Shown here: positions 1-64,000 of the stretch, piece by piece
How positions within the stretch are numbered: position 1 is the first letter of the stretch
How the letters are laid out: the number at the start of each line of letters is the position of its first letter
Source of the DNA: Fibrisoma montanum
Lineage (GTDB): Bacteria > Bacteroidota > Bacteroidia > Cytophagales > Spirosomataceae
Direction: 5' to 3'
Length of the DNA: 64,000 nt
Assembly (NCBI RefSeq): GCF_003583365.1
Contig: NZ_QXED01000001.1
Coordinates: 434,001 to 498,000 of the forward strand
Translations under genes and position numbers: made by a program
The notes under the pieces: model-generated
The model's database searches: none
Seen by the model: only the letters and a program-made list of their open reading frames with translations
What the model was told of the DNA's origin: nothing

Positions 1-865
1 TTTTGTCAATCCAGTCAAAAACAGCGGGCAATCGCTTACGGAAACGGTTCTGGACATTGCTGCGTTGCTTATCGGTCAGGTCCAGATATTGCGCAAAGGC
101 CATCCAGTCAGCATCCTGGAATCGGCTTTTCTTTCCGTTTAGGGTTAAGGCTAATTCTTCCATGTCGTCGGGTACCAGTAGTTTAGTAGCCAGTAAATCA
201 TAAGCTGGTGTTAGCGTAATACTCCCCTCTTCAGTACGCCAGAGCGAATAATTTTTCAGGTGCATATCAGCATTCCCCGTCAAAAAACAGAAAAGCGTCA
301 ATTCGTAAAGCGTTACTAAGTCCAGAGCCGCCTGCTGGCTGTACTGTCGAATCAATCGGGATACCAGTTCCATTGAGCCCTTATACTTATCGGCGGTCAG
401 GCGTTCGGCCAGTTGACAAAAATCTTCCATGGCTCGTTTTCGCCCATCGTCCGTTCGGTCAATTCGCCGGGTCAGATATGCCAGTTCACCAGTTTGCAAC
501 CGGATCAGCGTATGCGGCACCGTCCTGATTCCGAATACTTCGGCCAGGTGCATAGTCAGGTCTTCGTTTTCGGGCATTTCAGGATACCTTGCGTAGGGTG
601 GCTTCAGAATGTAGCGCCCCCATAAACCTACCAGCGTCAGTCGCGACATGCCATTGCTGGCTTGCAGATCAAGTGAGAGTTTTGGCTGCACGCCTGTAAC
701 GGTGATATGACGCCGGACAATTTCCTCAGCCAGCTCGTGCATATTTGCTAACGAATAAGGCAGTATTGGTGGTTTGGGCTGGCCAAAAAAAGCCCGGCTG
801 CAACGCGGGTGGAAATCAGCCTGACCACTATCCAGTGGGCGATAACAATAGAGACACTCGCTCAT
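1..865 (-). CDS. hipT: HipT-like serine/threonine kinase toxin (HipA C-terminal part), partial at window edge
   Basis: Reading leftward from the ATG at 865 gives 288 uninterrupted residues that run off the left edge. The protein is the kinase part of a HipA-family toxin. HipA-family kinases phosphorylate aminoacyl-tRNA synthetases and arrest growth. Visible are an N-terminal Cys pair and a DFHPRC segment, the Gly-rich loop TVTGVQPKLSL (residues 54-64), KPP and PENEDLTMHLA, the catalytic loop NADMHLKNYS (Asp199) and a metal-site AYDLLA (Asp222). The HipA N-terminal subdomain is missing here and is encoded by the preceding small gene, whose stop overlaps this start (ATGA). That split layout matches HipBST rather than HipBA. 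The C-terminus lies outside the window. Confidence 0.88.
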   Translation of the reverse strand, partial: MSECLYCYRPLDSGQADFHPRCSRAFFGQPKPPILPYSLANMHELAEEIVRRHITVTGVQPKLSLDLQASNGMSRLTLVGLWGRYILKPPYARYPEMPENEDLTMHLAEVFGIRTVPHTLIRLQTGELAYLTRRIDRTDDGRKRAMEDFCQLAERLTADKYKGSMELVSRLIRQYSQQAALDLVTLYELTLFCFLTGNADMHLKNYSLWRTEEGSITLTPAYDLLATKLLVPDDMEELALTLNGKKSRFQDADWMAFAQYLDLTDKQRSNVQNRFRKRLPAVFDWIDK

Positions 866-1191
866 TCGTCGTTGGCAATGGGAACTATACTTACCGCACC
901 AATACAATCCTGACAGCAGGCCAGCAACAAGCCAAAGCGGTCGTTACTCCGTAATTTCCAGTTACGCTCCGCTATATCCAACAGCCAACCCTCTGGAATC
1001 AGTCCATCAAAAAATGGAAACAGAATAGTGTGCTGGTAAGACTTGCCCGTCAGGGGCAACGTCAGGCTCACAGGTACTGCATCCGGTCGGGCAATGTACT
1101 CAGTATCGTAGCGAAATGTATATCCTTCGTCCGTTTCAACGAGTGAACCGGCTAGTACATCGCCTACCAAAACGTTGGCTTTACGGCTCAT
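862..1191 (-). CDS. hipS: HipS-like antitoxin (HipA N-terminal subdomain as a separate protein)
   Basis: A 109-residue protein matching the HipA N-terminal subdomain 1 (couple_hipA type). It shows the early VLVGDVLAG segment, the YTFRYD strand, LPLTGKSYQ, and the FFDGLIPEGWLLD motif followed by RNWKLRSNDRFGLLLACC. In HipA this region is the start of the toxin. In HipBST systems it is a stand-alone protein that neutralises the kinase. The start at 1191 (MSRKANVL) is preferred to an in-frame start at 1215, because it fits the domain boundary and limits the overlap with the upstream regulator to 11 bp. The stop overlaps the kinase start by 4 bp, which suggests translational coupling. The antitoxin role is inferred from architecture. 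Confidence 0.82.
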   Translation of the reverse strand: MSRKANVLVGDVLAGSLVETDEGYTFRYDTEYIARPDAVPVSLTLPLTGKSYQHTILFPFFDGLIPEGWLLDIAERNWKLRSNDRFGLLLACCQDCIGAVSIVPIANDE

Positions 1192-1417
1192 TGGCTGGAA
1201 GTAATTTATCGACATCAGGTTCTATGGGTACCGGACCGACCTGGTGGTTAAACAAACGTAGTATCTGGTTGACTTTGTCGACTCGTAGCTCCTGTTTGCC
1301 CTGCTCCAAGTCTCGGACAAAGCGTAGTCCTACTCCCGCCTTATACGCTAATTCTTCCTGAGTCAGCTTATTTATTCTACGTCTTTCTTTGACAAAATAG
1401 CGAAGTGAATTTTGCAT
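1181..1417 (-). CDS. hipB: HipB-like helix-turn-helix regulator (Xre/y4mF type)
   Basis: A 78-residue single-domain Cro/C1-type DNA-binding protein. The helix-turn-helix covers about residues 17-50 (LTQEELAYKAGVG, then LRFVRDLEQGKQELR). The sequence resembles the y4mF family that precedes HipA-like kinases. It is the first gene of a three-gene operon with 11 bp and 4 bp overlaps. Two 18-bp palindromes lie immediately upstream, the nearer one only 2 bp from the start codon, so autorepression is expected. In known HipBST systems this protein is mainly the DNA-binding regulator while HipS provides neutralisation. Whether HipB alone neutralises here cannot be read from sequence. Confidence 0.88.
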   Translation of the reverse strand: MQNSLRYFVKERRRINKLTQEELAYKAGVGLRFVRDLEQGKQELRVDKVNQILRLFNHQVGPVPIEPDVDKLLPANEP

Positions 1418-1419
1418 AC

Positions 1420-1437
1420 TATACCCGACCGGGTATA
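1420..1437. promoter_or_regulatory. Palindromic operator O1 of the hip operon
   Basis: TATACCCGACCGGGTATA is an 18-bp palindrome apart from its central pair, with its edge 2 bp upstream of the hipB start codon. It shares its TATACCCG/GGTATA arms with the second copy at 1461-1478. Position and symmetry fit a binding site for a dimeric HTH repressor, most simply HipB itself (inference). Confidence 0.75.
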
Positions 1438-1460
1438 ATTTGGTATATTAAAGGAAAATC

Positions 1461-1478
1461 TATACCCGATCAGGTATA
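1461..1478. promoter_or_regulatory. Palindromic operator O2 of the hip operon
   Basis: TATACCCGATCAGGTATA has the same arms as the site at 1420-1437 with one mismatched pair. The two centres are 41 bp apart, close to four helical turns, so bound dimers would face the same side of the DNA. The hip promoter should lie between or across these sites. I could not identify a convincing TAnnTTTG element there. Confidence 0.72.
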
Positions 1479-1526
1479 ATTATAACGAATTTTCTAATGA
1501 TATACCGTACAGAAACGCATAAAACA

Positions 1527-1568
1527 TCATGAGGAGAAGCCGTTTGGCCAAACGGCTTCTCCTCATGA
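1527..1568. terminator. 42-bp perfect palindrome downstream of uvrB
   Basis: A perfect inverted repeat with no spacer, core GCCGTTTGGCCAAACGGC, lies 26 bp beyond the uvrB stop and upstream of the hip operon promoter region. It would form a very stable hairpin on the uvrB transcript. No clear U-tract follows, so termination is inferred from position and from similar hairpins elsewhere in the window. Confidence 0.65.
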
Positions 1569-1593
1569 ACAAATGGCTAAAAAGTACAGGCTT

Positions 1594-3621
1594 TTACACC
1601 TTCTCGGCCTTCAGCTTATCGCGTAGCTGAAACAACTCGTCGCGCAGGCGGGCGGCTTCGAGGAAGTCGAGTTCCTTAGCGGCTTTCTCCATCTTCGTCT
1701 GCGTTTCTTTGATAAGCAGTTCCAGATCACCTTTGCCCATGTATTGCACCACCGGATCGGCGGCAATCCGAATCTCTTCCGGCTCAATGTAGAACTGCTT
1801 GGTCTGAACCTTGGAGTCGGCCACTTTGGTCTGTCCCATAATCGCTTCGCGGGACTTTAGCACCGTAGTTGGCGTAATGCCGTGTTCTTCGTTGTACTCC
1901 ATTTGGATCGCTCTGCGACGGTTGGTTTCGTCAATGGCTTTCTGCATGGAACCCGTGATCGTATCGGCGTACATCAGCACTTTACCGTTGGCGTTTCGGG
2001 CCGCCCGGCCAATGGTCTGAATCAGCGAGCGGATGTCGCGGAGGAAGCCCTCTTTGTCGGCGTCCATGATGGCCACCAGCGATACCTCCGGCAAGTCAAG
2101 CCCTTCGCGGAGCAGGTTAACGCCCACCAGTACGTCGAAGTTACCCAGGCGCAGGTCACGCAGGATTTCAACGCGATCGAGCGTTTTCACTTCGGAGTGA
2201 ATGTACCGGGTTTTGATGCCTACGCGGTCGAGGTACTTGCTTAGCTCCTCGGCCATTCGCTTCGTCAGGGTCGTTACCAATACGCGTTCGTTGCGTTTGA
2301 TCCGGGCATCGATCTCCTCCAGCAGGTCGTCGATCTGGTTCAGGCTCGGCCGTACCTCAATTTCCGGATCAAGCAGACCGGTTGGACGGATCAACTGCTC
2401 AACTACCACGCCCTCGCTCTTGCGGAGTTCGTAATCAGCCGGGGTGGCCGACACGAAGATCGTCTGGCCGGCCAGGTCCTCGAATTCCTGGAAGGTCAGC
2501 GGGCGGTTATCCATCGCCGATGGCAACCGGAAACCATAGTCAACCAGCGCGGTTTTCCGCGAGCGGTCGCCCCCCCACATCGCCCGTATCTGCGGAATCG
2601 TCACGTGGCTTTCGTCAACCACCAGCAGGTAATCATCCGGGAAATAATCCAACAGGCAGAACGGCCGCTGTCCGGGCTGACGACGGTCGAAGTAGCGCGA
2701 ATAGTTCTCGATGCCGGAGCAGTAGCCCAGTTCGCGCATCATTTCAAGATCAAACTCGGTCCGCTCCTTAATTCGCTGGGCTTCCTGCTCGCGGAACTCA
2801 TGTTCGAAATAGCGAATCTGCGAAACCAGATCGTCCTGGATTTCATACATGGCGTTGTTCAGCGTATCGCGGCCGGTCACGAAGAGGTTGGCCGGGAAGA
2901 TTGTCACCAGCCGCTCATCGGAAATTTTCTTACCCGTCGACGGGTCAATCCGCTGTATTGTTTCAATCTCGTCGCCGAAGAAGATAACGCGGTAGGCAAA
3001 ATCGGCATAGGCCACGAACACATCGACCGTGTCGCCTTTTACGCGGAAGTTACCGCGTTGGAATTCGCCTTCGGTCCGGCTGTACAGAATCCCGACCAGT
3101 TTGTGCAGGAACTGATTCCGGCTCAACCGTTCGCCTACCCCAATCCGAACGACGTTGTTCTTAAACTCTTCGGGGTTACCCATGCCGTAGATACACGACA
3201 CCGATGCCACCACCAGCACATCGCGCCGACCGCTCATGAGCGCCGATGTCGCCGACAGCCGCAGCTTATCGATCTCCTCGTTGATGGCCAGATCTTTCTC
3301 GATGTAGGTGTTGGTGGTCGCGATGTAGGCTTCCGGCTGGTAATAATCGTAGTAGCTGATGAAATACTCGACGGCATTTTCCGGAAAAAACTGCTTGAAT
3401 TCGCCGTAAAGCTGGGCGGCCAGGGTCTTGTTATGGCTCAGGACCAGCGTTGGGCGGTTCAGTTCCGCCACTACGTTGGCCACTGTGAATGTCTTGCCGG
3501 ATCCCGTCACCCCCAGCAAAACCTGGGATGGTTCGCCCTCTTTAATACCGTTGATCAACTGCGCAATAGCCTTGGGCTGGTCGCCCGTTGGCTGAAACTC
3601 GGAGGTCAGTTTAAAGTTCAT
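1594..3621 (-). CDS. uvrB: UvrB, excinuclease ABC subunit B
   Basis: The damage-verification helicase of nucleotide excision repair. It receives DNA from UvrA and loads UvrC. The 675-residue protein has the Walker A box GVTGSGKT, the beta-hairpin segment with YYDYYQPEAYI, the motif VVDESHVTIPQ, helicase motif VI QTIGRAARN, and a C-terminal UVR coiled coil (EKAAKELDFLEAARLRDEL) for UvrC contact. Length is typical. The start at 3621 (MNFKLTSEFQPTGDQPKAI) matches the conserved UvrB N-terminus, and a possible upstream start at 3654 would add 11 unlikely residues. The gene appears monocistronic and ends at a strong palindrome. Dense open frames on the opposite strand are codon-bias shadows. Confidence 0.98.
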   Translation of the reverse strand: MNFKLTSEFQPTGDQPKAIAQLINGIKEGEPSQVLLGVTGSGKTFTVANVVAELNRPTLVLSHNKTLAAQLYGEFKQFFPENAVEYFISYYDYYQPEAYIATTNTYIEKDLAINEEIDKLRLSATSALMSGRRDVLVVASVSCIYGMGNPEEFKNNVVRIGVGERLSRNQFLHKLVGILYSRTEGEFQRGNFRVKGDTVDVFVAYADFAYRVIFFGDEIETIQRIDPSTGKKISDERLVTIFPANLFVTGRDTLNNAMYEIQDDLVSQIRYFEHEFREQEAQRIKERTEFDLEMMRELGYCSGIENYSRYFDRRQPGQRPFCLLDYFPDDYLLVVDESHVTIPQIRAMWGGDRSRKTALVDYGFRLPSAMDNRPLTFQEFEDLAGQTIFVSATPADYELRKSEGVVVEQLIRPTGLLDPEIEVRPSLNQIDDLLEEIDARIKRNERVLVTTLTKRMAEELSKYLDRVGIKTRYIHSEVKTLDRVEILRDLRLGNFDVLVGVNLLREGLDLPEVSLVAIMDADKEGFLRDIRSLIQTIGRAARNANGKVLMYADTITGSMQKAIDETNRRRAIQMEYNEEHGITPTTVLKSREAIMGQTKVADSKVQTKQFYIEPEEIRIAADPVVQYMGKGDLELLIKETQTKMEKAAKELDFLEAARLRDELFQLRDKLKAEKV

Positions 3622-3738
3622 TAGCGGGTGTTGTCGAATCAGGCTAAGATACAAAAAAACGGCCAGATGGACAAGGTGCGTTCGGAAAAACCGGGCTTAG
3701 TATAAAGACCATTGCAACCGCTTGGGCGTTTTTGAGCG

Positions 3739-3746
3739 TATATTTG
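3739..3746 (+). promoter_or_regulatory. Candidate -7 element for the DUF433 gene
   Basis: TATATTTG fits the Bacteroidota TAnnTTTG element and sits 25 bp before the start codon at 3772. No TTTG was found 19-21 bp upstream, so this is a half-supported promoter. Confidence 0.4.
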
Positions 3747-3771
3747 TTCACTATTTAACTTCGATATAGCG

Positions 3772-4011
3772 ATGGATCAATCCCTCCTCAGCCGTATTAC
3801 GATCAATCCCAATATTGGTCATGGCAAACCGACTATTCGGAATAAAAGATATCTGGTTGAATCGATGCTGGCGTATCTGGCTGGAGGAGATACCATCGAT
3901 GATTTGTTGCAAACATTTCCTGATCTGGAGCGTGAGGACCTCCAGGCCTGTCTCCTCTTTGCCGTTGAAACCATCCGTTTAAAAAGTGCCAATCTCACTG
4001 CCGCAGCATGA
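3772..4011 (+). CDS. DUF433 antitoxin (VapB-like)
   Basis: A 79-residue DUF433 protein (ITINPNIGHGKPTIRNKRYLVESMLAYLAGGDTIDDLL, split here as NPNIGHGKPTIRNKRYLVE then SMLAYLAGGDTIDDLL). DUF433 proteins carry a winged-helix-like fold and are usually encoded directly before DUF5615 PIN-like toxins. The frame is intact. Its stop overlaps the ATG of the adjacent DUF5615 reading frame (ATGA), as expected for a coupled toxin-antitoxin pair, but that partner is a pseudogene. The antitoxin therefore seems orphaned. It may persist as a relic, as an autoregulator, or as an anti-addiction factor against related toxins (inference). Confidence 0.85.
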   Translation: MDQSLLSRITINPNIGHGKPTIRNKRYLVESMLAYLAGGDTIDDLLQTFPDLEREDLQACLLFAVETIRLKSANLTAAA

Positions 4012-4363
4012 AATTTATCATTGATGCGCAGCTACCACCCACGCTCAAGCACTTTTTTCAGTACCGTGGCTACGACGTCATACATCCATTGGATCTACCT
4101 CAACAGAACGATACCTCAGACTAAGAAGTACGTCGCATTGCGACTAGTGACAATCGCATAGTGATTACCAAAGACGCCGACTTCTAGTATTCTTTCGTAC
4201 TTAACCGTGAGCCTTTTAAACTGGTATTGGTCAAAACAGGTAATAGGAGCACAAGCGCATTAATCGAAACCTGTTTGCTAAATCGTTCGATCAGTTAATT
4301 GCTCTTTTGACTAGTCACGATTTCGTAATTATCAGTCATTACGGTATCAGTCAAACTATATAA
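4008..4363 (+). pseudogene. Degraded DUF5615 PIN-like toxin
   Basis: From the ATG at 4008 the frame gives the DUF5615 start MKFIIDAQLPPTLKHFFQ and continues to GYDVIHPLDLPQQNDTSD. A TAA then interrupts it, followed by EVRRIATSDNRIVITKDADF, a TAG, and YSFVLNREPFKLVLVKTGN. Near 4295 the frame is lost, and one shifted frame resumes with LIALLTSHDFVIISHYGISQTI to a TAA at 4361-4363. Two nonsense codons and a frameshift in a protein of about 115 residues make function implausible. The 3' end overlaps the convergent permease gene by 8 bp. Conserved PIN acidic residues (Asp6, KDADF) are still recognisable, so decay looks recent. Confidence 0.85.
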
Positions 4364-5696
4364 GCGCCTGAACGAGCAACAATACCAGAAACGTAGTCAG
4401 GCTCATCAGCAAAGACATAACACTGTAGGTCCGCAACGTAACGGTCGTGTCCAGTTGGCCAAAGCGCGACACGACCCAGAAATACGCGTCGTTTGCGTGC
4501 GAGAGTGTCATCGACCCGGCTCCCATCGCGGCCAGTACCAGCAGGCGATCCCACTCGGTTTGTACGCCCAGATGCCCCAGCAGCGGCTGTACCAGCGAAG
4601 CCACCGATATGACCGCCACCGTCGATGACCCCTGCGCTGTTTTGAATAACACCGTCAGCAGGAACGGTAGCCATAAATTGGCCCCACTACGTCCGGCCCC
4701 CGATTGTTGTGCGAAGCCAGTCAGGTACGTTTCCAGGCCAATGTGTTTGATAACCTCGCCGAACGCACCCCCAGCACCGATAATAATCAGAATAGGCCCC
4801 GCCTTAACAATGGCATCCTCGAAAGCCGTGTTCAGCAAGGCTTTGTTCAGCTTCTGGAACAGGCTCAGCGCGATCGCAATACCTACCGATAAGGCGACGA
4901 GCGGATCGCCCGCGAAATTGATCAATGTCACCAGCCAGACTGGGTAAGCTGCCGGGTCCAGCAGGACAATGGGTTTTACAGCAATGAGGGCGATCGGAAT
5001 CAGGATAGCGAGAAACGACAGCAGCACCGGGGGCATGGCGACATCTGCATCCGGCCTTACGTGGGCTGTTGTGTCGGGTAACGGCACGTTCCCATTCCAT
5101 CGGTCGGCCAGTTTCGCCCACCCGTATGCAACAAGCGTCGGTGGAATGGCCAGTGCACTGCCGAGTAGGATCATCCGGCCAATGTCGACGTTCAGAATAC
5201 CGACGGCGGCCGTAATGCCCGGATGAGGGGGCACCAGGCAGTGCAGTCCGTAGAGCGATCCAGCCAGGCATAATACCAGCCGGACGTGACTGTGACCCAG
5301 TCGCTGGATGAGCGCCACAACCAGGCCGCTCAATACGATGAAACCCGAATCGCAGAAGATAGGCAGCCCGATCACAAACCCCATGAGCGTAACGGCCAGC
5401 GGTGTCCGGTGTTGCCCGACGCGGTTGAGCAGGAACGTAGCAATGCTTACCGTTGCGTTGGTGCGGTCGAGTAAGCTGCCGAGAATAGTGCCGAACACAA
5501 TCAGGAGGCCAATCTTGCCCAGCGTCTCGCCAAAACCGGCCCGGATGTAGCCCATGACCTGCTCAGGCTTCATGCCGGCCAGTAAGCCAACGCCGGCCGA
5601 CAGCACAATCAGCACCAGAAACGTGTGGAGTTTAACGCGTGAACTCAGCAGAATGATGGCCGCGATGCTGCCCAGCAGCAACCAGATGGGGTTCAT
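4356..5696 (-). CDS. Gluconate:H+ symporter, GntP family
   Basis: A 446-residue integral membrane protein with about 12-14 hydrophobic segments from residue 4 to the C-terminus, typical in length for GntP-family permeases (gluconate, idonate or related hydroxy-acids with protons). Family-like stretches include GLPIFCDSGFIVLSGL, LVPPHPGITAAV, GPILIIIGAGGAFGEVIKHIG and TAQGSSTVAVIS. The start at 5696 is an ATG directly before the first membrane helix. No kinase or dehydratase for gluconate is adjacent, so the exact substrate is open. Confidence 0.92.
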   Translation of the reverse strand: MNPIWLLLGSIAAIILLSSRVKLHTFLVLIVLSAGVGLLAGMKPEQVMGYIRAGFGETLGKIGLLIVFGTILGSLLDRTNATVSIATFLLNRVGQHRTPLAVTLMGFVIGLPIFCDSGFIVLSGLVVALIQRLGHSHVRLVLCLAGSLYGLHCLVPPHPGITAAVGILNVDIGRMILLGSALAIPPTLVAYGWAKLADRWNGNVPLPDTTAHVRPDADVAMPPVLLSFLAILIPIALIAVKPIVLLDPAAYPVWLVTLINFAGDPLVALSVGIAIALSLFQKLNKALLNTAFEDAIVKAGPILIIIGAGGAFGEVIKHIGLETYLTGFAQQSGAGRSGANLWLPFLLTVLFKTAQGSSTVAVISVASLVQPLLGHLGVQTEWDRLLVLAAMGAGSMTLSHANDAYFWVVSRFGQLDTTVTLRTYSVMSLLMSLTTFLVLLLVQALI

Positions 5697-5822
5697 TGAC
5701 GGTACGTAGGGTTAGGTTACGGCAATATACAGTATTGACCCGTAGCGGCAAGAACCGCCGGGCCCGCCCTGTTGTTATCTACTTGCTGACGAGCCCATCA
5801 TCAACCCGTCAGCCCCTTTGCC

Positions 5823-6140
5823 ATGAACAATGCAGCACGTACCGAATCGTTTCAGGAAATCATCCGGGGCGACAAGCCTGTACTGGTTGATTTTTACGCC
5901 GACTGGTGCGGCCCCTGTAAGATGCAGGCCCCAACCCTCAAGCAGCTGGCCGATCGCATGGGCGACAAACTACGTATCCTGAAGATTGACATTGACCGCA
6001 GCCGGGCAGCCGCTCAGCAATACCAGATCCAGAGCGTCCCGACCCTGATTCTGTTTAAAGAAGGCAAGATTATCTGGCGGCAATCGGGTGTGCAGCCCCT
6101 CCACAGGCTGGAAGCGATGGTGAAGCCCCACGCCGGCTAG
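5823..6140 (+). CDS. trxA: Thioredoxin
   Basis: A 105-residue single-domain cytoplasmic thioredoxin that reduces protein disulfides. The redox site WCGPC is at residues 28-32, preceded by PVLVDFYAD. The cis-proline loop SVPTLILFKEGK and the C-terminal helix are present. No signal peptide is seen. It stands alone between divergent and tandem genes, so it could be one of several paralogues. The symbol is given for the family, not for an assured orthologue. Confidence 0.9.
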   Translation: MNNAARTESFQEIIRGDKPVLVDFYADWCGPCKMQAPTLKQLADRMGDKLRILKIDIDRSRAAAQQYQIQSVPTLILFKEGKIIWRQSGVQPLHRLEAMVKPHAG

Positions 6141-6268
6141 CCATCCCGGCCCTGTTCTATCAGTTTAGCAAACAAAAACCACGGGCATTGTCTTATTAGA
6201 AGTAGCCGACCTGCTTCTCAGAAGTGGGATTGGCATTAGTTTCAGTATTAACATAGCTACGTGGTACA

Positions 6269-6613
6269 ATGAATGATAACCAAAAACAAGGTCTGGACGA
6301 CGTGCGGCTGGATATTCAGGCCGTCAACTTTACGGTAGACAATGATTTTCGGGATCGGGTGCTTCAGGCGCTGGCCAAACTCCGCCACTATTACAGTGGC
6401 GATGTCATCACGGCCGAAGTATACATGCGGGTGGAAGCTCACCAACAGAACGATAAATCACTACGCATAAAATACGGCGTACCGGGCAGCGATGTCGTTG
6501 CGGATGAAGACGGCGAAAACTGGGATCATCTGCTCAACAACGTAACGGCCAAACTCAAACGCCAGCTCGACAAGCGGTTCGGTAACTCGCAGAACCGCTA
6601 CCGGAATCAATAA
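6269..6613 (+). CDS. hpf: Ribosome hibernation promoting factor (HPF/RaiA, short form)
   Basis: A 114-residue protein of the RaiA/HPF family, which binds the 30S decoding region in stationary phase and blocks translation or aids ribosome dimerisation. The fold-typical pattern of LDIQAVNFTVDNDFRDRVLQALAKLRHYY, followed by VITAEVYMRVE and a C-terminal basic helix DHLLNNVTAKLKRQLDKRF, is visible (longest quoted pieces are separated by family helices). The long-form C-terminal dimerisation domain is absent. The stop codon forms the base of a strong hairpin. Confidence 0.8.
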   Translation: MNDNQKQGLDDVRLDIQAVNFTVDNDFRDRVLQALAKLRHYYSGDVITAEVYMRVEAHQQNDKSLRIKYGVPGSDVVADEDGENWDHLLNNVTAKLKRQLDKRFGNSQNRYRNQ

Positions 6614-6661
6614 AACGGTTTGTGCCCTGCTGATCCGATCAGCAGGGCACAAACCGTTTTA
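6611..6661. terminator. Bidirectional hairpin terminator
   Basis: Twenty-five-base perfect arms (core TGTGCCCTGCTGATC) separated by one base. The hpf TAA lies in the left arm. A-rich and T-rich flanks give a U-tract in both directions, so the hairpin can end hpf on the plus strand and the convergent gene at 6690 on the minus strand. Confidence 0.8.
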
Positions 6662-6689
6662 TGAGTGTCTTTAAAACCAGAGCGGGCGT

Positions 6690-7172
6690 TTACTTTGTCT
6701 TTTGCGCCAGCCCAAAATCTTTCAGGTTCGTCAGGGCAACGACGTTGATAATCTTCCAGTTTCCATCAATTTTTTCCAGCACCCGCGATTCCTTCGAAGT
6801 AGTTTTCCCGTGGCTGTCCACTAAGGTCTGGTCGTAGGTCACGAACGCCATACTGCCATTCTGATGGATGGTGTAGTTCGCGTTCTGCACGGTCACCTTG
6901 TCTGTCAGTTTAGAGCTTTTAAACTGATTAGCAAACTGCTTTTCGAGGTTATTCCAGCCTTTAATCAGCATAAAATCACCTCCGTACAAATTAGCCGCAA
7001 AATGAACGTAGGGTTTGTGTGCCCAGGCACCCGCCCATCTTGCTTTGTCGCGCTTGAAAAATCCTTCGGTCTCTTCACGAAGCACTTTTTTGATGGCTTC
7101 CTGATCCGACTGAGCTAAACTACCCGTAACCGTGCCGAGCAGGACGGCAACTACTAACAAGACGATTTTCAT
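6690..7172 (-). CDS. Secreted NTF2-like (SnoaL/DUF4440-type) protein
   Basis: A 160-residue protein with a signal peptide (MKIVLLVVAVLLGTVTGSLA, cleavage before QSDQ). The mature part has the pattern of the nuclear transport factor 2-like fold: an N-terminal helix EAIKKVLREETEGFFKRD, a WAGAW segment, and a C-terminal sheet with GSMAFVTYDQTL and WKIINVVALTNLKDF. Such periplasmic proteins are common in Bacteroidota and mostly uncharacterised. No catalytic residues can be assigned. It is monocistronic and shares a terminator hairpin with hpf. Confidence 0.75.
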   Translation of the reverse strand: MKIVLLVVAVLLGTVTGSLAQSDQEAIKKVLREETEGFFKRDKARWAGAWAHKPYVHFAANLYGGDFMLIKGWNNLEKQFANQFKSSKLTDKVTVQNANYTIHQNGSMAFVTYDQTLVDSHGKTTSKESRVLEKIDGNWKIINVVALTNLKDFGLAQKTK

Positions 7173-7332
7173 GGCCGAGAACGTTTAGTCCTCGATTAAG
7201 GTAGAGTATTTAATAGCAATAAACAAGTATTATTTTGCATTATTAGTAAATACTACGTTACCTATATCCAGCTTAAAAACTGTTGGCCACCTCAACAGGT
7301 TGTTCTATTACTCAACAAACTTGAAAACTGTC

Positions 7333-7632
7333 ATGCGCTCCCTTGTGCTCATTCTTTTCATAAGCGGCTCGACCCTGTCGGCGGGTTTCGGCCAAATTGA
7401 TACGGTCAAAGCAAATCGCCCCGTGCGTTCTGCCCAGACACATACACCCATTCCTGGTGTTGATGCGCCGTTGTCGGCTCCCGGAACCCTGTTGCAGTCG
7501 CCCCCAAACCCCAACGAAGCCGCTACCATTCAGCAACAGCAGGGCAAACGCAGAACCGCCCCTCCGAGCGATCCGCGGGCGTTTGGTGTATCTGTACCGC
7601 TGGGTAAGCCGAAGCGGGATACGCTGCGGTAA
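7333..7632 (+). CDS. Hypothetical secreted protein, Pro-rich
   Basis: A 99-residue protein with a signal peptide (MRSLVLILFISGSTLSAGFG, then QID). The mature part is short, proline-rich and probably disordered (PIPGVDAPLSAPGTLLQSPP; AEPPLRA-like shadows belong to other frames). The start at 7333 places the signal peptide at the N-terminus and is preferred to an in-frame start at 7300. I recognise no domain. It is followed by a hairpin shared with nrdA. Confidence 0.6.
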   Translation: MRSLVLILFISGSTLSAGFGQIDTVKANRPVRSAQTHTPIPGVDAPLSAPGTLLQSPPNPNEAATIQQQQGKRRTAPPSDPRAFGVSVPLGKPKRDTLR

Positions 7633-7647
7633 TATGATAACTCAACC

Positions 7648-7697
7648 TGGTTTAAACACAAATAGCCCTGGTTACAGGGCTATTTGTGTTTAAACCA
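7648..7697. terminator. Bidirectional hairpin terminator
   Basis: Twenty-three-base perfect arms (core AAACACAAATAGCCCTG) around a GTTA loop lie between the convergent small secreted gene and nrdA, 15 bp beyond both stops. Confidence 0.78.
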
Positions 7698-7711
7698 TAT
7701 ATAGCGCAACG

Positions 7712-10192
7712 CTACGATCCACACATCTCGCAACCCTCCGGATCGTCCAGCGAGCAGGTCATGGCGGAATAGTTTTGCTCAGAATCCGAAACCATTGGCA
7801 GCGGCTCGGGCTTGGGCTGCAGCACGGCGTGCTCCTTCGCATACTGTACGTAGTCGAGCGGCTTCTCCACCGGAGCCGTCTCGGCCAGCGCTGGTTCCAG
7901 TTGCGGCTCGGCCTGCGGTTCTACCGTGAACTTCACGGCATCAGCAGCGGCCTTGGTCCGGAGGTAGTACATACCGGTTTTCAGGCCCGCTTTCCACGCG
8001 TAGAAGTGCATCGACGTCAGCTTACCGAAGTTTGAGTCCTGAATGTGAATATTCAGCGACTGCGACTGGCAGATATAGGCGCCACGGTCGGCAGCCATGT
8101 CAATGATGTGCTTCTGCTTGATCTCCCACACGGTTTTGTATAAGTCGCGGATGTGCTGCGGAATTCCCGGAATCTCCTGCACGGACCCGTTGGCCCGAAT
8201 CAGGTTGTTCTTCATAACATCGTTCCACAGACCCAGCTTCACGAGGTCTTTCAGCAGGTGCTTGTTCACGACCACGAACTCGCCCGACAGCACGCGCCGG
8301 GTGTAGATGTTGCTCGTATACGGCTCGAAGCACTCGTTGTTACCCAGAATCTGGCTTGTCGATGCGGTCGGCATGGGAGCCAGCAGCAGCGAGTTCCGAA
8401 CTCCGTGCTCAACCACCTCCTGGCGCAGGCTTTCCCAGTTCCAGCGGCCCGATTTCGGCGTTACCCCCCACATATCGAACTGGAAGATTCCCTGCGAAAT
8501 GGGTGACCCTTTCCAGGTTTCGTACGGACCGAACTTCTTGGCTTCTTCCATCGACGCGGTCATGGCTCCGAAATAGATTGTTTCGAAAATGTCCTCGTTC
8601 AGGCGACGCGCTTCGTCCGATTCAAATGGCATCCGGAGCATGATGAACGCATCGGCCAACCCCTGCACACCAAGACCGATTGGCCGGTGACGCATGTTTG
8701 ACCGGCGGGCTTCCTCAACCGGGTAGTAGTTCAGATCAATAATCTTATTCAGGTTTTTGGTTGCCACCTTCGTGATCTCGAACAGCTTCTGGTGGTCGAA
8801 CCGCAGCATCCCATCCGGATCGCGCTTGATGAACTTCGGCAGGGCAATCGACGCCAGGTTACATACGGCCACTTCGTCGGGCGAGGTGTACTCGATGATC
8901 TCCGTGCACAGGTTCGACGACTTGATGGTGCCGAGGTTTTTCTGGTTCGACTTCCGGTTGGCCGCGTCCTTATACAGCATGTACGGCGTACCGGTTTCGG
9001 TCTGCGATTCCAGAATTTTGTACCACAGGTCCTGTGCTTTGACGGTCTGACGGGCTCGTCCTTCGCGTTCGTAGCGCTCATAGAGCTCTTCAAACTCATC
9101 GCCGTAGCAATCAGCCAGACCCGGGCACTCGTGCGGGCAGAACAGCGACCACACGTCGTTGGCTTCCACGCGCTTCATGAACAGATCGGGCGTCCAGAGG
9201 GCGTAGAACAGGTCGCGGGCGCGGAGTTCTTCCTTACCGGAGTTCTTCTTCAGGTCCAGGAACTCAAATATGTCAGCGTGCCACGGCTCCAGATACACCG
9301 CAAACGAACCTTTGCGCTTGCCACCGCCCTGATCAACGTAGCGGGCCGTATCGTTAAAGACCCGCAGCATCGGTACGATACCGTTCGACGTGCCGTTGGT
9401 GCCTTTGATGTACGTACCGGTAGCCCGGACGTTGTGAATGCTTAAACCAATCCCCCCTGCCGACTGCGAGATTTTAGCGGTCTGCTTGAGCGTATCGTAA
9501 ATCCCTTCGATGGAGTCGTCTTTCATCGTCAGCAGGAAGCACGACGACATCTGCGGCTTCGGCGTACCGGCGTTGAAAAGCGTCGGCGTAGCGTGCGTGA
9601 ACCACTTTTCCGACAGCAGATTGTAGGTTTCGATGGCCGCTTCCACATCCTCCATGTGGATTCCCACGGCCACGCGCATCAGCATGTGCTGCGGCCGTTC
9701 GGCGATTTTACCGTCGATCTTCAGCAGATAGGACTTCTCCAGCGTTTTGTAGCCGAAATAATCATACCCGTAATCGCGGTCGTAGATGATGGTGGAATCG
9801 AGCAGAGCCGCGTGTTTGCGAACCACCTCATACACTTCTTTCGAAATGAGTGATGCGTTTTCGCCGGTTTTCGGGTCCTCGTAGGTGTACAAGCGTTTGA
9901 TGGTACTGGAGAACGACTTGTTCGTCTCTTTGTGCAAGTTCGAGATGGCAATCCGGGCCGCCAGGATTGCGTAATCCGGGTGCTTGGTTGTCATCGAAGC
10001 CGCTGTCTCGGCAGCGAGATTGTCGAGCTCGGTCGTTTTGACGCCATCGTACAACCCGTTGACCACTTTCATGGCCACTTCAACGGGCTGGACGTAGGTA
10101 GAATCAAGACCGTAACACAACTTCTCGATTCGAGCGGTAATTTTGTCGAACTTGACCGACTCCCGACGGCCATCACGTTTGGCTACATACAT
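7712..10192 (-). CDS. nrdA: Ribonucleoside-diphosphate reductase, alpha subunit (class I)
   Basis: The large subunit reduces ribonucleoside diphosphates to deoxyribonucleotides using a radical delivered by the beta subunit. The 826-residue protein has an N-terminal ATP-cone (about residues 1-90) for allosteric activity control. Its catalytic barrel has QMSSCFLL and AVCNLAS supplying the redox cysteines, NLCTEI with the catalytic Asn-Cys-Glu, and a C-terminal swinging arm ending CEMCGS (Cys821, Cys824) for re-reduction by thioredoxin. A Pro/Glu-rich linker precedes the tail. The beta subunit gene is not in this window. No convincing promoter or NrdR box was found in the 480 bp upstream. Confidence 0.97.
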
Positions 10193-10675
10193 AATCGTGT
10201 GGGGGTTAGCTGGTTATATTGTCGTAATATTGAATGCGGGACTTGGATGCGCTCTTAAAGTTCTGATGATTTAGACGGAAAAACAATCGGCTTAGTTCGG
10301 CCATTTTGGCCAAACTTTGAAAAGTCAAACTCTACTCAACAGGTTAAGGAATTGTTAAGCACTACAGCTTAGCGACTTACCCTGCCATCGTCATCGACGA
10401 ACACCGAAAAATAATAGAGCGAATTTTTTTCTGAATGGGCATAGCTTTTGACGGCCCCAGTGAGGAAGTACAATCGTAACTAAATATATGAAATAATACC
10501 CGTAGCAGCAAGTTAAACTGAACCTATTTCTAGCCAACGGCTACGATTTATACGTTTGATAATCAGCCACAAAAAGAACCTGGCAAATCACTTGCGTAAC
10601 CGCCCGAAACCCGCTACCTTTGCAATCCTTTTCGGACGGAAACCGAAAAGATGACAAGAAACTGAAAGCAATACC
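10193..10675. other. Intergenic region between nrdA and rpmE2 (divergent)
   Basis: About 480 bp without a coding frame that I can support. It holds the 5' region of nrdA, a short palindromic GGCCAAAATGGCC-type sequence near 10308-10321, and the rpmE2 promoter at 10592-10622. Nothing else was recognised. Confidence 0.6.
10592..10622 (+). promoter_or_regulatory. Bacteroidota-type promoter of rpmE2
   Basis: TTG at 10592-10594 and TACCTTTG at 10615-10622 are separated by 20 bp and match the -33/-7 consensus of the Bacteroidota primary sigma factor. Transcription would start near 10629, giving a leader of roughly 45 nt. Confidence 0.75.
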
Positions 10676-10918
10676 ATGAAAAAGGGCATTCACCCGGAGT
10701 ACCGCGAGGTGGTATTCCACGACCTGTCGAGCGACTACAAGTTTGTGACGCGTTCGACGGTTCAGACCAAGGATACAATCGAGTTCGAAGGCCAGACCTA
10801 TCCGCTCGTTAAGATTGAAGTTAGCTCGCAGTCACATCCGTTCTACACCGGTAAGAACGTGCTGCTCGATACCGCCGGCCGCGTGGACAAGTTCCGCAAG
10901 CGCTACGGCATGAAATAA
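10676..10918 (+). CDS. rpmE2: 50S ribosomal protein L31 type B
   Basis: An 80-residue L31 of the cysteine-free (C-minus) class. It starts [16 protein letters not shown] and contains [12 protein letters not shown] and the C-terminal [12 protein letters not shown]. It lacks the CxxC zinc ligands of type A L31, so it remains functional without zinc. It has its own promoter at 10592-10622 and a GC-rich terminator 12 bp beyond the stop, so it is a single-gene transcript. Confidence 0.97.
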
Positions 10919-10930
10919 GCCAGCCTTACT

Positions 10931-10973
10931 CAACAAAAAGCCCCGCCCGGAATCCGGGCGGGGCTTTTTGTTG
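10931..10973 (+). terminator. Intrinsic terminator of rpmE2
   Basis: Perfect arms with core AGCCCCGCCCGG around an AAT loop, followed by a T-run. Flanking A5/T5 tracts make it usable in both directions, so it may also end the SusD gene on the minus strand. Confidence 0.88.
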
Positions 10974-10983
10974 CCAGACATTC

Positions 10984-12501
10984 TCAGAACCCTTCGTTCT
11001 GCTTCAGCGCCCGGTTGTTGTCGATCTCGCGCTGCGGAATCGGCAGCAGCAGGTTCTTCGCCGTGAACGTCTTGTTGAAGACCGTCGTATGACCTACAAA
11101 ATCATCCCAGTTTCTGGTGAGGTCGTTACGTACCTTCCGCGTCCGGATCATGTCGAACCACATTTTGTCTTCGTAGCACAGCTCAAAATATCGCTCTGCC
11201 CAGACCGCCTTCTCAAACTCGTCGACGTTGGTCGTCGTGACCGGTGGCAGCAACGCCCGCGCCCGAATGTCGTTCAGGGCTTTCAGTGCCTGAGCGTTTG
11301 GCTTTCCTTCGGCCCGGTTCGAGGCCTCGGCATACATCAGCATGACATCGGGCAGCCGGTAGATTGTGAAGTTAATATTTGCCTTGGCGTCGTTGTCGAT
11401 AGCCTGCTTGTCAAAATACTTGTAGATGTAATACCCCCCCAGGTCCAGCCGGTCCCGACGCGGATCGCCCAGCGGATAATCAGACGGGTGCCCTTTGTAA
11501 AACGTGTAGAAAAACTGCTTCTCCTGCGCCCGCTTGTCGCCTTTCTCAAAGCTTTCCACAAACTCCTTGCGGGGCGTCAGGCCACCGTATTCGTCGGAGT
11601 AGGCAGCGATACCCCGCAGGGTCGGCAGCGTAACGGGCGTCATGCCATTATTACGGATGTCCTTCTCATGCTGCACCTGGAAGATGAACTCGCCCTGGTT
11701 CCGATTGGCCGGGTTGATCATGTCCGTATACTCCTTGAAGAGCGTATACGTACCATTGTCGAGCAGTTCTTTCGAGCGTTTTGCCGACTCCGCGTAGTAT
11801 TGATTACCAGCCCGGATCGGGTACCCGGCGTAGGTCAGGTATACATCGGCCAGCAGCGCCTTGATCGCGCCCATCGAGGCCCGACCGGCCACGTCACGCC
11901 AGGGCAGCGTTGACTTCTCGGCTTCGAGCAGATCCGGGATGATGATCTCGTCGTAAATCTCCCTGGCCGGCGAACGGGCTGTTTGCACATCCGCCAGGTT
12001 CGTGATCAGCGAGGTAATTTTTGGTATATCGCCGAACATACGCACCAGTTGAAAGTAGTACAGCGCCCGGAGAAATTTGGCCTCCGCAATCATATTTGTC
12101 TTGGTCGCAGCGGGCAGGGTAGTAAACTCCCCGATCTTCTGGATGGCCAGATTGGACCGGGCAATCCCCGAGTACATACCCGACCACCAGTTATCAATGT
12201 AGAACGCCCGGGCATCGTATTCAAGATCATAGAACTTGAAAGCTTCGGTCTGTGAGTTCCCGTCGGCCTTACCGGTCAGGAATTCGAGCAGCGACGCGTT
12301 GTTACCACCCCAGCCGCCACCGCCGTTGTTCCAGGTCGTAATGTTCGAATACGCGCCGTCAACGAACGCCCGGGCAATTTCCGGGCTCGATACGTTCGAC
12401 GAGGTGGTTAATGAGCCGGTAGGTGCTTCTTCCAGAAAATCGTTGCAGGACGACAGCACCAGTCCCACGGCAGTTAGTGTATAAATCAGGTGTTTTTTCA
12501 T
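10984..12501 (-). CDS. SusD/RagB family outer-membrane nutrient-binding lipoprotein (pair 1)
   Basis: A 505-residue SusD-like protein, the surface lipoprotein that caps the partner SusC channel and captures ligand. The start at 12501 gives a lipoprotein signal with lipobox LSSC (Cys18) followed by NDFLEEAPTGSLT, a conserved SusD opening. TPR-like helices (AEAKFLRALYYFQLVRMFGDIP, seen in two halves) and the C-terminal YFELCYEDKMWFDMIR and PIPQREIDNN motifs are typical. It follows its SusC partner by 58 bp. No hydrolase or sulfatase is adjacent, so the ligand is unknown. Confidence 0.95.
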   Translation of the reverse strand: MKKHLIYTLTAVGLVLSSCNDFLEEAPTGSLTTSSNVSSPEIARAFVDGAYSNITTWNNGGGGWGGNNASLLEFLTGKADGNSQTEAFKFYDLEYDARAFYIDNWWSGMYSGIARSNLAIQKIGEFTTLPAATKTNMIAEAKFLRALYYFQLVRMFGDIPKITSLITNLADVQTARSPAREIYDEIIIPDLLEAEKSTLPWRDVAGRASMGAIKALLADVYLTYAGYPIRAGNQYYAESAKRSKELLDNGTYTLFKEYTDMINPANRNQGEFIFQVQHEKDIRNNGMTPVTLPTLRGIAAYSDEYGGLTPRKEFVESFEKGDKRAQEKQFFYTFYKGHPSDYPLGDPRRDRLDLGGYYIYKYFDKQAIDNDAKANINFTIYRLPDVMLMYAEASNRAEGKPNAQALKALNDIRARALLPPVTTTNVDEFEKAVWAERYFELCYEDKMWFDMIRTRKVRNDLTRNWDDFVGHTTVFNKTFTAKNLLLPIPQREIDNNRALKQNEGF

Positions 12502-12559
12502 AATGATACAGGGTTGACGTTTGACGCCCGACGGCAAACCATCCGACGCCAGACTACGT

Positions 12560-15500
12560 TTAGAACGTCATGTTCAGGCCCAGGTTGAACGTACGGGGGC
12601 GCGGATACTGGAAGAACTCCATGTTCTGCGTCAACTGGTTGCCGAAGCCGGTCAGCGCTTCCGGATCGTAGCCGGAGTACTTGCTGACCAGGAAGAAGTT
12701 CTGCGCACTGGCGTACACGCGCAGCCGCTGGAAGTTCACCTTGCCGAAGCTGGTTGGCAGAGAATAGCCCAGCACGAAATTCTGACCGCGGATAAACGAA
12801 CCGTCTTCTACCCACCAGTCGTCCATGTGCGTATCGTAGCCGGCGTTGTAGTGCCGGATCTGGGCAATCATGGTGTTCTGATTCTCGGGCGTCCAGGCGT
12901 TGAGCACCGACCGGGAACTGCTGGCAATGGCCTGCCGATCCTCAACCGAGTGCTTGGTTGCGTTCAGCGTGTTGACACCCATTACGAACCGGATGTCAAA
13001 CGACAGATCGAACTTGCCCAACTGGAAGGTGTTGCTGATGTTCATGTTCCATTTGGGATACTGCCGGCCAATGATGGTCTCGTCGGCTGCGTCGATTTTT
13101 CCGTCGTTGTTCAGATCGGCCCATTTGATGTCGCCCGGCAGGCGATTGTAGCGGGCCGCCAGATCCGCTTCGGCCGTGCTGAACGTACCCAGTCGCTTGT
13201 AGCCCCAGAACGATCCGATCGGCTCACCCACGCGCAGGATGTTCGTCTGCCCCAGGAACCACGGGCCGGGGAAGATGTCGTCGTTGTTGACTCCCAGCCT
13301 CAGGATCTTGCTCCGGTTGGTCGAGAAGGCAATGTTGGTCGACCAGTTGAACCGCTCCGTGGCAATGTTGCGGGTGTTAACAGACGCTTCAAAACCCTTG
13401 TTCTCTACTGAACCAATGTTCTGCGTAACCCCACTCAGCCCCGTTGACCAGGGAATGGGCGCATTCAGCAGCAGATCTTTGGTGATCTTCTGGTAATAAT
13501 CCAGCGTCAGGTTGACGCGGTTGTTGAACAGGCCGATGTCGGCACCGATGTCGAGCTGGTTGGTATACTCCCAGCGCAGATCCGGGTTGCCAAATGAACT
13601 CCGCCAGATCCCGGTTTGCCGATTACCGCCGAGCAGCACGGTACCCGTACCGAGGAATTGCTGCGATGCGTACTGACCAATCTCCTGGTTACCGGTTTTT
13701 CCGTAGCTAGCCCGCAGTTTCAAATCGGTAATCCAAGGGCTTGACTTCAGAAAATCCTCCTGGGCTACGTTCCAGGCAACGGCCGCCGATGGAAAAAACG
13801 CGTATTTGTTGTTCACCCCGAACTTCGATGAGCCGTCGTAACGTCCCGTAAACGTAACCAGGTACTTGTCTTTGTAGCTGTAGTTCAACCGGGCGAAATA
13901 CGAGTTCAGCGTCCACTCCTGGTCGGTCGACGACGGTGTTCGCAGCGTCGTTCCGACTCCCAGATTATGCCAGCCCCAGAAATCATCGATGAAGTTCTCG
14001 GCAGCCGCGAAATACTGCTCCCAGTAGCGCTTCTGCCACGACAGCCCCGCCAGCCCCGTGATGGTGTGCACCTGGTTGATGGTCTTGTTGTAGTTCAGGT
14101 AGTTTTCGAACTGCCAGTAGTACTCCTGGTTGCTCCAGATGTCGGCAACGCCTTTCTGGTCGGCCGACAGGGCATTCAGATCACGGCCGGAGTAATAGTT
14201 ATTCTTTTCGTATTTCAGCTCATAGCTAAAGTTGGTCCGCAGCGACAGATCGGGCGTAAAAGTCAGCAGGGAATAAATCTGGCCCAATACCTGCGTTTTG
14301 GGGTTGAACCGCTGCCGCTGCTCGGTGATCCGCACCGGGTTTTCGCCCCCTTCCATACCCGGCCAGTCTTTGTTACGTCCCCAGTTGCCATCGGGGTATT
14401 TAACCGGCAGAATCGGCAGCGCTTCCATCACCATCCGCGGTACATTCAGGCCACCCGACGCATCGTCTGCCTCCCGTTGCTGAGTCTTGTTCAGGAAAAT
14501 ACTCCCACCCAGTTTCAGCCACTTCCGGACGTCGTTGTCGAGCGTGAACTTGGCCGAGTAGCGCTTGAACCAGGAGTTACGCATCAAACCACCCTGATCA
14601 GTGTAGCCCAGCGACAGGCTGTACGTCGTTTTTTCACTGCCGCCCCGCACGCCCAGTTCGTGGTTCTGCGCAAAAGCCGGTCTGTAGATTTCACGCTCCC
14701 AGTCGGTATTGTACAGGGGCCGGCCGTTTGCATCAAACAGATTGGGGAAATTTTTCGGGTCGTTCCGCACGTATTTGCCATCTGCAAAACCCTGCGGATC
14801 ATATTTCTGTGCATTGTCGAAAGCTGTGTTGTACACCGACATGAACTCGTCGGCGCTCAGTGTACCGAGATATTTGGCCGGCGTGATGTACGATCCCCAG
14901 GTATCGAACGAAACCTGCGTCTGCCCTGACTTGCCGCGCTTAGTCGTGATGATGATAACCCCGTTGGCACCCCGGGCCCCGTAGATAGCCGTTGCCGATG
15001 CATCCTTCAGCACCTCCACCGATTCAATGTCGTTCGGGTTAATCAGGTTGGCGTTGGATACGCCGATGATGCCGTCCACGACGTAGAGCGGATCGAGGTT
15101 GGAGTTGATGGAGCCAACCCCGCGAATCCGGACCCGGGGCTGATAACCCGGTGCCGACGAGTTCACCGACACATCAACGCCCGGCAGCCGGCCCTGCAGC
15201 GATTGCGCTACGTTTACAGCCTGGCGGTCGAGCAGCCGATCGCCTTTGATCTGGGCGACCGAACCGGTCAGATCGCTTTTCCGGACCGTACCATATCCGA
15301 TCACGACTACTTCGTCCAGACTGCGGTTGTCGGACTGCATGGTTACGTCGAGCACTTCGCGATTACCCACGGCCACTTCCTGCCGGGTGTACCCAATTGA
15401 GCTGAATACCAGCGTGGCGTTGCCATCCTGCACTTCAATCTGGTACGCACCGTCTGCGTCGGTAGTGGAGCCCCGGCTGGAGCCTTTCTCGACTACGTTG

Positions 15501-15676
15501 ACACCCGGCAGTCCAGTGCCGGATGCATCCCGAACAACGCCACGAACGCGGAAGGCTTTGGGTGAGTTACCATCGCCGTAACTCGGATACGTTACTGTTA
15601 ACAAGAGACAAAGGATAGTTAGCCAGCGTAATTTACCTACGGCCGCTATCCGTGAGCAGGATAAAAACCTTTTCAT
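12560..15676 (-). CDS. SusC/RagA family TonB-linked outer-membrane transporter (pair 1)
   Basis: A 1038-residue TonB-dependent channel. In order: a signal peptide, a CarboxypepD_reg-like beta-sandwich (VRGVVRDASGTGLPGVNVVE, about residues 40-125), the SusC signature SLDEVVVIGYGT containing the TonB box region, a plug domain (YVVDGIIGVSN, DIESVEVLKDASATAIYGAR), and a large beta-barrel to the aromatic C-terminus GLNMTF. It imports ligands captured by the downstream SusD, energised by TonB-ExbBD. It is in tandem with a second SusC/D pair to which it is clearly paralogous over the N-terminal 150 residues. Confidence 0.96.
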   Translation of the reverse strand: MKRFLSCSRIAAVGKLRWLTILCLLLTVTYPSYGDGNSPKAFRVRGVVRDASGTGLPGVNVVEKGSSRGSTTDADGAYQIEVQDGNATLVFSSIGYTRQEVAVGNREVLDVTMQSDNRSLDEVVVIGYGTVRKSDLTGSVAQIKGDRLLDRQAVNVAQSLQGRLPGVDVSVNSSAPGYQPRVRIRGVGSINSNLDPLYVVDGIIGVSNANLINPNDIESVEVLKDASATAIYGARGANGVIIITTKRGKSGQTQVSFDTWGSYITPAKYLGTLSADEFMSVYNTAFDNAQKYDPQGFADGKYVRNDPKNFPNLFDANGRPLYNTDWEREIYRPAFAQNHELGVRGGSEKTTYSLSLGYTDQGGLMRNSWFKRYSAKFTLDNDVRKWLKLGGSIFLNKTQQREADDASGGLNVPRMVMEALPILPVKYPDGNWGRNKDWPGMEGGENPVRITEQRQRFNPKTQVLGQIYSLLTFTPDLSLRTNFSYELKYEKNNYYSGRDLNALSADQKGVADIWSNQEYYWQFENYLNYNKTINQVHTITGLAGLSWQKRYWEQYFAAAENFIDDFWGWHNLGVGTTLRTPSSTDQEWTLNSYFARLNYSYKDKYLVTFTGRYDGSSKFGVNNKYAFFPSAAVAWNVAQEDFLKSSPWITDLKLRASYGKTGNQEIGQYASQQFLGTGTVLLGGNRQTGIWRSSFGNPDLRWEYTNQLDIGADIGLFNNRVNLTLDYYQKITKDLLLNAPIPWSTGLSGVTQNIGSVENKGFEASVNTRNIATERFNWSTNIAFSTNRSKILRLGVNNDDIFPGPWFLGQTNILRVGEPIGSFWGYKRLGTFSTAEADLAARYNRLPGDIKWADLNNDGKIDAADETIIGRQYPKWNMNISNTFQLGKFDLSFDIRFVMGVNTLNATKHSVEDRQAIASSSRSVLNAWTPENQNTMIAQIRHYNAGYDTHMDDWWVEDGSFIRGQNFVLGYSLPTSFGKVNFQRLRVYASAQNFFLVSKYSGYDPEALTGFGNQLTQNMEFFQYPRPRTFNLGLNMTF

Positions 15677-16110
15677 AGAGGAGTAAGGAAATGGTTAACG
15701 TTAGAAAAAAGGCGCATAAACGCTCTACTAGGAGCATGACAGAGGTTTTCTGACCGAAACCTCATGCAACAGTTGGCTGGCGTAATCAGTACCTGGAAGT
15801 AAGGGATTGCTTCATACGTTTTCTAAAGAGGTTAGGGTAGAAATAGCCGCCAAAACTCATCGGACGAAGCCAAAAGTCAAGTATATGTACTACACTACTT
15901 ACGCTACATACAATATTCTTAAATTATTTTAATAATAAAGTAGATATTACTAAGTTTTCATTTTAAGTAATTACACATATATCAAATATGATAAAAAACA
16001 CCAACGCTCAACCATTACCACTGTTTATCTAACTGATTAATAGACAATACAACAAAATAAAAAGTCCTGGCGCGAACACCAGGACTTTTTATGGACTTCG
16101 GTATAACTAC
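15677..16110. other. Intergenic region between the two SusC/SusD pairs
   Basis: About 430 bp. The part from 15890 to 16056 is strikingly A+T-rich. I found no coding frame and no TAnnTTTG element on the minus strand in the expected place for susC pair 1. The right end holds the terminator of the upstream SusD gene at 16057-16092. Confidence 0.5.
16057..16092 (-). terminator. Intrinsic terminator after SusD of pair 2
   Basis: Arms with core AAAAGTCCTGG pair across an eight-base loop and end in A/T tracts, 18 bp beyond the stop at 16111. It separates transcription of the two SusC/D pairs. Confidence 0.82.
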
Positions 16111-17679
16111 TTAGTTCGGATAACCCGGGTTCTGCGTCTTCAGATTCGGGTTATTCAGCATCTCGGGACGGGGGATCGGGAACAGCAAGTGCCGCTCCTG
16201 GAAGGCGGTTTTAGCACTCAGGTTCTGGTGCCCCACGAAGTTATTGAAACCTTTAGTTTTCTCGTCGAACACCTTCCGTAGCCGCACCATATCGTACCAC
16301 GTAATCTGTTCGTAGCAAAGTTCCCACCAGCGTTCGCGCCAGACAGCCTCGCGGAAGCTGGCCTGATTGAATGTCCCCAGGGCAGGCGTAGTCAGCTTGG
16401 CCCGGTCACGGATGCGCTTATAGGCATCGTAGGCGGCCTGATTCGGTCCCCCTACTTCATTCTGAGCTTCGGCGTAAATCAGCAGGGTTTCGGCGTAGCG
16501 AATCTGCGGTACGTTCAAATTGTCATTGCGGGTGCCGGCCACTCCCTCACGGCCATTGGCAATGAAATTGAAGTGCTTGAAAATGTAAGGTGCTCCCAGG
16601 TCGAACCGCGCTCCGTTACCATTCGTGAAATACGTTGTATAGAACCAGCCATCCTGATCCTTAGCCCGTAGGTCACCTGGTTCAAACGATTGATAGAAAC
16701 CCAGCCAGGGCACAGTGCTGCCCGTTCCGCCGGGGCCATTGAAGGTCACGGGTTTGAAGTTCGGGAACATATTACCCATCGGATTGCCAGCCACCCCGAC
16801 CGAGTTGTTGTACTGGATGGAAAACAGATGTTCCAGCCGGTTCTCCAGTCGCTCGTCATGTATGTCCATGTAGGTCGGGAACAGACCAACCACCGTGGGA
16901 TTGGCGTTAGCGTACGTAATTACTTCCAACGACTTGTCGGCCGCCAGTTTGTAGTGCGTAGCGCCTTTGCTCAGCGGGAAGCCAGCCATAGTCAGGTATA
17001 CCTTCGCCAGTTGCGTCTTCACAGCGGCCATACCCACGCGCCCGTTTACGTTTATCCAGGCAAGCGGAGCTTTTTCAGCCTCCGTCAGATCGGCGACAAT
17101 CTGGTTGTAGACCTGCTCCTGTGGCGCCCGAGCAGGGAGGAACTGCTCCGTGCTGGCGGTTTGAGGGGTCGTAATCAAGGGTATGTCTCCCCAAAGACGC
17201 ACAGCGTGAAAATAAGCCCAGGCCCGCAGGAATCGGGCTTCGGCCAGAACCCGGCTTTTCTGAGCTTCATCCATCGGCGTAATAGCCGGTACTTTTTCAA
17301 GAACCAGGTTAGCATTGGCGATGACGCGGTACAGGCTGCTCCAGGCGTTGATAATGTGTTCCGTATTCCCATCGTACACCAACGCGTAGAGGTTGTTGAG
17401 ATTGGAGTTCTGAGCCGTTTCTGTGCCTGAGGTACCGGTTGGGGCCTCAAACATCTGCCAGGTAGACGAGAAAATGCCTGCTCCCCCGTACAGAAGCCGC
17501 AGGTCGGCGTATACGGCAGCAACGGCGGCTTCAGCGTGATCGGGAATAGTATAGAAACTGTCGGGAGTCAGCGCCGATGGGGCCTGCTCGTCCAGAAAAT
17601 CTTTACAGCTGGTCGGGCCAAGCAGCAAGGCTCCACTTAGGAGCATTAGCGTGGCGGTTTTATGTATTTTACGTATCAT
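16111..17679 (-). CDS. SusD/RagB family outer-membrane nutrient-binding lipoprotein (pair 2)
   Basis: A 522-residue SusD-like lipoprotein. Its signal ends at GPTSC (Cys26), then KDFLDEQAPSALTPDSFY. The helical TPR-like core includes LAEARFLRAWAYFHAVRLWG, and the C-terminal WWELCYEQITWYDMVRLRK and FPIPRPEML are family-typical. It follows its SusC by about 100 bp containing a short-word hairpin. It probably binds a glycan or peptide at the cell surface for the upstream channel. Substrate unknown. Confidence 0.95.
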   Translation of the reverse strand: MIRKIHKTATLMLLSGALLLGPTSCKDFLDEQAPSALTPDSFYTIPDHAEAAVAAVYADLRLLYGGAGIFSSTWQMFEAPTGTSGTETAQNSNLNNLYALVYDGNTEHIINAWSSLYRVIANANLVLEKVPAITPMDEAQKSRVLAEARFLRAWAYFHAVRLWGDIPLITTPQTASTEQFLPARAPQEQVYNQIVADLTEAEKAPLAWINVNGRVGMAAVKTQLAKVYLTMAGFPLSKGATHYKLAADKSLEVITYANANPTVVGLFPTYMDIHDERLENRLEHLFSIQYNNSVGVAGNPMGNMFPNFKPVTFNGPGGTGSTVPWLGFYQSFEPGDLRAKDQDGWFYTTYFTNGNGARFDLGAPYIFKHFNFIANGREGVAGTRNDNLNVPQIRYAETLLIYAEAQNEVGGPNQAAYDAYKRIRDRAKLTTPALGTFNQASFREAVWRERWWELCYEQITWYDMVRLRKVFDEKTKGFNNFVGHQNLSAKTAFQERHLLFPIPRPEMLNNPNLKTQNPGYPN

Positions 17680-17687
17680 ATGTCGGT

Positions 17688-17777
17688 TTATGCTTTTTAG
17701 GTTCTGGTTTTTGGTTTCTGATTTATAGTTTCCCGTTATTGACTAAAACTATAAATCAGAAACCAAAAACTATAAAC
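17688..17777. repeat. Short-word inverted repeat between SusC and SusD of pair 2
   Basis: The left arm (TTTTTGGTTTCTGATTTATAG and variants) is mirrored by CTATAAATCAGAAACC and AAAAACTATAAAC on the right. The arms are near-perfect around a short ATTGACTA centre. It could act as an attenuating hairpin between susC and susD, allowing unequal expression. It belongs to the family of locus-specific hairpins described in the findings. Confidence 0.75.
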
Positions 17778-17781
17778 GGTT

Positions 17782-20700
17782 TTAGAGTCCAATCTGGAAG
17801 CCTACCATGTAAATAGTTGGGCGGGGATATCCGTGCCAGAGCATTCCCTGAGAAAATACACTGTTACCGTCACCTTGGTTAGTGGGAGTGGCTTCGGGAT
17901 CACCAATTACCTCCTTGTTAACCAGGAGGAAGAAGTTCTGCGCGGACGCAAACACCCGGAAGCGGTCCATCTTAATCCGTTTCGTTAGCTGAGCTGGCAG
18001 GGTATAGCCCAGCAGCAAGTTACGACCGCGCAAAAACGAACCGTCTTTGATCCAGCGGGTATCCACATTGGTTACGTAACCCGCCCGCGTTTCCCGAATC
18101 TCAGCAATCTGCGTATTCTGATTGGTCGGCGTCCACGCATCCAGTACGGTACGATAGCTGTTGGCCAGCGCCTGCCGGTCTTCGCTCGGGTGGAGCGTCA
18201 TGTCCATAATGTCATTGCCGTACGAGAACTGTAGCTCAAGCGTCAGATCAAAATTCTTGTAGCGGACCGAGTTGGTCATGGCTCCCCACGCCAGCGGACT
18301 ACCGTTACCAATAATGCTCCGGTCGGCGTCTGTAATGGCGTAGTCACCGTTAACGTCCAGATACTTGATGTCGCCCGGCAAAACCGTCAGATTATTCCGA
18401 TACGAGCGGAATTTAGCGGCTTCTTCGCGTTCAGCCTCGCTCCAAACACCCAGACGGGTTAGACCCCAGAACGATCCTACCGGCTCACCAACCCGAATGA
18501 TATTGGTAGGATTAGTAAAGTTGGGGCCACCCACGTTGAAAATATCGGAGGGGGTAGCCAGGGTCAACACTTTGTTACGGTTAAGCGAAACGTTGAAATT
18601 GGTGTTCCAGGTGAAGTCGGTGGTGGCGATGTTAACCGTGTTCAGCCCAATTTCAAGCCCTCTGTTTCGCATAGATCCCACGTTCCGGCGGATAGTGGCA
18701 TAGCCACTCGACAGCGGTACGGGTGCATCCAGAAGCATGTCCGTAGTTACGCGGTTGTACAAATCTAATTCCAGCGACACCCGTCCTTTAAATAAACCCA
18801 ATTCTACCCCAAAATCAGCCTGAGCCGTTTTTTCCCACCGGAGGTCGGGGTTGGCCAGGCGCGAAAGCCCCGTACCGGCTACCCGCCCATCGTTGAAAAT
18901 CGTAGCGTAGTTGGAACTGAGCAGAGGAAGCGAGGTATACGGCGGAATTTCGGAGTTGCCGGAGAAGCCGTAACTAGCCCGGAATTTCAGGTTCGAGATT
19001 ACCGAACTGTTTTTCAGGAAGGGTTCTTCCGAGGCCCGCCAGGCTAACGCGGCCGAGGGGAAAAAGGCAAACTTATTATTTTCCCCAAACTTCGACGAAC
19101 CGTCGGCGCGGGCCGTGAACGTGACTAAATATTTCTCGTCCAGCCCGTAGTTAACCCGGCCAAAATACGAGTTAAACGCTTCACGCTGCGCCCCCGAGCC
19201 AATGCCTCCTAACACGGCGGCTGCTCCAAGGTTGTTAAATCCAAAGTAGTCCGTCGCAAACGTCCGTACGTTGGCCCCAATGCTGAAGATGCTTGTTTCC
19301 TGCCACGAAAGCCCCAGCAGCCCGTCGACGGAGTGGCGACTACCAAACTGCTTGTTGTAGGTCAGGAAATTCTCAAACGACCAGAAAGACTCTTTGCGGT
19401 TGTTAGCAGACGCTTCACCCTGGTTGGCAATAGCCAGCGTCCGGGTCTGCGAGGTATTGTTTTCCTGCGTGATGACGTTGGTACCCAGGATGGTTTTAAG
19501 AGCCAGCCCTTTCGCTAACGTAATCGTCGAGTTCAGGCTCCCAGTAGTCGTCTGGGTGTTCAGAAGCCACTGGCGGCCATACAGCCGGTGGACAGAGCTA
19601 AACGTACCTTCGGCCTGTGGGTAGTCGCGGTTGTTGGCAAACGTACCATCGGGGTAACGAACTGGCAGGAACGGGAAGTCTTCCACAATCTGGCGCGAAA
19701 CGGCATCGTTCACGTCCGAGAGCCGCTCCGACTGGTTGTTGTAGCTGAGCGTTCCGCCGATTTTAAGCCAGCGGTTCACCTGATCATCAATGGTGAACCG
19801 GCCTGAATACCGCTTCAGGTAGGTTGTTTTGATCAGACCCTGATCGTCACGGAATCCGAGCGACAACGAATACTGCGTCCGTTCGCTGCCCCCGCTGAAG
19901 TTCAGCTGGTGGTTTTGCGAGAGTTTGTGTTGTGTCGATTCTTTAAACCAGTCCGTATCGTACAGCGGATTTAGGTTGGCATCAAACACGTCGGGACGCT
20001 GCGCCCGCAGGGCTTCACGCCGGATTCGGGGGTTCAGGTTTGCGTACCGGCCTGCAGCCCAGCCCGCCGGGTCGTACTTGGCGATATTGGCATAAGCCAG
20101 GTCTTCAACCGCCAGGTACTCTCTGGCGTTCAGCACCTTTGCCCGATTCGGCACCCCACCCGGTACGCTGAAATCGACATTGTATGATATGCGGCCTTCA
20201 CCGGCTTTACCTTTTTTGGTTGTAATCAGGATAACCCCGTTGGCGCCCCGCGCCCCGTAGATAGCGGTCGAAGAAGCATCCTTAAGCACTTCAACAGACA
20301 CAATATCATTCGGGTTGATAAAGTCAATCGCATTCGTGAACTGGTTCTGATTACCTACCGGCAACTGCACCCCATCAACTACGTACAACGGGTTATTGGA
20401 CGAGTTGATCGAGCTGAAGCCCCGGATCCGAACGGTGGTCCGACCACCCGGACGGCCTGAGTTCGTATTTACCTGAACACCCGGCATACGTCCCGCAAGC
20501 GCCTGGTTGAGCGAAGGGGCTGGACGCTCTAGAATCTGGTCGGCTTTTACCGACGCTACCGAACCGGTTAAGTCGGACTTCCTTGTCGTACCATAACCGA
20601 TCACGACCACTTCGTCGAGGCTACGTTCGTCAGATTTCATCGAGATGTCAATGACTTCCCGGTTCCCGACGGCCACTTCCTGACTGGCGTAGCCAATCGA

Positions 20701-20970
20701 ACTGAACACTAACGTAGCGTTTCCGCTTTGCACTTCAATCTGATACGCGCCGTTGGCATCAGTTGTAGAACCACGGGTGGAGCCTTTTTCAACGACGTTG
20801 ACACCGGGCAGACCAGTTCCGCTGGCATCACGAACGGTACCACGTACCCGGAAGATGACCGCCGGATCGTTGCCGGCATACGTTGGTTGCAGAAGAAACA
20901 GGCACAAACCAAGTAGCAACAGAGATTGCACCCTGGCCTTGGCCCAAAGCTGGGAGGTAGAGAGTTTCAT
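17782..20970 (-). CDS. SusC/RagA family TonB-linked outer-membrane transporter (pair 2)
   Basis: A 1062-residue TonB-dependent transporter with the same domain order as its tandem paralogue: signal peptide, CarboxypepD_reg-like domain (VRGTVRDASGTGLPGVNVVE), SLDEVVVIGYGT, plug (PLYVVDGVQLP, DIVSVEVLKDASSTAIYGAR), barrel ending MVGFQIGL. It is the first gene of the tandem array. The close match to pair 1 in the first 150 residues, followed by a more divergent barrel, suggests duplication and then divergence in ligand choice. Confidence 0.96.
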   Translation of the reverse strand: MKLSTSQLWAKARVQSLLLLGLCLFLLQPTYAGNDPAVIFRVRGTVRDASGTGLPGVNVVEKGSTRGSTTDANGAYQIEVQSGNATLVFSSIGYASQEVAVGNREVIDISMKSDERSLDEVVVIGYGTTRKSDLTGSVASVKADQILERPAPSLNQALAGRMPGVQVNTNSGRPGGRTTVRIRGFSSINSSNNPLYVVDGVQLPVGNQNQFTNAIDFINPNDIVSVEVLKDASSTAIYGARGANGVILITTKKGKAGEGRISYNVDFSVPGGVPNRAKVLNAREYLAVEDLAYANIAKYDPAGWAAGRYANLNPRIRREALRAQRPDVFDANLNPLYDTDWFKESTQHKLSQNHQLNFSGGSERTQYSLSLGFRDDQGLIKTTYLKRYSGRFTIDDQVNRWLKIGGTLSYNNQSERLSDVNDAVSRQIVEDFPFLPVRYPDGTFANNRDYPQAEGTFSSVHRLYGRQWLLNTQTTTGSLNSTITLAKGLALKTILGTNVITQENNTSQTRTLAIANQGEASANNRKESFWSFENFLTYNKQFGSRHSVDGLLGLSWQETSIFSIGANVRTFATDYFGFNNLGAAAVLGGIGSGAQREAFNSYFGRVNYGLDEKYLVTFTARADGSSKFGENNKFAFFPSAALAWRASEEPFLKNSSVISNLKFRASYGFSGNSEIPPYTSLPLLSSNYATIFNDGRVAGTGLSRLANPDLRWEKTAQADFGVELGLFKGRVSLELDLYNRVTTDMLLDAPVPLSSGYATIRRNVGSMRNRGLEIGLNTVNIATTDFTWNTNFNVSLNRNKVLTLATPSDIFNVGGPNFTNPTNIIRVGEPVGSFWGLTRLGVWSEAEREEAAKFRSYRNNLTVLPGDIKYLDVNGDYAITDADRSIIGNGSPLAWGAMTNSVRYKNFDLTLELQFSYGNDIMDMTLHPSEDRQALANSYRTVLDAWTPTNQNTQIAEIRETRAGYVTNVDTRWIKDGSFLRGRNLLLGYTLPAQLTKRIKMDRFRVFASAQNFFLLVNKEVIGDPEATPTNQGDGNSVFSQGMLWHGYPRPTIYMVGFQIGL

Positions 20971-21284
20971 ACGATTAATTAAGTAGGTTCGAAAAAATAG
21001 GCGTACAATCGCTTTTCAGAAAGCGTTCAAGCATTAAGCGGACAGAATAACTGGCGGAGGAAACCGCAGGAGAACTGGTTACAGTAGGGGCAGTAAAACA
21101 CTGCTTCATAGGCTAATTATGATGGTTAATGTATAGCCAGCCTGACAAGGCAGGCTGATTACGGGGTAAAAAGACAGGAAGCCAGACTCCCTACTCATGA
21201 ATATTTTCAATTACTTAAGTTAGTATCGCTAAGTAGTTATTCATTATAGAATGATATGTTAATAACTTTCAGACTGTAGTTTAC
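20971..21284. other. Divergent intergenic region upstream of SusC pair 2
   Basis: About 310 bp with no coding frame I can support. It should contain the promoters of the SusC/D array (minus) and of the thioesterase (plus). A small hairpin (CAGCCTG/CAGGCTG, 21138-21157) is present. No regulator gene or clear sigma element was recognised. Confidence 0.5.
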
Positions 21285-22040
21285 ATGTACGTTATGACGT
21301 ATAGACAAACCGATACGTACCGCATTCGCAGCGGTGAAATTGATGCAAACGGCCGCCTGAGCGTACCGGCGTTGATGAATATGATGCAGGAATCGGCCAA
21401 TCGCAACGCCCTCGATTATAGTATCGGTATTGCTGATCTGGCCCGGCAGGGGTTCGGGTGGGTGCTGATGCGGCTCCGGATCAACCTGCACCGCTACCCG
21501 CTGTATGGGCAGTCCATCCGGATTACGACCTACCCCACGGCCGTCGACAAGTATTTTATTTATCGCGACTTCACTGTGCTGGCTGAGGATGGAACCCGGC
21601 TGGCCGACGCATGCAGTACGTGGCTGACGTTTTCGATGGAGCGCCGAACCATGGTGCCGTTGCCGGAGTTCATTCGCCAGATCACCCTGCCGACCGACGT
21701 TAATTCGCGGTTGCAGCTACCGCCGAAGCCGGATTTTCTGCCGCCCGACGGGCAACCGGCCAGATCGGTCGATGTTGGCTGGTATGATATTGATCAGAAC
21801 CAGCACACCAACAACGTAGCGTATGTGCAGTGGCTGCTGGAAACGGTGGATGACGCCACCTTGCAGATGAAACAATTGTCGGAATTAGATGTATTTTTCC
21901 GCACCGAAAGCCGCTGGCATGATCGCCTGCTGATCCGTTCGCGATTGGAGTCGTCGGAATCGTGGTTGCACGGGATTGAACACGCCACTACCGGCAAAGA
22001 CGTACTGCTGGCCCGCAGCCGGTGGCGGAACAGTTTTTAG
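21285..22040 (+). CDS. Acyl-ACP thioesterase (FatA/FatB-like)
   Basis: A 251-residue double hot-dog-fold thioesterase that releases fatty acids from acyl carrier protein. The first hot-dog domain covers about residues 5-140 (NMMQESANRNALDY, GWVLMRLRINLHRYP). The second begins near residue 165 and carries DIDQNQHTNNVAYVQWLLE, matching the Asn-His catalytic motif of FatA/B enzymes. Length fits bacterial members. The start could be 21285 or the in-frame ATG at 21294. It stands alone, so its role (lipid turnover or adjusting membrane acyl chains) is not shown by context. Confidence 0.88.
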   Translation: MYVMTYRQTDTYRIRSGEIDANGRLSVPALMNMMQESANRNALDYSIGIADLARQGFGWVLMRLRINLHRYPLYGQSIRITTYPTAVDKYFIYRDFTVLAEDGTRLADACSTWLTFSMERRTMVPLPEFIRQITLPTDVNSRLQLPPKPDFLPPDGQPARSVDVGWYDIDQNQHTNNVAYVQWLLETVDDATLQMKQLSELDVFFRTESRWHDRLLIRSRLESSESWLHGIEHATTGKDVLLARSRWRNSF

Positions 22041-22044
22041 TTTG

Positions 22045-22167
22045 AAGGGTGTGTGGTGTGTGGTTTGTGGTTCGTGGTTCGTAGTTTGTAGTTCGTCGTT
22101 AACAGCTACTCAGCGCCAAACCACAAACTACAAACCTCAAACCACGAACCACACACCATAAACTACA
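22045..22167. repeat. Short-word inverted repeat
   Basis: The left arm reiterates GTGGTTTGTGGTTCGTGGTT and GTAGTTTGTAGTTCG, and the right arm carries CAAACCACAAACTACAAACC and AACCACGAACCACACACC. The arms surround a 25-bp centre at about 22100. It lies between the thioesterase and DUF1338 genes, in tandem orientation. Confidence 0.78.
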
Positions 22168-22189
22168 ATCATCTAACTCGTTACAGAAT

Positions 22190-23101
22190 ATGACCGCATC
22201 AACAACTCAAACCAAGACGTTAGCCGCCGTTCTGAATGGCCTGATGCGCCGGTACCGGGAGCGCGTTCCCGACGTGCAAGGCATTTTTGACGCCATGCTG
22301 GACGAGGGCATTATTCAGTCGCCGGAGGAGATTGAAAACGACCACATTGCGTTTCGGACGATGGGGGTTCCGAACCTTGGCATTGCCTCGTTTGAGAAGA
22401 TATTTCTGCACTATGGCTATCAGAAGCGCGATGAATACAACTTCGCCGAAAAGAAGCTGACGGCCTACTGGTATGCGCCCCCTGAGCCGCATTTCCCCCG
22501 CATCTTCGCCAGCGAACTGCGGGTAGATGAGTTGTCGGATACGGCCCGATCGATTATTCTTCGCTATACCGACACCGTTACCAGCGATCCGGTCGATGCG
22601 CTCGATCTGGATGATGCCGACGCCGTTGACCAGTTTCTGCACCAGCCTTTGTGGACAACCCCCACACTGAACGATTACCAGACACTGCTGGCCGAAAGCG
22701 AATACGCAGCCTGGGTAATCTACAACCGGTATTACCTGAACCATTTCACCATTAGCGTCCATAACCTGAAACCCGGCTACAACACCATCGACGAGTTTGT
22801 GGCGTTTCTGGAGCGCCGTGGCTTCCGGCTCAACTCAGCGGGCGGCACCATCAAGGTCAGCCCGGATGGTGATCTGCGGCAGTCGTCAACCGTTGCGCAG
22901 ATGATCGACGCCCAGTTTGCGGGGGGCGACACGTTCCGGATTGCCGGTTCGTACGTCGAATTTGCCGAACGGCGCGTGCTGCCCCCCTTCCGGCACCTGC
23001 CCGCCGATCAGATTCGGCGCGAACACCGGCGCGAAGGGTTTGAAACGGGCAATGCCGACAAGATTTTTGAAAGTACATTCACCACCCAGACTGGAAAATA
23101 G
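22190..23101 (+). CDS. DUF1338 protein, 2-oxoadipate dioxygenase/decarboxylase-like (HglS/YdcJ family)
   Basis: A 303-residue DUF1338 protein. Characterised members such as HglS of Pseudomonas putida are Fe(II) enzymes that convert 2-oxoadipate to D-2-hydroxyglutarate in lysine catabolism. Candidate metal ligands are visible: His in ENDHIAFRT (about residue 52), His in LNHFTISVHN, and Glu in GSYVEFAERR near the C-terminus. Length is at the short end for the family. No other lysine-catabolic gene is nearby, so the substrate assignment rests on family membership only. Confidence 0.85.
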   Translation: MTASTTQTKTLAAVLNGLMRRYRERVPDVQGIFDAMLDEGIIQSPEEIENDHIAFRTMGVPNLGIASFEKIFLHYGYQKRDEYNFAEKKLTAYWYAPPEPHFPRIFASELRVDELSDTARSIILRYTDTVTSDPVDALDLDDADAVDQFLHQPLWTTPTLNDYQTLLAESEYAAWVIYNRYYLNHFTISVHNLKPGYNTIDEFVAFLERRGFRLNSAGGTIKVSPDGDLRQSSTVAQMIDAQFAGGDTFRIAGSYVEFAERRVLPPFRHLPADQIRREHRREGFETGNADKIFESTFTTQTGK

Positions 23102-23104
23102 TTT

Positions 23105-23185
23105 TATGTGTCAAGTTCCAGGTATACGGTTTTCTGCCAGCCCGGAAATCTTAAACCTGGAACGTTGACCCTGTAACTTGAAACT
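23105..23185. repeat. Imperfect inverted repeat between DUF1338 and isomerase genes
   Basis: TGTCAAGTTCCAGGT on the left pairs with ACCTGGAACGTTGAC on the right, and AACTTGAAAC repeats the theme further on. It is part of the same class of junction hairpins as at 22045. Confidence 0.55.
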
Positions 23186-23207
23186 TACTACTGTACCAAA
23201 TCCTGCC

Positions 23208-24044
23208 ATGAGAAAGACGATGTTCCTCCTGTTTACCGGGCTGCTGTCGGCCTCGGTGGCTCTGGCGCAAAAAGCCGCGCCGGTGGGCCTTGAACTATAC
23301 AGTTTCCGCGATCAGTTTGCGAAAGACGTGCCCGGCACGATGGCCAAAGTAAAGCAGATGGGTTTCCGCGAGGTCGAAGTAGCCGGTACGTACGGACTCA
23401 GCCCGGGTGAATTTCGGAAGCTGCTGGATCAAAACGGATTGAAAGCCATTGCTGTAGGGGCCAGTTTTGAAGATCTGGACAACAACGTACCGAAAGTGGT
23501 TGCCGAAGCCAAAGCGCTCGGGGCCAGATACGTCGTTTGCTTCTGGATTCCTCATCCCGGCGATACGTTCACGATTCAGGATGCCGACCGGGCCGCGGAC
23601 GTATTTAATACGGCGGGACGGCTGCTGACCGACAATGGCTTGTCGCTTTGTTACCACATCCACGGCTACGAGTTCCAGACGTACCAGAACGCCACCTTTT
23701 TTGAGTATCTGGTTGAGAATTTTGACCCCAAGCTGGTCAACTTTGAGATGGACGTATTCTGGGTGGCGCAGCCGGGCAAAGACCCCGTGGCTTTGTTGCA
23801 GAAATACCCGAAACGATTCCCGCTTCTGCACCTGAAAGACCGAAAACTAGGCACGCCACCGAGCAACACCGGTCATGCCGACGTGGAGTCGAACGTAGCG
23901 CTGGGACAGGGTGACATCGGTATTGCCGCCATCATGAAGCAAGCGAAGAAATCGGGCGTGAAGCACATGTTCATCGAAGATGAGTCGTCGCGCTCGATGG
24001 AGCAAATACCGCAGAGCCTGGCGTTTTTGACGAGTTTGAAGTAG
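23208..24044 (+). CDS. Secreted sugar phosphate isomerase/epimerase-like TIM barrel protein
   Basis: A 278-residue AP-endonuclease-family-2 (xylose-isomerase-like) TIM barrel with a signal peptide (MRKTMFLLFTGLLSASVALA, then QKAAP). Family strands are visible: GLELYSFRDQFAKDVPGTM, GFREVEVAGTYGL, LCYHIHGYEF, NFEMDVFW, LLHLKDRKLG and HMFIEDES. The His and acidic residues at strand ends form the usual metal site. The start at 23208 is chosen because it begins the signal peptide. These periplasmic members are abundant in Bacteroidota, often near sugar-oxidation genes, and the substrate here is unknown. Confidence 0.88.
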   Translation: MRKTMFLLFTGLLSASVALAQKAAPVGLELYSFRDQFAKDVPGTMAKVKQMGFREVEVAGTYGLSPGEFRKLLDQNGLKAIAVGASFEDLDNNVPKVVAEAKALGARYVVCFWIPHPGDTFTIQDADRAADVFNTAGRLLTDNGLSLCYHIHGYEFQTYQNATFFEYLVENFDPKLVNFEMDVFWVAQPGKDPVALLQKYPKRFPLLHLKDRKLGTPPSNTGHADVESNVALGQGDIGIAAIMKQAKKSGVKHMFIEDESSRSMEQIPQSLAFLTSLK

Positions 24045-24049
24045 TCGTC

Positions 24050-24095
24050 TAACATAAAGGACCGACCGTTGTACAACGGTCGGTCCTTTATGTTA
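24050..24095. terminator. Bidirectional hairpin terminator
   Basis: Twenty-two-base perfect arms (core AAAGGACCGACCGTTG) around TA. It begins 5 bp beyond the isomerase stop and also serves the convergent lipoprotein gene. Confidence 0.82.
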
Positions 24096-24137
24096 CCATG
24101 AGTTCTGGTTAATTAGTTGTAGGGTTTTGGCAGTTGC

Positions 24138-24566
24138 CTAAACCTTTCTGGCTACAATGATGAGCCGCGTTCCCTGCTCGGCGACATCGATGTTTATGTT
24201 CCGCCCATCGGCCGTTCCCAGCTTGACGTTGTCCTGATAGAGCTCGAACGTATTACCCGTCTGTCGCAGCTCTATTTCGCCAAGATCAGTTTCGTCAGGC
24301 TGCTGCCCGGTGACACGTAACGTAAGTCTCATCGTGACTGCATTAGGCTTTCCCGAAACGTTCGTAGCAACCAAGGACCCTGAAATTGAATTACTCCCCT
24401 GTGTAATTGGCAGCGTCAGGTCAAAATCATCAGCGGTACCGTCGGTATCAAAAGCCAGGCGCGTGACCTCGTAGTTGCCGGCAACCTGCTGCGGTTCAGG
24501 ATCGCTATCTTTTTTACAGGCGGTAAACGCTACGGCAAAAAGCAGCAGAAGGAGAAAATTTCTCAT
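24138..24566 (-). CDS. Hypothetical lipoprotein
   Basis: A 142-residue protein with a lipoprotein signal: MRNFLLLLLFAVAFTAC gives a lipobox ending at Cys17, then KKDSDPEPQ. The mature part is beta-rich, with a hydrophilic N-terminus and segments VAGNYEVTRLAFD, GSNSISGSLVATN and a C-terminal GTRLIIVARKV. I do not recognise a named domain. The overall pattern resembles small Bacteroidota lipocalin-like lipoproteins. The start at 24566 is preferred because it begins the signal. An earlier in-frame start at 24590 would put hydrophilic residues in front. Confidence 0.72.
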   Translation of the reverse strand: MRNFLLLLLFAVAFTACKKDSDPEPQQVAGNYEVTRLAFDTDGTADDFDLTLPITQGSNSISGSLVATNVSGKPNAVTMRLTLRVTGQQPDETDLGEIELRQTGNTFELYQDNVKLGTADGRNINIDVAEQGTRLIIVARKV

Positions 24567-24656
24567 GAGAAAGGATGTCTTATAGTGCATTTGTAAATAA
24601 AACAGTTAAAGGTAATTTTTTCATAGTTTATCGCGCCAGTGGCTCTGCGGATTGAC

Positions 24657-25940
24657 TTATCGGTCGTAGTTGGACCGGAATCGGTTCAGATCCGGCCGGA
24701 AAGGGCGCTTGCGTTTTACCTCATAGTCGTAGATGATCCGGCCCAGATTACCCATAAACGGCATACCGATGGAATCGTATTCGTACTTGTCGTCGTTGAA
24801 AATACCATCCTCATTCACGTAGATCACCGCCGACAGCAGAAACTCTACGTTCCGGTCGAAGTCAACAATATAGGCGTTATCAATCATGTACCCGTACGCA
24901 TCGCCCACCTTGTTGAAAATCCGGACGCCGTTCATCAGGGGCGTTTTCTGATCGCCCGCCAGCAGAAACTTGCAATAGCTGTCGTAATACGTCGAATCGT
25001 AGCGCGGATAGGTGGTTTCACGCGGCAACTGCGACAGGTACCGGTACAGAAACTGGTAGTCGTCGGTGGTGAGGTTGAAGCGCCGTTTGGCCGGCACGTC
25101 GTCGGGGAAGAGAACCGCCTTCAGCATTTCCTGCTGCTCTTCCAGGGCAAAAAAGTTTTTGTCGGTAAAGTCAAACGGCTGCCGAACCAGCGAATCCCGG
25201 CTCATATACCCTGTGCCGCGTTTGATGGCCGTAGCGGGCCGAAAAGTCTGCGAACAGGTTTTGGCGGGTTGCTCCAGCAGCGTCCGCTCGCCATCAACGA
25301 AACGTACCGGGTTAGTATGGCGGTTTTGCTCGGCCGTAAACGGTACCGACAACCGATGCACAATCCGCACATCCCGGTAGCCTTTGCGATAAAGCCGTTC
25401 GTTCATGTCGCACTGCCCAACGAACTCATACAGCCGGTTAAACGCGTCGTTATCGCTGACCAGCAGGATTTTTTTGGCGTAATGCGCCACCGACGGCAGG
25501 CCGTTTGGCGCGGTTGTGTCGCGCTGAACCATCGTCTGCCCATGACCAGCCGCCTGGGTCAGCATCACAGCATTTTTATCAATCTTTAGTTCATTCAGTT
25601 TTTCCAGCGCCAGCAGTACGGCAGGCAACTTGACCGTACTGGCCGGGTAGAAGTACCGGTCTTTATCAACACGGTAGCGGAAACTGCGGAAGGTCGGGCG
25701 ATTCTGCTGGTCACGGTTGATCTGCGTGTACAGAATCTGCACGTCGTATTTGGCCGGATTCCGGAGAACCGGCCCAAACAGCTCAGGGCTTTTGCGGAGC
25801 AGATCGTCGAGAAACTTGTCGGTCTTCTGCGCGTGGGCACCAAACGCAGAGAACGCAAAGAGCAGGCAGAGAACGCAGAAGTTACGCAGTGACCTCTGCG
25901 TTTTTTCTCTGCTACCCCTGCGTTGACGAAATAAATTCAT
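24657..25940 (-). CDS. Serine hydrolase of the class A beta-lactamase fold
   Basis: A 427-residue periplasmic protein with a beta-lactamase/transpeptidase-like domain. Motifs in order: SxxK as STVK (Ser101-Lys104), SDN (162-164), and KVG (344-346) in place of KTG. The signal peptide (residues 1-37, AHA before Q) has a basic n-region and a hydrophobic core. Unusually, both are encoded by complementary arms of a short-word repeat (see finding). The coding start overlaps the end of the upstream PLP transferase by 29 bp. With the dipeptide epimerase two genes upstream, a role in peptidoglycan or peptide turnover is plausible. True beta-lactamase activity is not implied by these motifs alone. Confidence 0.85.
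   Translation of the reverse strand: MNLFRQRRGSREKTQRSLRNFCVLCLLFAFSAFGAHAQKTDKFLDDLLRKSPELFGPVLRNPAKYDVQILYTQINRDQQNRPTFRSFRYRVDKDRYFYPASTVKLPAVLLALEKLNELKIDKNAVMLTQAAGHGQTMVQRDTTAPNGLPSVAHYAKKILLVSDNDAFNRLYEFVGQCDMNERLYRKGYRDVRIVHRLSVPFTAEQNRHTNPVRFVDGERTLLEQPAKTCSQTFRPATAIKRGTGYMSRDSLVRQPFDFTDKNFFALEEQQEMLKAVLFPDDVPAKRRFNLTTDDYQFLYRYLSQLPRETTYPRYDSTYYDSYCKFLLAGDQKTPLMNGVRIFNKVGDAYGYMIDNAYIVDFDRNVEFLLSAVIYVNEDGIFNDDKYEYDSIGMPFMGNLGRIIYDYEVKRKRPFRPDLNRFRSNYDR
25848..25930. repeat. Short-word inverted repeat inside the serine hydrolase signal peptide
   Basis: The plus strand reads ACGCAGAGAACGCAAAGAG and GCAGAGAACGCAGAAG, then CCTCTGCGTTTTTTCTCTGC and CCTGCGTTG. This is a purine-leaning word array followed by its reverse complement. 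Unlike most of the other hairpins it lies within coding sequence, over the junction of two overlapping genes. Confidence 0.75.
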
Positions 25941-26982
25941 TGATATGTTGAGCTAAACGTTCAATGTCTTCAGGTTCGTGGAAAGCACTAATGACCACGC
26001 GGGTATTGGCCCGGTCGGCTGCGGTAGGATACGCGAATGAATACAGAAAAATACCTTTCTCCAACAAATAAGGATAGAGTTCATCATGCTCGGTGTAAAA
26101 AACCGGATAGCCGGGGGCGTGTGTAAACCAACCGGTAGGCATCAGTAGCTCCTCAGCCAGTACCACATTCTGCCGCAGTTTTTCCCGCGCTTGCCGGTAG
26201 AGCTCATCGGCTTGCAGGTAGGCTTGCAGGTAAGCAGGCGGCATGGGCGAACACCCACCAAAGAATGGCGTCCGCCGGATAGCCCCGAGTGTCTCGGCAT
26301 CTCCCAGAATCACCCCGCCCGGCAAACCCATTGCCTTCGCCAGCGATGCCGTTACGAGTAGCTGAACCGACGGCAACCGGGGAATCTGTCGCCAGATACC
26401 GCTGCCCCCCTCGCCGATTATGCCCAAACCATGCGAATCGTCCACAACCAGCGTGATCGGTACGTCAGCGGGCAACCGGCTTACCCACTCGAACGAATAC
26501 GCCTGCGACCGAACTGCATCCAGCGAATTAAGCACGATGGCTACCCGCCCGACGGTTGCCACTACGTTCGGGATTTGCTCGACCCACTCGGCAAATGGAA
26601 TTGCCGGCAGTATCAGGTCAGGCTCGTGCCAAAGGGCGGGATGCGTGCTGGGTCCGTACACGAATTCGTACCGTTGTGCTCGTAAGTAATTGACTACGGC
26701 CTGCCCCGCCATCATGCCCGAGGAAAGCGTCAGGGCCGTTTCTGCGCCAACAAAAGCCGCGAGTTGTGCTTCGGCCTGCTGGTAGACCGCCAACTGCAGA
26801 TTTCCATTCCGTGAGCTGCCGAACGAAGTTCCGTAGCTACCGATGCTATCGATCAATACCTGCTGGAAAGCCGCGTTTTGCGGCAGCCCCAGGTACGCGG
26901 TTCCGCTAAAAAAAAGGTAGTGCTGTCCCTCATGCCGGATGGTTCGGCCCGGTAGGTGGTCAACGGTGAACGCAGTAGTCAT
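25912..26982 (-). CDS. PLP-dependent transferase, alpha-oxoamine synthase / BioF-like
   Basis: A 356-residue fold-type I PLP enzyme resembling 8-amino-7-oxononanoate synthase. Seen are GSYGTSFGSSRNGN (residues 48-61), the cofactor-binding DDSHGLGIIGEGGSG (181-195), and the Schiff-base Lys216 in TASLAKAMGLPGG. At 356 residues it is shorter than typical BioF (about 385). No other biotin genes are adjacent. Its neighbours are a dipeptide epimerase upstream and a serine hydrolase downstream, so it may be an acyl-CoA:amino acid condensing enzyme of another pathway. Biotin synthesis cannot be excluded. Confidence 0.78.
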   Translation of the reverse strand: MTTAFTVDHLPGRTIRHEGQHYLFFSGTAYLGLPQNAAFQQVLIDSIGSYGTSFGSSRNGNLQLAVYQQAEAQLAAFVGAETALTLSSGMMAGQAVVNYLRAQRYEFVYGPSTHPALWHEPDLILPAIPFAEWVEQIPNVVATVGRVAIVLNSLDAVRSQAYSFEWVSRLPADVPITLVVDDSHGLGIIGEGGSGIWRQIPRLPSVQLLVTASLAKAMGLPGGVILGDAETLGAIRRTPFFGGCSPMPPAYLQAYLQADELYRQAREKLRQNVVLAEELLMPTGWFTHAPGYPVFYTEHDELYPYLLEKGIFLYSFAYPTAADRANTRVVISAFHEPEDIERLAQHINEFISSTQG

Positions 26983-27002
26983 TGGCCAAATATACGGGCC
27001 AC

Positions 27003-28022
27003 TCAGACATGAATCAGTTTTACACCCGTACCATTTTCCGACGCATAGACAACCCGACCGCTATTGAACGTAACGCCCGTTGCCGGATCGTTGGCAATCA
27101 GCAGTGCGCCATCCAGGTCGGCATAGTCGAGCAGGGGCAGCAGTTGCGCAATGGCCGAAATTCCCACGCTCGATTCGGTCATGCAGCCGACCATCACGCG
27201 CAGCCCCAGTTCACGGGCGCGGGCGATCATCCGGCGGGCGGGCGTCAGGCCACCACATTTAGTAAGCTTGATGTTGACGCCGTGGAAGTACCCCGCGCAC
27301 CGGTCAACGTCGCTCTCGACGATACAGCTTTCATCGGCAATGATAGGCAGCACACTTTGCTCAAAAACCTGCCGGGCTCCGTCCCAGTCGGCGGCCGGCA
27401 GCGGTTGTTCGATAAACTCAACGTCCAGTTCGTTCAGCGCCTGCGCTTTCTGAATCGTATCATCGGCCGTCCAGCCGCAGTTGGCGTCCACCCGAAAGCG
27501 GGCGTTCGAGTGCCTGCGCAGTTCTGCAACGGTCAGTACGTCGGTCTGCGGTCGGCCCAGTTTGATCTTGTACAGCGGCCACGGCCATTCCTCCAGCTTC
27601 TGCACCATCCGTTCAGGCGTATCGAGGCCAATGGTATAGTTGGTCAGCGGGCTGCGCAGCGGATCGAGGTTCCAGAGCTGATACAACGGTTTTTGCTGCC
27701 GTTTTGCCCACAAATCCCAGGCCGCCTGATCGAGCGCACAGAGCGCAAACGGGTTGTTTGCCAGATGCGGCTGCATATCAGCCCAGAACTGCGCCGGGTC
27801 GGTGAGTGCATACGTTTCGATTTGCTCCTGAATAGCCGTGAGGGCATCGATCATCCCGTCGATGGTAACCCCATAGTAACGGGTCGCCGTTGCCTCGCCA
27901 AACCCCCGAACCATACCGTCGCGAAGTTCAACAATCAGCGTCGGCTGCACATCCCGGCTATCGTGGGCAATGGTGAAGGTATGTCGCAGACGGAGATCGA
28001 AGCGATGAAAAAGTAATTGCAT
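27003..28022 (-). CDS. Dipeptide epimerase, enolase superfamily (L-Ala-D/L-Glu epimerase type)
   Basis: A 339-residue enolase-superfamily member of the muconate-lactonising subgroup. Expected active-site elements are present: KIKLG (KxK base), RVDANCGW, IEQPL and IADESC for the three metal ligands, and KLTKCGG with the opposite catalytic lysine. Such enzymes epimerise the second residue of dipeptides, in E. coli (YcjG) L-Ala-D-Glu from murein recycling. The start at 28022 (MQLLFHRFDLRLRHTF) matches the family N-terminus. It leads an apparent operon with the PLP transferase and serine hydrolase, 20 bp apart. Exact dipeptide specificity is not predictable by eye. Confidence 0.88.
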   Translation of the reverse strand: MQLLFHRFDLRLRHTFTIAHDSRDVQPTLIVELRDGMVRGFGEATATRYYGVTIDGMIDALTAIQEQIETYALTDPAQFWADMQPHLANNPFALCALDQAAWDLWAKRQQKPLYQLWNLDPLRSPLTNYTIGLDTPERMVQKLEEWPWPLYKIKLGRPQTDVLTVAELRRHSNARFRVDANCGWTADDTIQKAQALNELDVEFIEQPLPAADWDGARQVFEQSVLPIIADESCIVESDVDRCAGYFHGVNIKLTKCGGLTPARRMIARARELGLRVMVGCMTESSVGISAIAQLLPLLDYADLDGALLIANDPATGVTFNSGRVVYASENGTGVKLIHV

Positions 28023-28209
28023 AGCGCGTGATACAGCCAGGGGTTTGCTCCGTCTGCACGGTCCGAAAATTACCGCATGAACGCGTTGCAACTAAGTACT
28101 TCTAACATTTTTTTAATCAGGCAACATCCAAAGGCTTCGTTCATGCGTAGGTTTTGCTGTTGATCGATCACACTTCATTACATGTTTCACCATCTTAATA
28201 ACAATAACA

Positions 28210-28767
28210 ATGAGATTAGGTAAAGTAATTGGTGCTTTGTTTGTAGCCGCCCTGTCGCTGGGTACAGCCGTGGCCCAGGAGAAGACCGTCACGGTAGGTG
28301 GCGCACCGATGTATCCGTCAAAGAATATTGTTGATAATGCCGTTAATTCAAAAGACCACACGACACTTGTTGCAGCCGTAAAAGCGGCTGATCTGGTAAG
28401 CACGCTGCAGGGGGCGGGTCCGTTCACGGTATTTGCACCGACCAACAAGGCGTTCGACAAACTGCCTAAGGGTACAGTTGAAACCCTGCTGAAGCCTGAG
28501 AACAAAGGCCAGCTGCAGGGCGTACTGACCTACCACGTTGTACCGGGCCGCATCAGTGCCGAAGAACTGGTAAAGATGATCAAGGACGGCAACGGCAAGG
28601 CTATGTTAAAAACAGCCGCCGGCGGTACGCTGACCGCAACGATGAAAGGAAAGAAAGTAGAAATCGTTGACGAAAACGGCGGTATGTCGACCGTAACGAT
28701 TGCCGACGTATTCCAGTCAAACGGCGTCATTCACGTAGTAGATACGGTGTTGCTGCCGAAGTCATAA
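28210..28767 (+). CDS. Fasciclin (FAS1) domain secreted protein
   Basis: A 185-residue protein with a signal peptide (residues 1-22, ending TAVAQ) and one FAS1 domain. The H1 box FTVFAPTNKAFDKLP and the H2 region with GVIHVVDTVLLP are both clear, as is the LTYHVVPGRI motif. FAS1 proteins mediate adhesion or matrix contact. Single-domain secreted forms are common in Cytophagales. It stands alone with a strong terminator. Confidence 0.93.
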   Translation: MRLGKVIGALFVAALSLGTAVAQEKTVTVGGAPMYPSKNIVDNAVNSKDHTTLVAAVKAADLVSTLQGAGPFTVFAPTNKAFDKLPKGTVETLLKPENKGQLQGVLTYHVVPGRISAEELVKMIKDGNGKAMLKTAAGGTLTATMKGKKVEIVDENGGMSTVTIADVFQSNGVIHVVDTVLLPKS

Positions 28768-28789
28768 AAGCAGAAGCAGTCGCCTGAAC

Positions 28790-28822
28790 GCCAAACGCCC
28801 GACATACTGCCGGGCGTTTGGC
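28790..28822. terminator. Hairpin terminator after the fasciclin gene
   Basis: Arms GCCAAACGCCCG and CGGGCGTTTGGC around nine bases, followed by ATTTTATG, 22 bp beyond the stop. It lies before the convergent response regulator end and may serve both. Confidence 0.8.
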
Positions 28823-28836
28823 ATTTTATGCGTCAG

Positions 28837-29502
28837 TTACAATTGGCCTGTATTTACCTTGAGATCAACCAGACCATGGCGGAGGGCCTCCAGCACCATG
28901 CCCACTCGGCTTTTTACGTTCATCTTCTGGAATAGCGACTCACGGTAACCGTCCACCGTTCGGGGCGCTACGCACATTTTGTCGGCAATCTCGACGTAGG
29001 TCAGATCGCTGCATGAAAGCTGTAGAAATTTGGTTTCGCGATCATTCAGCGTAATCGTGTTGACCAGTTCGGTGCCGGATTTATGCAGATTCCGGATCAC
29101 CCGCTCGGTCAGAAACTCCGAGTAGTGAGACCCTTTGGATCTGACCTCCTCCAGGGCCCGCCGAAGCTCCGACGGCCGGCTCCCTTTCAGCAGATAGCCA
29201 CAAACACCGTAGCGCATCATGCGTATAATATCTTCGTCGCGATCGGACATTGACAAAACCAGTATTTTTACCTCCGGATAATGCTCCCGCAGGTGCTGCG
29301 CCGTTTCAAACCCATCCATTACTGGCATACTGATATCCAGCAGCAGAATGTCCGGAATTTGCTTGCGTTTCAGGTGATTGATCAAGTCGCGACCGTTCTC
29401 AGCTACGAACAGCATCTCGTAGCCGTCTATTTTTTCGATTAGATCGGACAGGGCCTGGGCCATCATCAGATGGTCGTCGGCTATGGCAACGGTTGTAGGC
29501 AT
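28837..29502 (-). CDS. Response regulator, NarL/FixJ (LuxR-type HTH) family
   Basis: A 221-residue regulator. The receiver domain (about 1-125) has the acidic pair IADDH, phospho-acceptor Asp56 in LLLDISMPVMDG, the conserved VLSMSD Ser and the lysine in YLLKGS. The C-terminal LuxR-type HTH (about 150-215) contains LNDRETKFLQLSCSDLTYVEIADKM followed by VAPRTVDGYRESLFQKM (given in two parts). It ends an operon of hypothetical protein, membrane protein, histidine kinase and this regulator, so the adjacent kinase is its partner. A TACGGGAAATTTCCCGTA palindrome upstream of the operon is a candidate autoregulatory site. Confidence 0.95.
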   Translation of the reverse strand: MPTTVAIADDHLMMAQALSDLIEKIDGYEMLFVAENGRDLINHLKRKQIPDILLLDISMPVMDGFETAQHLREHYPEVKILVLSMSDRDEDIIRMMRYGVCGYLLKGSRPSELRRALEEVRSKGSHYSEFLTERVIRNLHKSGTELVNTITLNDRETKFLQLSCSDLTYVEIADKMCVAPRTVDGYRESLFQKMNVKSRVGMVLEALRHGLVDLKVNTGQL

Positions 29503-29583
29503 GGATTGGACAGGCTATGAGTGTTTTTACCTGAAAAGTATTCGGTTGTCCGGCAAGACGCAATACCCAGATTTAGGTATTTT

Positions 29584-30396
29584 TTAGACGGCAGCCTGTT
29601 TCGGTAACACTATGTCAACTCGTGTTTCCTGCCCCGGCTCGCTGCTGATGGTACACGTACCGCCAAGTAAATGAGCCCGTTGCTGAAGATTACGCAATCC
29701 TGAGCCCGCTATATCTGCCTTTCGGGTGCTTACTTCATCTACATCGAAGCCTTTGCCATCGTCGGTAATACTTAGCTTAAACTGGTCAGATTGATAACTG
29801 GTTGTGACCATAATCGCGTGCCCACCCGAATGTTTGATAGCATTGTTGAGTGATTCCTGGGCTATTCGAAAGAGAATGGTTTCGGCTTCTTCGCCGAGGG
29901 AATAGGGCGTACCCGTAACGTGCAGATACGTCCGGAAGCGGCCGGTACGTTCAATGCGTTCCAGTTCGAGTTCTAAACTTTGCCGGAGCCCAAACCGCCG
30001 GACCGTATCGCTGTCGAGCGTTTTCGACAGCGCCCGAACATCCTGAATGGTGGTACGAACAACATTGATGGTTTGCTGAATGGCGTGGCGATGCTCACTT
30101 TGTTCAAGCTCTTCATCGAGGCCGTTTAGATGAAGCATCGCTACGGATAGGAGCTGCCCGATGTGGTCGTGTAATTCCCGCCCAACTTGCTCAAGGGTCT
30201 GGTTTTGTATTTCGATTTGAGTTTTAAGCAATTCGCGTTCGTATGCTTCGCGAAGACTTATTAATTGTTGCTGATGCATCTTATAACGATGTTTATATAA
30301 TACCAGCAACAGAGTGATAAAGGCCGCCAATAATATCAGAAGTACAGTACCAACAACAACGATCAAAATAACATCGGAAGGTTGTTCGGTAGCCAT
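29584..30396 (-). CDS. Sensor histidine kinase, NarL-type (HisKA_3)
   Basis: A 270-residue kinase with one N-terminal membrane helix (about 9-33), a short coiled linker, a HisKA_3 dimerisation/phosphoacceptor helix with GRELHDHIGQ (His76), and an HATPase domain showing ESLNNAIKHSGG (N box) and DDGKGF (G1). It has no periplasmic sensor loop, so sensing probably involves the multi-pass protein encoded 14 bp upstream. The ATG at 30396 is preferred. A TTG at 30414 would overlap the preceding stop. Confidence 0.93.
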   Translation of the reverse strand: MATEQPSDVILIVVVGTVLLILLAAFITLLLVLYKHRYKMHQQQLISLREAYERELLKTQIEIQNQTLEQVGRELHDHIGQLLSVAMLHLNGLDEELEQSEHRHAIQQTINVVRTTIQDVRALSKTLDSDTVRRFGLRQSLELELERIERTGRFRTYLHVTGTPYSLGEEAETILFRIAQESLNNAIKHSGGHAIMVTTSYQSDQFKLSITDDGKGFDVDEVSTRKADIAGSGLRNLQQRAHLLGGTCTISSEPGQETRVDIVLPKQAAV

Positions 30397-30410
30397 GTGA
30401 CTCAGACACT

Positions 30411-31067
30411 TCAATTACTGGTGTAAATAGGTAATTTCTGTTTCAGATACACGCGTAACGCAAGTAAAAAAATACTAATTACAATGAAGTTCATCAGTTC
30501 CTGAATCCAGTAAACCAGCAAAGCGTATTGGTTTGATACACTAATCATATAGTTCATTAACCCCTGCACAAAAAAATTGCCGAGCGATGTGAAGAATAAT
30601 CCGGCACTGATCCAGAAGAGAGGTTCTTTTTCGAGGGAGGAAATCTTACTGTCGATAAATATGCGCCAAAGGTAGTGCCCTGCCCAGTAAGCAATCAGAG
30701 TATTGAATAGGGTAAGGGCGTAAGAGTTGTATTGGTTCCAGGGTTGAATCGTGAGCGATATGCCAAATGAAACTACACTGAATAAAACGATTGTAACTGA
30801 AATTAAGCGCTGAATTACTGTCTGCGCAAGCATACCTCGAAACATTAATCCATATGCTACATATTGGGCAACGGGCAAAAAGTGGAATACGTACAAATTA
30901 TCCCTGTTTTCTACCCGCCATACGTACACCCCATAGCCTGTTATAACAAATGTGGCTGTTATTGCCAACGTCAATGCTTGTAATGGTGGAGTAAGAATCC
31001 GGTAATTAAGTACATACAATACAGTACATACTCCTAACATTGTCAGGTATAAAAGGGTGTCCCACAT
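30411..31067 (-). CDS. Multi-pass membrane protein, candidate sensor partner of the histidine kinase
   Basis: A 218-residue protein with about seven hydrophobic segments across its whole length (for example YLTMLGVCTVLYVLNY, ALTLAITATFVITGYGVYV and NFIVISIFLLALRVYL). I recognise no named domain. Similar seven-helix proteins sit beside short histidine kinases in Cytophagales. It lies 27 bp after the preceding gene and 14 bp before the kinase, so it is co-transcribed. A role as the input module for the kinase is inferred from context. Confidence 0.75.
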   Translation of the reverse strand: MWDTLLYLTMLGVCTVLYVLNYRILTPPLQALTLAITATFVITGYGVYVWRVENRDNLYVFHFLPVAQYVAYGLMFRGMLAQTVIQRLISVTIVLFSVVSFGISLTIQPWNQYNSYALTLFNTLIAYWAGHYLWRIFIDSKISSLEKEPLFWISAGLFFTSLGNFFVQGLMNYMISVSNQYALLVYWIQELMNFIVISIFLLALRVYLKQKLPIYTSN

Positions 31068-31094
31068 GGCATAACATCATTGGATTTACTCGAA

Positions 31095-31535
31095 TCAGCC
31101 GGCATACCGATCGGCTAAATTATCCGGGCAAGGTGGACGTGTACAGCAGCAAACGGCCAGACTTAGGTTAGTATCCTCCCGGGCCCGACCGTCGAGCTGG
31201 GTCGGTGCTAAAAACAGAAAGTGTTCACCAGCTTCATCAATAGCACAGTATACTTTAATGTGCTTTGACTGTGTCTGATCAATTACTTCTTTGAGCGTCT
31301 CGATATCAAAGAATCCGGCACGGATAAATTTGGGCATTCTAGCAGATTGCAGAACAGCTTTGAATCGGTCACAAGCCTCCCGGAGCTTGTCAGGAGTAGT
31401 TGGATACTGTTCGATACCATTTAAATCAACTTGATCAAGGCAATTTTGATCCTCACCTGTCAACACACAATGATTTTTTAATATCAGTGGTTCAGGTGCT
31501 ATCTTTTCATTCGGGGAAATAACGAACTTCGGCAT
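31095..31535 (-). CDS. Hypothetical protein, Cys-rich C-terminus, first gene of the two-component operon
   Basis: A 146-residue soluble protein that I do not recognise. It has no signal peptide. The centre reads as alternating helix and strand (TPDKLREACDRFKAVLQ, IKVYCAIDEAGEHFLFLAP). The C-terminus carries a cysteine cluster, CCCTRPPC (about residues 129-136), with Cys also at positions near 23 and 32, which could bind metal or form disulfides. Being first in the operon with a membrane protein, kinase and regulator, it could be an accessory or signal-related protein. No function can be assigned. Confidence 0.65.
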   Translation of the reverse strand: MPKFVISPNEKIAPEPLILKNHCVLTGEDQNCLDQVDLNGIEQYPTTPDKLREACDRFKAVLQSARMPKFIRAGFFDIETLKEVIDQTQSKHIKVYCAIDEAGEHFLFLAPTQLDGRAREDTNLSLAVCCCTRPPCPDNLADRYAG

Positions 31536-31668
31536 ATTGAAATGAACGTAAAGTGATTAGCTAAACGTAAAATGTTAGTACCGTTCCTGCAATAGTCGCT
31601 GATTTACAAAAAAACTAACCTTAAACAAGGAACTGTTTTTCAGTACTTTATAATATTATCATGATGTA

Positions 31669-31690
31669 AATACGGGAAATTTCCCGTATT
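31669..31690. promoter_or_regulatory. TACGGGAAATTTCCCGTA palindrome, candidate operator
   Basis: A perfect 22-bp palindrome centred on GGGAAATTTCCC, about 135 bp upstream of the first gene of the two-component operon. A third copy of the half-site (ATACGGGATTTT) follows 26 bp later. Position fits a binding site for the NarL-family regulator encoded at the operon's end (inference). Confidence 0.6.
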
Positions 31691-31858
31691 GAAACCACTA
31701 TTCTCACCTATTTAAATACGGGATTTTCAACAATCAACTTAGGGTAAATTGACCTTATGTTCAGAGTGCTCTCCGATTCAATTTTGTAGCGTCAGTCCAT
31801 AAAACTGATACCTTCTTCCACACAAGCACTATCAACTATTCCCTAAACCAGCGGCCTC

Positions 31859-31880
31859 TGTGCCGAGCAAGCTCGGCACA
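31859..31880. repeat. Short GC-rich hairpin
   Basis: Ten-base arms TGTGCCGAGC and GCTCGGCACA around AA. No T-run follows. It may be a processing or terminator-like element. Its role is unknown. Confidence 0.55.
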
Positions 31881-31978
31881 AGCTGTTGGTAAAATTTAGA
31901 CGTATCATCAGCGATAGACAGCAGTGTGGGGCCTGACCGGCCGAAACCATCTAAATCCAACTATTTTTTCATAATCCC

Positions 31979-32047
31979 GAGAAAGGGTATTAAAGCAAAC
32001 GAGCTCAACCACACTGGTTGAGCTCGTTTGCTTTAATACCCTTTCTC
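31979..32047 (-). terminator. Terminator of metH with 33-bp perfect arms
   Basis: Perfect 33-base arms (core GCAAACGAGCTCAACCA) around a CAC loop begin 4 bp beyond the metH stop. The arms are much longer than needed for intrinsic termination. Confidence 0.82.
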
Positions 32048-32051
32048 TTTC

Positions 32052-35000
32052 TCAATACCCCAGCACCGGGGCCAGCCACCGCTCTACGTCGTCGACGCTC
32101 ATGTTCTTGCGGTGGGCGTAGTCCATCACCTGATCTTTAGTGATTTTACCAACCGCAAAATACTTTGATTCGGGGTGGCTGAAATAGAAACCACTTACCG
32201 ACGATGCCGGGTACATGGCAAAACTTTCGGTCAACTCAATACCGACCTGACCGGCATCCAGCAGGTCAAACAAGGTCGCTTTTTCGGTATGATCCGGGCA
32301 GGCTGGGTAGCCCGGCGCCGGACGGATGCCGCGGTACGACTCCCGGATCAACTCCTCGTTGGTCAGGGTTTCGTCGGTGGCGTAGGGCCAGAACTCTTTA
32401 CGAACACGCTCGTGCATCAACTCGGCGAAGGCTTCGGCCAGCCGATCGGCGAGGGCCTTGACCATAATGCTGTTGTAGTCGTCGTGGTCGCGCTCGTATT
32501 TTTCAAGCAGGGTTTCGATGCCAACGCCGGCCGTTACGGCAAACGCACCGATGTAGTCCTGTCGGCCACTTTCTAACGGGGCAACAAAGTCCGACAAACA
32601 GAAATTGGGTAAGCCCGGCGCTTTCTGGTTTTGCTGACGCAGGAAGTGCAGCACCGCTTTGGTGTCGTAGATGAGTTCCCCCGCCGTTGGTATCCGCTCG
32701 TCGGGCTTTGCAACCCCGACGGGTGCGGTAACGGATTTTACATCGCGGTCTGTCAGCGTCGGGATTGCAAAGCCCGACGAGCGGCTCATCTTGTACTCGA
32801 TATGCCGGTGGCTCCCGTGGCGTTCGCAGGGAATATCCCGGACGATCTCCTCAAAATCGTGGAGCAGTACGTCGTCGTCGGCTGAGTTGGCCGGATAGAA
32901 GCCAACCACAGCTTTAGCCGTCAGCAGTTTCTGGTCGATGATCTCCTGTAGCAACCCGTTCGCGTCGTCAAATAATTTCTTAGCCTCCGCACCTACCGTA
33001 GCGTCGTCGAAGATTTTCGGGTACCGGCCGTGCAATTGCCATGTCTGGAAGAAGGGTGTCCAGTCGATGTACCTGGCAATCTCGGCCAGCGGATAATCAT
33101 GGAAATACTGGTTACCGAGGAAAGTCGGCTTCACGGGTTCGAAATCAGACCAGTCGATGACCGTGCGGTTGTCGCGGGCCTTATCGATGGTCAGTAAGTT
33201 CTTTTCTTTCTGCCGCTTGGCGTGGTCTTCGCGTAGTTTGACGTACTCAGCTTTGATCTCCTGGAAGATCTGCTCTTTGGTACCCTCCGTTTCGCTCACC
33301 AGCCGACCGGCAACCGGTACGCTCCGACTGGCATCCAGTACGTGAATAACCGGTCCGGAATAGTGCGGATCGATCTTCACGGCCGTATGAATCCGCGACG
33401 TAGTAGCGCCACCGATCAACAGCGGGATAGTAAAGCCCTGCCGCTCCATTTCCTTCGCTACGCCCACCATCTCGTCCAGCGAGGGCGTAATCAGACCACT
33501 CAGACCAATGATGTCGGCGTTCTGTTTACGGGCTTCGTCCAGAATTTTCTGCGTCGGCACCATCACGCCAAGGTCTATGATTTCGTAGTTGTTGCAGCCC
33601 AGCACCACGCCGACAATATTTTTACCAATGTCGTGAACGTCGCCTTTTACGGTAGCCAGCAGGATTTTACCCGCCGATTGGCCTGCCCCACTTTTTTCCG
33701 CTTCAATAAACGGCGTCAGGTAAGCCACCGCTTTTTTCATCACCCGGGCCGATTTTACCACCTGCGGCAGGAACATCTTGCCCTCACCGAACAGGTCGCC
33801 CACTACGTTCATGCCGTCCATGAGCGGACCTTCGATTACCTGCAGCGGGCGCTCGTACTGCAAACGGGCCTCTTCTACGTCCTCATCGATATAATCAGTG
33901 ATGCCTTTGATCAGGGCGTGTTTCAGCCGCTCAGCTGCTGAGGCATTCCGCCAGGCATTGTCCTGTACGATCTCTTTCCCCTTCGCTTTTACGGTCTCGG
34001 CAAACTCAACCAGCCGTTCGGTTGCATCAGGCCGCCGGTTGAGCAACACATCTTCGCAGCGCTCCAGCAGATCTTTCGGGATTTCGTCGTACACGGCCAA
34101 TTGTCCGGCGTTGACGATTCCCATATCCAACCCGGCTTTGATGGCATGATACAGGAACGCCGAGTGCATCGCTTCCCGAACGGGGTCATTGCCCCGGAAG
34201 CTGAACGAAATATTGGATACCCCACCGCTCACTTTCGCCAAGGGCAGATTTTCTTTAATCCAGCGGGTGGCGTTGATAAAATCGACGGCGTAATTATTGT
34301 GTTCTTCAATACCCGTCGCCACGGTCAGGATATTCGGATCGAAGATGATATCCTGCGGGGCAAAGCCAACCTTATCAACCAGAATCCGGTACGCCCGTTC
34401 GCAGATTTCGATCCGTCGCTCGTACGAATCAGCCTGACCGGTTTCGTCGAAGGCCATGATCACGGCCGCAGCCCCGTAGCGTTTCACCAGTTGCGCCCGC
34501 TCGATAAAGGCCTCCTCCCCTTCTTTCAGCGAAATGGAGTTGACAATCGCCTTGCCCTGCACGCACTTCAACCCGGCTTCTATCACCTCCCACTTTGAGG
34601 AGTCGATCATAATCGGCACGCGGGCAATATCCGGTTCTGCGGCAATCAGGTTCAGGAAGGTCGTCATGGCCTCGACGGAATCGAGCATGCCTTCGTCCAT
34701 GTTGATGTCGATCACCTGCGCGCCGTTTTCCACCTGCTGACGAGCTACCGACAGGGCCGCATCGTAGTCGCCGGCCTTGATCATCCGGGCAAACGCTTTC
34801 GAGCCCGTTACGTTCGTCCGCTCACCGATGTTAACGAAATTGGTCTGCTCCGTAATCTTCAGTGGTTCCAGACCGCTCAGTTTCTGATACGGCGTCTGCT
34901 CCGGTTTCTGGCGGGGTGGGTATTTGGCAACCGCCTGCGCAATCGCCCGGATGTGATCGGGCGTTGATCCGCAGCAGCCCCCGACAATATTGACGAAGCC

Positions 35001-35933
35001 GTCCTGCACAAAACTTTCAATCTGAGCGGCCATTTCGTCAGGCGACTGGTCATATTCACCCATTTCGTTTGGCAAGCCGGCATTGGGGTACGCCGACGTA
35101 AAAAACGGGGACTCTTTGGCCAGGGTCTGCACGTAGGGACGTAACAACTCAGCCCCCATGGCACAGTTCAGACCGATGCTGAGCAGGGGCAAATGCGAGA
35201 CGGAATACAAAAAAGCCTCGGTTGTCTGCCCCGACAACGTCCGGCCGGACGCATCGGTGATGGTTCCCGAAATCATGATCGGCAGCGGTGGCTGACCTGT
35301 ATCGGCGAAGTATTTATCGATGGCAAACAGAGCCGCTTTGGCGTTGAGGGTATCGGTAATGGTTTCAACCAGCAGCAGATCCGCCCCGCCCTCGACCAGC
35401 CCCGAAACCTGGGTATAAAAAGCCTCGACCAACTGGTCGAACGTTATGGCGCGGTAGCCCGGATTATTTACATCGGGCGACATCGAAGCCAGTCGCGTGG
35501 TTGGCCCCATAGCCCCGGCCACAAAGCGGGGTTTGTCCGGCGTTAACCGGGTTACGTCGTCGGCGGCTTCCCGGGCAATTTTCGCAGACTGATAATTCAG
35601 TTCATACACCAGATCCTCCATGTAGTAGTCGGCCTGAGCGACCCACGTACCACTGAAGGTGTTGGTTTCGATAATGTCGGCACCGGCGTCGAGATACTGC
35701 CGGTGAATTTCCCGGATGATGTGAGGCTGGGTAATCGACAGCAGGTCGTTATTACCCTTCACGTCGTGGGGAAAATCCTTGAATCGCTCACCCCGATAAT
35801 CAGCTTCGGTCAGTTGATAGCGTTGAATCATCGTTCCCATGGCGCCGTCGAGAACGAGAATGCGTTGTTGCAGGAGGTTAATAATCGACTTCAAGCGTGT
35901 AGTATGTTTGCCGGTAACCGTCATAACAGGCAT
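32052..35933 (-). CDS. metH: Methionine synthase, cobalamin-dependent
   Basis: Transfers a methyl group from methyltetrahydrofolate to homocysteine through B12. The roughly 1293-residue protein has all four modules: homocysteine-binding ([11 protein letters not shown], with zinc cysteines in GLNCAMG and GGCCGS), pterin-binding ([13 protein letters not shown]), cobalamin-binding with [10 protein letters not shown] supplying the cobalt-ligating His, and the C-terminal SAM-binding reactivation domain. The start is placed at the ATG at 35933. An in-frame ATG at 35924 and a TTG at 35960 are alternatives. A SAM-I riboswitch and a strong promoter precede it, so expression should fall when S-adenosylmethionine is plentiful. 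Confidence 0.97.
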
Positions 35934-36005
35934 GATGCCTGCATTCGTTTCATTTTTCAAAAAAGGGGCTTATCAGGAAACAGGAGAAGGCAGCAGATCA
36001 GCTAA

Positions 36006-36112
36006 CTTATCTGTCCCCGCAGCGAACTGGGGTGGAACGTGGCACCGTTTCCGTATCGTCGGTCGGTTGCCAAGACATCGTTGGGTCCATTCCCTCCGTC
36101 TTTCTGGATAAG
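36006..36112 (-). promoter_or_regulatory. SAM-I (S-box) riboswitch upstream of metH
   Basis: Read on the minus strand, the leader opens CTTATCCAGAAAGACGGAGG and continues GAATGGACC, then GATGTCTTGGCAACC, GGTGCCACGTTCC and closes GACAGATAAG. These match the conserved SAM-I elements: P1 CTTATC/GATAAG, the AGAnnGnnGGAGGGA kink-turn side, GGCAACC and the GGTGCnAnnTCC core. It sits between the promoter at 36121-36151 and metH. A second GATAAG, 8 nt before a possible TTG start (35969-35974), could pair with the same CTTATC strand. Confidence 0.92.
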
Positions 36113-36120
36113 CAATCATA

Positions 36121-36151
36121 CAAAGGTACTGCATTCAGCCTTTATACCAAA
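36121..36151 (-). promoter_or_regulatory. Promoter of metH
   Basis: On the minus strand TTTG (36151-36148), 19 bp, then TACCTTTG (36128-36121): a full match to the Bacteroidota consensus. Transcription would start near 36114, immediately before the riboswitch P1 stem. Confidence 0.85.
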
Positions 36152-36180
36152 AAACCGTTACTTTTGGGTCAATCCTTAAT

Positions 36181-36263
36181 GAGTGAAATAGCGAATTAGT
36201 GAAATAGCGAATGCTTTGCGGCTGTACTATTCGCTCATTCGCTCATTCACTCTTTCACTAATT
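36181..36263. repeat. GTGAATGAGCGAAT-type inverted repeat
   Basis: GAGTGAAATAGCGAATTAGTG and AAATAGCGAAT are mirrored by ATTCGCTCATTCGCTCATTC and ACTCTTTCACTAATT. It lies between the metH promoter and the divergent ppx start. The same words occur at 46.8, 51.6 and 58.4 kb. Confidence 0.75.
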
Positions 36264-36269
36264 GACTAG

Positions 36270-37160
36270 ATGAAACTTGCCGCCATCGACATTGGCTCCA
36301 ACGCAGCCCGGCTACAGATCTCAACGGTTCTACTCAACGACGACGTCATCAGCTTCAAGCGGGTTGAATACGTTCGTTTTCCCCTACGACTAGGTCACGA
36401 CGTCTTTTCATTTGGCGAACTGACCCCCGAAAGCGAAGCCCGCACGACCAAACTGATGCAGATCTACAAGCTGCTGATGGAGCTGCACGAAGTAGAAGGC
36501 TATATGGCCTGCGCTACGTCGGCCATGCGCGAATCGAAAAATGGCCACGACGTTGCCCACCGTATTGAAGCCGCTACGGGCATTAAAATTCATATCATCG
36601 ACGGTCAGAAAGAAGCCGAACTGATTAATAACGTAGTGGTTCAGGCGCTGGACGACCGGCAGTACCTGCACATCGACGTAGGCGGTGGCAGCACCGAACT
36701 GAACGTGTACCTGAATCGGCAAAAATCGGCCTCACGGTCCTTCAAAATTGGTTCAGTACGCCTGCTGGAGGGCAAAGAAACCAAAGGAGCATGGCGTAAG
36801 ATTGAAGAATGGGTTGAAGAACACGTCGACTCCTCCCGAGAACTCATCGCTATAGGAACCGGCGGCAACATCAGCAAGCTGTTTAATCTGGCCGCCAAAA
36901 CCAGCGAACTGAGTACGTCGCTGGCCGAAATTGAGCGCATCCGCAACTACATCGCCGGCTTTAACCTGGACGACCGGATCAACAAACTTCGCCTGAATGC
37001 CGACCGGGCCGACGTGATCGTTCCGGCCGCCGACATTTATATATCGGTAATGAAATGGGCCGGAGCGCACGAGATCGTGGTTCCTGATCTGGGATTGAAA
37101 GATGGGATCATTCAGTTAGTCTATTCCCAACTGGCCAAAAAGAAACGCCTGCCGCAGTAG
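36270..37160 (+). CDS. Ppx/GppA family exopolyphosphatase / pppGpp phosphatase
   Basis: A 296-residue member of the ASKHA-fold Ppx/GppA family, which removes phosphate from polyphosphate or from pppGpp. The N-terminal phosphate loop AAIDIGSNAARLQI, the CATSAMRESKNG segment, the second phosphate loop HIDVGGGSTELNV and the adenosine-loop region AIGTGGNISKL are all visible. It has only the short two-domain form without the C-terminal HD domain, typical in Bacteroidota. Which substrate is used cannot be told from sequence. A GTG-started gene follows by 15 bp, so they may be co-transcribed. Confidence 0.92.
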   Translation: MKLAAIDIGSNAARLQISTVLLNDDVISFKRVEYVRFPLRLGHDVFSFGELTPESEARTTKLMQIYKLLMELHEVEGYMACATSAMRESKNGHDVAHRIEAATGIKIHIIDGQKEAELINNVVVQALDDRQYLHIDVGGGSTELNVYLNRQKSASRSFKIGSVRLLEGKETKGAWRKIEEWVEEHVDSSRELIAIGTGGNISKLFNLAAKTSELSTSLAEIERIRNYIAGFNLDDRINKLRLNADRADVIVPAADIYISVMKWAGAHEIVVPDLGLKDGIIQLVYSQLAKKKRLPQ

Positions 37161-37175
37161 CCCGTCGAGACGCCC

Positions 37176-38123
37176 GTGACACCGTACGTAATTGTAAAGC
37201 AGTATAACCCGCAGCCTGACGACATCCCGGTGTATGCCCAGCCGGGGTTTCTCTTCAACGAGGGCGTACACCTTCGTCAGCAGGAAGGCGGTTTTCATCT
37301 GATTACGGCGCTCAATCAGGTTACCCGGCAAGCAGAAGCCCGGTGCGCATTCTTCACGCGGGCGGAGCAGGCCATCAGCCCCGGCGCGGCTCCGTTCGGG
37401 TCCGTCGAATTCACCAACGCCCTGCCCGAAGCCGTACTGGACGGACTCGTGCAGACGATCCAGACAACGGCTCAGGAATCCGGACTTCGTACGCTCCGGC
37501 TTGTTAACTACCCTCATTGTTACGCCCCCGAACAGGCCAATCGGTTGGCCGATACGTTACTGGCGCAGGGCTTTCGCTTGATCGGCGCGGACCAGAATCA
37601 GTTTTTACCGGTAGGCACTGACGCGTTCGAGCGAACCATCGACTCGTCTGAGCGTCGGCGACTGATGAAATGCCGCCGGGCCGGTTTGCGATTCAGCCAA
37701 TGGGAGCGCCCGGCCATTGCCGACGTCGTGGCGTTTCTGCAAACAACCCGCCAACACCAGGGCTACCGGCTTACCATCCAGCCCGAACGGCTCACCAGGC
37801 TGCTGGCCACATTTCCCGACCAGTTTCCGGTCTTTGTCGTTTGGGATGGCGATACCATAGCCGCGTTAACGGTGGCTGTCCGCGTACGGGCCGACATTCT
37901 GTACAACTTCCTGCCCGCTTCGCACCCCGACTACCGCACGTTCAGCCCGATGGTGATGCTCACCGACGGCTTGTTTGCCTACTGCCAGTGCCACCAGATT
38001 CGGTTGCTTGATCTGGGCATTTCGGTGGATAACGACCGGCGGCCGAAGCTTAGCCTGATGCGGTTCAAGCGTAACCTCGGCGCACAATCGTCGGTGAAAC
38101 TGGTGTTTGAGAAAACGCTGTGA
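37176..38123 (+). CDS. FemAB/GNAT-like (BioF2/Acetyltransf_6 type) protein
   Basis: A 315-residue soluble protein starting at GTG (37176). The C-terminal half has the pattern of a FemAB/GNAT-like acyltransferase: ERRRLMKCRRAGLRF, a VAFLQTTRQHQGY segment, PVFVVWDGDTIAALTVAVRV, YNFLPASHPDY and FSPMVMLTDGLFAYCQ, then LLDLGISVD. The N-terminal half may be a second divergent copy of the fold. Relatives occur in exopolysaccharide and surface-glycan loci, and this gene sits just before such a cluster, although it is spaced closely with ppx. The donor and acceptor are unknown. Confidence 0.68.
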   Translation: MTPYVIVKQYNPQPDDIPVYAQPGFLFNEGVHLRQQEGGFHLITALNQVTRQAEARCAFFTRAEQAISPGAAPFGSVEFTNALPEAVLDGLVQTIQTTAQESGLRTLRLVNYPHCYAPEQANRLADTLLAQGFRLIGADQNQFLPVGTDAFERTIDSSERRRLMKCRRAGLRFSQWERPAIADVVAFLQTTRQHQGYRLTIQPERLTRLLATFPDQFPVFVVWDGDTIAALTVAVRVRADILYNFLPASHPDYRTFSPMVMLTDGLFAYCQCHQIRLLDLGISVDNDRRPKLSLMRFKRNLGAQSSVKLVFEKTL

Positions 38124-38205
38124 TCCCCTCCGGACGCTCGTGTCGAGTCTGCCTTTTTTTTCGTTATTTTGTATAAAAAAGAGGTACTTACTACGTGCCG
38201 ACTGA

Positions 38206-39135
38206 ATGATTGAGTCTCTTTATAATTCGGTAAGTCGATTCGTCAGCGAGTTTTTTGCGTCGCTGCTATCGCTGGTCAAAGCGGCCATCCGCGCCCGACA
38301 CGCCACCCGTTTATCCCCCAGCGAACGGCCCATCTGCTCGGTATTGGGCAACGGTCCATCGCTGAACGAATCGCTGGAGAAGCATTTTGATTTTATCAAA
38401 ACCACCGAGGTCGTTTGTGTCAACAACTTCGCTCATGCGGAGGTTTTTACCCGGCTGCAACCTCAGCACTACGTCATTTCTGACCCGAATTATTTCGTCT
38501 TTACTGAGCAGACCACCGACCGCGAGGACATCCGGCAGACCATTACCATCTTTCGGGAACGCGTTGACTGGCCCATGACGCTCTACGTACCCCACTTTGC
38601 CAAAGGTTCATACGTGATCCGGCAGATTGAGCGCCCCAACAGTCCGATTCGGGTGGTTTATTTTAACTATACCGTTGTAGACGGCTTCCGGCGGCTGAAG
38701 TACTGGCTGTACGCCAACGGATTAGGCATGCCGCAATCGCAGACGGTAATCATTGCCGCACTGGCTCTGATGATCAACCGGACGTTTAAGACCATTTACC
38801 TGTTCGGGGCCGATACGTCGTGGCATGAACAGATCCGGCTAAACGACCAGAATCAGTTGCTGATCAAGCAGATTCATTTTTACGATAAGCCGAGCGATGT
38901 GCGTCACGAACCGGTCTACGCCGATGCTCAGCGCAAGCGCACTTTTTCGATGGCGTCACAGTTTTTATCATTACACAAAGCGTTTCGGGGCTACGAACAT
39001 CTGCGGGACTATGCCGACTACCGGGGCGTTACCATTTTGAACGCGAGTGCCAAAAGTTACATTGATGCCTTTGATCGCGTCATACCCGATCCGATTCAGG
39101 TTTCGCCCGGTCAGGCAGTCATCCGAGAAAAATAA
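38206..39135 (+). CDS. DUF115/GT42-like protein, candidate nonulosonic acid glycosyltransferase
   Basis: A 309-residue protein carrying SVLGNGPSLNESLE (GNGPSL at 48-53), VVCVNNFAHAEVF, QPQHYVISDPNYFV, then GMPQSQTVIIAALALMIN and TIYLFGADTSWHE. The GxGPSL/Asn-Asn/DP/late GaD order is shared by DUF115 (Maf flagellin glycosyltransferases, MptE-like) and by GT42 sialyltransferases such as CstII, which are related Rossmann-type folds. It lies about 100 bp before pseB, so transfer of pseudaminic acid onto a glycan or protein is a reasonable hypothesis. An N-terminal amphipathic stretch (residues 5-30) could attach it to the membrane. Function is inferred, not shown. Confidence 0.62.
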   Translation: MIESLYNSVSRFVSEFFASLLSLVKAAIRARHATRLSPSERPICSVLGNGPSLNESLEKHFDFIKTTEVVCVNNFAHAEVFTRLQPQHYVISDPNYFVFTEQTTDREDIRQTITIFRERVDWPMTLYVPHFAKGSYVIRQIERPNSPIRVVYFNYTVVDGFRRLKYWLYANGLGMPQSQTVIIAALALMINRTFKTIYLFGADTSWHEQIRLNDQNQLLIKQIHFYDKPSDVRHEPVYADAQRKRTFSMASQFLSLHKAFRGYEHLRDYADYRGVTILNASAKSYIDAFDRVIPDPIQVSPGQAVIREK

Positions 39136-39155
39136 CAATAGCATACAGCAAGCAA

Positions 39156-39209
39156 CCGGGTAGCTTAGGGCGGTCTGTCCGGAACGTCTGACCGCCCTGA
39201 GCTACCCGG
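39156..39209. repeat. GGTCAGACG-type palindrome before pseB
   Basis: A hairpin with arms CCGGGTAGCTTAGGGCGGTC and its imperfect complement. Its centre, GTCTGTCCGGAACGTCTGACC, is related to the palindromes around pseF. No T-run follows. Confidence 0.65.
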
Positions 39210-39237
39210 CCGCTTAACCGATTGCAACCACTACAAC

Positions 39238-40254
39238 ATGCTTGATTTAACAGGAAAATCGATTCTCATTACCGGTGGTACCGGCTCCTTCGGCAAGAAG
39301 TTCGTTGAGATGGTGTACCAGCGTTATCCCAATATCCGCCGACTGGTGGTGTACTCCCGCGACGAGTTGAAGCAGTTTGAGATGTCGCAGTATTATCCGC
39401 AGTCGAACTACAAATCCATCCGGTTCTTCATCGGCGACGTCCGCGACGGCGAACGCCTGAAACGGGCCTGCGAGGGCGTCGATATCATCATCCACGCAGC
39501 GGCCCTGAAGCAGGTTCCGGCCGCCGAGTATAACCCGATGGAGTGCATCAAAACCAATGTGTTTGGGGCCGAGAACGTAATCAATGCCGCTCTGGACAAT
39601 GGCGTGCAGCGGGTAGTGGCGCTCTCTACCGATAAGGCAGCCGCCCCCATTAACCTGTACGGCGCCACCAAGCTCTGTTCGGACAAGCTATTTGTGGCCG
39701 CCAACAACATGAAAGGGAGCCGCGACCTGCGGTTTTCGGTGGTACGCTACGGTAATGTGATCGGCTCGCGGGGGTCGGTGGTGCCTTTCTTCCTCGATAA
39801 GCGGAAGGATGGCGTTCTGCCCATCACACACCCCGACATGACCCGCTTCAACATTTCTCTGGAAGATGGTGTCGAGATGGTGCTGTATGCCCTGGAACAT
39901 GCCTGGGGCGGGGAAATTTTCGTTCCCAAGATTCCGTCGTACCGCATCACCGAAGTAGCCACGGCCATCGCGCCCGACGCCAGACAGGAGATTATTGGGG
40001 TTCGGCCGGGCGAGAAGCTGCACGAAGAGATGATTACGGAAACCGACTCGCTGAACACGGTCGAAACGGATAAATACTACGTCATTACCCCCTCGACCCC
40101 AACGTGGGATGTCGATGACTATCTGAAAGCGTTCAACGGCAAGCGTGTGGAGATGGGCTTCAAATACAACTCGGGCACAAACACCGACTGGCTCGATGTT
40201 GAACAGATCCGCGAGCAAATTCGGCTGCACGTTGATCCAGCCTTTACGGTGTAA
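39238..40254 (+). CDS. pseB: PseB, UDP-N-acetylglucosamine 4,6-dehydratase (5-inverting)
   Basis: First enzyme of CMP-pseudaminic acid synthesis. It converts UDP-GlcNAc to the 4-keto-6-deoxy-L-arabino sugar. The 338-residue short-chain dehydrogenase has the NAD loop ITGGTGSFGKKF, the DELKQFEMSQ segment typical of PseB/FlaA1, the acid residues in STDKAAAPINLYGATK (Tyr-x-x-x-Lys), and RYGNVIGSRGSVVPFF. Length and sequence follow the family closely. It is followed by pseC 60 bp downstream and the rest of the pathway. Confidence 0.96.
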   Translation: MLDLTGKSILITGGTGSFGKKFVEMVYQRYPNIRRLVVYSRDELKQFEMSQYYPQSNYKSIRFFIGDVRDGERLKRACEGVDIIIHAAALKQVPAAEYNPMECIKTNVFGAENVINAALDNGVQRVVALSTDKAAAPINLYGATKLCSDKLFVAANNMKGSRDLRFSVVRYGNVIGSRGSVVPFFLDKRKDGVLPITHPDMTRFNISLEDGVEMVLYALEHAWGGEIFVPKIPSYRITEVATAIAPDARQEIIGVRPGEKLHEEMITETDSLNTVETDKYYVITPSTPTWDVDDYLKAFNGKRVEMGFKYNSGTNTDWLDVEQIREQIRLHVDPAFTV

Positions 40255-40314
40255 GGTGGGCGAAACTCCACCAGATCAAGTGACACTAAAAGCGGGTTTC
40301 CACCCGCCTTACTG

Positions 40315-41481
40315 ATGAACAATCCCATTCCATACGGACGCCAGCACATTACGGACGAGGACATTGCTGCCGTCGTTGATGTGCTGCGGTCGCCTTATCT
40401 GACGCAGGGACCCGCCATTGGGCAGTTTGAGCAGGCCTTTGCTGACTACATCGGTGCCCGTTACGCCGTGGCGGTAGCCAACGGTACGGCGGCTCTGCAC
40501 CTGTGCTGTCTGGCGCTGGGCGTCACCGAGGGCACAAAAGTTATCACAACCCCGATTACATTCTCTGCTTCGGCAAACTGCGTCCGCTACTGCGGGGGTG
40601 AGGTTTATTTTGCCGACATCGACCCCGAAACGATACTATTGGACGTAAAGGCCGTACGGGCATTACTTGAGCAGCATCCCAAAGGAACATTCTCCGGTAT
40701 CATTCCGGTCGACTTCGCCGGTTACCCGGTCGATATGGCCGCGTTTCGTGAACTGGCCGACGAGTATGGTTTGTGGCTCCTGGAGGATAGTTGCCACGCG
40801 CCGGGCGGTTCGTTTACGGACCAGCATGGTGTTGTCCATCGCTGCGGAGACAGTTCACTGGCCGACCTGGCTATTTTCAGCTTTCACCCGGTTAAGCACA
40901 TCGCGGCCGGTGAGGGTGGCATGATTACGACGAACGACGAGGAGTTGTACAAACACCTGCTTCGGCTTCGCACGCACGGCATCACTAGCAAACCGGAACA
41001 ACTGCTGGAACCCTCGCCCGGTGGTTGGTACATGGAGTTGCAGGTGCTCGGCTACAACTACCGCCTGACGGATATGCAGGCGGCCTTAGGTCTTAGCCAG
41101 CTAAACCGGGTTGATGCGATGATGGAACGCCGTCGCGAACTGGCCGCCCGCTACGATGCCGCTTTTGTCGGAACGTCAGTGCAGACGATCGTTCCACCGG
41201 CTGGCGTTGGGCACGCGTATCACCTGTACGTCGTTCAGGTTAGTGACCGCAAGGGTCTGTATGACTTCCTGCGGGCGAGGAACATTTATGCCCAGGTTCA
41301 CTACATTCCGGTGCATACCATGCCATATTACCGGCAGTTTGGCTGGAAGTCCGGCGACTTCCCGAATGCTGAACGGTACTACAACCAGTGCGTGAGCCTA
41401 CCTATGTTCCCAACGCTGACCAACGAGGAGCAGGATTACGTCATCGCGTCGGTACTGGAGTTTATTAACGCGGCAAACTGA
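40315..41481 (+). CDS. pseC: PseC, UDP-4-amino-4,6-dideoxy-L-altrosamine transaminase
   Basis: A 388-residue DegT/DnrJ/EryC1 PLP aminotransferase that aminates the PseB product at C4 using glutamate. Seen are the opening IPYGRQHITDEDIAAVVDVL, PYLTQGPAIGQFE, VANGTAALHL, the Asp of VDFAGYPVD, LLEDSCHAPGG, and the Schiff-base Lys in SFHPVKHIAAGEGG. It has the PseC-type length. It precedes the GT-C-like membrane gene by only 5 bp, so all belong to one transcript. Confidence 0.95.
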   Translation: MNNPIPYGRQHITDEDIAAVVDVLRSPYLTQGPAIGQFEQAFADYIGARYAVAVANGTAALHLCCLALGVTEGTKVITTPITFSASANCVRYCGGEVYFADIDPETILLDVKAVRALLEQHPKGTFSGIIPVDFAGYPVDMAAFRELADEYGLWLLEDSCHAPGGSFTDQHGVVHRCGDSSLADLAIFSFHPVKHIAAGEGGMITTNDEELYKHLLRLRTHGITSKPEQLLEPSPGGWYMELQVLGYNYRLTDMQAALGLSQLNRVDAMMERRRELAARYDAAFVGTSVQTIVPPAGVGHAYHLYVVQVSDRKGLYDFLRARNIYAQVHYIPVHTMPYYRQFGWKSGDFPNAERYYNQCVSLPMFPTLTNEEQDYVIASVLEFINAAN

Positions 41482-41486
41482 TTCGT

Positions 41487-43166
41487 ATGCAAGCCGTTGC
41501 TCTGTCATCTGCTGCAAAAACCCGGTCGCTCGCTCCGTGGGTTTGGTACGGACTGACCGCATTGCCCGTTTTGTACTACATCGTGATGGTGGCCCTGCAC
41601 GCCTACAACATGCCGTACATGGACGACTATCCGTCCATTGTCGATCTGTTGCTGAGGTGGCAGGATGCCGACTGGTCGGAACGAGGACGGCTTTTGCTGG
41701 AACAGAACAACTTCCACCGCGTCGTTTTTCTCAAGCTGATTTCGCTGGCTAACTACGCGCTGACCGGGGCCGTCAATTTTACCTTTCTGCAATGGGTGGG
41801 CAATGTGGCCTGGCTGATGATCGGCTGGTTGCTGTGGCGGTCGCTTGCTCCGGTACCAGACGAATCAACCGATCCGTCAGACCGTCGCTCCCCGGTGAAA
41901 CGAATCCTTACGTTCCTGCCTGCCGTTTATTTCCTGTTTCAGTTTCAGTTCTGGAATAACGCGTTCTGGAGCATGGCGGCTATCTGCAACCTTTGGGTAC
42001 ATGCCTGGGCCCTGCTAAGTTTTTACCTGGCCGCCCGGCAACGAATCGGCTGGGCGCTGGCAGCCGGAGCCCTTTCGCTTTTTACCGTTGGCAATGGCAT
42101 TGTGGTATTACCATTATTGATCGCCGGATTACTGCTTAACCGGCAATGGCGACAGGCCACGGTAGCCGTGGTTGTCAGTGCAGTTCTGTACGCCGTCTAC
42201 TTTTCAAACTACCAGAATCCATCCAGTGCGGGGCTTTCCTCGCTGCTGTCGGTGGAGCGTATCATTCATTTTGTCCAGCTCGACACGGCTTTTCTGGGCG
42301 CTACGTTTTACCACCCGTCGGTAGCGTGGCTCAGTCAGGTGGTCGGCTGGCTGACTATCGGTTGGTCGCTGTATCTGGTCATCACCCGCTACGACCGTCA
42401 AAACCCGACGCTATTCTGGATGGTGATTTTTCTTCACCTGACCGGCTTGATGCTGGCCCTCAACCGCATCGAAAACTCGGTTGATGTCGTATTTGCCTCG
42501 CGCTATCGGCAGGTTCCGGCCTTGATGCTGGCTGTTACGTACCTGACCTTCGCCGACGTACTGATCAGCAAACGAGTGGTGGCCTGGACCTGGATTTTTC
42601 CGCTGACCCTGGCAGCGGCAGTCGGCATTAACGTTGTATCGAACGTAACGTATTTCTCGAAGATCGTCCGGTTTCGGGAGTTAAAGCAGACGGATCAACT
42701 GCTCTGGCAACGGTACGGTATTGTCCGAGGGTGTAGCCCACTCTACCAGCCAGCCCAACGCTTGAGCCAGCTAGCCGCTTCAGGTGCTTTCCGCCCAGCG
42801 CCCCTGACGCTCGACGAACTGGTTTCACAGGAAGTGTCGCTACCACAGCCAACGCCAACGGCCAGCCGGCTGAGTCATCAGATCGACCTCAACCGGCAAG
42901 ATGGTTCGTATCTGGTAGTGAGCGGCTTTGCTAAGATCACGGGGCAGAAAGCTAATTTTAACGATACGTACCTGGCGGTACAAACGCCAGGTGGATGGCG
43001 TTTTTTCACCACCTTGTTCCATCAGCGGCTGGACAAGGAAGATTCGCTGAACGACAAAGACACCGGCTTTACGGCTGTTGTGCCCGCGTCGGTGGCCGGT
43101 TCATCGCCGAAGCTGGGTTTATTTGTGCGGTCGGGAGGCAAAACGGCATTTCAAGTAATAAATTAA
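41487..43166 (+). CDS. Multi-pass membrane protein, GT-C-like
   Basis: A 559-residue protein with about ten hydrophobic helices between residues 15 and 400 and a C-terminal soluble domain (about 420-559) of beta character. The first extracytoplasmic loop contains YMDDYPSIVDLL. An acidic motif in this loop is where GT-C glycosyltransferases keep their catalytic residue. I cannot assign it to a named family. It is inserted between pseC and pseF, 5 bp after pseC, so a role in assembling the pseudaminic-acid-containing glycan (polyprenol-linked glycosyl transfer or polymerisation) is plausible. A polymerase-like role would complement the flippase downstream. Confidence 0.65.
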   Translation: MQAVALSSAAKTRSLAPWVWYGLTALPVLYYIVMVALHAYNMPYMDDYPSIVDLLLRWQDADWSERGRLLLEQNNFHRVVFLKLISLANYALTGAVNFTFLQWVGNVAWLMIGWLLWRSLAPVPDESTDPSDRRSPVKRILTFLPAVYFLFQFQFWNNAFWSMAAICNLWVHAWALLSFYLAARQRIGWALAAGALSLFTVGNGIVVLPLLIAGLLLNRQWRQATVAVVVSAVLYAVYFSNYQNPSSAGLSSLLSVERIIHFVQLDTAFLGATFYHPSVAWLSQVVGWLTIGWSLYLVITRYDRQNPTLFWMVIFLHLTGLMLALNRIENSVDVVFASRYRQVPALMLAVTYLTFADVLISKRVVAWTWIFPLTLAAAVGINVVSNVTYFSKIVRFRELKQTDQLLWQRYGIVRGCSPLYQPAQRLSQLAASGAFRPAPLTLDELVSQEVSLPQPTPTASRLSHQIDLNRQDGSYLVVSGFAKITGQKANFNDTYLAVQTPGGWRFFTTLFHQRLDKEDSLNDKDTGFTAVVPASVAGSSPKLGLFVRSGGKTAFQVIN

Positions 43167-43168
43167 CC

Positions 43169-43311
43169 CGGTCAGATAGGACTGGGTCAAGCGAGACCCG
43201 GTCAGGTAAAACGCCGTTACATATACTAAGGCGGTCAGACGTGCCGTCAGACCTGGGCCGACGCGGTCTGACGGCACGTCTGACCGCCTGTTTAAAGAGA
43301 CCCGGTCGCGC
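43169..43311. repeat. Palindromic repeat cluster before pseF
   Basis: Contains a hairpin with 25-base perfect arms (43229-43253 and 43265-43289, core GGTCAGACGTGCCGTC) around 11 bases, preceded by a smaller GGGTC/GACCC hairpin at about 43184-43199 and CGGTCAG words. It lies between the GT-C-like gene and pseF. Confidence 0.8.
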
Positions 43312-43330
43312 CAACCAACGATCTAACCAC

Positions 43331-44032
43331 ATGACCAACATCGCCATCATCACGGCCCGTGGAGGCAGCAAGCGAATTCCCCGCAAGGTGATCCGGCCGT
43401 TTCTGGGCAAACCCATCATGCTGTATTCCATCGAAACGGCTTTGCAATCGGGCCTGTTCGACGAGGTGATGGTATCCACCGAGGACGACGAAATTGCTGA
43501 TCTGGCCGTACAGCATGGCGCGTCCGTACCCTTTCGCCGGAGCGCAAAAACGGCAGATGATTTTGCCACTACAGCTGAGGTGCTGAGCGAAGTACTAACC
43601 AACTATGAGGAGCGCGGACAGACGTTTACGAATGCCTGTTGTCTTTACCCCACGGCACCATTTGTGACGCCCGTTTTACTCCAACAAGCTTTTGATACAT
43701 TACAAACGCGTAGCTTTGACTGCGTTTTTCCGGTGCAACGCTTTGGCTTTCCGGTGCAACGCGCTGTGACCTTTGTCAACGATCGTCTGACGTGGCTCCA
43801 GCCCGAACACGCCCTGACGCGGTCGCAGGATTTGCAACCCGCCTACCACGATGCCGGCCAGTTTTACTTTTTCAACGTAGCCGTTTTTCGACAAAAAGGT
43901 CGACTGCTGACTGATAATACCAGCGGCCTCGTCATCTCCGAGATGCAGGCCCAGGACATTGATAACGAAGAGGATTGGCAGGTAGCAGAGTTCAAATACC
44001 GACTGTTGTTTCCTGATAAGAAGCGATCGTGA
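43331..44032 (+). CDS. pseF: PseF, pseudaminic acid cytidylyltransferase
   Basis: Activates pseudaminic acid with CTP to CMP-Pse, the donor for glycosyltransferases. The 233-residue protein begins with the nucleotide loop ITARGGSKRIPRKVIRPFLG and continues with PIMLYSIETAL, VMVSTEDDEIADLA, CCLYPTAPFV and the C-terminal AQDIDNEEDWQVAEFKY, as in the NeuA/PseF family. The start at 43331 is chosen because it abuts the conserved loop. The open frame extends upstream through the palindromic repeat but has no protein-like sequence there. Confidence 0.95.
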   Translation: MTNIAIITARGGSKRIPRKVIRPFLGKPIMLYSIETALQSGLFDEVMVSTEDDEIADLAVQHGASVPFRRSAKTADDFATTAEVLSEVLTNYEERGQTFTNACCLYPTAPFVTPVLLQQAFDTLQTRSFDCVFPVQRFGFPVQRAVTFVNDRLTWLQPEHALTRSQDLQPAYHDAGQFYFFNVAVFRQKGRLLTDNTSGLVISEMQAQDIDNEEDWQVAEFKYRLLFPDKKRS

Positions 44033-44222
44033 TCCGGTCACGCTAGACCGGAGCGAAACGCACTAGGTCTGACGGTACGTCTGACCGGGTCGCGCCTGAC
44101 CGGGTCGTGCCGTCCGAGACACGATTCGCTTGGTTAGAGAAGGTAAGGCGGTCAGACGGTACGTCTGACCCGTCTAGCGTGAATTAGTTAGATCAACTGG
44201 GTCTAGCGTGACCCGGTCACGC
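44033..44222. repeat. Palindromic repeat cluster between pseF and pseG
   Basis: At least four hairpins in 190 bp: TCCGGTC/GACCGGA (44033-44052), two copies of arms related to GGTCAGACG and CGTCTGACC around GTA (about 44071 and 44150), and GCGTGACC/GGTCACGC (44206-44222), with CGGGTC words between. No T-run is seen, so transcription may continue to pseG. Confidence 0.78.
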
Positions 44223-44249
44223 CAACACTAGAAAGCAGTTCAAGAAAAA

Positions 44250-45266
44250 ATGCCAAAAAAAATCCTCTTTCGCGCCGATGGTAACGCTCAGATCGGCCTG
44301 GGGCACGTTATGCGATGTCTGGCTTTGGCCGAGATGCTGGGGGATGCATATGAGCGTCGTTTTGCCATCGTTCAACCAGACCCTGAGGTGGTCAGACGAA
44401 TTGAAGAGAAAGGCGTGACGGTCATATCCCTGCCCGGCAATGACGTAGGCAATTTTCTGACGATTTCAGCTCCCAACGACGTAGCCGTACTTGATGGCTA
44501 TGCGTTTGATGAAACGTACCAACGAGCCGTTCGCACGAAGGTCAGCAAGCTGGTTTACATCGACGATCTGGTAACGGGTCATCAGGTAGCAGATGTTCTG
44601 ATTAATCATACCGGTGCTATTACGGAATACGATTACGACGCCGAAGCATACACTCAGTTCTTGCTGGGCCCCCACTACGCCCTACTTCGGTCGGAGTTTT
44701 TCGCCGACAATACGCCACCGCCCAACGAAGGACCCATTTTTGTCAGCTTAGGTGGGGCCGACTCACAAAATGTTTCGGTAAACGTGCTGGACGCTCTACG
44801 GATTGCCTTTCGCCAGATTGGTCAGTCGTGGCGCGTTCACCTGGTTATTGGCCCGTTTCATCCGAATCGGGCCAGCATCGAAACATACCACGATAAGCTG
44901 AAGCACCTAACCATTCTGTCAAACTTAACCGCCGGGCAAATGGTGGCAGAAGTTCGGAAATGCCGGTTGGCCATCACGGCCTGTAGTACCATTGCCTACG
45001 AGGTATGCGCTGGCAACCGCCCGTTGATAGCCATCCAGACGGCCGATAACCAGAGTCGGCTGGCTCATTTTCTGGAATCGGAGCAACTGGCTCATGTGGC
45101 GCCTGCTCAAACCGACGTTGACCAACTGGCGTACAGAATTGAGGTAAGCCTATTGTATCCCGATTCGATTGTGCATACGTTGCAAAAACAACGTTATTAT
45201 TTTGACCGGAAGACGCCCGAACGTTTTCGGGCTTTATTTGACCGCTTATGCTCACCTACCGCGTAG
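44250..45266 (+). CDS. pseG: PseG, UDP-2,4-diacetamido-2,4,6-trideoxy-beta-L-altropyranose hydrolase
   Basis: Removes UDP from the bis-acetylated altrose intermediate, the fourth pathway step. The 338-residue GT-B-like enzyme has the N-terminal FRADGNAQIGLGHVMRCLAL with the catalytic His (residue 19), LDGYAF, the VYIDDLV-like switch (KLVYIDDLVTGHQ) and C-terminal FVSLGGADSQN and TACSTIAYEVCAGNRP, as in PseG/MurG relatives. Its end overlaps pseH by 19 bp. Confidence 0.95.
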   Translation: MPKKILFRADGNAQIGLGHVMRCLALAEMLGDAYERRFAIVQPDPEVVRRIEEKGVTVISLPGNDVGNFLTISAPNDVAVLDGYAFDETYQRAVRTKVSKLVYIDDLVTGHQVADVLINHTGAITEYDYDAEAYTQFLLGPHYALLRSEFFADNTPPPNEGPIFVSLGGADSQNVSVNVLDALRIAFRQIGQSWRVHLVIGPFHPNRASIETYHDKLKHLTILSNLTAGQMVAEVRKCRLAITACSTIAYEVCAGNRPLIAIQTADNQSRLAHFLESEQLAHVAPAQTDVDQLAYRIEVSLLYPDSIVHTLQKQRYYFDRKTPERFRALFDRLCSPTA

Positions 45267-45724
45267 CCACTGCCGAGGACTCCCAGCTTTATTTTGACTG
45301 GGCCAACGACCCAGATACTCGCCAGCAATCATTTAATTCGGCTCCTATCTCGCCCGAAACCCATGCGGCCTGGTTTTCGCGCAGGCTGATCGATGCCAAC
45401 ACACTGATGTTTGTATGCAGCAACGAAGCGAATGAACCCGTCGGACAGGTCCGGTTTGAGCGAAAACCCGTGGCTGATATACCCGACGAAATTATCATTG
45501 GCGTTTCGGTCGACGCGCGGTTCCGGGGCAAAGGTTTGGCCAGCGAGTTAATCAAACTGGGCTGCGACGCATGCCGCGAGCAGTGGGGTGCTGTGGCGAT
45601 TCACGCTTACATCAAGCCTGACAACCAGGCATCTATCCGATCGTTCGGGAAGGCCGGATTCACATTCTCGCACGAAAGCGGTAAATTTGGCGTTCCAAGC
45701 TTAGTTTACGTATTACCTGCATGA
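45248..45724 (+). CDS. pseH: PseH, UDP-4-amino-4,6-dideoxy-L-altrosamine N-acetyltransferase
   Basis: A 158-residue GNAT that acetylates the PseC product using acetyl-CoA. It shows YFDWANDPDTRQQSFNS near the N-terminus, EIIIGVSVDARFRGKGLAS containing the acetyl-CoA loop, and the late NQASIRSFGKAGFTF motif. It overlaps pseG by 19 bp and pseI by 4 bp, so the three are translationally coupled. Confidence 0.92.
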   Translation: MLTYRVATAEDSQLYFDWANDPDTRQQSFNSAPISPETHAAWFSRRLIDANTLMFVCSNEANEPVGQVRFERKPVADIPDEIIIGVSVDARFRGKGLASELIKLGCDACREQWGAVAIHAYIKPDNQASIRSFGKAGFTFSHESGKFGVPSLVYVLPA

Positions 45725-46818
45725 GCCATAACCAACCGATTCAGGTTGCCAATTATAGTATCAGCCCGTCGCATCGGCCCTTCATCATTGCCGAGATGTC
45801 GGGTAATCATAACCAGTCGCTGGAGCGAGCGCTGGAGATTGTGGACGCTGTGGCTGATGCCGGTGCCCACGCCCTGAAACTACAGACCTACACGCCGGAT
45901 ACGATCACGTTCAACGGCCAGTCAGAGGAGTTTTACATCCGCGACGCGAAGTCACTGTGGGCTGATAAAAACCTGTACAAGCTGTATCAGGAGGCCTATA
46001 CACCCTGGGAGTGGCACAAGCCGATTTTCGACCACGCCAAAAAGCGCGGCATGATTGCGTTCAGTTCGCCGTTCGATACCACCGCCGTTGACTTCCTGGA
46101 ATCGCTCGATGTACCGCTATACAAGATTGCGTCCTTCGAAAATACCGATCATATCCTGCTCAAGCGCATCGCGCAGACCGGCAAGCCCGTTATCATGAGC
46201 ACCGGTGTATCGACCGTCGCGGACCTCGACGAGTCAGTGAAGGTGTTGCGAGCCAACGGCTGTAAAGACCTGGTTTTGCTGAAGTGCACCAGTACGTATC
46301 CCGCTACGCCCGAAACCACGAACCTGCTGACCATTCCGCACATGCGCCAGTTGTTCGACGTACCGGTGGGCTTGTCTGATCATACCATGGGCATTGGTGC
46401 GGCCGTGGCAGCCGTAGCGCTGGGGGCCGTCGTGATCGAAAAACACGTAACGCTCCGCCGGGCCGATGGTGGCGTTGACTCCGCCTTTTCGCTGGAACCG
46501 GACGAGCTGAAAAATTTGGTTATCGAAACCGAACGGGCGTTCCTGGCGATGGGTCAGGTCAGCTATACTATGACGCCGAAAGAATGCAAGAGCCTGCAGT
46601 TCAAGCGGTCGCTCTACGTAGTGAAGGATGTAAAAGCCGGGGAGCCCTTCACGGCCGAGAACGTGCGCAGCATCCGCCCCGCCAACGGCCTGCACACCCG
46701 CTACTACGACGACATATTGGGCCAGGTTGCTTCGCAGGACATTGCAGCCGGAACGGCGCTCAATTGGGGACTAATTGAAAAGAGTGAATCGGACCGCCGA
46801 AGCGGAGTGAAAGAGTGA
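45721..46818 (+). CDS. pseI: PseI, pseudaminic acid synthase
   Basis: Condenses the PseG product with phosphoenolpyruvate to form pseudaminic acid. The 365-residue NeuB-family protein has IAEMSGNHNQSLERALEIV, ALKLQTYTPDTIT, SSPFDTTAVDFLE, CTSTYPATPE and GLSDHTMGIGAAV in the TIM barrel. A C-terminal SAF/antifreeze-like domain follows (RSLYVVKDVKAGEPFTAENV). The last residues, SESDRRSGVKE, are encoded by the arm of a short-word repeat that spans the gene end. They are probably a non-conserved tail. Confidence 0.96.
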   Translation: MSHNQPIQVANYSISPSHRPFIIAEMSGNHNQSLERALEIVDAVADAGAHALKLQTYTPDTITFNGQSEEFYIRDAKSLWADKNLYKLYQEAYTPWEWHKPIFDHAKKRGMIAFSSPFDTTAVDFLESLDVPLYKIASFENTDHILLKRIAQTGKPVIMSTGVSTVADLDESVKVLRANGCKDLVLLKCTSTYPATPETTNLLTIPHMRQLFDVPVGLSDHTMGIGAAVAAVALGAVVIEKHVTLRRADGGVDSAFSLEPDELKNLVIETERAFLAMGQVSYTMTPKECKSLQFKRSLYVVKDVKAGEPFTAENVRSIRPANGLHTRYYDDILGQVASQDIAAGTALNWGLIEKSESDRRSGVKE

Positions 46819-46942
46819 AAGAGCAAAAGTGGCCCCAAAGCAAAGCGAAAGGCCAAGATTTGAATCTCTCGCTTTTTCATTCCACTTCGACGAACCGATT
46901 TACTCTTTCGCTCATTCACTCCGCTTCGCCCTTTCACTCTTT
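46779..46942. repeat. GAGTGAAAGAG-type inverted repeat overlapping the pseI end
   Basis: The left arm (AAAAGAGTGAATCGGACC, CGAAGCGGAGTGAAAGAG) starts inside pseI. The right arm (CGATTTACTCTTTCGCTC, CACTCCGCTTCGCCCTTTCAC) ends just before the flippase start. Arms are imperfect but long. Confidence 0.75.
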
Positions 46943-46947
46943 ACCCC

Positions 46948-48453
46948 ATGGGCATCATTAAACGCCAAACTATTCAGGGTACCATCTTTACGTACGCGGG
47001 TATCGTCGTCGGGTTTGTGACGATGGGCCTGTTGTTGCCGAAGGTACTGACGCCCGACCAGAACGGTCTGATCGGGCTGCTGATTGCCCTGTCGATTATC
47101 CTGACGCAGTTTTCGAACCTGGGCATCAATGGGGCCGGTGGCCGTTACTTTCCGTATTTTCGCAATTACGATCAGGGCCACGGCGGTTTTCTGCTTCTGG
47201 CAGCGGGCGTATCGCTGCTCGGCTTCGGGCTAAGTGTGTTCATCCTGTGGTCGTTTCGGCCGTATATCGTGGCTGAAAACGCGGAAAAGTCGGCGCTGTT
47301 TGTACAGTATTACTACCTGCTGATCCCGCTGACATTTTTCACGCTGTTCTTTAACCTGTTCGACAACTACGCCAAACTGCTGTACGACAGCGTTACGGGT
47401 ACGTTTTTACAACAGTTTCTGCAACGGTTCCTGCTGCTGCTGGCAGTACTGATCTACTGGGCCGGATGGATTACCTTCCCTACCCTGCTGATTTTATGGA
47501 TGGGATCCTATTTCGCGCAGATGGCCCTGATGGTCGTTAAGGTCGTGCGCGACGGCCACTTTACGCTTGACCCGAAGCATCTGCAACTACCCCCTGACCT
47601 GCGCCGGGAACTGTTTCGCTACGCATCCCTGACCCTGCTGACCGGGCTGTCGTCGCAGGTGATTCTGCACATCGACAAGTACCTCGTCAACGATGCGCTG
47701 GGCCTCGCCCAAACCGGCATTTACAGCATCAGCGCTAACTTCGGGACGGTCATTGCGGCCCCGGCCACGATGCTTTATAAAGTATCGAGCGTGGTGATTG
47801 CTGATTCGTGGAAGGCCAACGACCTGAATAACATCGCCAACATCTACCGAAAAAGCTGCCTGAGTCAACTGGTGATCGGAACGCTCGTCTTCGTCGGGAT
47901 CGCGGCCAACCTGCCCAGCGTATTCGAGATTCTGCCGAAAGGCTACGAAGCCGGCTATTACGTTATCCTGTGGATTGGACTAGGCAAGCTGATCGATATG
48001 GCAACCGGCGTCAACGGTACCATTCTGGCCACATCGCGCTACTACGCGTATGATTCGCTGTTTTTTATCCTGATGGTGGCCGTCACCATCGCCACGACGC
48101 GGGCGCTGATTCCTGTTTTCGGGCTGGAGGGTGCGGCCATCGGCGCAGCCATTGCTACGGCCCTGTTCAATGCCGCCCGAACGGGATTTGTCTGGCTTAA
48201 ATTCGGGTTGCAGCCCTTTACCTGGCGTAACCTAGCCGTCATTGGTGTTGGGCTGCTTGTGTGGGTAGTGGCTGTTCAGGCCCCGTATCTGTCCGGAAAC
48301 TTCTGGCTTGTTGCCACCGATGTAGCGTTGCGGTCAGCGTTCGTTGCCGCGACCTTCGTCGGGCTGGTCTATGTCCTGAAGATTTCACCCGACATGAATC
48401 AACTCCTGACGGGTGCCTGGCTGAAGCGCCGGGGGAAATCGGTCAGTTCATGA
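46948..48453 (+). CDS. Wzx-like oligosaccharide flippase (MOP superfamily)
   Basis: A 501-residue polytopic protein with about 14 membrane helices in the pattern of polysaccharide-biosynthesis flippases: GIIKRQTIQGTIFTYAGIVVG at the start, FSNLGINGAGGRYFPYF, LIPLTFFTLFFNLFDNYAK, and late helices with AIGAAIATALFNAARTGF. Such proteins move undecaprenyl-linked glycans across the inner membrane. Its place after pseI and before modifying enzymes indicates the Pse-containing unit is lipid-linked. No Wzy or ligase is identified with confidence here. Confidence 0.9.
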   Translation: MGIIKRQTIQGTIFTYAGIVVGFVTMGLLLPKVLTPDQNGLIGLLIALSIILTQFSNLGINGAGGRYFPYFRNYDQGHGGFLLLAAGVSLLGFGLSVFILWSFRPYIVAENAEKSALFVQYYYLLIPLTFFTLFFNLFDNYAKLLYDSVTGTFLQQFLQRFLLLLAVLIYWAGWITFPTLLILWMGSYFAQMALMVVKVVRDGHFTLDPKHLQLPPDLRRELFRYASLTLLTGLSSQVILHIDKYLVNDALGLAQTGIYSISANFGTVIAAPATMLYKVSSVVIADSWKANDLNNIANIYRKSCLSQLVIGTLVFVGIAANLPSVFEILPKGYEAGYYVILWIGLGKLIDMATGVNGTILATSRYYAYDSLFFILMVAVTIATTRALIPVFGLEGAAIGAAIATALFNAARTGFVWLKFGLQPFTWRNLAVIGVGLLVWVVAVQAPYLSGNFWLVATDVALRSAFVAATFVGLVYVLKISPDMNQLLTGAWLKRRGKSVSS

Positions 48454-48498
48454 GGCAACTTTGCTTAACTTTGGCCATTGCCTGCTGTATTTCTGCTT

Positions 48499-49308
48499 GT
48501 GAAAACACTAGTTTCCTTTCTGTTTACCGACGCCTACCGGCTCCTCAGTAATCCCAATGGGCGAAAATTCTTGTGGTTGCTCCTGACCTCGGCCGGTGCC
48601 CGACGCAATCAGACCACCACGCTGACCTATGACGGACTGCGCTTTCAGACGCCCGATAGCCTGATGTTCTTTTGGCAGGTGAAAGAGATTTTTGTGGACG
48701 AAAGCTACGCCTTTCCAACCACCTCGTCGGAGCCGGTTATTATCGATTGCGGGGCCAATATTGGCACCAGCGTCGTGTATTTCAGCCGCCACTATCCCAA
48801 AGCCCGGATCATTGCTTACGAAGCCGACGCAGCAACCGCCCGAACGTTACGGTATAACCTGACGGCCAATGCAGTAACCAATATCGAGGTAGTTGAGAAA
48901 GCCGTCTGGACCGACAACGAGGGCGTCGATTTTGGCAGCGCGGGCGACGATATGTCGTCGGTGTTTGTAGCTACCAACGTGAACCGTGTACCATCAGTCC
49001 GTTTCCGCGATGTGCTGAAGCAATATCCGCGGATTGATATGCTCAAGATGGATATTGAAGGGGCCGAGAGCCCCGTATTGGCCGATTGCCGGTACGCACT
49101 CGGGCACGTGCAAAACCTGTTCATTGAGTACCACGCGTACATTGGCCAGCCTCAGACGCTCCCGGAACTTCTCGACATTCTGAAAGACAGCGGATTCCGG
49201 TATTACATCGACACGGCCCAGCACCGCCTAAAACCGCTCGTCAACCGACAGTACCGGGGCAATACGGTCATGGACCTGCAATTGACTATTTTTGCGTATA
49301 GAACATAG
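48499..49308 (+). CDS. FkbM family methyltransferase (1)
   Basis: A 269-residue SAM-dependent O-methyltransferase of the FkbM type, which caps or modifies sugars. The SAM loop IIDCGANIGTSVVYFSRHYP, YEADAATARTLRYNL, and the family signature MLKMDIEGAESPVL are clear. Start choice is uncertain: GTG at 48499 is used here, and a TTG at 48478 is in frame. It lies shortly after the flippase. Confidence 0.88.
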   Translation: MKTLVSFLFTDAYRLLSNPNGRKFLWLLLTSAGARRNQTTTLTYDGLRFQTPDSLMFFWQVKEIFVDESYAFPTTSSEPVIIDCGANIGTSVVYFSRHYPKARIIAYEADAATARTLRYNLTANAVTNIEVVEKAVWTDNEGVDFGSAGDDMSSVFVATNVNRVPSVRFRDVLKQYPRIDMLKMDIEGAESPVLADCRYALGHVQNLFIEYHAYIGQPQTLPELLDILKDSGFRYYIDTAQHRLKPLVNRQYRGNTVMDLQLTIFAYRT

Positions 49309-49350
49309 GTACGGGGTGTAGGACACCCTTTTACACCTTACACCGCTTTC

Positions 49351-50304
49351 ATGATTGACAAGATTCTAAGCCGCCCTGAGTTCCGCGATCAGCCGCCCGT
49401 TCTGGTCGACATTGGTGCGTCGGGGCAGTTACATGCCCGCTGGAAAGCCTTCGCGAAACACTCGGTTTGCATTGCGTTCGACGCCGACGACCGCGATTTC
49501 GGTTACGTCGAAAGCGAGTCGGGCCATTTTCGAAAACTGTACACGTTCAATCATATAGTAACAGAGACAGACACGGACACTGCCGACTTTTACCTGACGG
49601 CGTCGCCCCACTGTTCCAGTTTGCTGAAACCCCGGCCCGATCTGATCCAGGAGTATGCTTTCGCGCCGAAATTCGAGTTGACGAAAGTCGTTCAACTCAA
49701 AACCCGGAGCCTGCATTCCACACTTCAGGAATTAAACATTGGGCAGGTCGACTGGTTCAAAACCGATTCGCAGGGCATCGATCTGCGGCTGTTCCGCGAC
49801 CTCGGCGACCGCGCCCCCCGCGTGCTGACGGCCGAGTTTGAACCCGGCATCGCGTCCGTTTACGACGGCGAAGACAAGCTGTTCCGGATTTTGCAGTTCA
49901 TGGATGAAACCAACAGTCACTGGCTGGCCGAACTGATTCCCAAAGGGTCTCCACGCATTACGCCTGCCCTGCTGGATAGCTTCACGACCAATCCGCTCCT
50001 GAAGAAGTTCGTCCTGTTTTCGCAGAAGAACAGTGCGCTATGGGGCGAGATGACGTACATCAACCGCTTCGCCGACGAAGCCATGCTCACGCAGCGGAAT
50101 CTGCTGCTGGGCTGGGTGTTCGCCACAACGCTCGCGCAGCACGGGTTTGCCCTGATCCTGACACAGAAAGCAAAAACGCGTTTTAACGACCCCATTTTCG
50201 ACGAGATGGAGCGCTACTCCCGCCGACGTATCTGGGGGCGCGTGTGGCAGATTGGCTTCTGGCCGGAAATAGTCAAGAAATTCGATAAACTCCTGGGCCG
50301 GTGA
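49351..50304 (+). CDS. FkbM family methyltransferase (2), divergent
   Basis: A 317-residue FkbM-like methyltransferase with VLVDIGASGQLHARW as SAM loop, IAFDADDRDFGYVE, and DWFKTDSQGIDLRLFRDLG in the place of the family motif (K-x-D-x-Q/E-G). It is unlike the preceding FkbM protein, so the two should act at different positions or sugars. A C-terminal extension of about 90 residues with hydrophobic stretches (LGWVFATTLAQHGFALIL) is not part of the core. The stop overlaps the next gene's GTG start. Confidence 0.83.
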   Translation: MIDKILSRPEFRDQPPVLVDIGASGQLHARWKAFAKHSVCIAFDADDRDFGYVESESGHFRKLYTFNHIVTETDTDTADFYLTASPHCSSLLKPRPDLIQEYAFAPKFELTKVVQLKTRSLHSTLQELNIGQVDWFKTDSQGIDLRLFRDLGDRAPRVLTAEFEPGIASVYDGEDKLFRILQFMDETNSHWLAELIPKGSPRITPALLDSFTTNPLLKKFVLFSQKNSALWGEMTYINRFADEAMLTQRNLLLGWVFATTLAQHGFALILTQKAKTRFNDPIFDEMERYSRRRIWGRVWQIGFWPEIVKKFDKLLGR

Positions 50305-51593
50305 GAATCACGCTGCTGAGTACGTACCACCTCAGCGGAGGAGCGGGCGTGGCGGCTACCCGCCTGCACCACGCGCTGGATCGCTACACCCGGGCGGAAA
50401 GTACGCTGCTGGTCGGCACCTCGAACCGGATGGAGAGACACCGGCCGGACTCGGGTGTCTCGTACCTGGCCAACAACCTGCTGGCTGAACAAACAGCCTA
50501 CGTTCGGTTCGTAGCCGAGCGGCTGTATTTCCTGCCCTTCGAGCGCGACCCGTCCGTACGGTTTCAGTTTTCACCGGCGGCAATCGGGGCCGATGTCAGT
50601 TTTCACCCGGCCGTGCAGCAGGCCGACGTATTGCATCTGCACTGGATCAACTTCGGGTTTCTGTCCACCCGGGGCTTAAGCCGGTTAGTTGCCCTGGGTA
50701 AGCCCATCGTCTGGACGCTGCACGATATGTGGGCATTTACGGGTGGTTGTCACTACAGCCGGGGCTGCACCAATTTCCAGACGCACTGCCACCAATGCCC
50801 GTATCTGAAGCATCCCGGCGAGCGCGATCTGTCGTACCGGGTGTTTGAGCAGAAGCGAAAGGTATTTGCCAAAGGAGGCATCCATCTGGTGTCGCCGAGC
50901 CACTGGCTACGGGACCAAACGCAGCAGAGCGCCCTATTAGGCGATTTTCCGCATACGGTGATTCCCAACCCCATCGACCTCGATACGTTCCGGCCTGTTA
51001 ACCGAACGGCGGCAAACGCCCGGTTTGAGCTGCCCGATGATGGCCGCATTCGGCTCCTGTTCGGCAGCGCCAGCGTCACCGATCCCCGCAAAGGCTTTCG
51101 CTACTTTGCCGAAGCCCTGACCCACCTGCACGAACAGCAACCAACGGCCCAGATCGAAGTGCTGGTGTTTGGTAAGGGACGTAGCTACCTGTTCAACGAA
51201 CAACCGTATCCCGTTCGGCACCTTGGTCTGCTCACCAGCGAAGCCGATATTGTAGCCGCCTACAATGCCGCCGACGCCCTGGTGGTGCCATCGCTGGAAG
51301 ACAACCTGCCGAACACCATTGTGGAATCGCTGGCCTGCGGTACGCCCGTTATCGGGTTCCGGACGGGCGGTATACCCGAGATGATCGACCACGGGCAAAC
51401 CGGTTACCTCGCGGCCGTTCGATCGGCCGACGAACTGGCCGATGGGCTTACCTTTATCGTGAACCACCCCAACCGATCCGAACTCCGCCAGCACGCCAGA
51501 CAAGCCGCCGAAACCCGCTACGCAGCGGATGTGGTAGCCGGCCAGTATGTTGACCTCTACAATCAATTAGTGAATGAGCGAATGAGCGAATAG
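50301..51593 (+). CDS. Glycosyltransferase family 4
   Basis: A 430-residue GT-B enzyme starting at GTG 50301 with a GTGA overlap to the upstream methyltransferase. The N-terminal domain starts RITLLSTYHLSGGAGVAATR and has HLHWINFGFLS, WTLHDMWAFTGGCHYS and a Cys-rich loop (GCTNFQTHCHQCPYLK). The C-terminal domain has the GT4 donor site PSLEDNLPNTIVESLACGTP with the E-x7-E motif. The last residues (VNERMSE) are encoded by the arm of a repeat spanning the gene end. Donor and acceptor sugars are unknown. Confidence 0.93.
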   Translation: MRITLLSTYHLSGGAGVAATRLHHALDRYTRAESTLLVGTSNRMERHRPDSGVSYLANNLLAEQTAYVRFVAERLYFLPFERDPSVRFQFSPAAIGADVSFHPAVQQADVLHLHWINFGFLSTRGLSRLVALGKPIVWTLHDMWAFTGGCHYSRGCTNFQTHCHQCPYLKHPGERDLSYRVFEQKRKVFAKGGIHLVSPSHWLRDQTQQSALLGDFPHTVIPNPIDLDTFRPVNRTAANARFELPDDGRIRLLFGSASVTDPRKGFRYFAEALTHLHEQQPTAQIEVLVFGKGRSYLFNEQPYPVRHLGLLTSEADIVAAYNAADALVVPSLEDNLPNTIVESLACGTPVIGFRTGGIPEMIDHGQTGYLAAVRSADELADGLTFIVNHPNRSELRQHARQAAETRYAADVVAGQYVDLYNQLVNERMSE

Positions 51594-51639
51594 AATTCCA
51601 GACATTCACTAACTCACTCATTCACTCATTCACTCATTG
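51566..51639. repeat. GTGAATGAGCGAATGAG inverted repeat overlapping a gene end
   Basis: GTGAATGAGCGAATGAGCGA in the GT4 reading frame is followed, 15-20 bp later, by TCACTAACTCACTCATTCAC and TCATTCACTCATTG. The words match those at 36.2 kb and 46.8 kb. Confidence 0.8.
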
Positions 51640-51642
51640 TTA

Positions 51643-52395
51643 ATGCCGACCGTCTCCATCATCACCATCACCTACAACGCCGAACGGTTTCTGGAACGCA
51701 CCATACGGAGCATCGTGGCGCAGCAGGCGACAGATTATGAGTACCTGATCATTGATGGTGCATCGAAAGACGGGACGCTGGACATCATCCGGCGCTATGA
51801 GCCGCACGTTACCCGCTGGATTTCTGAGCCCGACAAAGGCCTGTACGACGCGATGAACAAAGGGCTACGCATGGCCACCGGCGACTACGTCTGGTTTATG
51901 AACGCCGGCGACGAAATTCACGATCCGCAGACACTGCCAGGGCTGCTCGACCGTATCAGAGCAACAGCTGCCGACGTGTACTACAGCGACGCGTTGTTTG
52001 TGCAGGACAACGGTACGGCGGTAGGGCTACGCAGCCAGGTAACGCCCCATACGTTGCCCCATACCCTGACCTGGCGTGATATGGCGCTTGGTATGAAGGT
52101 TTGCCACCAGGCGTTCATCGCCCGGCGAGCCATTGCCCCGAACTACCCGACGGATAACCTAAGCGCCGATCTGGACTGGGAGATTCGCTGCCTGAAAGCA
52201 GCCGGGCGCGTTGAGTTTCTGCCGTTTGTCCTATGCCGGTACCTGATCGGAGGACTGTCCGTTCAGCAGCATCGCCGATCGCTCACGGATCGATTCAGGG
52301 TTTTGGTTCATCATTTTGGGCTGATTCCAACGGTATTCAATCATGGCCGGATTGTGTGGCGATCCATTCGTTTTAGGGCACAATCGGGTGTTTAA
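51643..52395 (+). CDS. Glycosyltransferase family 2
   Basis: A 250-residue GT-A enzyme. The N-terminus PTVSIITITYNAERFLERTI, IIDGASKDGTLDII, the DxD-like region WFMNAGDEIHD, and a late LSADLDWEIRCLKAAG (acceptor/base region) are typical of GT2. The start at 51643 (MPTVS) is preferred to a TTG two codons upstream. It closes the glycan cluster. Sugar specificity is unknown. Confidence 0.93.
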   Translation: MPTVSIITITYNAERFLERTIRSIVAQQATDYEYLIIDGASKDGTLDIIRRYEPHVTRWISEPDKGLYDAMNKGLRMATGDYVWFMNAGDEIHDPQTLPGLLDRIRATAADVYYSDALFVQDNGTAVGLRSQVTPHTLPHTLTWRDMALGMKVCHQAFIARRAIAPNYPTDNLSADLDWEIRCLKAAGRVEFLPFVLCRYLIGGLSVQQHRRSLTDRFRVLVHHFGLIPTVFNHGRIVWRSIRFRAQSGV

Positions 52396-52462
52396 TCGCT
52401 CGCGTTTGATTTTATAAACAATTGTAAAAATTGTATTAAGCTGAAAGGATAATTGCAAGTTC

Positions 52463-52495
52463 TTTGCCTTTTGACCGATAATGCGGATAAATTTG
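52463..52495 (+). promoter_or_regulatory. Candidate promoter of pfkA
   Basis: TTTG (52463-52466) and TAAATTTG (52488-52495) with a 21-bp spacer, slightly long for the Bacteroidota consensus. Start would be near 52502, giving a leader of about 58 nt. Confidence 0.5.
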
Positions 52496-52559
52496 CGGGC
52501 CTTATTCCGATGAACCCTTGTTTATTTTGTTCAATTCCCACAAAAAATAGACTTAACCA

Positions 52560-53534
52560 ATGAAAAGAATTGCTGTTTTTACCTCTGGTGGCGACGCGCC
52601 GGGTATGAACGCCTGCATCCGGGCTGTTGTTCGGGGGGCGGTCTATTACGGCCTGGAAGTGTTCGGAATTCGCCGGGGGTACAGCGGAATGATAAATGGC
52701 GACATTTTTCAAATGAATTCGCACTCGGTGAGCAACATTGTTCAGCGCGGAGGTACCATTCTGAAGTCGGCCCGCAGTAAAGAGTTCATGACTCCCGAAG
52801 GTCGCCGAAAAGCATTCGAACAACTACAGAAATTCGGTATCGAGGGGTTAGTTGCCATTGGCGGAAACGGTACGTTTACCGGGGCCACCATCTTCTACGA
52901 TGAGTACGGCATCCCGACTGTTGGCGCACCCGGAACGATCGACAATGATCTCTACGGCACCGACTATACGATTGGGTTTGATACGGCTGTTAACACGGCC
53001 CTCGAAGCGATCGATAAAATCCGCGATACGGCCGACTCCCACGACCGGATCTTTTTTATTGAAGTGATGGGACGCGACTCAGGCTACATCGCCATTCAGT
53101 CGGGTATTGCCGGTGGTGCTGAACTAGTCATGGTGCCGGAAGTACTCACGCCCATTTCCGAAGTGGTCGAAACGCTGAAGGCGGGCTGGAGCCGGCAGAA
53201 AGCCTCGTCGATCATCGTCGTGGCCGAAGGTGAAGAAGAAGGCAACGCCATTGAAGTGTCCGAGAAGATTCGTCGGCAGGTTCAATCCGACATCGACATG
53301 CGCGTTACCACACTGGGCCATATCCAGCGGGGGGGTATTCCAACCGCCTACGACCGGATTCTGGCCAGCCGTCTGGGATTGGGTGCGCTGGAAGGTCTGA
53401 TGAACGGGCAAAAGAACGTAATGGCGGGAATTGTTAACAACGAACTCGTTTACACACCGTTCCGCGATACGATTCGCCTACCCAAGCCGATCAACGAGGA
53501 CCTGCTCCGGATGGTGAAGATCCTTTCGGTTTAA
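52560..53534 (+). CDS. pfkA: 6-phosphofructokinase (ATP-dependent)
   Basis: Phosphorylates fructose-6-phosphate in glycolysis. The 324-residue PfkA-type enzyme shows the ATP loop TSGGDAPGMNACIRAVV, the active-site GTIDNDLYGTDYTIGFDTA with catalytic Asp, the substrate loop EVMGRDSGYIA, and the C-terminal TLGHIQRGGIPTAYDR. Length is normal. It is monocistronic and convergent with the next gene, with a polypurine/polypyrimidine hairpin in between. Confidence 0.97.
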   Translation: MKRIAVFTSGGDAPGMNACIRAVVRGAVYYGLEVFGIRRGYSGMINGDIFQMNSHSVSNIVQRGGTILKSARSKEFMTPEGRRKAFEQLQKFGIEGLVAIGGNGTFTGATIFYDEYGIPTVGAPGTIDNDLYGTDYTIGFDTAVNTALEAIDKIRDTADSHDRIFFIEVMGRDSGYIAIQSGIAGGAELVMVPEVLTPISEVVETLKAGWSRQKASSIIVVAEGEEEGNAIEVSEKIRRQVQSDIDMRVTTLGHIQRGGIPTAYDRILASRLGLGALEGLMNGQKNVMAGIVNNELVYTPFRDTIRLPKPINEDLLRMVKILSV

Positions 53535-53535
53535 G

Positions 53536-53616
53536 GTATAAAGAGGAGGAAGGTAAGAAAGGAGGAAAGAGGCTGCCCTTATTTCCTTCCTCCCTTCCTC
53601 CTTTTCTCCCTTTCAC
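53536..53616. terminator. Polypurine/polypyrimidine hairpin between convergent genes
   Basis: A G/A-only stretch (AGAGGAGGAAGGTAAGAAAG, GAGGAAAGAGG) followed by its C/T counterpart (TTCCTTCCTCCC, TTCCTCCTTTTCTCCC). It sits between the convergent pfkA and ElyC-like genes and could end both transcripts. A near copy lies at 55998-56074. Confidence 0.65.
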
Positions 53617-54410
53617 ACATACCCTACCACCGCATACACCACCAGACCAACAATTTCGCGCAGCAGGTAAAAACTATCCGCGAAGGCCTGCTCGTGCGGC
53701 AAAAGTAGTTCGCCCGGCACAAATGACCGGTAACCGCTCAGGAAATTGGCTGGAAACGGAATTACCTGAACGCCAGCTTTCTGAAAACAGGCCACCGACC
53801 GACGCATGTGCGACGCGGATGTGACCAGGATGCAGCGGTTGGTATTAAACCGCTCTTTCAGCAACTGCGCCGAAAACAGTGCATTTTCACGAGTATTACG
53901 CGATTTGCCTTCCAGCAGAATATCCTCCGGCCTGACGCCCACCATGCGCAGAAATTCGGCCGTCATCTCGCCTTCGTCGTTGACGTCAACTTGCTGAAAC
54001 GGCAATCGGCCCTGTCCGCCACTGATAACGATTTTCTGAACCACTCCCGTTTTGTACAGGTAGAACGCCTGTTGTGCGCGGTCGGCCTCACGACCCAGCA
54101 AGGGTCGGCCAACTTCGGGCTGTTCAGTTACGTTCATCATGCCGCCAGTCAGCACGACCGCAATCGGTAGCCCTCCGGTCTGGTTCGCTTCACGAACGGC
54201 AGCCACCGAAACGGGTTCATACTCCCAAAGCAACGCCAGTTCGTTGATCAGGAACGAATTACCGAATAGCCAGAACGTTGACAAGCCAACCCAGATCGCC
54301 CGTCGACGACGCACGGGGTTACGAGTCAGCAATGCGACGACCAGCGCCATGAACAACCAGCCGGCGGGTGTCAGCAAGTAATTGAGGGTTTTTGAGAGGA
54401 AGTAAAACAT
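53613..54410 (-). CDS. ElyC/SanA/YdcF family (DUF218) membrane protein
   Basis: A 265-residue protein with two N-terminal membrane helices (about 5-25 and 37-55) and a C-terminal DUF218 domain. Characteristic features are AVVLTGG, DRAQQAFYLYKTG, KIVISGGQGR, EDILLEGKSRNTRENALFS and CILVTSASHMRRSVACF. E. coli ElyC affects peptidoglycan and undecaprenyl-phosphate metabolism. Family members may be envelope-related hydrolases, with no established reaction. The start at 54410 precedes the first helix. Confidence 0.9.
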   Translation of the reverse strand: MFYFLSKTLNYLLTPAGWLFMALVVALLTRNPVRRRRAIWVGLSTFWLFGNSFLINELALLWEYEPVSVAAVREANQTGGLPIAVVLTGGMMNVTEQPEVGRPLLGREADRAQQAFYLYKTGVVQKIVISGGQGRLPFQQVDVNDEGEMTAEFLRMVGVRPEDILLEGKSRNTRENALFSAQLLKERFNTNRCILVTSASHMRRSVACFQKAGVQVIPFPANFLSGYRSFVPGELLLPHEQAFADSFYLLREIVGLVVYAVVGYV

Positions 54411-54523
54411 TACGTATGCGAAGATGGGCGGCTCGTTCGTTGGATTGTAGGTATCAATGATGCAAGTCCGTCAAATCTGCTAATTTTGTAGGTATTTCAG
54501 CCGCGAAGATACGCACCGACCGT

Positions 54524-55999
54524 ATGAAAAAACTCCTCCTGACCGCGCTGTTCGGTTTGTTGTTCACGCCCGCCCTGCTGGCCCAAACAACCGAAGGCTT
54601 CCGGATCGCCAGCCGCATCAAAGGCGTTAGAGACACCACCTGCGTACTGGCTCATTATTTCGGAGCCGGTCAATACATTCCCAAGGATACCGCCCGCGCC
54701 GATGCCGAGGGCAATCTGGTCTTTGAAGGCAAAAAACGGCTGCCGGAAGGGCTATTCATCGTTGTTACGCCTAAAAATCGCTACATCGAACTGCTCATTG
54801 CAGACGACCAGGAATTCTCGTTCGAAACCGATACGGCGAATGTGATCAAAAACATGAAGGTGACCGGCTCGAAGGAAAACGAGCTGTTCTATACGTACCA
54901 GCAGGAACTTGGCAAACTGTACGACGAAGCCCAGGTAATCAGTGCGGAAAGAAAGCTGCACAACGACGCTACGTCTGCGGCTATGGCGACCGAAAAGATG
55001 GCAGTTCTCCAGAAGAAAGCCCAGACGTACCGCGAACAGTTTCTGAAGGAAAACGTCAGCAGCTTTGCCGTAAAGCTGCTGAAAGCCACCGCCGACCCAG
55101 AGGTACCACCCGCCCCCAAAGCCAGCAACGGCCGTCCGGATTCCGTTTGGGTGTTCAACTATTATAAGTCCCATTTCTGGGACGATTATGATTTCAGCGA
55201 CGAGCGGTTCGTACGGTCGCCGGTGTTGCAGCGCAAGCTCGACCGGTACATAAAGGAACTCACCGTTCAGACCACCGATTCGCTTATTAAGGAAGCCGAT
55301 TACGTAGTCAGCAAAGCCCGGGCTGGTAAGAATAAGGAAACCATTTCGTACACGATCTGGTACATCACGAGCCAATATGAACAACCCAAGATTATGGGGA
55401 CTGACGGCCTGTTCGTACACATGTTCGAGAAGTATTACGCTACCGGAATCATGCCCGTAACGGATACGTCGACAATCCGGCGCATCGGCGAGCGTGTTGC
55501 TACGCTCAAGCCTACGCTGGTCGGCAAAACGATGCCAGCCGTTACCATCAGTGACACCCTCCGGAAGCCGATCAACATTCAGACCATCAAGTCTGACTAC
55601 ACCGTGGTGTATTTCTACGATCCGCACTGCGGCCACTGCCGGGAAAGTGCTCCTAAACTGAAAAAGCTCTCGGACGACTACAAAGGAAAGGGCGTTGCAG
55701 TAGTTGCCGTTGCCATCGAACAGAGCCCCGAAGAGTGGAAGAAATTTATCCGGGAGTTCAAACTGACCAGCGTAACGCACGGCTACGATTACTCGATGCG
55801 CACCAACTACCGGCAGCAGTACGACGTCTGGACAACCCCGACGGTATACGTACTGGATAAGAACAAAAAGATCATTGCCCGCAAGCTGCCGGTTGAGCAG
55901 ATTGAAGATTTCATTCAATTCAACCGCAAGCAACAGGCACAGACCGCCAAAAAACCCGAAGCCGCCCCCGCCAACGCCAAGGCAAGTGTGAAGAAGTAA
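54524..55999 (+). CDS. DUF5106 / TlpA-like thiol-disulfide oxidoreductase
   Basis: A 491-residue periplasmic protein: signal peptide (residues 1-20, LLA before Q), a DUF4369-like N-terminal beta domain (FRIASRIKGVRDTTCVLAHY), a helical DUF5106-type middle (about 120-330), and a C-terminal thioredoxin domain (about 345-475) with the redox site CGHC in YFYDPHCGHCRES and the cis-Pro VWTTPTVYVLD. This order is typical of Bacteroidota envelope oxidoreductases. The tail is Lys/Ala-rich. A TAATTTTG sequence at 54481-54488 might be its -7 element, but no -33 partner was found. Confidence 0.9.
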   Translation: MKKLLLTALFGLLFTPALLAQTTEGFRIASRIKGVRDTTCVLAHYFGAGQYIPKDTARADAEGNLVFEGKKRLPEGLFIVVTPKNRYIELLIADDQEFSFETDTANVIKNMKVTGSKENELFYTYQQELGKLYDEAQVISAERKLHNDATSAAMATEKMAVLQKKAQTYREQFLKENVSSFAVKLLKATADPEVPPAPKASNGRPDSVWVFNYYKSHFWDDYDFSDERFVRSPVLQRKLDRYIKELTVQTTDSLIKEADYVVSKARAGKNKETISYTIWYITSQYEQPKIMGTDGLFVHMFEKYYATGIMPVTDTSTIRRIGERVATLKPTLVGKTMPAVTISDTLRKPINIQTIKSDYTVVYFYDPHCGHCRESAPKLKKLSDDYKGKGVAVVAVAIEQSPEEWKKFIREFKLTSVTHGYDYSMRTNYRQQYDVWTTPTVYVLDKNKKIIARKLPVEQIEDFIQFNRKQQAQTAKKPEAAPANAKASVKK

Positions 56000-56074
56000 G
56001 GGAGAAAGGGAGGAAAGGAAGAAAGGAGAAAAGAACAGGATACGAACTGTCTCCTTTCCTCCTTTTCTCCCTTT
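55998..56074. terminator. Polypurine/polypyrimidine hairpin, second copy
   Basis: AAGGGAGAAAGGGAGGAAAG on the left and CTCCTTTCCTCCTTTTCTCCC on the right, followed by TTTTTT, lie between the convergent DUF5106 and DUF58 genes. The right half closely resembles that of the hairpin at 53536-53616. Confidence 0.72.
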
Positions 56075-56075
56075 T

Positions 56076-56987
56076 TTATTTCATCTTCGTTCGTTTAACC
56101 AGGTACGCCGTCAGGATCTGGTCGAAGCCCTGAGCGATGTCGGCTTCAATAAAATCGATTTTATACTGGCCGCAGCGGAGCTTCAATTCCTGGAAATACT
56201 GCTTTACGGCCTGCTGATACGTTTCGCGAATCTGGCCCGGCTGCAGCTTCACCTTCTCCCCGGTTTCGAGGTCAATGAATTCATACGGCCGCTCGTCGAA
56301 CGCAAACTCCTCTTCCGTCTTTTTGTCGGTTACGTGAAACAGCAGCACTTCGTGCAGATTGTGCCGCAGGTGCTGAAGTGCCGAAAACAGCGAATCTGCC
56401 TTCTCCGTATTATCGAACATGTCGCTGAACAATACCACCAGCGACCGTTTGTTGATTTTTTCGGCGACCTGATGGATCACGTCGGCCGCCGACGTTTTAC
56501 GGAGCGGCTTGGGCTGCACCATCAACTGGTCCAGATGCGTGAACAGTTTATGAACATGCGAGGGTGTCGACTTGACGGGCGTTTGCAGATCGATCGTATC
56601 GGCGAACGTAGTCAGGCTCACGGCATCTTTCTGGCGTTGCAGCAGATACGACAGGCAGGCCGCGGCCATCACACTGAAGGTCATTTTACCGTAGTTCGAC
56701 TCCGGATAATACATCGACGACGACGTATCGATCAGCAGGTGGCACCGCAGGTTCGTTTCCTCCTCGTAGCGTTTAACAAACAACTTTTCGGTTTTGCCGT
56801 ACACCTTCCAGTCGATATGCCGGGTTGTTTCGCCGGTGTTGTACAGCCGGTGTTCGGCGAATTCGACTGAGAAGCCGTGAAACGGCGATTTATGTAGGCC
56901 CGTGATGAAGCCTTCGACCAATTGGCGGGCCAGGAACTCGACGTTTCCGAACGAACGTACCTGACTCAGGTTGAGGGATTGTTTCAT
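56076..56987 (-). CDS. DUF58 (vWA-like) domain protein
   Basis: A 303-residue cytoplasmic protein with the DUF58 signature HIDWKVYGKTEKLFVKRYEEE (given without its flanks) and a vWA-like metal site LLIDTSSSMYYP. Late VVLFSDMFDN fits the second MIDAS-type strand. DUF58 proteins are usually encoded with MoxR ATPases and Bat proteins. None of these is adjacent here, so the gene is separated from its usual operon. A scaffolding role is assumed from family knowledge. Confidence 0.93.
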   Translation of the reverse strand: MKQSLNLSQVRSFGNVEFLARQLVEGFITGLHKSPFHGFSVEFAEHRLYNTGETTRHIDWKVYGKTEKLFVKRYEEETNLRCHLLIDTSSSMYYPESNYGKMTFSVMAAACLSYLLQRQKDAVSLTTFADTIDLQTPVKSTPSHVHKLFTHLDQLMVQPKPLRKTSAADVIHQVAEKINKRSLVVLFSDMFDNTEKADSLFSALQHLRHNLHEVLLFHVTDKKTEEEFAFDERPYEFIDLETGEKVKLQPGQIRETYQQAVKQYFQELKLRCGQYKIDFIEADIAQGFDQILTAYLVKRTKMK

Positions 56988-57093
56988 ACTCTGTACCGGA
57001 TCGCCGGTCTGATCTATACTGTTGCTAACGAAGGAGTCGACGTAAACGTACCTTTACGGAACAAACTACGCAGGGCAGCGCACATAAACAAAA

Positions 57094-57161
57094 AACCGAA
57101 CCGTTCGGTGGACTCTGCCAGGAATTGCACCAGGCGGGCAGAGGTACCAAACGGTTCGGTT
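57094..57161. terminator. Hairpin downstream of rlpA
   Basis: Outer arms AACCGAACCGTT/AACGGTTCGGTT and inner arms CTCTGCC/GGCAGAG, 24 bp beyond the rlpA stop. It probably terminates rlpA. It lies upstream of the DUF58 gene. Confidence 0.68.
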
Positions 57162-57184
57162 AGAATAGCCCAGTAGGCCTTACG

Positions 57185-57631
57185 TTAAAAGCGGTTAACC
57201 GGCTCCAGCATTGGCTGAAAAGCAGTGGGCGTAGTGAAAACCGCGGTTTCGGGTGCCAGCGCAATCAGATTATGTTTGTTGACAACCCGGAGAGAAACAT
57301 TGGCAACGCCCTTTGAGATCATGCCAAGTGCTTGAGCGGCCGCGTGTGAAAGATCAATAATGCGACCTTTTGAAAATGGACCCCGATCATTGATTCGTAC
57401 AATTACGGAGCGGTTGTTGTCCAGATTCGTGACTTCAACCAGCGTGTTGAACGGTAGTGAACGGTGCGCGCCGGAAAGAACATCGTGCCGGACACGCTCT
57501 CCACCGGCCGTCCGTCGGCCAGTGAACTTTTTGGAGTAAAACGACGCCTTACCCTTCTGTATGAGACCCGGTAGGGCCTCTGTCGGTTTCATGTTGCTGA
57601 AAAACAACAGTAGGGACATGATAAAACTCAT
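57185..57631 (-). CDS. rlpA: RlpA-like septal ring lytic transglycosylase family protein
   Basis: A 148-residue secreted protein with a double-psi beta-barrel: KGKASFYSKKFTGRRTAGGE, LPFNTLVEVTNLDNNRSVIV, and RINDRGPFSKGRIIDLSHAA with the catalytic-type Asp. In RlpA this fold cleaves naked glycan strands at the septum. There is no SPOR domain, so septal targeting is not evident. The start at 57631 begins the signal peptide (MSFIMSLLLFFSNMK). An in-frame start at 57655 is less likely. Confidence 0.88.
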   Translation of the reverse strand: MSFIMSLLLFFSNMKPTEALPGLIQKGKASFYSKKFTGRRTAGGERVRHDVLSGAHRSLPFNTLVEVTNLDNNRSVIVRINDRGPFSKGRIIDLSHAAAQALGMISKGVANVSLRVVNKHNLIALAPETAVFTTPTAFQPMLEPVNRF

Positions 57632-57722
57632 ACAGTTTTTGGTTACGTGAAACAAATAAAAGAGGGTATGCCATTAATTTCATTCATACCAACTTTCCCC
57701 AAAAAGTGCAATTCCTATTTAA

Positions 57723-57753
57723 CAAAGATATAGGTTAGGCCCCTTAGAACCAA
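57723..57753 (-). promoter_or_regulatory. Candidate promoter of rlpA
   Basis: On the minus strand TTG (57753-57751), 20 bp, TATCTTTG (57730-57723), matching the Bacteroidota consensus. The leader would be about 85 nt. Confidence 0.62.
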
Positions 57754-57902
57754 GCAATTGCCGAAAAAACTGTGTAATCAGCTCCACAACTCTACTGATT
57801 TTCGGGGATTTTTCACCTCAAAATTTATTTAATAGGATTCCTTTGGTTCTGATACTAATGCCCGTATTTTAGCGTTTGCATTGCCACTTAAAATCACTGA
57901 TT

Positions 57903-58229
57903 GTGGAAGAAAGAGAACGGGAAAAAATCTACTCGAAACGAGTTAGGGCGGGGAAGCGGACGTATTTTTTCGACGTCAAATCGACCCGTGCCAATGACTA
58001 TTACCTGACCATTACGGAAAGCCGCAGACATCCACAAGGCGATGGTTTTGTGTACGAAAAGCACAAAATGTTTCTCTACAAGGAAGACTTCGACAAATTT
58101 GTGGAAGCCCTTCAGGAAACCGTTGATCATATCAAAACGGAACTGATGCCGGAGGTTGATTTCGCCCAGTTTGCACAGCGGGAACGCGACGAACTCGATG
58201 ATTTTGCCAGCGAGTTAAAGTGGGACTAA
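57903..58229 (+). CDS. DUF3276 (PUR-alpha-like) nucleic acid-binding protein
   Basis: A 108-residue protein typical of Bacteroidota. The PUR-like repeat is visible in IYSKRVRAGKRTYFFDVKST, DYYLTITESRR and KHKMFLYKEDFDKFVEAL, with an acidic C-terminal tail. Members of this fold (for example Borrelia BpuR) bind single-stranded DNA or RNA. The GTG at 57903 gives the conserved VEEREREKIYSK start. A TTG at 57876 would add nine unlikely residues. Confidence 0.88.
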   Translation: MEEREREKIYSKRVRAGKRTYFFDVKSTRANDYYLTITESRRHPQGDGFVYEKHKMFLYKEDFDKFVEALQETVDHIKTELMPEVDFAQFAQRERDELDDFASELKWD

Positions 58230-58321
58230 TCCGGGATCGATGCCGCACACACGTCTACTCTTTTCATCGTTCAATTAATCTTACTTCAGAACAGCGGCCG
58301 GTATTGCGCAGCCGGTTCATT

Positions 58322-58351
58322 AGCCTCGGCACCAGCCGGAGGCTTTTTTTG
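58322..58351 (+). terminator. Intrinsic terminator upstream of ychF
   Basis: AGCCTC and GAGGCT arms around eleven bases, followed by seven Ts. It lies 93 bp beyond the DUF3276 stop on the plus strand. Confidence 0.7.
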
Positions 58352-58460
58352 TTGTAAATTCGCACAAAAATCATGTCGTGAATTGACAATGCGTCTGTGA
58401 GCCGATTCTTCACAACAATCGATTGGCTCATTCCCGCATTCACTCATTCACAATTCAATT

Positions 58461-59561
58461 ATGGGACTACAATGTGGAATCGTGGGCTTACCGAACGTCG
58501 GCAAGTCTACTTTGTTTAATGCTATATCAAGCGGGAAAGCCGAAGCCGCCAACTACCCGTTCTGCACCATAGAACCGAACGTCGGCGTTGTGACGGTTCC
58601 CGATGAGCGGCTCGATACGCTGGAAGGCCTGGTAAAACCCCAGCGGGTTGTTCCGACGATCATCGAGTTCGTCGACATTGCCGGTCTGGTGAAAGGCGCC
58701 AGCCAGGGGGCCGGTCTCGGCAACAAGTTTCTGGCCAACATCCGCGAGGTAGATGCCATCGTTCACGTAATCCGCTGCTTCGAGGACGAGAACATTGTCC
58801 ACGTTGAGGGGCGCGTTGATCCGGTGTTCGACAAGGAGATCATTGACGCCGAACTTCAGCTTAAAGACCTGGAGTCGGTTGATAAAAAGATTCAGCGGAT
58901 CGATAAAGCGGCCCGGGTCGGCGACGCCAAAGCCAAAGTTGAACTCGAAATTCTGAAACTCTACAAAGCCGCCCTTGAGCAGGGCAAAAGTGCCCGGACG
59001 GTGCAGGTATCGCCCGAAGAGCAGTTTGCGGCCATCGGTGACCTGTCGCTGCTGACGGTGAAGCCCGTGATCTACGTAGCCAACGTTGACGAAGGGTCGC
59101 TGCCGAACGGTAACCAATATTCCGAAAAACTTAAGGAGGCTGTTAAAGATGAAGGCGCCGAAGTGATTGTAATCAGCGCCGGTATCGAGTCGCAGATCGC
59201 TGAGATGGAGGAACCGGAAGAACGGGAGCTGTTTCTGTCGGAATACGGTCTTGACGAGTCGGGTTTGAGCAAACTGATCAAAGCGTCGTACCGGCTGCTC
59301 GGGCTGATTACGTACTTTACCGCCGGCGAGAAAGAAGTTCGGGCCTGGACTATCCACCGCGGCTGGAAGGCTCCGCAGGCAGCCGGGGTGATTCACTCCG
59401 ATTTTGAGCGGAAGTTTATCCGGGCGCAGGTTATTAAACTGCCCGACTACGTGCAGTACAAAAACGAAGCGGGCGTTCGGGAGGCCGGCAAACTGTCTGT
59501 CGAAGGCAAGGAATACGTTGTACAGGACGGCGACATCATGGAATTCCTGCACGGAGCGTAG
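58461..59561 (+). CDS. ychF: YchF/Ola1-type redox-regulated ATPase
   Basis: A 366-residue Obg-family P-loop protein that binds ATP in preference to GTP and associates with ribosomes. G1 is [12 protein letters not shown]. The G3 region reads [20 protein letters not shown]. In the G4 place the sequence is VANVDE in place of NKxD, consistent with loss of GTP specificity. A helical insert (about 130-200) and a C-terminal TGS domain ending [13 protein letters not shown] are present. The gene is single and upstream DNA has a half copy of the GAATGAG-type repeat. Confidence 0.97.
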
Positions 59562-59574
59562 ACCCAGTCAGGAT

Positions 59575-60870
59575 CTACCGGCGCTTATTCACCCCTACCC
59601 GCACGTACCCAACCAGCTGATCGGCACGGGCTGCGGGTGGGCGGTGATACACAAACACCTCGTAATCGTTCTCCGTACCTGAATAATCGCCCTCGATCAG
59701 CGACTCGTCGGTTTTGGGTGGGTTGCCCGTCGTTTGCATGGCGTAGTTGTAATTGTATACACCCTGTTTCAGCAGAATAGCCGCCCGGTAGGCGTTCAGC
59801 GCCGGATCGTAGGTCATCCGGTTGCGGTCGTTGAGGAGCCATAAGTTAAACGCGCCGTTGACGAACACGTCAACGCCGGGCTGCTCGGTGATCCGGAGCG
59901 TAAAAACGGTTTCAATGTAATCGCCGTTGATCGCGCCGTTGCCCGTTTCCCGGTTATCAATGACGTACTGGCCGTTAAAGTCATCGCTCTGGATATAAGC
60001 TCCCCGGCTCCGGGGCTGGTCGGGCTGCACATAGGCGATGTTCCGGTCGGGTCGGCGGTCGATGCGGTCGATGTAGTTAGAGCGCGACAGCACCGTTCGG
60101 GTATCAAAGAATCGATACTCATTGCCGCCGGGCATGGTATTACTCAGGTCAACGAGCCGGTATTCCAGTACCTGATCAAACGCCCGCACATTCGTCGGCC
60201 GCAGCCCCCGAATCACTTTATCGTCGCGGTAGTTCTGCCGGATCACCACCCGGAAATCATCCTGGGGCGAAACGACCTGGTAACCTCTATAGCTCACAGT
60301 CATATCAATCTGCTGATCCGTAAACTGCCGCGCGGGATCGGTCGAAAAGCGGACCCCAGCCGCCACCGACAGCCGGTTCTGGTACGTGATGAACCGCCGG
60401 GTAAAAATCGTGTTGTTCCGGTTGCGTTCGTCGTACACCACCAGTACGTAATTGCCCGGCAGTTTCACCCGCGGCAGGGTCAATCGATAGTGGTAGTACG
60501 GTATCTTGGTGTTGATCGACACCTGATAATCCGTGATGGCATTATCATTGTATTCGTAGGTAAATTCAATATCGTTCAGAACCGACTGCTGCCAGTCGGC
60601 GTTGCAATGAAGTAGCCGGGCGCGAAACGAGCGGTAGTTGGCCGTTAAATCGTCGAATTCCAGTTGAAGGGGTGTACCATCATCGAGCGAAACGACGGGC
60701 GGATTCAGCGTTTCGGAGGGCGTACCGGCCGTACTGCCCACCTGCGGGTACAACAGCACCGTGCGAATCTGCGGATCGTAAATCTGATCAACAGTCCGCA
60801 CCGGCTGTCCGGTTGCCGGAATGACCGGCAGGCTGATCAGCAAAAAAACGAGTAGTCGGTAAATAATCAT
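59575..60870 (-). CDS. DUF5103 domain secreted protein
   Basis: A 431-residue secreted protein of the Bacteroidota-specific DUF5103 family. A signal peptide (residues 1-22, MIIYRLLVFLLISLPVIPATG) precedes a beta-rich N-terminal region (VLLYPQVGS, LQLEFDDLTANYRSFRARLL) that includes HCNADWQQSVLND, followed by a larger DUF5103 core with GNYVLVVYDERNRNN and VFVNGAFNLWLLNDRNRM (carbohydrate-module-like). Function is unknown. The start at 60870 gives a normal signal peptide. Upstream codons to 60930 are unlikely to be coding. Confidence 0.85.
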   Translation of the reverse strand: MIIYRLLVFLLISLPVIPATGQPVRTVDQIYDPQIRTVLLYPQVGSTAGTPSETLNPPVVSLDDGTPLQLEFDDLTANYRSFRARLLHCNADWQQSVLNDIEFTYEYNDNAITDYQVSINTKIPYYHYRLTLPRVKLPGNYVLVVYDERNRNNTIFTRRFITYQNRLSVAAGVRFSTDPARQFTDQQIDMTVSYRGYQVVSPQDDFRVVIRQNYRDDKVIRGLRPTNVRAFDQVLEYRLVDLSNTMPGGNEYRFFDTRTVLSRSNYIDRIDRRPDRNIAYVQPDQPRSRGAYIQSDDFNGQYVIDNRETGNGAINGDYIETVFTLRITEQPGVDVFVNGAFNLWLLNDRNRMTYDPALNAYRAAILLKQGVYNYNYAMQTTGNPPKTDESLIEGDYSGTENDYEVFVYHRPPAARADQLVGYVRVGVNKRR

Positions 60871-60969
60871 TCGAAGCCAAAAGCAAAACGCATGGTAAGT
60901 TAACGAACGACCATGCCTATAGTTGCACAAAACTAGTTAGTTTGCGTTTTTACCAGTTCGCCTGCCATT

Positions 60970-61884
60970 ATGGTTGAATATAATCCTAAAGACTGGATCC
61001 GGTTTATTCTGGCATACAACCGGGCCGACACCGTCCGGAAGTTATCGCCGGCGCTGATGGGTATGGGCATTTATGCGCTGATTGTCGTTGTGCTCATTGA
61101 TAAGCTGGACCTGACCGAAAACGCTCACCTCAGGAACGTATCGCTGGTACACACCCTGCTCAGCTTCGTGATCTCGATGCTGCTGGTATTCCGAACCAAC
61201 ACCGCCTACGACCGCTGGTGGGAAGGCCGCAAACTCTGGGGGTCGCTGGTCAACAACAGCCGCAATCTGGCCATAAAAATCGACCAGCTGATTGGTCCGG
61301 ATCAACCCCAGGCCCGCCGGTTCTTTCAGGTTATGATTCCCAACTTTGCTTTCGCCCTGAAGAATCACCTGCGGCAGGTAGTCGTCGAAACTGAGTTTAC
61401 GGACAGCGATACGTTACGATTCACGGACCTGCACCGGCAGGAGCACATTCCACAGCAGATTTCGCTGGCGATTTTCGGAAAGATCAACGAACTCCAGCGA
61501 CAGGGGGTTCTGCAGCTCGAACACCTACTCGTACTCAACGCCGAAGCACAGTCGCTGATGGACATCTGCGGGGCCTGCGAGCGTATCCGCAATACGCCCA
61601 TTCCGTACTCCTACAGCTCGTTTATCAAGAAGTTCATCGTGATTTACTGCTTCACGCTCCCCCTGGGCTACGTATCTAACCTGCACTACCTCGTGATTCC
61701 CTTTGTGGTGTTTGTTTTTTACGTATTAGCGAGTCTGGAAATCATCGCCGAGGAAATCGAAAACCCGTTCGGGACGGACGCCAACGACCTCCCTACCGAG
61801 GACATCTGCCAGGGCATCCGCAAAACCGTTCAGCAAGCCCTGTCGGCCCCGGCTCCCGAAACCGTTCGTTTACCGAAGGATTGA
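60970..61884 (+). CDS. Bestrophin-family (UPF0187) anion channel-like protein
   Basis: A 304-residue membrane protein of the bestrophin/RFP-TM family. It has family-typical FRTNTAYDRWWEGRKLWGSL after a helix (about 48-70), and later TPIPYSYSSFIKKFIVIYCF, then hydrophobic helices and LEIIAEEIENPFGTDANDLP, the acidic segment in this family. Bacterial bestrophins form pentameric ion channels (the KpBest structure is cation-selective). Ion selectivity here is unknown. Confidence 0.93.
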   Translation: MVEYNPKDWIRFILAYNRADTVRKLSPALMGMGIYALIVVVLIDKLDLTENAHLRNVSLVHTLLSFVISMLLVFRTNTAYDRWWEGRKLWGSLVNNSRNLAIKIDQLIGPDQPQARRFFQVMIPNFAFALKNHLRQVVVETEFTDSDTLRFTDLHRQEHIPQQISLAIFGKINELQRQGVLQLEHLLVLNAEAQSLMDICGACERIRNTPIPYSYSSFIKKFIVIYCFTLPLGYVSNLHYLVIPFVVFVFYVLASLEIIAEEIENPFGTDANDLPTEDICQGIRKTVQQALSAPAPETVRLPKD

Positions 61885-61958
61885 TAATCAGCCGAGAGCA
61901 TTGGGAATCTGGCGAATGATTACCTACTTTGTAGGCTATACGCCATCGCCTTTTCTCC

Positions 61959-62759
61959 ATGATTATGACTACCCTGAAGGCCTGTCCGAACTGTTCGGCA
62001 GACCTGGAGACTACGTATCAGTTTTGTCCGCAATGCGGCCAGAACGCCCACATTCACCGCTTCAACCTGCCTCATATTTTCCATGAGGTGTTTCACGCGT
62101 TTACGCATGCCGACAAGGGCGTTCTGTATCTGACCAGAAGCCTGGCCACACGCCCCGGCGTAACGGCCCGGGAGTATGTACTCGAAGGAAAACGCAAGAC
62201 CTATTTCAATCCGTTTACATTCCTGCTGCTGGTGCTCGGTCTGAACATCACCGTCAACAGTTTTGTAAAGCCCTATACCGGCCAGCCAGACCAGGCATCC
62301 GTTTCAACGCAGCGAGCCACATCAACCATACCTGAAGCCGCCCGCCCCTTCTACGAGCGTCGGAAGCAGGCTACTACGTTCATCGAAAAACACATCAACA
62401 TTGTCGGTCTGGTAGCCATTCCCATATTTACCCTCATCTTCTGGCTGTGCTTTCTGCGGTCTGGAATTAACTATGCGGAGCATCTGGTAGCCAACGTATT
62501 CTTTTCCAGCTTCTTCTCGCTGGTCTCTGTTGTCGTGACGCTCGTGCTGGGCTTTTTACTACACGCTTATCTGCCTTTTTTGAACCGTATCTTGCTCGTG
62601 TTTCAACTCGTTTATCTGACCATTGGCTATTACCAGTTCATGAATTACCATCGCCCGGTGCAATACGTCAGAACGGGGGCTGTTTCCCTCCTGGCTCTGA
62701 TAACCTGGTTTGTTTTCTCAGCCGGAGCCGTGATGCTGTACATCAAATTTGGCGGATGA
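61959..62759 (+). CDS. DUF3667 membrane protein with N-terminal zinc ribbon
   Basis: A 266-residue protein with a zinc-ribbon-like CPNCSADLETTYQFCPQCGQ (about residues 9-28) and a segment DKGVLYLTRSLATRPGVTAREYVLEGKR seen in DUF3667 (given in two parts: DKGVLYLTRSLATRPGV and TAREYVLEGKR). Four or five hydrophobic segments follow (for example PFTFLLLVLGLNITVNSF). The start may be 61959 or the third codon (61965). Function is unknown. Confidence 0.85.
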   Translation: MIMTTLKACPNCSADLETTYQFCPQCGQNAHIHRFNLPHIFHEVFHAFTHADKGVLYLTRSLATRPGVTAREYVLEGKRKTYFNPFTFLLLVLGLNITVNSFVKPYTGQPDQASVSTQRATSTIPEAARPFYERRKQATTFIEKHINIVGLVAIPIFTLIFWLCFLRSGINYAEHLVANVFFSSFFSLVSVVVTLVLGFLLHAYLPFLNRILLVFQLVYLTIGYYQFMNYHRPVQYVRTGAVSLLALITWFVFSAGAVMLYIKFGG

Positions 62760-62778
62760 ATCTTCTGTGTACCGACGC

Positions 62779-62813
62779 AAAAAAGCCGAAGGCATCTGGC
62801 CTTCGGCTTTTTT
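62779..62813. terminator. Bidirectional terminator
   Basis: AAAAAAGCCGAAGGC and GCCTTCGGCTTTTTT around ATCTG, between the convergent DUF3667 and ABC-F genes. Confidence 0.9.
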
Positions 62814-62834
62814 ATATAACCGTAATCAAGGTAG

Positions 62835-64000
62835 TCAGGCCAGCTTTTTCTCCCACTCTTCGGCTTCCAGCATAGCGGTTTCCCACTGCTCCTGAAGCTG
62901 ATCCAGTTGTCGGGTCAGCCGCTGATATTCTTCGTTCTTTTTCTGCAAATCCCCATTGTTGCCGTAAGTCGATGGATCAGCCAGTTCAGCCTCCAGTTTT
63001 TTCTTACGTCTTTCCAGTTCACTGATCTGCGATTCGGCTTCTTCGGCCTGCTGCGTCAGCTTCTTCAGCGTCCGCTGCCATTCCTTCCGTTCATCGTCCG
63101 TCGCGTGGGTAGCCGGTGTGCTTCGCGCCGGAGTGGCAGGGGCTGCTTTGTCGCCCTGCAATCCCTGCTTACCCTGCCCCGTGCTCGAAACGCCCTCTGC
63201 CTTGCGCTCTTCCAGCCACCACTCGTATTCGTCGTACGTACCGGGATATTCTTTGATCTGCTCGTCTTCAATGTACCAGATCTTGTTGGCAATCTGCGAA
63301 ACGAAATACCGGTCGTGGGAAACGACGATGTAGGTACCTTCATACTGTTCCAGCGCCTGAATCAGGATGTTGACCGACTGCATATCGAGGTGGTTCGTCG
63401 GCTCGTCAAGCAGCAGGAAGTTCGCCTGCGACAGCAGCACTTTTGCCAGCGCCACCCGTGATTTCTCACCCCCGGACAGCACTTTGATTTTCTTGAATAC
63501 TTCATCACCCGAGAACAGGAAACAGCCCAGGACCCCGCGCAATTCGCCTTCGGACTTAGTAGGGTTAGCGTGTTTCAGTTCTTCCAGCATCGAATCCTCG
63601 ATGTTCAGCGATTCGAGCTGGTGCTGGGCGTAAAAGCTGAACGATACGTTGTGGCCCAGTTGCCGGCGGCCTTCGTTGAGCGGTTCGGAACCGGCTATGA
63701 TGCGCAGCAGCGTGGATTTACCCCGCCCGTTTGCACCGATTAGCGCCACCTTATCGCCCCGTTCGAGCCGGATGTCAGCTCCGGTCAAGATACGTTTGGG
63801 GCCATAGTGTTTTGTAATATCGTCGAGGTGCAGAATATGGCGGCCCGGCTGGGTCGAGAACTGAAACTTAAAGTTCACCCGCGCCGACTCGTCAATTACC
63901 GCATCGACCAGTTCCATGCGGGCAAGTTGCTTCACCCGGCTCTGGGCCTGCTTGGCTTTGGTCGCTTTGGCTTTGAATCGTTCGATAAAGCGCTCCGTCT
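62835..64000 (-). CDS. ABC-F family ATPase, 5' end beyond the window
   Basis: The frame is open from 62835 to the right edge, giving about 388 residues. The N-terminal ATPase domain lies outside. Visible are the interdomain linker (RFKAKATKAKQAQSRVKQL), then the second nucleotide-binding domain with Walker A GANGRGKST, signature VLSGGEKSRVALAKVLL and Walker B LLLDEPTNHLD, and a C-terminal coiled coil rich in Glu/Lys/Gln (from about KEWQRTLKKLTQQAEE). ABC-F proteins act on ribosomes rather than transport. The Ala/Thr-Pro stretch separates ATPase and coiled coil. Subfamily (Uup, YheS or similar) is not decided. Confidence 0.93.
   Translation of the reverse strand, partial: TERFIERFKAKATKAKQAQSRVKQLARMELVDAVIDESARVNFKFQFSTQPGRHILHLDDITKHYGPKRILTGADIRLERGDKVALIGANGRGKSTLLRIIAGSEPLNEGRRQLGHNVSFSFYAQHQLESLNIEDSMLEELKHANPTKSEGELRGVLGCFLFSGDEVFKKIKVLSGGEKSRVALAKVLLSQANFLLLDEPTNHLDMQSVNILIQALEQYEGTYIVVSHDRYFVSQIANKIWYIEDEQIKEYPGTYDEYEWWLEERKAEGVSSTGQGKQGLQGDKAAPATPARSTPATHATDDERKEWQRTLKKLTQQAEEAESQISELERRKKKLEAELADPSTYGNNGDLQKKNEEYQRLTRQLDQLQEQWETAMLEAEEWEKKLA

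Follow-up and report, generated by a model that had tools for sequence, protein, structure and literature searches.

Most signal-peptide codons of a serine hydrolase gene in Fibrisoma montanum are a full copy of an inverted-repeat family of about 82 nucleotides (nt). From the sequences compared here, it is highly probable that a hairpin of this family, whose usual site is the gap between genes, was captured as the n- and h-regions of a putative Sec-type export signal. The gene lies in the 64-kb stretch of DNA that we analysed (the window), taken from a 7.79-Mb genome of a genus of the Spirosomataceae (Cytophagales). It is a Beta-lactamase2-type hydrolase of 427 amino acids, read on the minus strand (24657..25940) from an ATG at 25940, with a match to PF13354 of 52.4 bits, above the curated cut-off of 22; the hydrolase of Fibrisoma limi is 93% identical. 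Directly upstream on the same strand is an aminotransferase gene (25912..26982; PF00155, 46.7 bits against a cut-off of 19.7), which overlaps the hydrolase gene and its start codon (25938..25940). In the window species the aminotransferase (ending ..SSTQG) has its stop codon at +16, within the hairpin element; in F. limi this gene ends at the very start of the element (locus L039, 3001-3025; window counterpart 25912-25924).

The complete element is 82 nt long (25843..25924, minus strand) and covers hydrolase codons 6-33; the covariance-model match runs from 25840 to 25927. Its purine-rich first arm (25884..25924, minus strand; QRRGSREKTQRSLR), identified by sequence, codons and words in the family spacing, encodes the basic n-region, and its pyrimidine-rich second arm (25843..25883, minus strand; NFCVLCLLFAFSAF), identified by sequence and codons, encodes the hydrophobic core, in which FCVLCLLFA is the best nine-residue window. 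The native remainder (25830..25842, minus strand) forms the c-region with an inferred cleavage site between AHA and Q, and it aligns with the Larkinella endings ..TTA or ..ARA before Q. Read from 25940 (ATG AAT TTA TTT CGT, and so on to TTC TCT GCG TTT), the minus-strand codons give SREKTQR and FCVLCLL exactly as the initial annotation wrote, and its proposal that both arms of an inverted repeat encode the segment stands, with a larger repeat than it stated. The region 25830-25945 has a folding energy of -45.8 kcal/mol, whereas its shuffled versions average -29.7 (z -4.85) and none of 200 reached the observed value. When ten other copies were used to build a covariance model, with the window copy excluded, the sole match of this model in the 64-kb window was the signal-peptide segment (44.4 bits, E=1e-8, model positions 1-84 of 84), and the copy in the F. 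limi orthologue scores 51.5 bits. Codon use within the element is foreign: three of its five arginine codons are AGA or AGG, compared with 37 of 933 in the long open reading frames (ORFs) of the window, some of which may be spurious.

The pattern CGCAGAG-N3-33-CTCTGCG occurs at 10 genome places, compared with 0 for the reversed control, and the window copy is absent from these because its spacing is wider. Two less clean patterns gave 29 matches against 11 in the control (CGCAGAG-N3-CGCAGAG, 2 mismatches) and 5 places against 3 (CTCTGCG-N3-33-CGCAGAG). The ten seed copies are 76-84 nt long with ends AACGCAG...CTGCGTT; in their alignment, 6 of 27 pairs changed on both sides, with 15 both-side cells against 5.0 in shuffles. 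Among the matches listed there are at least 25 distinct places in the window's own genome and at least 33 in F. limi. In being short and non-autonomous, with inverted repeats and several copies, the family resembles a MITE. A search of Rfam returned only four sub-threshold matches, and a limited literature search found no description of the family.

All family counts rest on 58 listed Fibrisoma copies, each of which was read (L176-L225, the window copy and L039). A co-directional ATG of a long ORF follows within 60 nt of the element in 48 of the 58 (median 9 nt), and for 46 of those 48 an upstream ORF of 150 codons or more could be identified. Relative to where the element starts, the stop of this ORF falls at -12 to +4 nt in 37 of the 46, at +16 to +36 in eight and at -143 in one. 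The view of the initial annotation that an intergenic-type repeat is the source of the segment is supported. The eight stops that lie 16-36 nt inside an element resemble the aminotransferase stop of the window. Some family copies may be read through as a C-terminal extension or lie inside a gene.

The window copy matches the model of this AACGCAGAG family over its full length, and it and the F. limi orthologue depart from the gap-located, untranslated habit of the family, since both are in coding frame. They alone among the 58 listed copies combine a start in the 60 nt ahead of the element, a frame that stays open across it and the lack of any start in the 60 nt that follow. The initial annotation had called for a scan for other signal peptides made from such repeats; by this test there were none among the other 56 listed Fibrisoma copies. 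In three candidates (L176_594581 and, in F. limi, L207 and L224) the frame is open through the element but a start lies within 60 nt past its end, and these were rejected. At two similar loci in the window's own genome (L126 and L127; C34:540136 and C37:146833), an arm-inverted hairpin stands just before a twin-arginine-like start, MKRRD, encoded by ATGAAACGCAGAGA, which includes the repeat's own word. Across that genome, the word AAACGCAGAG shows no excess at twin-arginine starts (M-K-R-R; 6 matches against 7 for the reversed control).

Of the 25 copies listed in the window's own genome, 21 are paired with a listed F. limi copy at the corresponding site, where the flanking sequences share 82.6-91.8% identity, and the remaining four may have counterparts beyond the matches listed. 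At eight of the 21 shared sites the outer arms are AACGCAGAG-like in the window's genome and ACCGCAAAG-like in F. limi, with both arms differing (for example, L177:1580-1662 and L212:2348-2432). The place between genes is kept at these sites, and the word looks as if it had been rewritten in concert in both arms.

Under stricter filters, the model has matches at E<=1e-4 in at least 25 of 61 genomes of the taxonomic family. Sixty copies read in ten other genomes (L244-L303, a set that leaves out at least six listed places in G033, G043 and, four of them, G009) share the hairpin architecture, and their words differ by genome or genus (AAACACAGAG in G054; TTACACAGAGTTNATCAGAG in G115 and G057). 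Possible signal-peptide use was flagged at five loci among these 60 copies (L248, L251, L252, L253 and L262), and two of them, L251 and L252, were rejected after the loci had been read.

Judged by hydropathy only, the hydrolase N terminus has the layout of a Sec signal peptide, with a basic n-region, a hydrophobic core and the small residues AHA before Q. The charge before the core is +6, a value kept in both Fibrisoma species. Core hydropathy (nine-residue Kyte-Doolittle mean) is 3.11 for FCVLCLLFA in the window and 2.72 in F. limi, and both values lie inside the span of the 12 scored orthologues (2.14-3.59).

Codons that are complementary to one another tend to have opposite hydropathy. We examined the polarity of the arms in the 56 Fibrisoma copies other than the two in coding frame, using both strands and three frames of each. 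A frame was called signal-like if it had a net charge of at least +2 in its first half and a nine-residue Kyte-Doolittle mean of at least 1.8 in its second, thresholds that were fixed by choice, kept and not calibrated on known signal peptides. There were 107 open frames among 336, and 30 of the 107 (28%) were signal-like, counts that include related copies and both strands of each copy and so do not consist of independent observations. Untranslated copies with an open, signal-like frame include the reverse strands of L189 in the window's own genome and of L198_481237 in F. limi. Dinucleotide shuffles gave a mean of 75.3 open and 2.2 signal-like frames, with at most 6 of the latter in 20 sets; with the arms swapped, 0 of 104 open frames were signal-like. 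Shuffling within each arm left 18.7 signal-like frames (sd 4.2; 17% of open frames), and the maximum in 200 sets, 32, exceeded the observed 30. Because per-arm shuffling keeps 17% compared with 28%, the composition of the arms counts for more than their exact words: the polarity effect is mostly one of purine-first, pyrimidine-second composition, to which the words add a smaller part. The initial annotation had held that the polarity of the repeat automatically gives charged and then hydrophobic residues. A strong tendency of this kind is present (30 of 107 against 2.2 of 75.3), but it is not automatic, as 229 of the 336 frames are closed.

The hydrolase ATG has the same position in nine of nine orthologues of the genus Larkinella, where it begins on the second base of the corresponding aminotransferase codon (EDIERLAQHI-N in Fibrisoma and EDIEQLGDFL-Y in Larkinella, 9/9 loci). 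The signal peptides that follow are unrelated to that of Fibrisoma (for example, MEKRGECNDNRRRWYVSVLATLLSLSGFQTTA, followed by Q). Given the same ATG and unrelated peptides, it is most likely, on this comparison, that replacement of the n- and h-regions took place along the branch leading to Fibrisoma. The initial annotation named as contrary evidence an orthologue with the same signal peptide encoded without a repeat; there was none among the orthologues read, and F. limi has the peptide together with the repeat. Signal peptides other than that of Fibrisoma were also read in five genomes of four further genera. The word GCAGAG/CTCTGC was absent from the 240 nt scanned in all nine Larkinella-genus genomes and in these five, a scan that leaves out one locus, L143. 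The aminotransferase is the upstream neighbour in nine of nine Larkinella-genus genomes and in G009, G026 and G029, and it was not found in the stretch examined for L036, L136, L138 and others. In a phylogeny of the mature enzyme, Fibrisoma (100/100) stands next to Larkinella (82/86, a fork that is not strong).

Signal-peptide length to AQ is 38 residues in Fibrisoma and 30-39 in seven hairpin-free Larkinella-genus forms, a similarity which argues that the old core was lost and not merely displaced. Larkinella lacks the element at this site, but as the old core was replaced too, its locus does not amount to a clean example of an empty site. None of the orthologues is an intermediate that carries the element together with the old core. 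Two Larkinella-genus loci, L131 (= G090) and L133 (= G099), carry an unrelated hairpin, CCCCTAAATCCCC...GGGGATTTAGGGG, in frame in the hydrolase n-region with the native core kept, and the surrounding 170 nt have folding energies of -68.7 and -74.5. Part of this hairpin sequence has 313 and 150 matches in those genomes and 2 in G115 (each overlapping match is counted, so the figures do not give copy numbers), and it has no match in G057 or the two Fibrisoma genomes. In two genera, the overlap of the hydrolase gene with its neighbour thus appears to have let a hairpin repeat into this segment.

One alternative is that the hairpin is retained chiefly for the structure it forms in the RNA shared by the aminotransferase and hydrolase genes, serving coupling, attenuation or stability, with the signal peptide as a by-product. 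The location of other copies between co-directional genes, the covariation of their arms and the good fold that the window copy still has all speak for this reading. We nevertheless judge it improbable, since the segment has no other source of n- and h-regions in frame and since the coding copies have the fewest canonical pairs. Across the 27 model pairs and the two strands, the window copy keeps 20 and 21 and the F. limi copy 21 and 21, so that their means (20.5 and 21.0) are the lowest of the 52 copies aligned, the next being 21.5, though one strand of L195 likewise has 20. This comparison covers 52 of the 58 copies, with L218 and L221-L225 left out, and favours the ten of the 52 that had built the model. 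Still less credible is that the arms merely look like a repeat because signal-peptide DNA tends to be purine-rich and then pyrimidine-rich. Much of the polarity effect is indeed arm composition, but an independent model is matched over all of its 84 positions at E=1e-8 and at one place only in 64 kb, and the F. limi copy matches it too; chance resemblance can almost be dismissed.

It is also very unlikely, somewhat more so than a role as RNA, that nothing is exported through the segment, either because translation starts elsewhere or because the N terminus is an inert extension. The unusually long and highly basic n-region fits such a reading, as does rapid residue change: the residues of the element segment show no conservation between the two Fibrisoma species, with 8 of 28 codons changed non-synonymously and 1 of 28 synonymously. 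Such a lack of conservation is common for signal peptides, yet would also be expected under weak constraint. Against this reading, the mature part is under strong purifying selection (18 non-synonymous and 102 synonymous changes in 389 codons), and the orthologues read have signal-like N termini at the same place. The reading frame holds no other start codon ahead of the mature enzyme; the next in-frame start lies beyond the element by 97 nt in the window and by 223 nt in F. limi, both inside the mature enzyme, which speaks against the downstream start that the initial annotation had named as a possible refutation. Over 428 positions, stop included, the alignment of the two proteins has no gaps, although the DNA alignment has compensating 1-nt gaps on either side of the element.

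We therefore favour capture of the hairpin as a signal-peptide segment. A hairpin of the family, whose place is just past one stop and just before the next start, would have come to the end of the aminotransferase gene, presumably by insertion. Because the hydrolase ATG already overlaps that gene, its end is inside the hydrolase signal-peptide codons, where the element would have remained open and in frame. As the first arm is purine-rich and the second its pyrimidine-rich complement, a basic stretch followed by a hydrophobic one would result, and the element and the old c-region would together form a complete putative Sec-type signal peptide. The ancestral n- and h-regions would have gone, the old core probably being lost later, and the hairpin-derived peptide would now direct export.

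If so, the locus offers a before-and-after case, with outgroups, in which the targeting signal of a conserved enzyme was rebuilt from a gap-filling hairpin repeat, and a concrete way for a protein to gain a new predicted export tag from repetitive DNA. Since the complement of purine-rich codons (charged, polar) is pyrimidine-rich codons (hydrophobic), one rightly oriented inverted repeat can supply both halves of a signal peptide, and copies that are not translated today make it possible to test whether signal peptides can originate from repeats. More tentatively, and with considerable doubt, purine-first inverted repeats in operon gaps might form a standing reserve of export signals, in which in-frame capture at a gene start yields an n- and then an h-region by complementarity, a recurrent route of signal-peptide renewal. 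Underlying this there may be a class of hairpins, so far undescribed, that fill gaps and stay in place, their word being rewritten genome by genome in both arms together.

Several known palindromic repeats resemble the Fibrisoma element in part. REPs of the GTAG and CGTC families are, as described in PMC3733652, palindromes found mostly between co-directional or convergent genes, and they can supply stop codons and occur in the 5' ends of ORFs. The Fibrisoma family differs in its ends (AACGCAG/CTGCGTT), its length of 76-84 nt and a word that varies between genomes, and its consensus ends lack the GTAG or CGTC tetranucleotide given there as defining for REPs (PMC3733652). Rickettsia palindromic elements (RPEs) have entered conserved Rickettsia genes without breaking the reading frame, and the proteins remain functional (PMC2229807, PMC10969869). 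By description, the Fibrisoma element shares with them its in-frame insertion into a conserved protein gene. RPEs are about 105-150 bp long, encode a conserved peptide and occur in many genes according to these accounts (PMC2229807, PMC10969869), whereas the Fibrisoma element is in one gene among the sites of the 58 listed copies (counted once per species), and there in the signal peptide. The closest precedent in the sources cited is the Yersinia RU-2/YPAL element in YPO1552 (Delihas 2007), likewise a small palindromic intergenic repeat in frame that supplies the first codons of a putative exported protein and part of its predicted signal peptide (PMC2759123, PMC2229807). In YPO1552, RU-2 spans nucleotides 1-90 and residues 1-30, and the signal peptide is predicted at residues 1-41 (PMC2759123). 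The Yersinia element is 168 nt long, and what it contributes to this putative protein is codons 1-30, which make up no more than a part of the signal (PMC2759123). The Fibrisoma element is 82 nt long, has no stated relation to RU-2/YPAL, and has most likely replaced the n- and h-regions of a widely conserved enzyme whose outgroups have other signal peptides. In-frame use of a palindromic repeat within a protein gene is thus already known in kind from YPO1552 and the RPEs, and the Fibrisoma case is a variant of it.
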